Notes under the pieces: model-generated | Told to the model about the DNA's origin: nothing | Databases searched by the model: none | What the model saw: only the letters and a program-made list of their open reading frames with translations | Translations under genes and position numbers: made by a program | Part shown: in pieces, positions 1 to 40,093 of the stretch | Position numbering within the stretch: the stretch's first letter is position 1 | How the letters are laid out: every line of letters starts with the position of its first letter | Source: an uncultured Pelagibacteraceae bacterium | Lineage (GTDB): Bacteria > Pseudomonadota > Alphaproteobacteria > Pelagibacterales > Pelagibacteraceae | NCBI GenBank assembly: GCA_902527635.1 | Contig: CABZPS010000007.1 | Coordinates: 1 to 40,093, forward strand | Direction of reading: 5' to 3' | Length of the DNA stretch: 40,093 nt

Positions 1-282
1 AGACCGTTACACGACAGAGTTTTAATAGAAGTTTTAGATAGCAGCGAAAAAACTGCTGGGGGAATAATTATACCAGATACAGCTCAAGAAAAACCTCAAG
101 AAGGAAAAGTTGTAGCTGTTGGCGGTGGTGCAAAAACTGAAGATGGAAAAAAAATTCCAATGGACGTTAAAGTTGGAGACAAAGTTTTATTTGGCAAATG
201 GTCAGGAACTGAAGTCAAAATTGATGGTAAAGAATACAGCATAATGAAAGAGTCAGACATTATGGGTATTTCAAGTAAATAA
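1..282 (+). CDS. groES: Co-chaperonin GroES (5' truncated by window edge)
   Basis: Frame 1 translates as [43 protein letters not shown]...[15 protein letters not shown], a typical GroES; directly upstream of groEL. Confidence 0.97.
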
Positions 283-287
283 TATAA

Positions 288-1967
<1,680 letters not shown>

Positions 1968-1996
1968 TCCCCATTATTCTCAAAAAAATTTCAGAG

Positions 1997-2023
1997 GGGC
2001 AGTTTTTACTGCCCTTTTTTTTT
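1997..2023 (+). terminator. Rho-independent terminator of groESL
   Basis: GGGCAG-tttttaCTGCCC-type hairpin (1997-2002 / 2009-2014) followed by T9, 30 nt after the groEL stop. Confidence 0.9.
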
Positions 2024-2055
2024 GATTAAAAAAATCTTTGATATAGTGTTGTTAA

Positions 2056-2172
2056 ATGTCGAAAAGATATAGTGGAAAATCATTTAAAGATTCTAGCATC
2101 AAAAAAAAACCTAAATTAAGTTTTAAAGAAAAAAGAAAATTTAAACGCGAGAAGCGAAAAAATAATAATTAA
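2056..2172 (+). CDS. Small highly basic protein, 38 aa (not in the ORF track)
   Basis: ATG...TAA open frame MSKRYSGKSFKDSSIKKKPKLSFKEKRKFKREKRKNNN*; sits in the groEL-typA gap; no strong Shine-Dalgarno. Confidence 0.4.
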   Translation: MSKRYSGKSFKDSSIKKKPKLSFKEKRKFKREKRKNNN

Positions 2173-2257
2173 AGTCAAATTATCTAATTTATTCAAGCAT
2201 GGCCTAGCTTTTTTTAAGTTTTCAAAAGCATTTAAATATGTATAAGAACCCGATCTT

Positions 2258-4084
2258 ATGAATAATACTTTTAGAAACATCACTATTATCGCCCATGTTG
2301 ATCATGGCAAAACAACTCTAATCGATAACTTAATGAAGCAAAGTGGTTCATTTAGAGAGAATGAAGTTATAGATGAAAGGTTAATGGACTCTGGAGAGTT
2401 GGAAAAAGAGAGAGGAATTACAATATTGGCTAAACCTGCCTCGATTAATTGGAAGGATACAAGAATAAATATAATTGATACACCTGGTCATAAAGATTTT
2501 GCTGCTGAAGTTGAAAGAGTACTTAGCATGGCAGACGGAGCTTTATTACTTATAGACTCTGCTGAAGGTGTAATGCCTCAAACAAAATTTGTCCTAGCAA
2601 AAGCATTGAAGCAAGGCTTAAAACCAATTGTAGTCATAAATAAACTTGATAAATCTGATCAGAGAGCAAATGAAGTTCTGGATGAAACATTCGATTTATT
2701 CGTAAGTTTAGACGCTAATGAAGAACAGCTAGATTTCCCAGTTTTATATGCCAGCGGAAGATCTGGATGGGCTGATCTTGAAGTAGATGGTCCAAGAGAA
2801 AATCTTAATCCCCTTCTAGATAAAATTGTAGAGCATGTTAAGCCAGCGGAGTTAGATAAATCAAAACCTTTCGCTATGCTTTCTACACTTCTTTATGCTG
2901 ATAGCTTTTTAGGAAGAAGTTTAGTGGGTAGAATTTCACAAGGAACAGCAAAAGCTAATCAAGCTATTAAAGCAATCAATTTAAAAGGAGAAAAAATTGA
3001 TGAAGGTAGATTAACTAAAATTTTTAGATACGAAGGAACCAAAAAAGTTCCAATTGAGGTTGGTGAAGCTGGGGATATTGTGGTGGTTGCGGGTTTAGAA
3101 AAAGCTAACGTTGCAGACACTATTTGTGATCTTGAAGTAAATGAACCAATAAAAGCCACACCGATAGATCCTCCAACTATGTCAATTACAATCACTGTAA
3201 ATACATCTCCTTTGGCTGGCACGGAAGGTAAAAAACTTACAAGTACACAAATTAGAGATCGGTTAGTTCAAGAAGCACAAAATAATGTTGGAATTACATT
3301 CACTGAAAATGAGGGAAATGACTCTTTCGTTGTTAGTGGCCGAGGTGAATTAATGTTGGAAATTTTACTTACTCAAATGAGAAGAGAAGGTTTTGAAATG
3401 ACGGTGAGCCCTCCAAAAGTTCTCTATAAAAAAGATGAAAATGGCAGTAAGCTTGAGCCAATAGAAGAAATTACTATGGATCTTGATGAAGAGCATTCAT
3501 CAAAAATAATCGACTCAATGAATAGAAGAAAAGGTAAATTAATAGAATTAAAAGATACCGGTAAAAGTAAAAAGAGACTTATATTTCATGCACCAACAAG
3601 AGGTTTAATGGGATATGCAAGCAGATTTTTAACACTTACAAAAGGAAATGGTGTCATCAATAGAATTTTTCATAAATATGGTCCATTTGAAGGTGAAATG
3701 GAAGGCAGAAGAAATGGTGCTCTAATTTCTATGGAACAAGGAAAGGCAGTTGCTTTTGCAATCTTTAATTTACAGGCTAGAGGAGAAATGTTTGTAACTC
3801 ATAACGATCCTGTTTATCCAGGAATGATAGTAGGCTTGTCACCTAAACCAGGAGATATGATCATTAATGTTATGAAGGGTAAAAAATTAACTAATATGAG
3901 AACGCAAGGTACTGATGAAAATGTTGTCTTAACTCCAGTAAGAAAAATGTCGATTGCTGAACAACTGAGTATGTTAAATATGGATGAAGCTTTAGAAATA
4001 ACTCCAGTATCCTGTAGATTGAGAAAAGCTATACTTGATCCTCATGAAAGAAAAAGAACTGAAAAATCAGGCGCTGCTGCCTAA
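2258..4084 (+). CDS. typA: Translational GTPase TypA/BipA
   Basis: NITIIAHVDHGKTTLIDNLMKQSG...DERLMDSGELEKERGITILAK...DTPGHKDFAAEVERVL; full length 608 aa. Confidence 0.98.
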   Translation: MNNTFRNITIIAHVDHGKTTLIDNLMKQSGSFRENEVIDERLMDSGELEKERGITILAKPASINWKDTRINIIDTPGHKDFAAEVERVLSMADGALLLIDSAEGVMPQTKFVLAKALKQGLKPIVVINKLDKSDQRANEVLDETFDLFVSLDANEEQLDFPVLYASGRSGWADLEVDGPRENLNPLLDKIVEHVKPAELDKSKPFAMLSTLLYADSFLGRSLVGRISQGTAKANQAIKAINLKGEKIDEGRLTKIFRYEGTKKVPIEVGEAGDIVVVAGLEKANVADTICDLEVNEPIKATPIDPPTMSITITVNTSPLAGTEGKKLTSTQIRDRLVQEAQNNVGITFTENEGNDSFVVSGRGELMLEILLTQMRREGFEMTVSPPKVLYKKDENGSKLEPIEEITMDLDEEHSSKIIDSMNRRKGKLIELKDTGKSKKRLIFHAPTRGLMGYASRFLTLTKGNGVINRIFHKYGPFEGEMEGRRNGALISMEQGKAVAFAIFNLQARGEMFVTHNDPVYPGMIVGLSPKPGDMIINVMKGKKLTNMRTQGTDENVVLTPVRKMSIAEQLSMLNMDEALEITPVSCRLRKAILDPHERKRTEKSGAAA

Positions 4085-4728
4085 TCAAAAATTTTATCAA
4101 CTAAGAACAAACTCAATGCAATACACGGGCCAATACCAAAAGCGAATAAAAGAGTTCCGACACCTACTGTTCCGCCTAAATACCAACCAATACTTACAAC
4201 AGAAATTTCTAAAAAAGCTCTAACAGCTGCCACTGGTAAATTAGTTATTTTTTGTAATCCAATCATTAATCCATCTCTTGGTCCTACACCAAGGTTTGAA
4301 ACTAGATAGATGCCCCCTCCTATTCCAACCATCATTACAGAAATTGCTGCTAGGATTAATTGATTAAAATAATTAGATGGGGTTGGTACAAACTTTATAC
4401 AAAGATCAATCATAAAGGCTATTATTAAAGCATTAGATATTGTACCTATTCCTGGTTTTTGGCCCAGAGGTATCCATAAACTTAAGATAGCAATACTTAC
4501 TAAAAGAGTAATTGTTCCAATACTTAAATTAACATTTAAAGAAATACCTTGAGCTAAAACACTCCACGGAGAGGCACCTGTAAAGGAAACAATTAGTAAC
4601 CCTTCACCAAGACCAAATAACATCAAACCAAAACATAAAAAAAAGAAAGTGGAAAATTTTGGTTTAAAATTATACGGTTTTTCAGAGCTCCAATTTACCT
4701 TTGGTATTTTCTTTATTTTTAAAAACAT
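4081..4728 (-). CDS. YczE/YitT-like multi-pass membrane protein
   Basis: Several hydrophobic segments; GVGPRDGLMIGL motif resembling YczE-like membrane proteins; converges on typA with overlapping stop codons. Confidence 0.7.
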   Translation of the reverse strand: MFLKIKKIPKVNWSSEKPYNFKPKFSTFFFLCFGLMLFGLGEGLLIVSFTGASPWSVLAQGISLNVNLSIGTITLLVSIAILSLWIPLGQKPGIGTISNALIIAFMIDLCIKFVPTPSNYFNQLILAAISVMMVGIGGGIYLVSNLGVGPRDGLMIGLQKITNLPVAAVRAFLEISVVSIGWYLGGTVGVGTLLFAFGIGPCIALSLFLVDKIFD

Positions 4729-4939
4729 CTTAATAAGTTTATTTTATAGTAAGTACAGTCCACTATTAAAATATTCATATAACACAATAACATATAAAAC
4801 CTTACGCTGCCCCTAATTAATTATTTAAAAAATTTTTTATTAATTCTGTGCTTTAAATATTTTATATAATTCTCCAAAAAAAGATAAATAGAGAGTATTT
4901 GAATTTGGGATTTATTTTTTTTATAAAATTATGGAAAAA

Positions 4940-5170
4940 CTAAGTCCTTTTAATCAAATTGATAATATCTGAAACTTTTTTACATTTATTATAATCAGAT
5001 AAATCAATATTTTTTTTAATCTTTTTTAAACTCAAAAAAATATTTACATTTTGTAAGCTATCCCATTGCTCAAAATCTTTAGCTTTTGATGCATCTTTAA
5101 TAAGATTAATATTGACTTTTAAGTTTTTTGATAAAATTTTTTTAATTTGTATTTCAATTTTTTTTTTCAT
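4940..5170 (-). CDS. Stand-alone acyl carrier protein-like protein
   Basis: 76 aa, short helical, EQWDSLQNVNIFLSLKK containing the DSL phosphopantetheine attachment motif; overlaps the upstream ligase ORF. Confidence 0.8.
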   Translation of the reverse strand: MKKKIEIQIKKILSKNLKVNINLIKDASKAKDFEQWDSLQNVNIFLSLKKIKKNIDLSDYNKCKKVSDIINLIKRT

Positions 5171-6965
5171 TTTTTATTACTTTTTTAATATTATTTATTA
5201 TATCAAAGTCTAAAATTGTGCTTAAATCACCAAAAACTTTTAAATTTGGATCTAAAATAATATCCCTAAGTAATCTTCTTAATATTTTGCCACTTTTAGT
5301 TTTTGGTAAATCATTTACAAAATATATTTTCTTAGGAATTGCAAAGGAGCCAAAATTATCCAAAATTTTTTTATTCAATATATTTTGAAACTTTATTTGA
5401 TTAATTTTTTTTTTTTTTAAAACTAAAAAAAGTACTAATTTAAATCCTTCTATTTTATCAGGTATTGCTACACACGCACACTCAACAATATTTTTAATTC
5501 TTAAAGAAATAGACTCAATTTCCTCAGATCCTATTCTGTGACCTCTAATATTAATAACATCATCACTTCTTCCATGAATGTTCAGAATTTTTTTTTTATC
5601 AAAAGACCCTATATCAAATAATTTAAAATATCCCTCATCTGTCCAGTATTTATCCCATGTATCTTTTCCATTAATTACATTTATCATACAACCTGGCCAA
5701 GGATTTTTAATTACTAACTCACCTTGTTTTATTTTTTTTTGTTTAATTAATTGTAGACCATAAATTTTTTTTGGTTTTCCAACTGATCCATGAGGTATAT
5801 TTTTAGGGTAAGTATTAAATCTAGGTGCAGTTATTATTCCGCCTGTTTCTGTTTGAAAATATGTATTCACTATTGATTTTTTGTGATTAAAAACTTTTAT
5901 AAACCATCTTGCAACATCTGGGGCTAAAGGTTCCCCCATAGATCCCAAAGTTTTTATAGAATGTTTTTTTTGCACTAATGTAGGATAGAGCGATCTTGCA
6001 ATTCTAATCAGGGTAACTGGCATATATAAAATTGTTATTTTTATCTCTTCAATTATAGTTTTTAAAACTTCTTTTTGTAAAATCATCATTGGTGATTCTA
6101 AGATTACAGACGTTGCACCAAGACTAAGTGGACCATACAAACCATAAGTGTGACCATTAATCCAACCTGCATCTGACGCTGTTAAAATAACACTATTTTT
6201 ATTAATTCCAAAAAAATTAGAGCAACTATATTTGGTATAAAGTAAATAACCACCAGTAGAATGAATAACTCCTTTTGGCTCTCCTGTGCTTCCTGAGGTG
6301 AATAACGTAAATAATTTTTTATTACTTCTGAAAGAATATTTAATATTTAGTTTTTTAAGCTTATCATCATTTTGAAGTTGTAATGAGTCACAAAAAAAAA
6401 GATTCATTTTTGTTTTTTTTTTCCTAAAAATTAAAATTTTTTCTTTAGATCTTTTGTTATTTCTTAGAAACTTTTTTTTAATATTATTATCATTATCTCT
6501 AGTAATAATTAAATCAGGGTTAAATAATTTAATTCTTGTAGTCATCGCATTTCTTTGAAGATCCTGAAATACTACACTGTGGCAAATACCTAATCTAGTA
6601 CATGAAAACATACTTACAACTGACTCGAAAGAAGCAGATGCATGTATCAGTATTTTTTTTTTGGAATTTATTTTATATTTGTTTTTTAAAATATAACAAA
6701 AACGCTTAACACAATCCAAAAGTTTTTTATATGTAAGTGAAGTTAATCTATTATTAACATCTAAAAAAATTAATGCTGTTTTATTGCCAAAGCCCTTTTT
6801 AATATTATTATCTATACATTCAAAAGATAAATTTAATTTTCCATCCCCATACCATTCTTTAAAATTATTTTTTTTAAAAGTTATAATCTTTTGCGGTTTT
6901 TCAACCCAATCTAATAAACTTACTTTTGACCTCCAAAAACTCTCATAATATTTTTTATTGGTCAT
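5154..6965 (-). CDS. AMP-forming acyl-CoA/acyl-ACP synthetase, acetyl-CoA synthetase family
   Basis: Adenylation motifs FTSGSTGEPKGVIHSTGGYLL, TASDAGWINGHTYGLYGPLSLGA, FQTETGG, GRSDDVINIRGHRIGSEEIES, catalytic Lys motif PKTKSGKILRRLLR. Confidence 0.93.
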   Translation of the reverse strand: MTNKKYYESFWRSKVSLLDWVEKPQKIITFKKNNFKEWYGDGKLNLSFECIDNNIKKGFGNKTALIFLDVNNRLTSLTYKKLLDCVKRFCYILKNKYKINSKKKILIHASASFESVVSMFSCTRLGICHSVVFQDLQRNAMTTRIKLFNPDLIITRDNDNNIKKKFLRNNKRSKEKILIFRKKKTKMNLFFCDSLQLQNDDKLKKLNIKYSFRSNKKLFTLFTSGSTGEPKGVIHSTGGYLLYTKYSCSNFFGINKNSVILTASDAGWINGHTYGLYGPLSLGATSVILESPMMILQKEVLKTIIEEIKITILYMPVTLIRIARSLYPTLVQKKHSIKTLGSMGEPLAPDVARWFIKVFNHKKSIVNTYFQTETGGIITAPRFNTYPKNIPHGSVGKPKKIYGLQLIKQKKIKQGELVIKNPWPGCMINVINGKDTWDKYWTDEGYFKLFDIGSFDKKKILNIHGRSDDVINIRGHRIGSEEIESISLRIKNIVECACVAIPDKIEGFKLVLFLVLKKKKINQIKFQNILNKKILDNFGSFAIPKKIYFVNDLPKTKSGKILRRLLRDIILDPNLKVFGDLSTILDFDIINNIKKVIKNEKKN

Positions 6966-7462
6966 ATTTTTAATTTAATTCTATTGCTATCAAAAAATTT
7001 TTTATTCAAACTATTTTTAGGGATATGTAATAAAGTATATAAATTTTTAACATCATGATTTAATATTTTAATATTTTTAATTTTCTTGAATTCAAAAAAT
7101 ATATATAAAAATAGATGTTCTTTGCCAGATAGTGTTATAGTGGAAATATTCTTGGTATTTTTCATAATAAAATCTAAAAAATTTATAACTAAATATCTGT
7201 AACGTTTTAATGAGCATAAGGTATCTAAATAATAAAAATTAATTTTTTTTTTTTTATAAAAAAAATTTCTTGCCCTTAAACAACAATATAATTTTACAGT
7301 CTTTGAACCTATAAAAAAATGAAGATCATTTGATTTAATTTTATCAATGAACCATTTGTTTTGGCTTCTTAATGAATATTTCCAAAACTTCCTCTTAATT
7401 TTTATAATTTGCTTAATTTCACTATTTGATAATTGAGTAGTTTTTTTTTTTACTATTTTCAT
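6962..7462 (-). CDS. Possible GNAT-fold acyltransferase
   Basis: 166 aa; N-terminal helices then beta-rich segment (FIGSKTVKLYCCLRARNFF...FYYLDTLCSLKRYRYLVINFLDFIMKN) reminiscent of GNAT topology; overlaps the ligase start by 4 nt. Confidence 0.45.
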   Translation of the reverse strand: MKIVKKKTTQLSNSEIKQIIKIKRKFWKYSLRSQNKWFIDKIKSNDLHFFIGSKTVKLYCCLRARNFFYKKKKINFYYLDTLCSLKRYRYLVINFLDFIMKNTKNISTITLSGKEHLFLYIFFEFKKIKNIKILNHDVKNLYTLLHIPKNSLNKKFFDSNRIKLKI

Positions 7463-7621
7463 TTTTTTTTTACAGCTATTGTAAAATTAAGAATGAATTA
7501 ATTTAATTAAAGAGTAAAGTATTTCAAGTAAAATAAATTGATAACAAAAAACAATTAGTCTAAAAACTTAAATAAGTTAATTAAGATGATCAAAAATATT
7601 ATCCATTAAATTAATCTACAA

Positions 7622-8302
7622 ATGAAAAAAATTTCACTAATATTTTTTATTTTTATTATTCCGACTCTCCTCTTGGCACACATGGGGCACTACAATAAAT
7701 ATAACAAAATTGAAATGGAGATCTTTAGAAATGGTGAACTAATTGGATACAATTATTATTTTTTTGAAACAAATGGAGCAGAAACTATTATCACAAATCA
7801 ATTTAAATTTTCTGTTGATCTATTAGGAACTACAATTTTTCAAGTTGAGTCATACGGTGAAGAAAAATATATCAAAGATCAATTGATATCATATAATTCT
7901 AAAACTCTTCAAAATGATAAAGAAAAATTTGTAAATTTAAAATTTAATAAAAATAGTAAAAAATTTGACATTAAAGGCTCTTCATTCAATGGTGAGGCAT
8001 CCATGAATAATGTTATTGGAAATTGGTGGAGTCATAAAATTTTACAAGCAGGATCTCAAATAAGTCCAATATCAGGAAGTATTAAAGAACAGGTTGTTAC
8101 TTTTATAGGAAAAGAAAAAATCGACCTTTATGGAAAAATTTATGATGTTGATCATTTTACACTTAAATCTAAAGATATAAATATTCCAAAAAGTAAACGA
8201 TTAGACTTTGACATTTGGTATGATCAAAAAAATTCAAGAATTTTAAAAGTGTCTTACTCAAGAATGGGAAATTGGGAATACAGATTAAAAAGCTTTGAAT
8301 AA
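7622..8302 (+). CDS. Secreted protein, DUF6134/DUF3108-like
   Basis: N-terminal signal peptide (KKISLIFFIFIIPTLLLAH), then beta-rich domain (MEIFRNGELIGYNYYFFETNG...; LDFDIWYDQKNSRILKVSYSRMGNWEYRL). Confidence 0.6.
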   Translation: MKKISLIFFIFIIPTLLLAHMGHYNKYNKIEMEIFRNGELIGYNYYFFETNGAETIITNQFKFSVDLLGTTIFQVESYGEEKYIKDQLISYNSKTLQNDKEKFVNLKFNKNSKKFDIKGSSFNGEASMNNVIGNWWSHKILQAGSQISPISGSIKEQVVTFIGKEKIDLYGKIYDVDHFTLKSKDINIPKSKRLDFDIWYDQKNSRILKVSYSRMGNWEYRLKSFE

Positions 8303-8303
8303 T

Positions 8304-9275
8304 TTATTTTGAAATTTTTTTATATAAGTCCTGAGCACTTATCCAACCTGACTCTAGTCTTGGTCCTACAAACCAATCAGCACAAACACCTATTTTTTTC
8401 TTTGGATCCCAAAAACTTTTAATTTTTAAAGGTTTTGAGTTAGAAGAATATTTCCAACCATGATTAAGAGAAAAATTGATTGTTGTTTTTTTAATATTTG
8501 AAAGTTCAAAGAACTTATTAATCATAATTATTGAATTCTTTTTCTTATTATTTTTATTTTGATTAATCTTTTTATTTGCCCACTTAAAAGTACTTTGCAG
8601 AGTCCATAAATCATGTTTTGATTTAAATCTTTTTTTCGAATTTTCATTACCAGCCCAGCCGAGGATTGGATCTTCGAAAAGGTAACTGCTACTAGATTTT
8701 TTGTTTTTTTTTATAGCAATCATGGTAGTTATATTTGCATCCATTTTTATTGATTTTTTTACAAAAGTATTATTTATAAATTTTTTAGAAAGTTTTTTTA
8801 ATTGTGGAAAAGGACAGGTCAAAATAATACTTTTAAAAGATCTCAATTTTCCATCAGCAAATGATAAGTGCCAAAGTTTGTTTTTATAATGAATTTTTTT
8901 TAATTCACTTTGATAATTGCACTTAATTTTTTTTAATAAATACTTGCTAATATCATTATTTCCATTTTTACCAATAATTTTAAGATGTTTTTTATCCTCT
9001 TTTTTTTTGGAGTTAAGAAAAACGTGTTTGCCACCCCAAACCTTTAAAATTTTTTTTTTAATTAAATGTTTAGTAAATTTTTTGAAATCTGGGGTTTTTG
9101 GCGAAAAGTATTGAGTACCATGATCAAAGCCTATATTACCTCTTATTCTTTTGAAAGATGCACGACCTCCTGGACCTCTCGCTTTATCAAATAGGATTAC
9201 TGTATTTTTTTTATTAAGAAGATTAGCAATCGTAGCTCCAGAAATACCTGAACCGATTACGCAGAATTCACTCAT
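8304..9275 (-). CDS. FAD-dependent amine-oxidase/renalase-like oxidoreductase
   Basis: N-terminal Rossmann dinucleotide motif VIGSGISGATIANLL, GPGGRASFKR..GFDHGTQYFS typical of renalase-like proteins; C-terminal GPRLESGWISA. Confidence 0.85.
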   Translation of the reverse strand: MSEFCVIGSGISGATIANLLNKKNTVILFDKARGPGGRASFKRIRGNIGFDHGTQYFSPKTPDFKKFTKHLIKKKILKVWGGKHVFLNSKKKEDKKHLKIIGKNGNNDISKYLLKKIKCNYQSELKKIHYKNKLWHLSFADGKLRSFKSIILTCPFPQLKKLSKKFINNTFVKKSIKMDANITTMIAIKKNKKSSSSYLFEDPILGWAGNENSKKRFKSKHDLWTLQSTFKWANKKINQNKNNKKKNSIIMINKFFELSNIKKTTINFSLNHGWKYSSNSKPLKIKSFWDPKKKIGVCADWFVGPRLESGWISAQDLYKKISK

Positions 9276-10588
9276 TTACCAGCAACAACCATTCCCTCAA
9301 TCATCATGGTTGGTGAATTGGTTGCATATTTGAACTCTAAATCATTTGCCAGGGTAATATGCTGAAACATTTCTTTAAAATTACCTGCAATGGTTATCTC
9401 GTTTATAGGATACTTAAACTCACCTTTTTCCACTAAAAAACCTGTTGCGCCAACAGAATAATCACCGGTCACTATATTACTTCCGTGACCTATAGTTTCT
9501 GTAATATAGAGACTTTTCGATTTTGAATTTAACAAATCTTTAAAACTTATATTTCCATTTTCAAAATAAAGATTACTTGTCCCTCCATATCTTCCATTTG
9601 ATTTGAGGTTTAATTTTTTTCCATTGTAAGTATCAATCAAATAATGTTTTAAGACTCCTTGCTCAACTAATTTAAGAGTATCAGTTTTAACCCCTTCTCT
9701 ATCAAAATTTCTTGAACCCAAACCTTTGAGAATGTCTGGTTTATCTAAGACATTAATTGAATCAGAAAATATTTTTTGGTTAACTTTATCTTTTAAAAAA
9801 GAGGTTCCTCTTGATATCGCTGATGATGAAATTGTACTTGCAAAAGTGCTTAATATTCCCTTGGCTATTCTTTTATCAAAAATTATAGCAATTTTTTTAC
9901 TGCCTATTTTTTTAGGGCTTAATTTTCTGGTGGTTTGATCAGCAGCTTTTTTGCCTAATTCTTCTGCATCTTCCAAGTCTTTAAAAAAACATTTGCTAGA
10001 GTACTCATAATCTCTCTCCATACTTTTTTCATCTTTTGCGACTGTAACACTCGAGGCTGTAAATGAGGATGTTTTGTAACCAGCACAAAAACCTTCGGTA
10101 TTAGCTAAAATAAAATTTGATTTATTTTGATTAAAACTAGACTCAGTATTAATAATCTTTTTATCATTAGAAGCAGCAGATTCTAACTTGTTCAAATAAT
10201 CTATTTTTTTTTCATTTTCTATATAGGTATCATCATAGAGATTCAAATCTTTAACTTCTTTAGCTAACAAATCTTTATCTGGTAATGAATTAAATTCATC
10301 TTCAGGAGTATTTTTCGTTGTCTCAACACATTTTTCAATTAAAATGTTAAGGTTATCATCAAGTAAATTAGACGAAGATATCGATGATTTTTTTTTTCCA
10401 ATGTAAGTGGTAATGCTTATTCCAAGATCATCTGACCTATTAGACTCGTCAAGTTTTTTATTTCTAAAATTAACAGTTTCAGATACAGAGTTGTTAACAA
10501 TCACACTAGACTCAGTTGCGCCTAATTTCTTGGCTAAACCTATACAATACGATGCTTTTTTCTCTAAAAATTCTTGATCTTTGACCAT
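9272..10588 (-). CDS. pmbA: TldD/PmbA family metalloprotease subunit PmbA (TldE)
   Basis: 438 aa; GSNIVTGDYSVGATGFLVEKGEFKYPINEITIAGNFKEM and position next to tldD. Confidence 0.95.
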   Translation of the reverse strand: MVKDQEFLEKKASYCIGLAKKLGATESSVIVNNSVSETVNFRNKKLDESNRSDDLGISITTYIGKKKSSISSSNLLDDNLNILIEKCVETTKNTPEDEFNSLPDKDLLAKEVKDLNLYDDTYIENEKKIDYLNKLESAASNDKKIINTESSFNQNKSNFILANTEGFCAGYKTSSFTASSVTVAKDEKSMERDYEYSSKCFFKDLEDAEELGKKAADQTTRKLSPKKIGSKKIAIIFDKRIAKGILSTFASTISSSAISRGTSFLKDKVNQKIFSDSINVLDKPDILKGLGSRNFDREGVKTDTLKLVEQGVLKHYLIDTYNGKKLNLKSNGRYGGTSNLYFENGNISFKDLLNSKSKSLYITETIGHGSNIVTGDYSVGATGFLVEKGEFKYPINEITIAGNFKEMFQHITLANDLEFKYATNSPTMMIEGMVVAGK

Positions 10589-12010
10589 TTAAAGTTTTGT
10601 GCCGCCAACGGTCATCTTATTAATTAGTATAGATGGTTGAGCAACACCTACTGGAACACCTTGGCCAGCTTTTCCACATGTTCCAATTCCTGGATCCATC
10701 ATCATATCATTACCCACCATAGAAACTTCTTTTAAACTCGAAGGGCCATCTCCGATGAGAGTTGCACCTTTTATTGGAGATCCAATTTTGCCATTAACAA
10801 TCTCATAAGCTTCGGTACAATTGAATACAAATTTTCCAGACGTTATGTCAACTTGTCCGCCACCAAAACTAACTGCAAAAATACCTTTATCTACAGCTTT
10901 AATCATCTCATCTTGAGTATGATTACCACTTAGCATCATCGTGTTTCTCATTCTTGGAAGGACGATATGTCTATAATTTTCTCTTCTTCCACTACCAGTA
11001 GATCTTGTTTTCATCAAACGTGCATTTAGTCGATCTTGCATAAAGTTTTTTAAAATCCCATTTTCAATTAAAACTGTTTTTTCTGTTGGTGTCCCCTCAT
11101 CATCAATCGTAAGACTACCTCTTCTATTGTCGATGGTACCATCATCAACAATTGTAACTCCTTCACTCGCAACTTTTTGTCCCATTAGATTATGAAAAGC
11201 AGAGGTTTTCTTCCTATTAAAATCCCCCTCTAAACCATGGCCAACAGCTTCATGAATTAATATTGCAGGCCAACCAGGTCCTAGTACAACTTTCATTTCA
11301 CCAGCTGGTGCAGGTTTACTCTCTAAATTTACTGAAGCTATTCTCAAAGCCTCATCACAAACACTTTTCCAATTGTCGTCTTTTAAATAAAAATCGTAGG
11401 ATTGTCTTCCTCCAACACCATACACACCTGACTCTTTTCTTCCATTTTTCTCAAGCATGACTGATACATTGAATCTTATTAAAGGACGGACATCAGTTAA
11501 CGACTCTCCACCAGATCTAATTATTTCAACTGATTTTTGTTCACCTAAAAAATTGGCTGTGACCTGTTTAATGTTATCATCTTTAGAGCGTAAGTAGTTA
11601 TTTACTTCATTAAGTATTTTAATCTTTTCATTGAGGGATTTTTGTTCAATAGGATTTATATTATCATAATATTTTTTATTAGATTTGGGAATTTCATGAT
11701 TATAAGTGCCTTTGACAGATTTTAACGTTGATTTTAAATTTTCTGAAGATTGCCTTAATGAATTTTTTGATATTTCATTAGAGTGTGAATATGCAACTAT
11801 TTCATCAGAAATAGCTCTAAATCCAAAACCTAAATCAGAATTATAACTCGAGTTTTTAATTTTATTATCATCTAATAATAATGTCTCTGATTTTGTATTT
11901 TCTAGATATAGTTCTCCATCATCACACTTACTAAGTGTGTCCGATACAATGTTTTCTGCTTCTGACCTAGATATGTCAGATTTTTCAAAAAAATTATTCA
12001 TAGAAGGCAA
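10589..12010 (-). CDS. tldD: Metalloprotease TldD
   Basis: HEAVGHGLEGDFNRKKTSAFHN (HExxxH), DDEGTPTEKTVLIENGIL, GIGTCGKAGQGVPVGVAQPS. Confidence 0.97.
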   Translation of the reverse strand: MPSMNNFFEKSDISRSEAENIVSDTLSKCDDGELYLENTKSETLLLDDNKIKNSSYNSDLGFGFRAISDEIVAYSHSNEISKNSLRQSSENLKSTLKSVKGTYNHEIPKSNKKYYDNINPIEQKSLNEKIKILNEVNNYLRSKDDNIKQVTANFLGEQKSVEIIRSGGESLTDVRPLIRFNVSVMLEKNGRKESGVYGVGGRQSYDFYLKDDNWKSVCDEALRIASVNLESKPAPAGEMKVVLGPGWPAILIHEAVGHGLEGDFNRKKTSAFHNLMGQKVASEGVTIVDDGTIDNRRGSLTIDDEGTPTEKTVLIENGILKNFMQDRLNARLMKTRSTGSGRRENYRHIVLPRMRNTMMLSGNHTQDEMIKAVDKGIFAVSFGGGQVDITSGKFVFNCTEAYEIVNGKIGSPIKGATLIGDGPSSLKEVSMVGNDMMMDPGIGTCGKAGQGVPVGVAQPSILINKMTVGGTKL

Positions 12011-12094
12011 TATTTAGAAGTTTTATCTACTATTTTCAATATGTGTATTTTACGCATATACATTATTTAAATAAATAGTAATAAGTCTAGTTAT

Positions 12095-12445
12095 ATGAAA
12101 GTTTATTTTAATAATTCATGCAAAATCTGCAAAGCTGAAATTAATTTATATAAAAAAGAGAACATTCAAGAAATCGATTGGATTGATATTACGGGTAATG
12201 AGGTAGCTGAAAAAGAGACCTCTAAAAGTAATAAAGAACTTTTGCGTAGGCTACATGTCAAAGAGGATGAAAAAATTTTAAAAGGAGCCGAGGCTTTTCT
12301 TGCTGTGTGGAAAAAAATTCCTAAATATAATTTTTTATATAATTTTTTTAAACTACCAATAATTTTTACTTTATTTTCATTTTTTTATGAAATTGTTGCA
12401 TTCTTTTTGTATCTAAAAAATAAAAAACAATTAAAAAACAATTAA
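12095..12445 (+). CDS. DCC family (DUF393) thiol-disulfide oxidoreductase-like protein
   Basis: MKVYFNNSCKICKAEINLYKK (CxxC near the N-terminus), IDITG, GAEAFLAVWKKIP pattern of the DCC family. Confidence 0.85.
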   Translation: MKVYFNNSCKICKAEINLYKKENIQEIDWIDITGNEVAEKETSKSNKELLRRLHVKEDEKILKGAEAFLAVWKKIPKYNFLYNFFKLPIIFTLFSFFYEIVAFFLYLKNKKQLKNN

Positions 12446-12449
12446 AAAA

Positions 12450-12743
12450 CTAATTAAAAAAAAATAATAAAATTTCACTTAACAAAGACATAGAAGTTAT
12501 AAACATTATGAGAACTATTGAATACATTAATAGAATAATCTTATTTTTTTTTCTTCTCAATCTTACAAAATCTTTATCATCTAAGTCAGAGATATCTCTT
12601 TCACCTAAAACAGGATAATCATAAGTAAATCGCCAAGTACTGTCACCAAGTCTCGGGTCTAATTTGTTGTAGTAAATAATCCATGCCAATACATACTTTA
12701 AAATTAAAAAAAGTATTATCATAATGATTGATCCAAAAAACAT
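12450..12743 (-). CDS. Small two-TM hypothetical membrane protein
   Basis: 97 aa, hydrophobic segments at both ends flanking a conserved-looking polar middle (LGDSTWRFTYDYPVLGERDISDLDDKDFVRLRRKK). Confidence 0.65.
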   Translation of the reverse strand: MFFGSIIMIILFLILKYVLAWIIYYNKLDPRLGDSTWRFTYDYPVLGERDISDLDDKDFVRLRRKKNKIILLMYSIVLIMFITSMSLLSEILLFFFN

Positions 12744-12774
12744 ATAAAAGTTCTACCTTGTTATTTAAAAAAAA

Positions 12775-13944
12775 TTAATCTTTATTTTGTGATCTTTTGC
12801 TGGCAATTAATTGTGTCAAAGCGTCCACCATTGTGTCTGAAGCTTTAAAAATATCAATATTTTTAAATTCATACGAACGATTTTTTTCAGGATTTGTTTT
12901 ATCTTCTATTACTATTCCTTCATCAGGTGAATTATTTTTAATGTAAATTAATAATAACCAATCTTTATCTTCAGCTTCATCCCATTTTATAAAAATCTCT
13001 CCAGTTTCAAATCTTCTGTCTATACATCTCAGAATCGACATATCTCTTGTAATGTGTCTTTTATTTAATTGAAATACGAGACTGCTTGCACTTCTATAAA
13101 AACTTTCCAATGCAAACTCAACTTTTTGTCTTGCTAAAGTATATTCTTTTTCCTTAATTAATAATGTTTCTCTGTCTTCGTTACCTTGTAATTTAACCCC
13201 AAGGGCTTCTACTCTTTCCTTAATCTTCTGGTCTCTGATAACTCGGTATTTTTCTTTAAGTTTATCAATCCTTTCTTGTAACCCTTGATAATCCTCTCTC
13301 TTCTCTTTAAGTGCTATTCTCTCAAGTTTTTCTAATTCTTTTACTTCTCTTATTCTAAACTTTTCAATTTGACGCTCTAGTTGGAGTTGCTTTAAAAATT
13401 GTTTTTGTTTTTCAGCTTGTTCTCTTCTTAAAATTGCTTGTTCTTTTCTTAAAAATAATTTTATATCTTTATTTCTTTGCTTTTCTAACCTAGCTTCCTC
13501 CTTTAAGGTTTTTTCTTTTAATCTAGTTTTTTCAAGCGCCTCCTCATTTTTTGCTTTTTGTAACTCAATTTTCTCAATTCTCTCTTTTTCAATTTGTTCT
13601 ATCTTGATTCTTCTTTTTTCCTCCTTTTTAATTACTTTGTAATTTGAAATTGTTTCGGAAATTTTATCAAAAAATCTTTGAATGTATCTCTCTGGATTTA
13701 AATTAATTTTAAAATTAAAATTTGATTTAATCGATAGCTGAAATCTTACAATTTTGGATATTAAACTTTGATTTTTAGTTTTAGGTATATAGTTTTTATT
13801 TTTCTTAATATTTGTATTTTTTCTCTTATTTTTCTTTTGTTTATTCCTCTTTTTTTTCCTTGAAATATTTATCTTTTTTCCAACTTTTTTGACAATTTTC
13901 GGTTTAATTTTTTTTCTTTTTGATTTTTTACTTTTTTTTTTCAT
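12775..13944 (-). CDS. Hypothetical protein with extremely basic N-terminus, long charged coiled coil and C-terminal globular domain
   Basis: Complete 389-aa ORF; Lys/Arg-rich first ~50 aa, E/K/R/Q heptad-like central region, folded-looking C-terminus. Confidence 0.8.
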   Translation of the reverse strand: MKKKSKKSKRKKIKPKIVKKVGKKINISRKKKRNKQKKNKRKNTNIKKNKNYIPKTKNQSLISKIVRFQLSIKSNFNFKINLNPERYIQRFFDKISETISNYKVIKKEEKRRIKIEQIEKERIEKIELQKAKNEEALEKTRLKEKTLKEEARLEKQRNKDIKLFLRKEQAILRREQAEKQKQFLKQLQLERQIEKFRIREVKELEKLERIALKEKREDYQGLQERIDKLKEKYRVIRDQKIKERVEALGVKLQGNEDRETLLIKEKEYTLARQKVEFALESFYRSASSLVFQLNKRHITRDMSILRCIDRRFETGEIFIKWDEAEDKDWLLLIYIKNNSPDEGIVIEDKTNPEKNRSYEFKNIDIFKASDTMVDALTQLIASKRSQNKD

Positions 13945-13973
13945 TTTTAAGGAGAGAAGATTCTATCAATAAT

Positions 13974-15161
13974 TTATTGATAAATATAGTCCCTAGTGAC
14001 TGGAGTGGATCTATAATTTTTTGTAAGTTGAAATTGATATACAACTTGATCACCCCACTTAAAAGCCATCTCACATCCGGCAAGATAAAATTCCCACATT
14101 CGAAAAAATTTCTCATCAAACATTTTAATAATCTTTTCTCTATTTCTTATGCAATTTTCTTTCCAGTGTCGTAAAGTGTGTGAATAATGTAATCTCAAAA
14201 CTTCGATATCTGTAACAACTAAACCTGCTTGCTCTATGGGTGTCGTGACCTCGCTTAAGCTTGGTGTATAACCACCTGGAAAGATATACTTAGTTATCCA
14301 TGGATGTGGATCCCTAGGTGGATTTACTGATCCTATGGTATGTATTAATGAAACACCATTATCATTTAATAAATTTTGGATTTGCCTAAAAAATTTTTTA
14401 TAAAATTTACGTCCTACGTGTTCAAACATTCCAACACTTACAATTCTATCAAATTTTTCTTTAAGTTCTCTGTAGTCAATTAATCTAAACTTCACCTGAT
14501 TTTCTAAATTTTGTTCAGCTGCTTTTCTTTTGCAGTAGTGAAGTTGGTTTTCTGATAACGTAATGCCTGTTACTTCACATTTTGAATTCTTTGCAATATC
14601 AATTGCTAACGAACCCCATCCGCAACCAATATCTAAAACTTTTTGGTCTGGCTTTAAATTTAATTTTTTAATTATATGTTGAATTTTATTAATTTGTGCT
14701 GTTTCAAGACTATCATTTTCATTAAGAAAATATCCACAAGAATACTGTCTTTTAGGATCTAAAAACAGATCATATAAATCATCAGATATATCATAATGAT
14801 GTGAGACATTCATTTTAGACTTTTTGATAAAATTAAAATTTGTTAAGTATCTGTATGACCCTCTTAGCCTATTGATTACATAACTAAAAAAATTTACTTC
14901 TCCTCTTCCAATATTCCTCAAAGCAAGATCTAGGAAATCACTAATAGTACCGTTTTCAATAATTATTTCACCATTTGTATATGCCTCTCCTAAATATAAA
15001 TCTGCGTGGAGTAATAATTTATAGTGAAGTTTTTTATTTAAAATTTTCAATCTAATAGGATTATTACCCGGTTTTCCTATGATATAGTCTCTAAAATTTG
15101 CATCAGTAAGAATAAAACCACCATCTTTAAAAACTTTGTTTAGAAATCTTGCAAGTTGCAT
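13974..15161 (-). CDS. cfa: Cyclopropane-fatty-acyl-phospholipid synthase family methyltransferase
   Basis: HYDISDDLYDLFLDPKRQYSCGYF, VLDIGCGWGSLAIDIAK, VSVGMFEHVGRKFYKKFF, KYIFPGGYTPSL. Confidence 0.96.
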   Translation of the reverse strand: MQLARFLNKVFKDGGFILTDANFRDYIIGKPGNNPIRLKILNKKLHYKLLLHADLYLGEAYTNGEIIIENGTISDFLDLALRNIGRGEVNFFSYVINRLRGSYRYLTNFNFIKKSKMNVSHHYDISDDLYDLFLDPKRQYSCGYFLNENDSLETAQINKIQHIIKKLNLKPDQKVLDIGCGWGSLAIDIAKNSKCEVTGITLSENQLHYCKRKAAEQNLENQVKFRLIDYRELKEKFDRIVSVGMFEHVGRKFYKKFFRQIQNLLNDNGVSLIHTIGSVNPPRDPHPWITKYIFPGGYTPSLSEVTTPIEQAGLVVTDIEVLRLHYSHTLRHWKENCIRNREKIIKMFDEKFFRMWEFYLAGCEMAFKWGDQVVYQFQLTKNYRSTPVTRDYIYQ

Positions 15162-15162
15162 G

Positions 15163-16047
15163 TTAGGCCGCCAGTAAAGATTTAATTTTAAAATTTAAAT
15201 TTTTTAGATTTTCAAATAATTCTTTCTCATTCTCTCTAGTTAAAAGAGTTAACGGAGGTAATACATTTTTAAATATTTCATTTTCTTTTGCACAATATGA
15301 ATGCAAGCCAGAAATAAGATTATATTTATCAAAAGCAGACCTAACATTAATCAATTTTTCATTCTCGGTTTGAGTTTTTTTTGAAATGAAATCATCGTAA
15401 ACTCTTCTAGATAACTCTGCAGTAACATTACATGTGGCTGTGATTATTCCTGAACAACCTATTTCTAAACCTTCCACAAGCTTGGTTTCTGATCCAGGAA
15501 GAATTGAAAAATTTTTTAATCTTAAATTTTTATATATATTGTAAGAACTATCTTTTATACCAATTATTTGTTCGGGAAATTTTTTGACTAAATCTTGCAC
15601 ACATTCTAAACTAAATTTATAACCACATAACTTTTCAAAATTATAAAGTATAATCCTTGAATCCGGAGCCGCTTCTACAATTTTTGAGTAAAAAGTAATT
15701 ACTTCTTTATCACCATATTTATAATATGCAGGTGGCATAATTAAAAAATTTTCAAAATTTAAAGATAACGCTATTTTAATATAATTTATTGTTTCACTTA
15801 AAGAATTAAGCCCATTACCTATTATAAAGTTACTTTTGTATTTACTTTTTGATAAATTATTTAAAAGCTTGATTTTTTCTGAGATCGAAATTAATTGTGC
15901 TTGTCCAGTGCTCCCAAATATTGCAACACCGTGACATCCTTTGTCTATAATGTTTTCAGCATGTAGAATTGTTTTTTCTATATTGAGGCTTAAATCTTTG
16001 TTAAAAATTGACATTCCTGCAGCATAAATTCCATTAATTTTAGACAT
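15163..16047 (-). CDS. DapA/N-acetylneuraminate lyase superfamily class I aldolase
   Basis: ENIIDKGCHGVAIFGSTGQAQLISISEK, ILYNFEK, IIGIKDSS (Schiff-base Lys), GSETKLVEGLEIGCSGIITATCN. Confidence 0.88.
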   Translation of the reverse strand: MSKINGIYAAGMSIFNKDLSLNIEKTILHAENIIDKGCHGVAIFGSTGQAQLISISEKIKLLNNLSKSKYKSNFIIGNGLNSLSETINYIKIALSLNFENFLIMPPAYYKYGDKEVITFYSKIVEAAPDSRIILYNFEKLCGYKFSLECVQDLVKKFPEQIIGIKDSSYNIYKNLRLKNFSILPGSETKLVEGLEIGCSGIITATCNVTAELSRRVYDDFISKKTQTENEKLINVRSAFDKYNLISGLHSYCAKENEIFKNVLPPLTLLTRENEKELFENLKNLNFKIKSLLAA

Positions 16048-16085
16048 ATATTTTTGCTTGTTAGTATAATAGAAAAATTACATTT

Positions 16086-17012
16086 ATGAAAACAGGAATT
16101 TTTTTAAGCTATAAGGGTTTAGGAGCTAATTTATTACATCTTAGTTACTGTCATCAGATTGCAAAAAAATTTGGTAAAGTTGAACTGATCACATTATGTC
16201 CAAATCTAAATAGAGTTTTGATAGATGACCCTTTAATAAAAAGTGTAAATTATTTAGATAAGTTTCATAGAAACTTTTTTGATATAATAAATTTATCAGT
16301 CTTTATAAAGAAATTTAATTTTGAAAATATCTTTATTTTTTATCCAAGCATAAGACATTATCTAGCTTGTAAAATTGCTGGCATAAAAAATATTTATCAT
16401 TATCCTTTATTTAAAAAAAAAAATTTACATCTGGTAAATGCTGCTAAAACTTTTACGGAACAATCCTTAAATATTAAAAATTGCCCAACTGAAACTCAAA
16501 TTTCTCTAAATAGTGAAAAAATTAAAAAATATAATCTTAGTAAACAAAAAAAAATTGTGCTTGGAATAGGTTCATCTGGTCCGACAACTAGATGGGGATA
16601 TAATAATTTTGCATCTTTAATAAATAAATTTAACGAAATAGGAGATTATTATTTTTACTTAGTTTGTGGAAAAAATGAGGAAGGAGGTGCAATTAAAATT
16701 ATAAACCAAATAAAAAAAGATAATTGTGAGTCTTTAAGCTCTAAAGATATATCAGAAATAGTATATTATATTTATTTGAGTGATATTTTCATCGGAAATG
16801 ACTCATTTGCGCATCATGTTTCGAGTCAAATGAATAAACCTAGTTTTGTAATTTTATTAGACTCACCAAAAGCTTATTCTGATTACAGTAAAAACCAATT
16901 TAGAATTATTCCACCTGATACCGACATAAATAAAATCACTCATGGATCAAGCTTTGATCCAGATTCAATAACAGTTGAAATGATAATTAATAAAGTTAAG
17001 GACTTTATATAA
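16086..17012 (+). CDS. Glycosyltransferase family 9 (heptosyltransferase-like)
   Basis: IVLGIGSSGPTTRWGYNNFASLINKF and YLSDIFIGNDSFAHHVSSQMNKPSFVILLDSP, typical GT9 motifs. Confidence 0.85.
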   Translation: MKTGIFLSYKGLGANLLHLSYCHQIAKKFGKVELITLCPNLNRVLIDDPLIKSVNYLDKFHRNFFDIINLSVFIKKFNFENIFIFYPSIRHYLACKIAGIKNIYHYPLFKKKNLHLVNAAKTFTEQSLNIKNCPTETQISLNSEKIKKYNLSKQKKIVLGIGSSGPTTRWGYNNFASLINKFNEIGDYYFYLVCGKNEEGGAIKIINQIKKDNCESLSSKDISEIVYYIYLSDIFIGNDSFAHHVSSQMNKPSFVILLDSPKAYSDYSKNQFRIIPPDTDINKITHGSSFDPDSITVEMIINKVKDFI

Positions 17013-17508
17013 TTTCCTTTAACAAAATGTCTCTAGCTTCATTGACTAAAGTAGATAATCTTGCGGTTTCTGGTGAGATATCCGGATGAATTTTTTTTTG
17101 AATTTTTGTGTAAGCTTTGTTTATGTCCTCTTTGGTAATCTTTTTTTTTTGGTCTAAATTTAAAATTTTAAAAGCTTCACTAACAGACATAGTAGACGTA
17201 TTATTGTTTTGAGATTGATTAAATGAAAATCTGCCTGATCTTCTTAATGTTTGAATTAATCTAAAAAGAGAGATCAATTGGAAGATTGATAAACCCTTTA
17301 ACTTTAATAAAGCGAGACTAGCGAGTGTGAGTGGTAAAGTTAACAGAAATCTGCCTCCAATTGCAAATAGAATTGCTAAAAAAATTAATCCAATTATTAT
17401 CAGCAGTCTTAAACCTTTTGAAAGTTTTTTTGATGAGATATTACTGATGAATCTCAAAAGAAAATAAAAAATGACTAATATTACTACTGTATAAATAATT
17501 ATATTCAT
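17005..17508 (-). CDS. Membrane-anchored J-domain protein (Pam18/Tim14-like architecture)
   Basis: Two N-terminal hydrophobic segments and C-terminal J domain with HPD (AYTKIQKKIHPDISPETARLSTLVNEARDILL). The track start at 17538 overlaps the divergent ptrB start; ATG at 17508 (MNIIIYTVVIL) avoids that. Confidence 0.85.
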   Translation of the reverse strand: MNIIIYTVVILVIFYFLLRFISNISSKKLSKGLRLLIIIGLIFLAILFAIGGRFLLTLPLTLASLALLKLKGLSIFQLISLFRLIQTLRRSGRFSFNQSQNNNTSTMSVSEAFKILNLDQKKKITKEDINKAYTKIQKKIHPDISPETARLSTLVNEARDILLKEII

Positions 17509-17523
17509 ATAACTGTTTTCATT

Positions 17524-19599
17524 ATGAAAATACCACAACTAAAAAAAAAACCAGAAAGAAAATCTTGTCACAATGTTGCATGGGAAGATAATTATAGTTG
17601 GATTCATCAAGAAAATATCCTCGAGGTTTTAAAAGATGGATCAAAATTACTTCCTGAAGTTAGAAAATATCTAGAGGAAGAAAATAATTACACAGATCAT
17701 ATTTTGAAGGATAATAAAGAAATTGAAAAAAAATTATTTCATGAAATTAAAGGTCGAATAAAATTGGATGACGTTTCACCTCCATTCAAAGACATTAGAT
17801 ATGAGTATTGGACGAAAACAACAGCCAAAGGAAATTATTCTATAAAACTTAGAAAAAAAATTGGCTCTAATGAGATAGAGGAAATTTGGAATGGAGACAA
17901 AGAAAAAGAAAAATTTAAAACAAAGTATTTCGGCATTGGAGATTTAGAGGTAAGTTATAACGATAAATATTTGGGATACTCATTAGATTTAAAAGGATCA
18001 GAATATTATACAATTTATTTAAGAGATATTTTGACTGGAAAAGAAATAACAGAACAAATAGAAGAAACTAGTGGCAGTATAACTTTTAGTTTGGATGATA
18101 AATTTATATTTTATTCAAAACTTGATAAATTTCACAGACCTAGAAAAATTTATAGGCATAAAATTGGAACACCTATTAAGAACGATGAATTAATTTTTGA
18201 GGAAAAAAGTGAAGCATTTACAGTTGGAATAAGTTTAAGTTCAGACGAAAAATATTTCTTTATTACAACCTCAGATCATAATACTTCAGAACAATATTAC
18301 TTTAAAGTTAATGAACATAAACCTGAGCCAAAATTAATAAAAAAAAGAAAAAGAGGTATAATCTATTCAATTTCATCTTGGAATAATTATTTTTATTGTC
18401 ATACAAACGAAGATGCTGAAGATTTCAAAATAGAGAGATGTAGTGATTTATCTCAACAAAATTGGGAAATTTATATAGATGCTAAAGATGAAGTTCTTAT
18501 AGGAGGCTTAATATTCTTAAATGATTGGATTATAAGAAGTGAAAAGTCAAATGCTCTTGGGAAATTATACTTAAGAAATATAAAAACAAATTTAGAGGAG
18601 GAGTTAATATTTTCCGATGAAGAAGTAATTGTCCCTGGTATTTCATTGACTCAAAGAGATAAAAATACTGATCTAGTTTATTTGTCATATTCATCTCCAA
18701 AGACGCCTGGAAAAACTTATCTTTATGATTTAAAGACGAAAGAAAAACAATTAGTAAAAGAACAGGAAATTCCATCAGGTCATAATACTGATGATTATAT
18801 TGTTGAAAGATTAGAATGCTCTTCTCACGATGGTAGATTGATACCTATTACAATAACTAGACACAAAAAAACTAAAATTGATGGGTCGGCAAATTTACTA
18901 CTATATGGTTATGGATCCTATGGTAATTCAATGTCTCCTGATTTCTCATCAACTAGACTTAGTCTAATTAACAGAGATATCATTTGGGTTACTGCTCATA
19001 TCAGAGGTGGGATGGAAAGAGGAATGAAATGGTGGAAAGAAGGTAAACTTCTCAATAAAAAAAATACTTTTAAAGATTTCATTGCTGTTGCAAAATACTT
19101 AATTGAAAAAAATTATACATCAAAAGGTAAAATAATTGGTATGGGTGGTTCGGCAGGAGGTTTACTGATGGGCGCAGTGGTAAACGAAACACCTGAATTA
19201 TTTTTAGGAATTGTAATGGCAGTGCCTTTTGTAGATTCACTTACCACAAATTTAGATCATTCACTTCCATTAACAGTTGGAGAGTTTGATGAGTTTGGTA
19301 ACGCAAAAGATAATAAGCATCATTTTGAATACATTTATTCTTATGCTCCATACAATAATATAAAAAAAATGGATTATCCTCATATTTTAATTACAACTAG
19401 CTTAAGTGATAATAGAGTTTTATTTGATGAACCTGCAAAATTTACAGCGAAACTAAGAGATTACAAAACTGATAACAATCTACTTTTACTTAAGACGGAA
19501 ATGAATGCGGGTCACGGTGGTAAATCTGGTCGAGATGGTGCTATAGAAGAAATTGCTTTTGATTATGGATTTATTTTAAAAATTTCACATAAAATTTAA
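17524..19599 (+). CDS. ptrB: Oligopeptidase B / prolyl oligopeptidase family S9
   Basis: 691 aa; RKSCHNVAWEDNYSWI, GYGSYG, AHIRGGMERGMKWWKEGK, catalytic GGSAGGLLMGAVVNETPELF, GHGGKSGRDGAIEE. Confidence 0.94.
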   Translation: MKIPQLKKKPERKSCHNVAWEDNYSWIHQENILEVLKDGSKLLPEVRKYLEEENNYTDHILKDNKEIEKKLFHEIKGRIKLDDVSPPFKDIRYEYWTKTTAKGNYSIKLRKKIGSNEIEEIWNGDKEKEKFKTKYFGIGDLEVSYNDKYLGYSLDLKGSEYYTIYLRDILTGKEITEQIEETSGSITFSLDDKFIFYSKLDKFHRPRKIYRHKIGTPIKNDELIFEEKSEAFTVGISLSSDEKYFFITTSDHNTSEQYYFKVNEHKPEPKLIKKRKRGIIYSISSWNNYFYCHTNEDAEDFKIERCSDLSQQNWEIYIDAKDEVLIGGLIFLNDWIIRSEKSNALGKLYLRNIKTNLEEELIFSDEEVIVPGISLTQRDKNTDLVYLSYSSPKTPGKTYLYDLKTKEKQLVKEQEIPSGHNTDDYIVERLECSSHDGRLIPITITRHKKTKIDGSANLLLYGYGSYGNSMSPDFSSTRLSLINRDIIWVTAHIRGGMERGMKWWKEGKLLNKKNTFKDFIAVAKYLIEKNYTSKGKIIGMGGSAGGLLMGAVVNETPELFLGIVMAVPFVDSLTTNLDHSLPLTVGEFDEFGNAKDNKHHFEYIYSYAPYNNIKKMDYPHILITTSLSDNRVLFDEPAKFTAKLRDYKTDNNLLLLKTEMNAGHGGKSGRDGAIEEIAFDYGFILKISHKI

Positions 19600-19607
19600 T
19601 AAAACTA

Positions 19608-19636
19608 CTTGAAAAAAAAAATTTAATTCCCATATA
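19608..19636 (+). promoter_or_regulatory. Putative heat-shock (RpoH/sigma32-type) promoter of hsp20
   Basis: CTTGAAA (19608-19614), 14 nt spacer, CCCATATA (19629-19636); equals CTTG-N17-CCCATAT, close to the alphaproteobacterial RpoH consensus. Confidence 0.7.
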
Positions 19637-19640
19637 GATT

Positions 19641-19696
19641 TAGTAAGTCGCCTTATGGGACTTGCGTAAATAAACTTGCTTAAAAAAGGAGGATAT
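19641..19696 (+). promoter_or_regulatory. Structured hsp20 5' UTR with a ROSE-like RNA thermometer candidate
   Basis: AAGTC...GACTT hairpin (19645-19649/19659-19663), then UUGCU (19676-19680) just upstream of the AAGGAGG Shine-Dalgarno; UUGCU opposite AGGA is the ROSE anti-SD signature. Confidence 0.45.
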
Positions 19697-20143
19697 ATGA
19701 CAAGTAAGGATCTATCTATATTCAACTCACTAAGACCTTTCTCAATTGGTTTTGACGACATGTTTGACCAGTTTGAAAGCATGTTGGGCAATGGAAATTT
19801 GACTATGCAGTCGAATTATCCACCATACAACATTAGAAAAACTGGTAAAGACAACTACTCAATAGAGATTGCTCTTGCTGGTTTTAGTAAGAAAGATGTT
19901 GAGGTTGAGTTTGAAGATAATTTGCTAACCGTTAGAACAAAACAAATTAGCAAATCTGATGAAAAAAATGAAGTTGATGAAATAATTCACAAAGGTATTT
20001 CACAAAGACAATTTGCTAGATCATTCACTATAGCGGACGATGTTAAAGTGAATGGTGCTGAGTTAAAAGATGGTCTTTTAACAGTAGCTTGTGAAAGAAT
20101 TTTACCAGATCATAAGAAAAAAAGACTTATTGAAATTAGATAA
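19697..20143 (+). CDS. Small heat shock protein Hsp20 (IbpA-like)
   Basis: Alpha-crystallin domain NIRKTGKDNYSIEIALAGFSKKDVEVEFEDNLLTV...ISQRQFARSFTIADDVKVNGAELKDGLLTV. ATG at 19697 has AAGGAGG upstream; the track start (TTG at 19676) is probably too early. Confidence 0.95.
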   Translation: MTSKDLSIFNSLRPFSIGFDDMFDQFESMLGNGNLTMQSNYPPYNIRKTGKDNYSIEIALAGFSKKDVEVEFEDNLLTVRTKQISKSDEKNEVDEIIHKGISQRQFARSFTIADDVKVNGAELKDGLLTVACERILPDHKKKRLIEIR

Positions 20144-20152
20144 GTGGAGGCC

Positions 20153-20182
20153 TTACTTGCGGGGAAAAATCCTCGCAAGTAA
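20153..20182. terminator. Strong 12-bp hairpin between convergent hsp20 and lipoprotein gene (terminator-like)
   Basis: TTACTTGCGGGG-aaaaat-CCTCGCAAGTAA, one G-U pair; no long U-tract on the + strand, so classical intrinsic termination is uncertain. Confidence 0.65.
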
Positions 20183-20185
20183 ACT

Positions 20186-20488
20186 TTAAAAACACCCATT
20201 AGATACAAAGCCTATTACAACATTTTCCGAATTTATTTCAAATCTTCTTTCACAGGGAATTAGGTATTTTTTTGTATTATAAATAAACACTAAATTACCT
20301 TCTGCATTTTTGAAATCTTCCTCAGGTTTTCCTAATTCCATTTTAAGCTTGCTTGCAGACTTTCCAATAAATTCACTTAATTTTTCGTTTTCTTTTTCCA
20401 CTATAGCATCAGTTTTTTGCTTCACTGTTTGACATCCAGTTAAAAGTAAAAAAGTTGATAAAATTACTAAAATTATTTTAATTCTCAT
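20186..20488 (-). CDS. Small SmpA/OmlA-like lipoprotein
   Basis: Lipobox LLLTGC; GKSASKLKMELGKPEEDFKNAEGNLVFIYNTKKY...CERRFEINSENVVIGFVSNGC. Confidence 0.75.
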   Translation of the reverse strand: MRIKIILVILSTFLLLTGCQTVKQKTDAIVEKENEKLSEFIGKSASKLKMELGKPEEDFKNAEGNLVFIYNTKKYLIPCERRFEINSENVVIGFVSNGCF

Positions 20489-20620
20489 TAGATAGAATTA
20501 GCACTCAATTGTGTCAAAAGATTAGCTTTAAAGTTGAAAACTACTAATTTTATACAAAAAAATACTTTTTTTACTGTATTTAATTGTACTAATTATTAAT
20601 TATTAATTTTAATTTATCAA

Positions 20621-22120
20621 ATGAATACAAAACTCAAGGTATCTAAAGTCTCAAAAATTTACCCAGGTTGTATAGCAAACGATAATGTATCTTTAGATTT
20701 TGAAAGTGGAAAAATTTACGCTTTGTTAGGAGAGAATGGTGCGGGTAAGTCCACTTTAGTAAAAATATTGTCAGGTGTAATTAATCCTGATGAAGGTCAA
20801 ATTTTCTTAAACGATAAACTCCTTAAACTTGCTTCGCCCAAAGATGCCAAAAATAATAATATAGGAATGGTTTTTCAACATTTTAATCTTTTTGAAACAC
20901 TGTCGGTTTTTGAAAATTTAAGCATCGATAGTGAAAAAAATAATGATCAATTAAGAATTCTAGTTAATAATATTCTAAAAAAATATAATTTCAAAATTGA
21001 CTTAGATGTTCCAATTTTAAATCTTTCTGCAGGTCAAAAACAGAAGGTTGAAATTGTAAGATGTCTGATAAGAAATCCAAAAGTATTAATAATGGACGAG
21101 CCTACCTCTGTTTTAACAGAGCAAGAAACAGAAGACCTATTTTTGTCGTTAAAAAAATTTTCTAAAGAAGGAATTTTAATTATTTATATTACTCACAAAT
21201 TAAAAGAGGTTTTGTCGTTATGTGATGAAGTTGCTGTAATGAGAAAAGGTAAAGTTGTATCTATAAGTAGAACAGTTGATGAAGAACTATCAAGTTTAGC
21301 AAATAAAATGATTGGAGAAAGTTTAAACAAAATAAAAAAAATGACTTCAAATAATTTAAGTGGAGAACAAATTTTGAGGGTTTCAAGGCTAAATTTTAAT
21401 AGTGAGGATCCATACGAAGTTAATTTAGTAGATATAAATTTTACTCTTAATAAAGGAGAATGCCTTGGAATAGCAGGCATATCAGGAAACGGCCAAAATG
21501 AATTATTTCAAATTTTAAGTGGTGAGACACTATCAAATAGTGGTTCTATTAAGTTTAGAAGTAAAGAAATTGGCAAATTAAACCCAAAGGAAAGAAGGGA
21601 ATATTTAATGGCCTTTTCACCTGAAGATCGAATATCCCAAGCAGCTGTTCCTTCATTAAAAATTTATGAAAACGTAGCACTTAATAATTTTAAAACCTCT
21701 AATTTTTTTGAAAAAGGTCTTTTTAATGAAAGAAAAATTAAAGATCACTCAAAAAAAATTCTATCAAATTTTTCAGTAAATACGGATAATGTTAATCTTA
21801 GAAGTCAATTTTTATCTGGTGGAAACCTTCAAAAATTAATTTTAGGGAGAGAATTAATTACATCACCGGAGTTATTAATATGTTTTAATCCGACCTGGGG
21901 TCTAGATGTTGGAGCAATAAATTATATTCACCAAACACTTTTAAAAATAAATGAGCAAGGAAAATCTATAATCCTTATTTCAACAGATAATGATGAGCTT
22001 CTACAACTCAGTGATAGAATTTCAGTAATTAATAAAGGTAAGCTCTCAAAAATAATGAGTGCTAAAGAGGTTAATCCTGAAAAGTTGGGACTTTTAATGG
22101 GTGGAGGGTTAGTTGATTAA
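20621..22120 (+). CDS. BMP-type nucleoside ABC transporter, duplicated ATP-binding protein
   Basis: Two ABC domains: GENGAGKSTLVKILSG, LSAGQKQKVEIVR, LIMDEPTS; second domain GISGNGQNELFQILSG, LSGGNLQKLILGREL. Confidence 0.95.
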   Translation: MNTKLKVSKVSKIYPGCIANDNVSLDFESGKIYALLGENGAGKSTLVKILSGVINPDEGQIFLNDKLLKLASPKDAKNNNIGMVFQHFNLFETLSVFENLSIDSEKNNDQLRILVNNILKKYNFKIDLDVPILNLSAGQKQKVEIVRCLIRNPKVLIMDEPTSVLTEQETEDLFLSLKKFSKEGILIIYITHKLKEVLSLCDEVAVMRKGKVVSISRTVDEELSSLANKMIGESLNKIKKMTSNNLSGEQILRVSRLNFNSEDPYEVNLVDINFTLNKGECLGIAGISGNGQNELFQILSGETLSNSGSIKFRSKEIGKLNPKERREYLMAFSPEDRISQAAVPSLKIYENVALNNFKTSNFFEKGLFNERKIKDHSKKILSNFSVNTDNVNLRSQFLSGGNLQKLILGRELITSPELLICFNPTWGLDVGAINYIHQTLLKINEQGKSIILISTDNDELLQLSDRISVINKGKLSKIMSAKEVNPEKLGLLMGGGLVD

Positions 22121-23186
22121 AATTGAAAGACGTAATGAGACTTCAAATTTAATTTATTTTTTAACCCCTGTGCTTGCAATTTTTTTGACCTTAGTAACAG
22201 GGGCAATTATATTTTATCTGCTTGGTTTTAAACCTTTAGAGGCTCTAAAATTTTTTTTTGTTACACCCATTTCAGATTTATATGGTCTAAGTGAGCTTCT
22301 TGTAAAAGCAACCCCACTTTGTTTGATAGCTATCGGTTTATCTTTTTGTTTTAAAAGTAATAACTGGAATATTGGAGCAGAAGGACAATTAACATTTGGG
22401 GGAATTGTTGGTGGAGGTGTTGCCTTGTTATTTTATAATCATGAGGGTGTTTATGTTTTACCTTTAATAATCTTGGCAGGTGCATTTGGTGGAATGGTAT
22501 TTGCAATGATACCTGCAATTTTAAAAATTTATTTTAATACTAATGAAATATTGGTTAGTTTGATGCTTGTTTATGTATCTAAACTATTATTAGATTATCT
22601 TGTTGTTGGTCCTTGGAGTAACCCAGAGGGATTTAACTTTCCTGAGACAAGACAATTTAGTGACTCTGCTAGATTACCTATTTTATTTGAGGGTCTTCGA
22701 ATTCATGCTGGAATTTTTATTGCTCTCGTCAGTGTTTTTTTAGCTTGGGTTGTTTTATTTAAAACCTATTTAGGTTTTCAAATTAAAGTTTCAGGATTAA
22801 GTTTGAAGACTGCGAAGTATGCAGGTTTTAAAGGTAGAAAAATGATACTACTAGTATTTATGGTTAGCGGTGCATGTGCTGGTCTTGCAGGAGTTGGTGA
22901 AATCACCGGTCCTATAGGACAGCTACATAGAATGATTTCACCTGAATATGGATTTACAGCAATAATTGTTGCTTTTTTAGGTCGTCTTAATCCAATTGGT
23001 ATTGTATTTGCATCTTTAATTGTAGCGCTGACTTACTTAGGTGCTGAAACAGCACAAATATTTTTACAAGTACCAAAATATACAGGACAAGTATTTCAAG
23101 GAATGATTCTATTTTTTCTTCTTGCATCTGATTTCTTACTTTTTTTTAGAATAAAACTTTCAGGATTTAAAAAATATGAATATTGA
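22113..23186 (+). CDS. ABC transporter permease (nucleoside, NupP/YufP-like)
   Basis: WNIGAEGQLTFGGIVGGGVAL, SGACAGLAGVGEITGPIGQL, SPEYGFTAIIVAFLGRLNPIG. Confidence 0.94.
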   Translation: MIKIERRNETSNLIYFLTPVLAIFLTLVTGAIIFYLLGFKPLEALKFFFVTPISDLYGLSELLVKATPLCLIAIGLSFCFKSNNWNIGAEGQLTFGGIVGGGVALLFYNHEGVYVLPLIILAGAFGGMVFAMIPAILKIYFNTNEILVSLMLVYVSKLLLDYLVVGPWSNPEGFNFPETRQFSDSARLPILFEGLRIHAGIFIALVSVFLAWVVLFKTYLGFQIKVSGLSLKTAKYAGFKGRKMILLVFMVSGACAGLAGVGEITGPIGQLHRMISPEYGFTAIIVAFLGRLNPIGIVFASLIVALTYLGAETAQIFLQVPKYTGQVFQGMILFFLLASDFLLFFRIKLSGFKKYEY

Positions 23187-24108
23187 TATTAATTTTCTCG
23201 GAATTCTAATTGGGGCTATTATGGCATCCTCTGTTCCTCTAATACTTGCAGCCTCAGGAGAGCTTATAACAGAGAGATCTGGAGTATTAAATTTAGGTGT
23301 TGAAGGAATGATGATAATAGGTGCAATTTCAGGTTTCGCATTAATGGTAATTACTGATAATTTATTTTTAGCAATAATTGGATCTATGCTTTCTGGTTTA
23401 TTATTATCTTTTATATTTGGATTTCTCACTCAATCGCTTTTAACAAATCATGTAGCGTCAGGACTTGCACTTACCATTTTTGGTATTGGTTTATCTGCAA
23501 TGATTGGAAAAGATTTCGTAGGAATACCCGGAAAGGAATTTCCTTTGTTGTTTGTAAATCTAAAAGAAGCAATCCCTTTGTTTGGGCCTATTTTTTTTGG
23601 ACATTCAATCGTTTTTTATTTTGCGTTCTTACTTCCTTTTGGAACTAACTATTTTTTGAGGAAAACTAAAATTGGCTTGATTGTAAGAGCGGTGGGAGAT
23701 TCCCCTGTATCTGCAGCTAATCAAGGTATTAACGTCTTACTAGTAAGGTATTGTTGTATTCTTTATGGAGGAGCAATGTGTGGCTTGGGAGGGGCTTATC
23801 TTTCACTTATTTATACTCCTCAGTGGATTGAAAATATGACTGCTGGTAGAGGCTGGATAGCACTAGCGTTGGTAGTTTTTGCAACATGGAGCCCTCTTAA
23901 AGTTTTAGCTGGGGCAATTATATTTGGAGGTATAACTATTCTTCAGTTGCATATGCAAGCCATGGGGATAAGAATTCCAGTTCAATTTTTAAGTGCATTA
24001 CCATATATAATGACAATTGTTGTTTTGGTAATAATTTCTCGTGACAGTAGAAAAATAAAACTTAATACTCCTACTTCATTGGGGCAAATCTTCTATAAGG
24101 AAAAGTGA
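23176..24108 (+). CDS. ABC transporter permease (nucleoside, NupQ/YufQ-like)
   Basis: AASGELITERSGVLNLGVEGMMIIGAISGF, GLGGAYLSLIYTPQWIENMTAGRGWIALALVVFATWSP. Confidence 0.94.
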   Translation: MNIDINFLGILIGAIMASSVPLILAASGELITERSGVLNLGVEGMMIIGAISGFALMVITDNLFLAIIGSMLSGLLLSFIFGFLTQSLLTNHVASGLALTIFGIGLSAMIGKDFVGIPGKEFPLLFVNLKEAIPLFGPIFFGHSIVFYFAFLLPFGTNYFLRKTKIGLIVRAVGDSPVSAANQGINVLLVRYCCILYGGAMCGLGGAYLSLIYTPQWIENMTAGRGWIALALVVFATWSPLKVLAGAIIFGGITILQLHMQAMGIRIPVQFLSALPYIMTIVVLVIISRDSRKIKLNTPTSLGQIFYKEK

Positions 24109-24196
24109 TGTTAGCTATTCCAAAATAAATATTTTTTTTTAAGAAAATTTGTTTAGGCTACAGAATCATTAATTATAAATTTAAAGGGGAAATAAA

Positions 24197-25261
24197 ATGT
24201 ATAAATATTTTTTAAGATTATTAGCATTAGTGTTACTTTTGCTTGGATTTAGCATGAACGCAAATGCTGAATTTAAAGTTGGTTTTGTTTATGTCGGTCC
24301 AACAGGAGATCATGGTTGGACATACCAACATGATGAGGGAAGAAAAGCAGTTGAAGCTGCTGGAATAAAAACTACTTATGTTGAAAGTGTTCCAGAGGGT
24401 GCTGATGCTGAAAGGGTGATTAGACAATTAGCTCAATCTGGTCATGATCTTATTTTCACAACAAGTTTTGGATATATGGATCCGACCAATAAAGTGGCTA
24501 AAGATTTTCCAAATGTAAAATTTGAGCACGCTACTGGTTACAAAAGAGAGCACTCAAATGTTTCCACATATTCTGCGAGATTTTATGAAGGCAGAACTCT
24601 TTTAGGGCACATGGCTGGAAAAATGACGAAAACAAACGTTATTGGATATATTGCATCTTTCCCAATTCCTGAAGTTATAAGAGGTATAAATGCAATGACT
24701 TTAGCAGCTCAAAAAGTTAATCCCAATATTAAGACTAAAATTGTTTGGGTTTTTACTTGGTATGATCCAGGAAAAGAATCTGAAGCAGCACAAGCTTTAA
24801 TAGATCAGGGAGCAGATATTATAATGCAACATACTGACAGTACTGCACCAGTTCAAGTAGCGGAGAAAGCTGGCGTTTGGTCTTTTGGACAAGCTAGTGA
24901 TATGCAAAGGTTTGCACCAAAATCAATTTTAACATCTATAATTGATGATTGGGCTCCATATTATGTTGAAAGATCTATTGCAGCAAGAGATGGTACATGG
25001 AAACAACAAGATACCTGGCATGGATTAAAAGAGGGGATGGTAGCAATGGCCCCTTATAATTCTGCAATGGGAAGTGGATTAGTTAAGGAAGTAGAAAAAC
25101 TACAAAAAGACCTAGCTTCCGGTAAAGCCCATTCATTTACAGGTCCAATATATGATCAGAAAGGCAATTTACTTGTTGCAAAAGGTAAGGTCGCAGATGA
25201 TGGAATGTTGGCAGGCATGAGCGTATATGTTAAAGGAGTTGAAGGAGATATCCCAAAATAA
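24197..25261 (+). CDS. BMP family substrate-binding protein
   Basis: Signal peptide; KVGFVYVGPTGDHGWTYQHDEGRKAVE, ADIIMQHTDSTAPVQVAEKAGVWSFGQASDM; AAAGGGG-like SD upstream. Confidence 0.95.
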   Translation: MYKYFLRLLALVLLLLGFSMNANAEFKVGFVYVGPTGDHGWTYQHDEGRKAVEAAGIKTTYVESVPEGADAERVIRQLAQSGHDLIFTTSFGYMDPTNKVAKDFPNVKFEHATGYKREHSNVSTYSARFYEGRTLLGHMAGKMTKTNVIGYIASFPIPEVIRGINAMTLAAQKVNPNIKTKIVWVFTWYDPGKESEAAQALIDQGADIIMQHTDSTAPVQVAEKAGVWSFGQASDMQRFAPKSILTSIIDDWAPYYVERSIAARDGTWKQQDTWHGLKEGMVAMAPYNSAMGSGLVKEVEKLQKDLASGKAHSFTGPIYDQKGNLLVAKGKVADDGMLAGMSVYVKGVEGDIPK

Positions 25262-25277
25262 TAATAGTGTAAGAAAT

Positions 25278-25307
25278 AAAAGGTCAGCTTTAACTGGCCT
25301 TTTATTT
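25278..25307. terminator. Bidirectional terminator between bmp gene and phosphoribosyltransferase
   Basis: AAAAGGTCAGctttaaCTGGCCTTTTATTTT hairpin; the 3' arm overlaps the stop of the minus-strand gene. Confidence 0.85.
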
Positions 25308-25826
25308 TAGGTGTTTTTTATTTAATCCTTCAATATCAATTTCATCGTAATATTCGTAAGGTTGAACAATCCATGGATCACCATCTAATAATACTGGACA
25401 ATAATCTGGTCTGAATATTGAGGATTTTTTCTTCCATAAACATGCTGTTCTAATCTCTTTTATATGACTTTTAATAGGCTGGTATTGGTTAAGCCAATCA
25501 ATACTTTTATTTAGTGTTAAACCTGTATCAGATAAATCATCAACTAATAATATATTTTTGAAATCTTCATTTTTTGCAATTGCACTCATGTCTCTTGCAA
25601 AAATTAATTCTCCTTGTTGATCTTCAACAGTTACTCCAGAATAGCTCTGAATTACAACATAGGCTGTAGGAATTTTAAAAATTCGAGATAAAATATCAAT
25701 TATTGGTGCAGCACCTCTCATAATACCTACAAGAACTGTGGGGTTATAATCTTTGTTAATTTGTATTGCTAGTTTTTCAACTATTTTAGTATACTCATTA
25801 AAGTTGATAATCAATTTCTCTGCCAT
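25302..25826 (-). CDS. Purine phosphoribosyltransferase (hypoxanthine/xanthine-guanine type)
   Basis: VGIMRGAAPIIDILSRIFKIPTAYV and PRPP-binding ILLVDDLSDTGLTL; ATG at 25826 (MAEKLIINF) is likely rather than 25841. Confidence 0.88.
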   Translation of the reverse strand: MAEKLIINFNEYTKIVEKLAIQINKDYNPTVLVGIMRGAAPIIDILSRIFKIPTAYVVIQSYSGVTVEDQQGELIFARDMSAIAKNEDFKNILLVDDLSDTGLTLNKSIDWLNQYQPIKSHIKEIRTACLWKKKSSIFRPDYCPVLLDGDPWIVQPYEYYDEIDIEGLNKKHLK

Positions 25827-25869
25827 GAAATTTATTATCATAATTAAAATTATTTAAAAAGGAGAAATC

Positions 25870-26166
25870 ATGAAAGCATATTGGATAAGTTTATACTTAA
25901 AAGTAGATAATCAAGAAAATTTAAAAAAATATGCGGAGACTGTTACTCCAATAATAAAAAGTTATGGTGGTTTGCCTCTTGTTAGAGGAGGAAAACATAC
26001 AACTTTTGACGGTGACGATTTTTTAAGAACCGTGGTTTGGGAATTTCCTAATTTCGAACAAGCATTAAAGTGTCATGAATCAAAAGAATATAAAGCTGGT
26101 TGGGCATTAGCAAAAAAAACAACTTTTAGACATATGCAAATAGTAGAGGGTTTTAGTACTGAATAG
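25870..26166 (+). CDS. DUF1330 family protein
   Basis: MKAYWISLYLKVDNQENLKKYAETVTPIIKSYGGLPLVRGGKH...VVWEFPNFEQALKCHESKEYKAG; AAAGGAG SD. Confidence 0.92.
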   Translation: MKAYWISLYLKVDNQENLKKYAETVTPIIKSYGGLPLVRGGKHTTFDGDDFLRTVVWEFPNFEQALKCHESKEYKAGWALAKKTTFRHMQIVEGFSTE

Positions 26167-26788
26167 GTTCTGGATCAATACTTCTCCATAAGTACCACGT
26201 TGCTACTGAGCAATAAGGTGAAAATCTTTTTTTAAGAAGAGTTACAAATTTTTCTGGTGGTAAATATTTTTTCTTATAATTTTTAGAAATTGCTCTTAAA
26301 AGGCCAATATCTTGTACAGGCCAAATATTAGATCTATTATAAGTAAAAAGTAAAATCATTTCTGCTGACCATCTTCCAATTTGTTTTAATTGAGAGAGAT
26401 AAACGATAGCCTCTTCATCACTCATATTCTTTATTAGTTTTGGATTAAAAGATTTATTCAAAGTCTTTTTTGCTAAATTCTTGATACCAGACACCTTTTG
26501 GCGACTTAGTCCACAACTTTTTAATTGAGGTATAGTTAATTTAGATACTATTTTTGGATTTATTCTATTATTACACTTTTTTTTAAATTTTAAAAAAACA
26601 GCGTTTGCAGCAGCAACACTAATTTGTTGACCAATAATACTTTTGCATAAAGAAAAAAATATATTTCTTCTAGAGGTAAGAATTATTTCTGACGGACTTC
26701 GATAGCTTTTAATCAATTTTGCTAATACTTTATCTTTTTTTGATAGGTAATTTTTTGCTTTTTTCCAATATTTTGGAACTTTAGTCAT
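26153..26788 (-). CDS. HhH-GPD DNA glycosylase (AlkA/DNA-3-methyladenine glycosylase II-like)
   Basis: SIIGQQISVAAANAVFLKF, CGLSRQKVSGIKNLA, LKQIGRWSAEMILLF, WPVQDIGLLRAI. Confidence 0.9.
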   Translation of the reverse strand: MTKVPKYWKKAKNYLSKKDKVLAKLIKSYRSPSEIILTSRRNIFFSLCKSIIGQQISVAAANAVFLKFKKKCNNRINPKIVSKLTIPQLKSCGLSRQKVSGIKNLAKKTLNKSFNPKLIKNMSDEEAIVYLSQLKQIGRWSAEMILLFTYNRSNIWPVQDIGLLRAISKNYKKKYLPPEKFVTLLKKRFSPYCSVATWYLWRSIDPEPIQY

Positions 26789-27665
26789 TTGTTGTTTTAG
26801 AAGTGATTATTTTTTTATTATAAATTTCTCTTCTAAAGATAATCAATGTTGATACAATTACTAATAATGCTCCAAGAAGTGTTTTATATGTGGGCACTTC
26901 TCCCCATATGAAGTAACCAAAGACAATAGCAAACAATAAAGCTAAATATTTTAGTGGAGTAACAAGAGAAACTTCAGAATATTTATATGATTGGCCTAGC
27001 CATAGATTAGCTACTCCACCAAAAATACCAACCAAAGATAAAAATATAAAATCCCTCAAACTTGGCATAACCCATCCTTGAGGAATACTTAAAAAACTTA
27101 ATAAAGTAATTGATAAAGAAAAATAAAAAGAAATTAACCATACAGGTTCTGTTGTTGATAATTGTCTTAAAGTAATAGCTACGTAAGATAAACCAAGACA
27201 AAATATTACTGGAAAAACATAATAAATATTTAATTCGCTTATACCTGGCTCAGTAATAATTAATATCCCTATGAAACCAACTATCACTGCAAGCCATCTG
27301 TAAATCCCAACTTTTTCACTTAATAAAAATATTGATAGGATGGTTGTAAATATTGGTGCAGCAAATGAAATACTTACAACAGTTGCTAAAGGTAATTTTC
27401 TTAAAGCTATAAAAATTGCAACTAAAGCGACCAGGCCTGACATGCAACGTAAAAAATGCAAACCAGCTCTTTTTGTATAATAAAAATTATTAAGTCTCTC
27501 TTTAGGTATTATAAAGAAATAAAATAAAATCCCAAAAAATCCTCTAAAAAATAAAACTTGTCCTATTGGATAATCAACCGACCACTTAACAATTATATCC
27601 ATTAATGAAAATGCACAAACTGACATAAACATGTACAAAAAACCCAATTGATTTTTACTTAGCAT
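26781..27665 (-). CDS. EamA/DMT family permease
   Basis: About 10 hydrophobic segments, MDIIVKWSVDYPIGQVLFFRGFFGI, repeat architecture of EamA transporters. Confidence 0.88.
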   Translation of the reverse strand: MLSKNQLGFLYMFMSVCAFSLMDIIVKWSVDYPIGQVLFFRGFFGILFYFFIIPKERLNNFYYTKRAGLHFLRCMSGLVALVAIFIALRKLPLATVVSISFAAPIFTTILSIFLLSEKVGIYRWLAVIVGFIGILIITEPGISELNIYYVFPVIFCLGLSYVAITLRQLSTTEPVWLISFYFSLSITLLSFLSIPQGWVMPSLRDFIFLSLVGIFGGVANLWLGQSYKYSEVSLVTPLKYLALLFAIVFGYFIWGEVPTYKTLLGALLVIVSTLIIFRREIYNKKIITSKTTND

Positions 27666-27700
27666 ACGAATAATTTGTAAATTAATTTAAATCTTTATCA

Positions 27701-28144
27701 ATGGAAATAGCGGTTTTAGCTCTTGGATGTTTTTGGGGACCTGAAATAAAATTCAGTAAAATTGATGGAATAATTAAAACAGAAGTTGGATACTGTGGAG
27801 GTGATAGCCAGCAGACTACTTATCAAGAAGTTTGCACCGGAGAAACTAATCATGCAGAGGTTGTCAAACTCGATTTTGACGAAAAAATGATCTCATTCGA
27901 GGAAATTTTAAATATTTTTTTTGATATTCATGATCCAACTACTTTAAATTCCCAAGGGCCTGACTTTGGAACTCAATATAGAAGTGAAATATTTTATTTA
28001 AATGATAATCAAAAAAAAATTGCTGAAAAGGTTTTGAATGAACTTAACAAGAAATTATCTGGTAGAGTTGTAACAAAAATTTCATTACTTAAAAATTATT
28101 GTGTTGCTGAGGAATATCATCAAAGATATTTGGAAAAAAGATAA
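27701..28144 (+). CDS. msrA: Peptide-methionine (S)-S-oxide reductase
   Basis: LGCFWGPEIKFSKIDGIIKTEVGYCGG, YQEVCTGETNHAEVVKLDFD, DPTTLNSQGPDFGTQYRSEIFY. Confidence 0.97.
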   Translation: MEIAVLALGCFWGPEIKFSKIDGIIKTEVGYCGGDSQQTTYQEVCTGETNHAEVVKLDFDEKMISFEEILNIFFDIHDPTTLNSQGPDFGTQYRSEIFYLNDNQKKIAEKVLNELNKKLSGRVVTKISLLKNYCVAEEYHQRYLEKR

Positions 28145-28960
28145 ATGTCTTTGGTAGAAACTGAATGGTTAGATAAGAATTTAGATAATTTAAAAATTAT
28201 TGATTGCTCATGGCACATGCCTTTAACAGAAAGAAATGGTTTTGAGGAATACAAAACCAAGCACATACCTAACTCTATATTTTTTGATTTAGACTCTAAT
28301 TCTAAAAAAGAAACAAATCTTCCTCATATGCTGGTTGATAAATATGATTGGGAAAAAATTGTTTCAAAAATGGGAATTAAAAATAATGATGAAATAGTAA
28401 TTTATGACAACTCTGATGTAATAAGTTCGTGTCGATGTTGGTATAATTTTATTTATTTTGGACATGATCCAAAATTAGTTCATATATTAAATGGTGGTTT
28501 ACAAAAATGGCTTAAAGAAAAAAAAATAACTACTGCTGATTTACCTTTAATAAATAGATCAAAATATAAGAGCTTAGAAAAAAAAGAATTAGTTAAAGAT
28601 ATGACAATGATAAATCAAAATATAATTAAACCCAATTTTAAAGTTATAGACGCTAGAAGCAGAGAGAGATTTGATGGAAAAGTTGCTGAACCCAGAAAAG
28701 GTTTAAAGAGTGGAAATATTAAAAATTCTTTTTGCATACCATATATCTCTTGTTTGAATGAAGACAAAACATTTAAAGATATAGCTGAGCTTAAAAAAAT
28801 TTTTCATTCATGTTTAGATAGTACTACTGATAAGAATGTAGTTTTTTCTTGTGGATCTGGAGTTACTGCGTGTGTTTTGGCACTAGCTTATTCCTTAATA
28901 AATGATAGATATCTACCTTGCATTTACGATGGTTCTTGGGCTGAATACGGACTAATTTAG
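28145..28960 (+). CDS. sseA: Thiosulfate/3-mercaptopyruvate sulfurtransferase (tandem rhodanese)
   Basis: IIDCSWHMP, HIPNSIFFDLD, IDARSRERFDG, active-site loop FSCGSGVTACVLALA, YDGSWAEYGL. Confidence 0.93.
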   Translation: MSLVETEWLDKNLDNLKIIDCSWHMPLTERNGFEEYKTKHIPNSIFFDLDSNSKKETNLPHMLVDKYDWEKIVSKMGIKNNDEIVIYDNSDVISSCRCWYNFIYFGHDPKLVHILNGGLQKWLKEKKITTADLPLINRSKYKSLEKKELVKDMTMINQNIIKPNFKVIDARSRERFDGKVAEPRKGLKSGNIKNSFCIPYISCLNEDKTFKDIAELKKIFHSCLDSTTDKNVVFSCGSGVTACVLALAYSLINDRYLPCIYDGSWAEYGLI

Positions 28961-28964
28961 AAGT

Positions 28965-29834
28965 ATGAAAAGATCTACAAAAACAATATCAATAATATTA
29001 ATATTTTTTCTTGTTATTGCAGCTGTAATTATTTCAAGAACTTTAATAGCCAATCATTTTAAAAAAAAATTTAGTAAAATACCTCCTCCCGGAATAATAG
29101 TTACAGAGGTGATAAACAAAGAATTTTCAGAAAGAATTGAAACTTTTGGCACTGCAATTTCCAAAAAATCACAAACTTTCAAAATTAAAAAAGATGACCT
29201 CCTAGGTGATTTAGAGCTTAAAGATTTTGTAAAAAAAGGAGACAAATTGATTAAGTTAAAGAGTGGAGATATTATTGCGCCATTTAGTGGTGTACTTGGT
29301 TATACCGGGCTTACTGAAGACATTTTGGTCTCAAACAATATATTCATTATTACACTAGATGATAATTCTGAAATTTACTCAGATATAAAGATTCCTGAAA
29401 GTTACTCTACATCAATAAAAAAAGGACTTCCAGTAGATGTAAAATTATCAAGCTACAAAGATAAAGTTTTTTCTGGGGAAGTTGATTTTGTTTCAAGTAG
29501 AATAAATGCAGATACACGAAGTTTATTATCTAGAATTAAAGTAAATAATTCAAACCAAGAATTAATTTCAGGGTCGTTGTTGGAGGTTAGTATAAAGTTT
29601 AATTTAAGAAATTCATTAAGTGTGCCTGATACTAGTGTGATGATTGAAGGTGATAAATCATATGTTTATAAAATTAATGGTTCAAATGTTGCTAATAAAA
29701 CTGAGGTAAAGACAGGTTTAAGAGGTGATAAAAGTATTGAGATAGTATCTGGACTTAATGAGGGGGAGACTATTGTAGCGGAGGGCCTTAAAAAAGTTAG
29801 ACCTAATGGAAAGATTAAACCTATTACAAAATAA
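28965..29834 (+). CDS. RND efflux periplasmic adaptor (HlyD/MFP family)
   Basis: N-terminal TM; IIAPFSGVLGYTGLTEDILVSN; DVKLSSYKDKVFSGEVDFVSSRINADTRSLLSRIKV; directly upstream of RND permease. Confidence 0.92.
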   Translation: MKRSTKTISIILIFFLVIAAVIISRTLIANHFKKKFSKIPPPGIIVTEVINKEFSERIETFGTAISKKSQTFKIKKDDLLGDLELKDFVKKGDKLIKLKSGDIIAPFSGVLGYTGLTEDILVSNNIFIITLDDNSEIYSDIKIPESYSTSIKKGLPVDVKLSSYKDKVFSGEVDFVSSRINADTRSLLSRIKVNNSNQELISGSLLEVSIKFNLRNSLSVPDTSVMIEGDKSYVYKINGSNVANKTEVKTGLRGDKSIEIVSGLNEGETIVAEGLKKVRPNGKIKPITK

Positions 29835-32800
29835 ATGTTTATCACTGAATTAAGTATAAAAAGACCTGCAGTATCTTGGGTAATGTCCCTAATACTAATT
29901 ATTTTTGGATTATTTGTATTTTGGAAATTGCCAGTTAGAGAGCTACCTAACGGTATTCAGCCACCTGTCGTTCAAGTTCAGGTAAACTATAACTCAGCAT
30001 CAGCGTCAATAATAGATCAAGAAGTGACGCAAGTTGTTGAGGATGTAATAGGAGGTGCTGAAGGGATAAAGAATATAGATTCTAAATCTGAAAATGGCAG
30101 GAGTACAATTAATGTTGAGTTTGATACAAGTATAGATTTAGATAATGCAGCAAATGATATTAGAGAAAGAGTTGCAAGAGTTGTAGACAATTTGCCCGCA
30201 GAGTCTGAGCCCCCGCAAATATTAAAAAGAGCAGCAGGTTTCACTACAACAATGTGGTTATCGTTGTCCTCTTCTACTTGGAGTGATCTTGAATTAGGAG
30301 ATTATGCAAAAAGATATTTGGTAGATCAATTTTCAAGTATAAAAAATGTTGGACGAATATTAGTTGGTGGTCTAAGAGAATTAAGTATTAGAGTTTGGAT
30401 AGATCCAATTAAATTAGCAGCAAATGATTTAACAATAAATGAAGTTGAAGTTGCAATGCGGGGAGAAAATATTAGTCTTCCAGCTGGCACTCTTGAGGCA
30501 GATAACATTGATCTAACGCTTAATTTAGATAAATCTTATAATGATATAGACTCAATCAAACAATTACCGATTAAAAAGACTGGTAATAAAGTTATTTTAT
30601 TATCTGATGTTGCAAATATTGAATTTGGACCTGTTTCAGAAAAAACTCTTTTTAAAGCTCAAACTAAAGATCAAATAAATTTGAAAACTGTAGGGATTGG
30701 TATTTATGCAAGAAGCGGTGCATCAACAGTTGAACTTTCTAAAGATATTAAAAAAAAAATAATTGAAATAAAAAAATCTTTACCTGAAGAATTGGACTTA
30801 AGGGTCTCATTTAATAGAGCTAACTATGTCGAGGCTGCAATTGAAGAAGTATACAAAACATTAGTTATAGCATTTATTTTAGTGGTTTTGATAATCTATT
30901 TATTCTTAGGGAATCTCAAAGCTGTAGTTGTGCCGGCTATCGCTCTTCCAGTAAGCTTAGTTGCATCTTTCTTGGGTATTTATATTTTTGGTTTATCAAT
31001 AAATATCTTTGTACTTTTAAGCTTTATATTGGCCATTGGCATAATCACAGATGATTCCGTAATCATGACGGATGCAATTTATAGAAGAATAGAGAGTGGA
31101 GAAACACCACTTGTTGCAGCCTACAAGGGATCTAAACAAATATCCTTTGCGATAATTGCAACAACACTAATTTTGGTTGCAGTGTTTCTTCCACTAATAT
31201 TTATTGAGGGAATTTCTGGAACATTATTTAAAGAAACTGCAATTGCTTTATCATTTTCAATAGTAGTTTCATCTTTTGTAGCACTAACACTATCACCAAT
31301 GCTTGCTAGTAAATTTTTGAACAAGAAAAGCTCAAAAAAAATTTTTATACAAAAATTTGAGAAAATTTTTTTAAATTTTGCCAAATTTTATAAAGAAACT
31401 TTAGATGTTATTGTTCACAAAACTAATTCAGTTGTTATTTTTATAGTTCTCATAATTATTTCTTCTATCTTATTATTTAGTTTTTCAAAAAAAGAATTGT
31501 TGCCTATGGAAGATCGTGGAGCTTATTTAATTATAGGAGCTACTGACGAAGGAAGCTCATTTGAATACACCCAAGAACAGGCACAAAAAGTTGAGGCTAG
31601 GTTAATTCCACTTTTACAATCTGAAGATAGTCCTTACTCAAGATTTATTATGCGGGTACCTGGGTTCGGAAATTCGGCAAACTCGTTTAATAGTTTTATT
31701 ATTATTGCTCTTTTAGATGATTGGAAAAAAAGAAAAAAAGGACAACAAGTAATCTTAAGAGAGGCAATTGGAAAAATTGTTACTCTCCCCCAAGCCCTAG
31801 CTTTTCCTATATCTCCACAGTCTATAAGAGTTTCTAATTACAATAAGCCAGTGCAGATGGTTATTTATGGTAATAGCTACGAAGAACTCGAAGAAATTCA
31901 AACACAAATAATTCGAAAAATTAGATCTAATAAAAACCTTTCAAGAATTGAGTCTGATTATAATAGAAATAAACCTGAGGTAAAACTAATAATAAACAAA
32001 AATAAAGCTAAAGATTTGGGAGTTTCAACAAAAGCTATAGGGGAGACTCTTGAAACTCTTTATGGCGGAAAAAAAATTACAACTTTTAATAAATTAGGTA
32101 AAGAGTATCCAATTATCTTCCAGCAATATTTGTCAGATAGAAGAAATAAAGAGGGAGTTTCAAAGATATTTGTTCGCTCTGACACAACTGGAAAATTAAT
32201 ATCACTTGCTAATTTAGTAAGCTTTAAGGAAGAAGGTTCTGCAAAGGAATTATCAAGATATAATAGACAAAGAGCAGTAACAATATCTGCAAATATTAAT
32301 GAAGGTTATACATTAATTGAAGCAATAAGATTTTTTGAAGATGTAATGGAAAATTTAGCCCCAAAAAATCAAATTGCTTGGAAAGGAAAATCTGAGGAAA
32401 TAAAAGAGACAAGTAATGAATTGTTTATAATATTTGTTTTATCTTTACTTACTGCTTATTTGGTAATGGCTGCAACTTTTAATTCTTTTATTCATCCATT
32501 TATAATTGTTTTAACCGTTCCACTAGCAATATTTGGTGGTTTAGTTTTCATATTATTTTTAAACAGCTCTGTGAATATTTTTTCTCAAATTGCTCTAATC
32601 ATTCTTATAGGTATCTCTACAAAAAATAGTATTTTAATTGTCGATTATGCCAATCGAATAAGAACTACAGGAAAAAATATTGAGTCAGCAGTTAAAGAGG
32701 CATGCTCAGTAAGGTTTAGACCAATCATCATGACATCTTTAAGTACTATGATTGCAATGATGCCTCTTGTTATAGGAAACATTGGACCGGGTGCTGGTGA

Positions 32801-32963
32801 GGGTTCAAGATTGGCTGTGGGTTCAACTATTCTAGGTGGAATGATTATTTCAACATTTTTTACATTGTATATTACTCCATCTATGTACTTAGCTTTAGCT
32901 AGAAATACAAAGAGAATAGATGAAGTTGATTTAGAACTAAAAAAAGAATTATCTAAAAAATGA
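29835..32963 (+). CDS. RND family efflux permease (AcrB/HAE-1 like)
   Basis: 1042 aa; VSWVMSLILIIFGLFVFWKLPVRELP, IGIITDDSVIMTDAIYRRI (TM4 DD), IGISTKNSILIVDYANRIR (TM10 K). Confidence 0.97.
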   Translation: MFITELSIKRPAVSWVMSLILIIFGLFVFWKLPVRELPNGIQPPVVQVQVNYNSASASIIDQEVTQVVEDVIGGAEGIKNIDSKSENGRSTINVEFDTSIDLDNAANDIRERVARVVDNLPAESEPPQILKRAAGFTTTMWLSLSSSTWSDLELGDYAKRYLVDQFSSIKNVGRILVGGLRELSIRVWIDPIKLAANDLTINEVEVAMRGENISLPAGTLEADNIDLTLNLDKSYNDIDSIKQLPIKKTGNKVILLSDVANIEFGPVSEKTLFKAQTKDQINLKTVGIGIYARSGASTVELSKDIKKKIIEIKKSLPEELDLRVSFNRANYVEAAIEEVYKTLVIAFILVVLIIYLFLGNLKAVVVPAIALPVSLVASFLGIYIFGLSINIFVLLSFILAIGIITDDSVIMTDAIYRRIESGETPLVAAYKGSKQISFAIIATTLILVAVFLPLIFIEGISGTLFKETAIALSFSIVVSSFVALTLSPMLASKFLNKKSSKKIFIQKFEKIFLNFAKFYKETLDVIVHKTNSVVIFIVLIIISSILLFSFSKKELLPMEDRGAYLIIGATDEGSSFEYTQEQAQKVEARLIPLLQSEDSPYSRFIMRVPGFGNSANSFNSFIIIALLDDWKKRKKGQQVILREAIGKIVTLPQALAFPISPQSIRVSNYNKPVQMVIYGNSYEELEEIQTQIIRKIRSNKNLSRIESDYNRNKPEVKLIINKNKAKDLGVSTKAIGETLETLYGGKKITTFNKLGKEYPIIFQQYLSDRRNKEGVSKIFVRSDTTGKLISLANLVSFKEEGSAKELSRYNRQRAVTISANINEGYTLIEAIRFFEDVMENLAPKNQIAWKGKSEEIKETSNELFIIFVLSLLTAYLVMAATFNSFIHPFIIVLTVPLAIFGGLVFILFLNSSVNIFSQIALIILIGISTKNSILIVDYANRIRTTGKNIESAVKEACSVRFRPIIMTSLSTMIAMMPLVIGNIGPGAGEGSRLAVGSTILGGMIISTFFTLYITPSMYLALARNTKRIDEVDLELKKELSKK

Positions 32964-33552
32964 TATATTTATTTTTACTAAGAGATTTACTGCACTCTGA
33001 TAATTGTCTCTTATAAAGACCAGCTTGTTTTTTTACTTTTTTGGCTAATCCAATTACCTTCTTATTCTTTTTATAATGTTTAAAATTCCCCCAACCCTCA
33101 TGGTAAGCAAGATACTGCTTGAAAGCATCTTTTTTTGAAATATTTAAAATTTTTTCTGATTTATTTGTATACCAACCAATAAAGTCTACACTATCTTTAA
33201 ATCTCGCTCTTGTGGCTAATTTATTTCCAGTCTCTTTTTTATATTGCTCCCATGTTCCTTTAACAGCTTGTGAGTAACCGAATGAACTTGACGGTCTTTT
33301 ATAAGGGATAACTCTAAAAATTTTTTGTCTTGAAGGTTTTGCTAACCAATCAAAGTCCGACTCCATTTTTATAATTGCAAGTTGAATATAAATCGGGGTG
33401 CCCCATTTTTTTTCAACTTTTTTTGTGTGCTTATACCAAAAGTATCTCTCATTAAATATTGAGCAACTATTTGAAGTGTTTGATGGAATTGATGAACAAC
33501 TTGTTAACAAAAAAAAAAATAAAATAATTAATTTATTTTTTAAATAAGCCAT
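32953..33552 (-). CDS. SLT-type lytic transglycosylase lipoprotein
   Basis: Lipobox FLLTSC; IIKMESDFDW (catalytic Glu), SSFGYSQAVKGTWEQYKKETG, LAYHEGWGNF. Confidence 0.85.
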   Translation of the reverse strand: MAYLKNKLIILFFFLLTSCSSIPSNTSNSCSIFNERYFWYKHTKKVEKKWGTPIYIQLAIIKMESDFDWLAKPSRQKIFRVIPYKRPSSSFGYSQAVKGTWEQYKKETGNKLATRARFKDSVDFIGWYTNKSEKILNISKKDAFKQYLAYHEGWGNFKHYKKNKKVIGLAKKVKKQAGLYKRQLSECSKSLSKNKYIIF

Positions 33553-33928
33553 ATTTATTTATAATTTTCTTTATGAAAATTACAACTATCACTCCCAGTA
33601 TATTTCCGAAAAGGTCTTGCCATTGAAAACTTCTTTGAGGTATTAATAAGTGAAAAACTTCTAAAATTATTGATAATACTAGCAAGTAAATTATTAATAT
33701 TTTAGTTTCGTTAAATCTATAAAAAGTAAGAAAACCTATCATTGATAACAAAATGAAGACATAAAAATGATTCGATGATATTATAAAGTCATGTGTTATT
33801 TGAGGTTGCATTTTAATATCACCATGTAGAAGAAAGCCAATCAAACTACCTGGAAAAATATATAAAAAAATCAGACAAAAGTTCAAAAAGTAAAAAATTA
33901 TTTTATTTTTGGAAAAAAATTTTAACAT
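33533..33928 (-). CDS. VanZ-like membrane protein
   Basis: Four hydrophobic segments; EVFHLLIPQRSFQWQDLFGNILGV matches the VanZ-like E..Q...pgR.....D...N..G pattern. Confidence 0.8.
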   Translation of the reverse strand: MLKFFSKNKIIFYFLNFCLIFLYIFPGSLIGFLLHGDIKMQPQITHDFIISSNHFYVFILLSMIGFLTFYRFNETKILIIYLLVLSIILEVFHLLIPQRSFQWQDLFGNILGVIVVIFIKKIINKYGLFKK

Positions 33929-33971
33929 TAATTATATAGTTTTATTTATAAATATATTTTAAAAATATAGC

Positions 33972-34685
33972 ATGAGTTTTTTAATTCTTGTAAGACATGG
34001 ACAAAGCACTTGGAATCTTGAGAAAAAATTTACAGGATGGGTTGACGTAGATATTACAGAAACAGGCAAATCTGAGGCTAAAAAAGCAGGTCAACTTATT
34101 AAGGATCAAAACCTCGAGATTAATTTTTATTATTCATCTGTTCAATTAAGAGCAAAACATACCCTAAAAATTATAAAAGAAATTTTAAATGACGAAAAAG
34201 AATTCAAATCTGCCTGGCAGCTTAACGAGAGACACTATGGAGCTCTTACTGGCTTAAATAAGATAGAAATGGCTAAAAAAATTGGTGAAAAGAAAGTGCA
34301 CGAGTTTCGTAGATCTTGGGATATGAAACCAGATGCCCTAAGTAAGGAAAGTCCATACCATCCTAGTAACATAAGTATTTATAAAAATGTTCCTGAGGAG
34401 CTTATTCCAAGCACAGAGTCTTTAAAAGATACCTACGACAGAGTAGTTAAATTTTTTAAAGAAGAAATACAAGAAAAATTGAGAGATACTAATATCTTAA
34501 TTTCTGCCCATGGCAATTCTATTAGAGCTTTATGCAAAAAACTTTTTGAATTAGATAACAATCTGATTTCAAATCTAGAAATACCTACAGGAAATCCTTT
34601 ATTGATAAAGTTAGATAATAGTTTGAAAGTCACAAAATGTGAGTATCTTGATAAAGAGAGGGCTAAAGATCTTTTAGTTTTTTGA
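33972..34685 (+). CDS. gpmA: 2,3-bisphosphoglycerate-dependent phosphoglycerate mutase
   Basis: LILVRHGQSTWNLEKKFTGWVDVDITETG, LNERHYGALTGLNK, ISAHGNSIRAL. Confidence 0.97.
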   Translation: MSFLILVRHGQSTWNLEKKFTGWVDVDITETGKSEAKKAGQLIKDQNLEINFYYSSVQLRAKHTLKIIKEILNDEKEFKSAWQLNERHYGALTGLNKIEMAKKIGEKKVHEFRRSWDMKPDALSKESPYHPSNISIYKNVPEELIPSTESLKDTYDRVVKFFKEEIQEKLRDTNILISAHGNSIRALCKKLFELDNNLISNLEIPTGNPLLIKLDNSLKVTKCEYLDKERAKDLLVF

Positions 34686-35352
34686 AAGTTTCTAAATTAG
34701 TTAAATGATAGAATTTATTTAAGCTTTCGTATCCATTAAGTTGATTCTTGTTTTGTAATTCTTTCCATACTTCTAAAATTGAAAAGTTTTTCATATTGTA
34801 ATTTTCAAACAAACTTTTATTGAAAATTTTACAACCAATATAAATAAAATTATTATCTTCACCTTTTTTCAATAAATTATCTTTTAATTTAAAGTCTCCG
34901 TTAAAACTCTTATCAAAACTTAATTTCTTATCTGCAACTAAAAGAATGCAATTCAATTTATTAGAAAAATAAAAATCTTGCATTTCATTTATTTCATTTA
35001 CGTATTTATAGTTCCACAAGGTGTCAGGATTAAAAACTAAAAAATCTTGATCTGTAGTATCTTTTACTAAATTCATTATACCACCGCCTGTATCCAAAAT
35101 ATTCTTTCCATCTTCTTTAATCTTAATATCTACTTCAAAGTTTTTCATTTTAATAAATTCATTTATTTGATCTCCAAGGTGAAATGTATTTATGAAAATT
35201 TTTTTTATACCAAGTTTGGAAATTACATTAATACAGTTTTCTAAAATTGTAATATTTTTAATTTTCAGCAAAGGCTTTGGAGTTTCAAGAGTTAGGGGAT
35301 TCAGTCTTTTACCAAAACCTGCACATAATATTAATGCAGTTCTAATTCTCAT
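34663..35352 (-). CDS. murU: Sugar-1-phosphate nucleotidyltransferase (MurU-like)
   Basis: ALILCAGFGKRLNPLTLETPKPLLKIKNITILENCI, FNPDTLWNYKYVNE; paired with AmgK-like kinase. Confidence 0.83.
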   Translation of the reverse strand: MRIRTALILCAGFGKRLNPLTLETPKPLLKIKNITILENCINVISKLGIKKIFINTFHLGDQINEFIKMKNFEVDIKIKEDGKNILDTGGGIMNLVKDTTDQDFLVFNPDTLWNYKYVNEINEMQDFYFSNKLNCILLVADKKLSFDKSFNGDFKLKDNLLKKGEDNNFIYIGCKIFNKSLFENYNMKNFSILEVWKELQNKNQLNGYESLNKFYHLTNLETFKKLKDL

Positions 35353-36293
35353 TTAATTTTTTTTTCAAAATTTTGACTTAATAATTTTTTTAAATCAAAG
35401 AATACTCCGCTTTCTTTAATACGTATATTTATTAATTCCCATGTATATGGAATTAATTTAATATACTTTTTTTTTCTATCTCTTAAAGATAAACGTGTAA
35501 AAATTCCAATTATCTTAAGATTTCTTAAAACTGACAATATTTCAAAATCATTTTTAAATTTATTTTTTATCAAATTTTTTTGTTTTTTAAGGTAGTAATC
35601 ATAAACTTTTTTTTTAAATGATTTTGATGTCTTAAATCTTACATCATCAATTAGAGATGCTAAATCGTATGCCCTATTTCCAATTAAAGCATCTTGACTA
35701 TCTATAACTCCTATTTCATCCCGGACTAGCATAAGATTTGATACATGAAAATCTCTATGGACAAACACATCGTTTTTTAAATTTAATTTTGATATCAATT
35801 CTTTGATTACTTTATTGAATTTTTTTGAAAAAGTTTTTTTTTTATAACTTTTTAGATTTTGCTCTGCATACCATTTGCTAAATAAATTGGTCTCATTGAT
35901 TAAAATTTTTTCTTTATATTTAGGAATATGATAAATCTTATTTTTAAAAATTGTTGTATTTCTATTCTTTATTAATTGTATCCTGCACAACAAATTTATT
36001 ATTTTTTTAAAATATGAAAGTTTATTTACGTTTTTTTTTTTCAAAATTTCAAATAATGTGTGGTCACCAAAATCCTGAATTTCAATATAGTTTTTATTGT
36101 AATTTTCTTTAAATAATTTTGGAGCTAAAATTTTATTTTTATTTAATATTCTATTAATTGCTTCATAAATAATTAAATTTTTAAATTTTTCTTTTTTTGC
36201 AAAGACTATTATAGAATTAATGCTTTTGCTTTTTTTTCTGTAAAAATCTCTGAAAGATGCATCACCCTTTATTTTTTTTAAATTTTTCATCAA
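35349..36293 (-). CDS. amgK: Sugar/aminoglycoside phosphotransferase family kinase (AmgK-like)
   Basis: VFVHRDFHVSNLMLVRDEIGVIDSQDALIGNRAYDLASLIDD. Confidence 0.83.
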   Translation of the reverse strand: MMKNLKKIKGDASFRDFYRKKSKSINSIIVFAKKEKFKNLIIYEAINRILNKNKILAPKLFKENYNKNYIEIQDFGDHTLFEILKKKNVNKLSYFKKIINLLCRIQLIKNRNTTIFKNKIYHIPKYKEKILINETNLFSKWYAEQNLKSYKKKTFSKKFNKVIKELISKLNLKNDVFVHRDFHVSNLMLVRDEIGVIDSQDALIGNRAYDLASLIDDVRFKTSKSFKKKVYDYYLKKQKNLIKNKFKNDFEILSVLRNLKIIGIFTRLSLRDRKKKYIKLIPYTWELINIRIKESGVFFDLKKLLSQNFEKKIK

Positions 36294-36296
36294 AAA

Positions 36297-36782
36297 TTAT
36301 AAGTTTAGACCTTTAATTTGTACTGATCTTTTTTGATAATCATCTTCATATTTAAAAAATAATTCTATCAATTTTTCAGGTTTTTTTTGAATAATCTCTG
36401 GCCATTCTACTAATGTAACTGTATTTGAATTATCTTCGAATAAACCCAGATTCTTTAATTCATCATCGTTTTTTATTCTATATAAATCATAATGATTTAT
36501 GACAAATTTATTCACATCATATTGGTTTAAAAGATTAAATGTTGGGCTTGTCACCTCAGTAATTTTCATTTTATTCTTTTGCTGAAAGGCATTCACGAAA
36601 TATTTTATAAAAGTAGTTTTGCCTACTCCCATTTCACCATATACAAAAACCATATAATTTGGTTTAACTTTAGTTAAAAAATTCTCAGCAAATTCTTTGG
36701 TATCTTTTTCAGAGTTTAAAATTATTTTTTCACTGTTAGTAGCGATAAGCATTTGGTTTGAATGGACCATTAACTCCGACAC
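36297..36782 (-). CDS. tsaE: tRNA threonylcarbamoyladenosine biosynthesis ATPase TsaE
   Basis: [17 protein letters not shown] Walker [30 protein letters not shown]. The start may be the internal ATG at 36752. Confidence 0.95.
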
Positions 36783-38022
36783 TTATATAATCTGCTTGAT
36801 CTTTAGACAATTTAGTTAACTTTGCGCCAACTTTCTTTAAATGTAGAGTAGCAACTTTTTCATCTAAATGTTTTGGCAAAACATATACTTTATTCTCATA
36901 ATTTTTGTGATTGTTCCAAAGTTCTATTTGAGCAATTACTTGATTGGTAAATGATGCACTCATCACGAAGCTTGGATGACCAGTTGCACATCCTAGATTG
37001 ACTAGTCTGCCCTCCGCTAAAAGAATTATTCTTTTCTTACTTGGTAATTCGATTTCATGGACTTGAGGTTTAATCTCAGTCCATTTATAATTTTTTAAAG
37101 CATCAACCTGAATTTCATTATCAAAATGACCAATATTACATAGTATTGCTCTATCTTTCATTTCTCTCATATGATCAGCAGTAACAATATCTTTGTTACC
37201 AGTAGCTGTAACGATAATATCAGCTTGACCTATAGCATCCTCCATTAAAACAACCTCATAACCTTCCATAGCCGCTTGTAGTGCACAAATTGGATCTGCT
37301 TCAGTGACCAAAACTCTAGCACCACTTTGTCTGAGTGAGGCGGCGCTACCTTTTCCCACATCGCCAAAACCTGCCACAATAGCGACTTTTCCGGACATCA
37401 TTACATCTGTTGCCCTTCGTATTCCATCTACTAAACTTTCTCTACAACCATAAAGATTATCAAATTTTGATTTTGTAACGGAGTCATTAACATTTATAGC
37501 TGGAACTAACAGTGATTTATCTTTTTCCATTTTATTAAGTGCTTTAATTCCAGTTGTAGTTTCCTCAGAGACGCCTTTAACATCTTTTAATAAATCTTTA
37601 TATTCTTTATGCATTATTGCAGTAAGATCGCCTCCATCATCTAAAAGCATGTTCGGTTTCCAGTCTTTATTTCCTATGATTGATTTTTTAATACACCATA
37701 GATATTCCTCTTCTGTCTCACCTTTCCAAGCATAAACAGGTATTCCTGCTTTAGCTATAGCAGCAGCTGCATGGTCTTGAGTAGAAAAAATATTGCACGA
37801 TGACCACCTTACTTCTGCACCTAAATTGGATAATGTTTCAATCAAGACTGCTGTTTGAATAGTCATGTGCAAACAACCAATAATCTTTGCACCTTTAAGG
37901 GGATATTTCCCTCTATATTCGTCTCTTAATGCCATCAATCCAGGCATCTCACTTTCAGCTATTGAGATTTCCTTACGTCCAAACTCTGCTTGAGATATAT
38001 CTTTAACTTTAAAATCTGCCAT
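36736..38022 (-). CDS. ahcY: Adenosylhomocysteinase
   Basis: [51 protein letters not shown]-terminal [21 protein letters not shown]. Confidence 0.99.
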
Positions 38023-38069
38023 GTTGTTGACCTTCTAACAACAAAGTTTTGATTAATCAATAGAACTTT
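38023..38069 (-). promoter_or_regulatory. Structured leader of ahcY (two nested/stacked dyads)
   Basis: On the minus strand TGTTGTT-agaaggtc-AACAACA places the SD AGAAGG in the hairpin loop adjacent to ATG; preceded by palindrome TTGATTAATCAA (38049-38060) flanked by AAAGTT/AACTTT arms. Confidence 0.45.
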
Positions 38070-39609
38070 ATAACATTGGAAAAATGACTTCCATTCTTGC
38101 GCCCTTTTTGTCGGTTCGATTTGATGCTTTAATAGAACCATTATGTAGATCAACTAAATTTTTAACAATATTCAATCCTAAACCAGAATGTTGGCCGAAT
38201 TTATCTGGCCTATTACTGTAAAATCTCTTGAAAATTTTATTTGTATCTTTCTCCTTAAATCCATTCCCTTCATCCAAAATATCAATATTAATTTTTTTGT
38301 CCTCTGATTGAGACACTTTAACAATTATATTCTTATTATCCTCACTAAAAGATATTGCATTATCTAAAAGATTTGCAATTATTTGTTCTATTCTATTTTC
38401 AATACCGTTAATGAAGTAATTTTTCTTACCATCATTTTCAAAAGAAATTTCTATTCCTCTTTTCACTTTGTAAATATTGTTAAAATCGTCAACAACAGAC
38501 TTTATGATAGGTTCAATATCTAATTTTTTTATTTTTTCTTTACTTAAAGCCACCTCATCTTTTAGCATTTGAGAATAATCTGTTATTAATCTCTCTATTC
38601 TCTGAACATCATGACTTAAGATATTTAACAATTTTACTCTTTGATCTATATCATTTGTATCTTGTAGAATTTCTGATGCGCTTTTAAGAGAGGCTAATGG
38701 ATTTCTGATCTCGTGTACAAGATCTGTCGAAAAATTCTCAGCTTGTGAAATTCTTTTCTGTAATTCTAAAGTCATATCATCTAGAGAACTTGAGAGTAAT
38801 CCAAGTTCATCATTTCTGAGTTTTAAATTTTCAATGTTCGTTATTTTTAAATTTTTTTCTTTAATTGTTTTTGTGTAAGTGACTAAATTTTTAATTGGTT
38901 TTAAAAAATATCTATTTAAAACAAATGAAAAAATTAAGATTACTATTCCAACAGCTATAGCTGTCCTGATAGCAAATGTTTTTCTTTCGTCAATGGCAGC
39001 TTTAATATCATTTGCGTTTTCGCTAATTGCTAGATATCCAATATTTTTATCGTTTTTAATTACATTTTTAATAGTTGTTAGTTTGAATTTATTAAATTCA
39101 TCTTCGGTAAACGTAAAAGGTATCCCATAATTTTTAGACCCAGCATAATTAGACAAGATATCTTTTAGTGATACATTGTTTTCACTATCCATATTTATAT
39201 TCTTATCCTCTGTAATTTCTTTTTTTTTATCTTCGTTCAATATATCTAATTCTATTATATCTAATCTTGTAGAAAATGATCTTGGGTCAAGATCTAACGT
39301 ATCTGTGTCCCCAATTAAGTTTAATTCATTATCAAAAAAAATAACTCTATCTAAATTTTGAAAAAGAAATCTTGTAGAAAACAAAAATTTTCTTATATCC
39401 TCCTCGATAAACTTAACGTTAAGTCTATTAAGATTATCAATAGTGTTGTTTATAATTTCGATGTGATTAGAAGATTTTTTCTTTATTAAATTTGGCTGAA
39501 CATTTTCCAAGTATACAAATGTAAATAATCCAATTATTGTAAAAAAAATTAAGTTTATGAATAAAAATTTTTTTAATATTGACAAATTTTTAAGAAAGTT
39601 GCTTAACAT
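38068..39609 (-). CDS. chvG: Sensor histidine kinase (ChvG-like)
   Basis: HAMP region, STDLVHEIRNPLASLKSASEIL (H-box), N-box LLDNAISFSEDN, DEGNGF and SGLGLNIVKNLVDLHNG; adjacent to OmpR-type regulator. Confidence 0.9.
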   Translation of the reverse strand: MLSNFLKNLSILKKFLFINLIFFTIIGLFTFVYLENVQPNLIKKKSSNHIEIINNTIDNLNRLNVKFIEEDIRKFLFSTRFLFQNLDRVIFFDNELNLIGDTDTLDLDPRSFSTRLDIIELDILNEDKKKEITEDKNINMDSENNVSLKDILSNYAGSKNYGIPFTFTEDEFNKFKLTTIKNVIKNDKNIGYLAISENANDIKAAIDERKTFAIRTAIAVGIVILIFSFVLNRYFLKPIKNLVTYTKTIKEKNLKITNIENLKLRNDELGLLSSSLDDMTLELQKRISQAENFSTDLVHEIRNPLASLKSASEILQDTNDIDQRVKLLNILSHDVQRIERLITDYSQMLKDEVALSKEKIKKLDIEPIIKSVVDDFNNIYKVKRGIEISFENDGKKNYFINGIENRIEQIIANLLDNAISFSEDNKNIIVKVSQSEDKKINIDILDEGNGFKEKDTNKIFKRFYSNRPDKFGQHSGLGLNIVKNLVDLHNGSIKASNRTDKKGARMEVIFPML

Positions 39610-40093
39610 TAGCTAACATTCCACCTATACCCACTTCCATATCTAGTCTCAATAGCTGAAAAATCTGGATCAACTTTTTTAAATTTTTTTCTTATTCTTT
39701 TTACATGACTATCAATCGTACGGTCCTCAATATCTGTATCCTCTCTATATGCAATATCCATTAACTGAGCTCTTTCTTTTATTATACCAGGTCTTTTTGC
39801 TAATTCTTTAACAAGTAAAAATTCTGTGGTAGTTAATTTATCAGGCAATTGTTTGCCATTCCATTCACATTCCAATTGTGACGGATCTAATTTTAATTTT
39901 CCATGGGAGATAATACTCTTATTCTCTTCAATAGTATCTTTTGTATCTTTTTTTCTTAATTGAACTCTAATTCTCTCAATTAATACCTTTATTGAGAAAC
40001 CTCCAGATTTTTTAACGAAATCATCTGCTCCTAACTTTAATCCAAGCAATTCATCTATTTCATCATCTTTAGAAGTTAAAAATATCACTGGCA
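39609..40093 (-). CDS. chvI: OmpR-family response regulator (ChvI-like), N-terminus beyond the window
   Basis: PVIFLTSKDDEIDELLGLKLGADDFVKK receiver tail; winged helix TTTEFLLVKELAKRPGII...DSHVKRIRKKFK...ETRYGSGYRW. The frame stays open to 40093. Confidence 0.92.
   Translation of the reverse strand, partial: PVIFLTSKDDEIDELLGLKLGADDFVKKSGGFSIKVLIERIRVQLRKKDTKDTIEENKSIISHGKLKLDPSQLECEWNGKQLPDKLTTTEFLLVKELAKRPGIIKERAQLMDIAYREDTDIEDRTIDSHVKRIRKKFKKVDPDFSAIETRYGSGYRWNVS

Follow-up and report, generated by a model that had tools for sequence, protein, structure and literature searches.

In the Dlt system (DltA-DltC-DltB-DltD), an adenylating ligase charges a stand-alone carrier, and the resulting thioester feeds a membrane acyltransferase, DltB, which is an MBOAT. 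Teichoic acid is not expected in the Gram-negative SAR11 cell. In exopolysaccharide clusters, the exosortase-A-associated AMP ligase (TIGR03098) is accompanied by a stand-alone ACP. The AlmEFG system for Vibrio lipid A glycine follows the same logic of ligase, carrier and acyltransferase (PMC3783018), and its use of a non-MBOAT acyltransferase indicates that the acyltransferase is exchangeable in such systems. FAALs form an ACP-dedicated branch of the ANL superfamily which rejects CoA, partly through the lack of the Arg and Lys residues that grip the CoA phosphates (PMC8460268). The locus described here resembles Dlt and AlmEFG in the order of steps that its genes suggest. It is unlike Dlt in that its ligase is of the acetyl-CoA synthetase (ACS) type and its partners vary (GNAT, AT3, left-handed beta-helix, AAC(3)). 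Compared by logic, not sequence, it is unlike AlmEFG in that AlmG is of the LPLAT type and the Alm ligase is described as DltA-like, and it is unlike the FAALs in that these are a fatty-acyl branch with a FAAL-specific helix and bulky plugs. No description of a system with an ACS-type ligase, an ACP and an MBOAT was found in the open-access literature; subscription papers may differ.

The window, by which is meant the whole stretch of DNA analysed (40,093 nucleotides from an uncultured Pelagibacteraceae bacterium), is contig 7 of an 829-kb genome that is approximately 69 % complete. Among named organisms, those nearest to it by ligase are Pelagibacteraceae, in keeping with a SAR11-type genome. 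The features of the window and of the loci compared with it are shown in Table 1. The original prediction of three minus-strand reading frames overlapping head to tail was confirmed, together with their coordinates, from the ORF list and the sequence: a 4-bp ATGA overlap joins the 166-aa gene to the ligase gene, and the 3' end of the ligase gene overlaps the ACP gene by 17 bp. The cassette lies in a segment with a GC content of 22.4 %, against 29.1 % for the window. The spacer between the YczE-like and DUF6134 genes is 50-53 bp long and empty in 29 of the 29 relatives examined, which identifies the cassette as a lineage-specific insertion and an accessory gain. The ancestral spacer is still recognisable in the window on the YczE side, and the insertion lies between this remnant and the DUF6134 start. 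The argument that the genes sit between core genes and that their retention suggests a purpose is not supported by the same 29 relatives, and a retained core operon was rejected on account of the empty site in all of them. No glycan genes were found around the window cassette.

Table 1 Features of the window and of the loci compared with it
Feature	Position or loci	Strand	Basis or remark
GNAT-family gene, 166 aa	6962..7462	-	ORF list and family profile
ACS-type ligase gene, 603 aa, proposed acyl-ACP ligase	5154..6965	-	Pfam, NCBIfam, alignment
Stand-alone ACP gene, 76 aa, WDSL motif	4940..5170	-	Family profile and model
Inserted segment, 2.9 kb	4729..7621	.	Relatives have 50-53 bp here
Approximate remnant of ancestral YczE-DUF6134 spacer	4729..4775	.	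Judged by eye from sequence
YczE-like gene, flank of insertion	4081-4728	-	Divergent to DUF6134
DUF6134 gene, flank of insertion	7622-8302	+	Divergent to YczE-like gene
ACYLTRANSFERASES: MBOAT beside or near ligase-ACP	L077, L081, L083, L087, L088, L090, L091, L093, L097, L094, L099		
AT3 beside or near ligase-ACP	L079, L082, L083, L087, L093, L094, L095		
Hexapeptide proteins beside or near ligase-ACP	L082, L084, L085, L092, L098		
AAC(3)-like protein beside or near ligase-ACP	L086		
60-80 aa protein, example	L062 9606-9848	-	
60-80 aa protein, example	L063 9764-9991	+	
60-80 aa protein, example	L066 9469-9684	+	
60-80 aa protein, example	L068 188-370	-	

A related locus, L090 (6920-12130), carries the window's backbone (TldD/E, DUF6134, YczE, TypA, GroEL) with a ligase-ACP-MBOAT cassette elsewhere: its YczE-DUF6134 spacer is also 50-53 bp, and the cassette sits between typA and groEL as a second insertion nearby. 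From its gene order, this stretch of the backbone looks like an insertion hotspot.

The reading favoured here, which we consider probable though by a limited measure, is that the ligase and the ACP are a portable ACS-type module which feeds interchangeable acyltransferases, probably acting on surface glycans. The ligase is a paralogue of acetyl-CoA synthetase; with ATP it would adenylate a short carboxylic acid to acyl-AMP, and the acyl group would then be moved onto the phosphopantetheine arm at Ser38 of the neighbouring ACP, not onto CoA. An acyltransferase of a locus-specific type (MBOAT, AT3, left-handed beta-helix or AAC(3)-like) would take the acyl group from the acyl-ACP. In the window, the translationally coupled GNAT is the only candidate transferase in the cassette; it would be the acceptor-side enzyme and would acylate a sugar or another precursor of surface molecules at an amino or hydroxyl group.

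The 166-aa protein has no Pfam match, and a single-sequence AlphaFold model of it has a pLDDT of 40.5, too low to interpret. Relatives were found in 16 other genomes of the genus, the weakest being fragments or near the E limit of 0.01. Eight of 12 aligned family members, not including the window protein, match Acetyltransf_10 and Acetyltransf_7, and seven match Acetyltransf_1 (best E 3e-9); a PDB search with the family profile retrieves GNAT structures. A profile built from the remaining 11 members recovers the window protein with 74.7 bits (E 8e-23), the highest score among 200 shuffles being 14.8 bits. The protein is, by homology, a member of the GNAT family, and an assignment that had been offered as weak stands through the family while failing from the window protein taken alone. 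Conservation of the three-gene order, which had been suggested as a check, was not found: the GNAT gene occurs at none of the 29 other ligase loci, and none of the 16 genomes with GNAT relatives is among the genomes that carry this ligase. The GNAT adjoins the ligase only in the window and is not a conserved partner of the ligase-ACP pair. Most of its relatives lie in glycan clusters of the aminosugar and neuB type, as judged from neighbour sequences, and a scan of viral contigs gave no relatives of the family.

The restriction of this adjacency to the window is one reason to weigh the alternative that survives best, although we regard it as unlikely: that the ligase and ACP are a donor module, the GNAT is a passenger or a decaying gene, and the real acyltransferase has been lost or is encoded elsewhere, perhaps in the approximately 31 % of the genome that is unassembled. 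A 5-residue deletion right after Arg89 removes from the window protein the acetyl-CoA P-loop (R/Q-x-x-G-x-G/A), which is present in the relatives, often in degenerate form. The nearly invariant Trp125 is lost, and the gene has a GC content of 17.8 %, the lowest among the 38 window ORFs of at least 100 aa. The absent P-loop and the very low GC suggest that the window GNAT may be decaying. In addition, no MBOAT was found in the window genome assembly; at this completeness another transferase could be missing from it. Against a passenger, the ORF has the full family length and the ATGA coupling to the ligase, the invariant family residues Trp27, Gln34, Asp46, Tyr59, Asp80, Arg89 and Tyr120 are kept, and loss of the acetyl-CoA loop would be equally compatible with a protein that has turned to acyl-ACP as its donor.

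Two minor features of the GNAT genes were recorded. Poly-A runs before and just past the GNAT start codon (window 7440-7475) could slip and shift the frame. A conserved protein of 60-80 aa, with a pattern like 'NxxWMDLLKLAxKxDPKKTAKIM' and no function assigned, often lies near GNAT genes of SAR11 glycan clusters (Table 1).

The ligase has the domains of the ANL superfamily (Pfam AMP-binding, E 1e-48; AMP-binding_C, E 1e-16; ACAS_N, E 9e-8) and its catalytic residues Asp500, Arg515, Asp517 and Lys609. Acetate--CoA ligase ranks first among NCBIfam families at 435 bits, compared with 113 bits for DltA, which agrees with the original prediction of an ACS-type and not an NRPS-type adenylating enzyme; the ligase is thus not of the DltA type. 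It falls under the AcsA family cut-offs (TIGR02188, 435 against 657 bits; NF001208, 429 against 725 bits). The TIGR03098 ligase, which is likewise AMP-forming, belongs to a different branch (98 bits against a cut-off of 592). With AcsA the window ligase shares homology over its whole length, including ACAS_N, the adenylation motifs and the conserved lysine loop; it differs in its separate clade, in the loss of the CoA contacts and of Trp413 and Trp414, and in its identity of approximately 33 % to the usual ACS paralogue of the genus (300, then 399 genus genomes searched). Orthologues at 48-54 % identity were present in eight of the 399 genus genomes, the window genome included (approximately 2 %).

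When 85,000 species genomes were scanned with the alignment of these orthologues, 30 loci were obtained, of which 18 are from Pelagibacteraceae, 10 from Prochlorococcus and one from an actinobacterium, and the last is the probable chimera L105, where a transketolase start runs in frame into a ligase fragment (7821-8699). Exclusion of this contig and addition of the window left 30 usable ligases, which were aligned with 13 ACS of the genus in Salmonella Acs numbering anchored on PDB 2p20. In a maximum-likelihood tree the 30 ligases form one clade apart from the 13 ACS (support 100/100), within which relations are unsure since several branches are long. No ligase relatives were found in the scan of viral contigs.

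All 30 ligases keep the adenylation residues named above, and all 30 have lost residues that serve CoA. Gly164-Gly165 is replaced in 30/30, mostly by Glu-Asp, and Arg584 in 30/30, by Lys in six. None of the 30 has the DEGxRxGK motif that contains Arg191, the Arg191 and Arg194 columns lying in a gappy stretch where the Arg191 column is Lys in several ligases and Arg in one. The ACS of the genus retain Gly164-Gly165 and Arg191 in 13/13 and Arg584 in 11/13. In the window ligase, Gly164-Gly165 has become Gln-Asp, Arg191 Asn and Arg584 Leu, and Arg194 falls within a deletion. Arg191 and Arg584 are contact residues for the CoA phosphates, and mutation of equivalent residues impairs CoA use (PMC10455477); FAALs, which charge ACP and reject CoA, are likewise without these positive residues (PMC8460268). 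Loss of the CoA-nucleotide contacts with the adenylating residues kept fits charging of the adjacent ACP and not of CoA. The present clade belongs to the ACS branch, with ACAS_N and the pocket positions of a short acid, and from these comparisons it and the FAALs look like cases of parallel loss of CoA use. The acyl pocket has also changed. All 30 ligases have Asn in place of Thr311, Tyr in place of Trp413 and either Phe or Tyr at Trp414, and Val386 is Met or Cys; the window ligase has V310I, T311N, V386M, W413Y and W414F. These differences suggest that the substrate is not plain acetate but another short acid, perhaps a polar one. The usual ACS of the genus (L011-L034) has a substitution of its own, with Asn at the Salmonella Arg526 position (SGHNLG) in 13/13; Arg526 is described as important for Acs catalysis (PMC10455477).

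The window ACP has no Pfam domain, and its NCBIfam ACP matches are weak (best E 1.5e-5). Its model is a four-helix ACP (pLDDT 89), and the top Foldseek matches of the model are ACPs with query TM scores of 0.73-0.86, none of them with E below 0.001 for so short a chain. Asp37-Ser38 is invariant in 19 aligned ACPs (the window and 18 relatives), WDSL occupies positions 36-39, and helix 2 (38-51) begins at Ser38, which is the predicted pantetheine-accepting serine. By sequence profile, the closest ACP of solved structure is 2LML (GmACP3) of Geobacter metallireducens (E 2e-16, the best PDB match), reportedly proposed to act in LPS biosynthesis. The window genome has one gene of the AcpS family, which would be able in principle to make the holo-ACP. 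Apart from the window ACP, a single ACP in this genome scores above the Pfam cut-off.

With the family profile, an ACP gene was recognised at 25 of the 30 loci of the ligase, at 24 of them within 1.5 kb, and the association spans three phyla. Of the five loci where none was recognised, one is cut by a contig end. The same profile found no ACP within 1.5 kb of the usual ACS at 24 control loci (best E 0.12). The ligase and ACP are, judged by gene linkage, a recurrent module, and this linkage together with the missing CoA residues suggests that the ligase charges the ACP; the dedicated pairing, as first proposed, gains support from both.

An ordinary acetyl-CoA synthetase was rejected on the family cut-offs, the CoA contacts and the acyl pocket. 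The broader alternative, an ordinary short-chain acyl-CoA synthetase with the ACP as an unrelated neighbour, is improbable: its best named family is acetate--CoA ligase, though far under the cut-off, and its adenylation residues are intact, but an unrelated neighbour does not agree with the frequency of the ACP at the ligase loci and its absence from those of the genus ACS, nor an ordinary synthetase with the loss of CoA-nucleotide contacts across the clade and a pocket changed in every member.

The favoured reading, a module that feeds interchangeable acyltransferases, draws on the other loci for its acceptor side. MBOAT (PF03062) and AT3 (PF01757) assignments were confirmed for representatives. 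An MBOAT lies near the pair in nine of 19 Pelagibacteraceae loci and two of 10 Prochlorococcus loci, and beside it in, for example, L081, L091, L090 and L097. MBOATs are rare in the genus (6/121 genomes), and three of these six genomes (G001, G058 and G117) carry the ligase family, with the MBOAT of G117 on another contig than the ligase. The system had been set apart from Dlt by a GNAT-like enzyme in place of an MBOAT; with MBOATs among the usual partners, this contrast becomes a local peculiarity of the window, and the system is closer to Dlt than was proposed. The neighbours at other loci (MBOAT, AT3-SGNH, hexapeptide, PEP mutase), not the window itself, point to a surface-glycan target. 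That the pair is instead an acyl-ACP synthetase for fatty-acid salvage or lipid modification is the least probable of the alternatives, and very much so: acyl-ACP ligases of the FAAL type are known for lipid use (PMC8460268) and the smaller Phe or Tyr at Trp414 could make the pocket somewhat larger than that for acetate, but Ile310, Asn311, Met/Cys386 and Tyr413 are as large or larger and would argue against long chains, and the neighbours are MBOAT, AT3-SGNH, hexapeptide and glycan or phosphonate genes, not lipid genes.

A bolder reading is advanced tentatively and seems to us possible but rather doubtful. In it, a new branch of the ACS family gave up CoA to become a short-acyl-ACP ligase, and this ligase and its ACP, a mobile pair of genes carried by both of the most abundant groups of ocean bacteria, plug into at least five unrelated transferase types (MBOAT, AT3, hexapeptide, AAC(3)-like and GNAT) to vary surface chemistry, the window GNAT having shed its acetyl-CoA loop for acyl-ACP. 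If the module works as favoured here, SAR11 and Prochlorococcus would have Dlt- or Alm-like carrier-based acyl activation that arose from another ligase ancestor, their surface acyltransferases of the MBOAT and AT3 types would have a testable acyl source, and a second ANL lineage, beside the FAALs, would have left CoA for ACP. How the surface is decorated plausibly matters for recognition by phages and for grazing, and a scattered two-gene module whose transferases can be swapped would allow this decoration to be varied economically.

Several other loci showed features of their own. PEP mutase genes adjoin ligase-ACP pairs at L082 (5944-7245) and L089 (1011-2303), and the gene content of these two loci makes acyl-decorated phosphonate glycans in SAR11 possible. 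At L139 (3762-5438), an MBOAT follows a small protein that resembles an ACP (E 0.001 by profile, with its serine within 'DIDSFT'), and there is no ligase of the family. In the Prochlorococcus locus L092 (7863-10878), the ligase has a C-terminal extension of approximately 200 aa with no function assigned, and the gene after it encodes a C-terminal AcpS domain with an unassigned N-terminal region; a ligase-ACP fusion was rejected, the extension not being an ACP by profile. An AMP ligase of another kind, paired with an ACP of its own, lies in the SAR11 glycan cluster L058 (7914-9514 and 1834-2061) together with a second ACP-like gene; this ligase-ACP pair is parallel and unrelated to that of the window.
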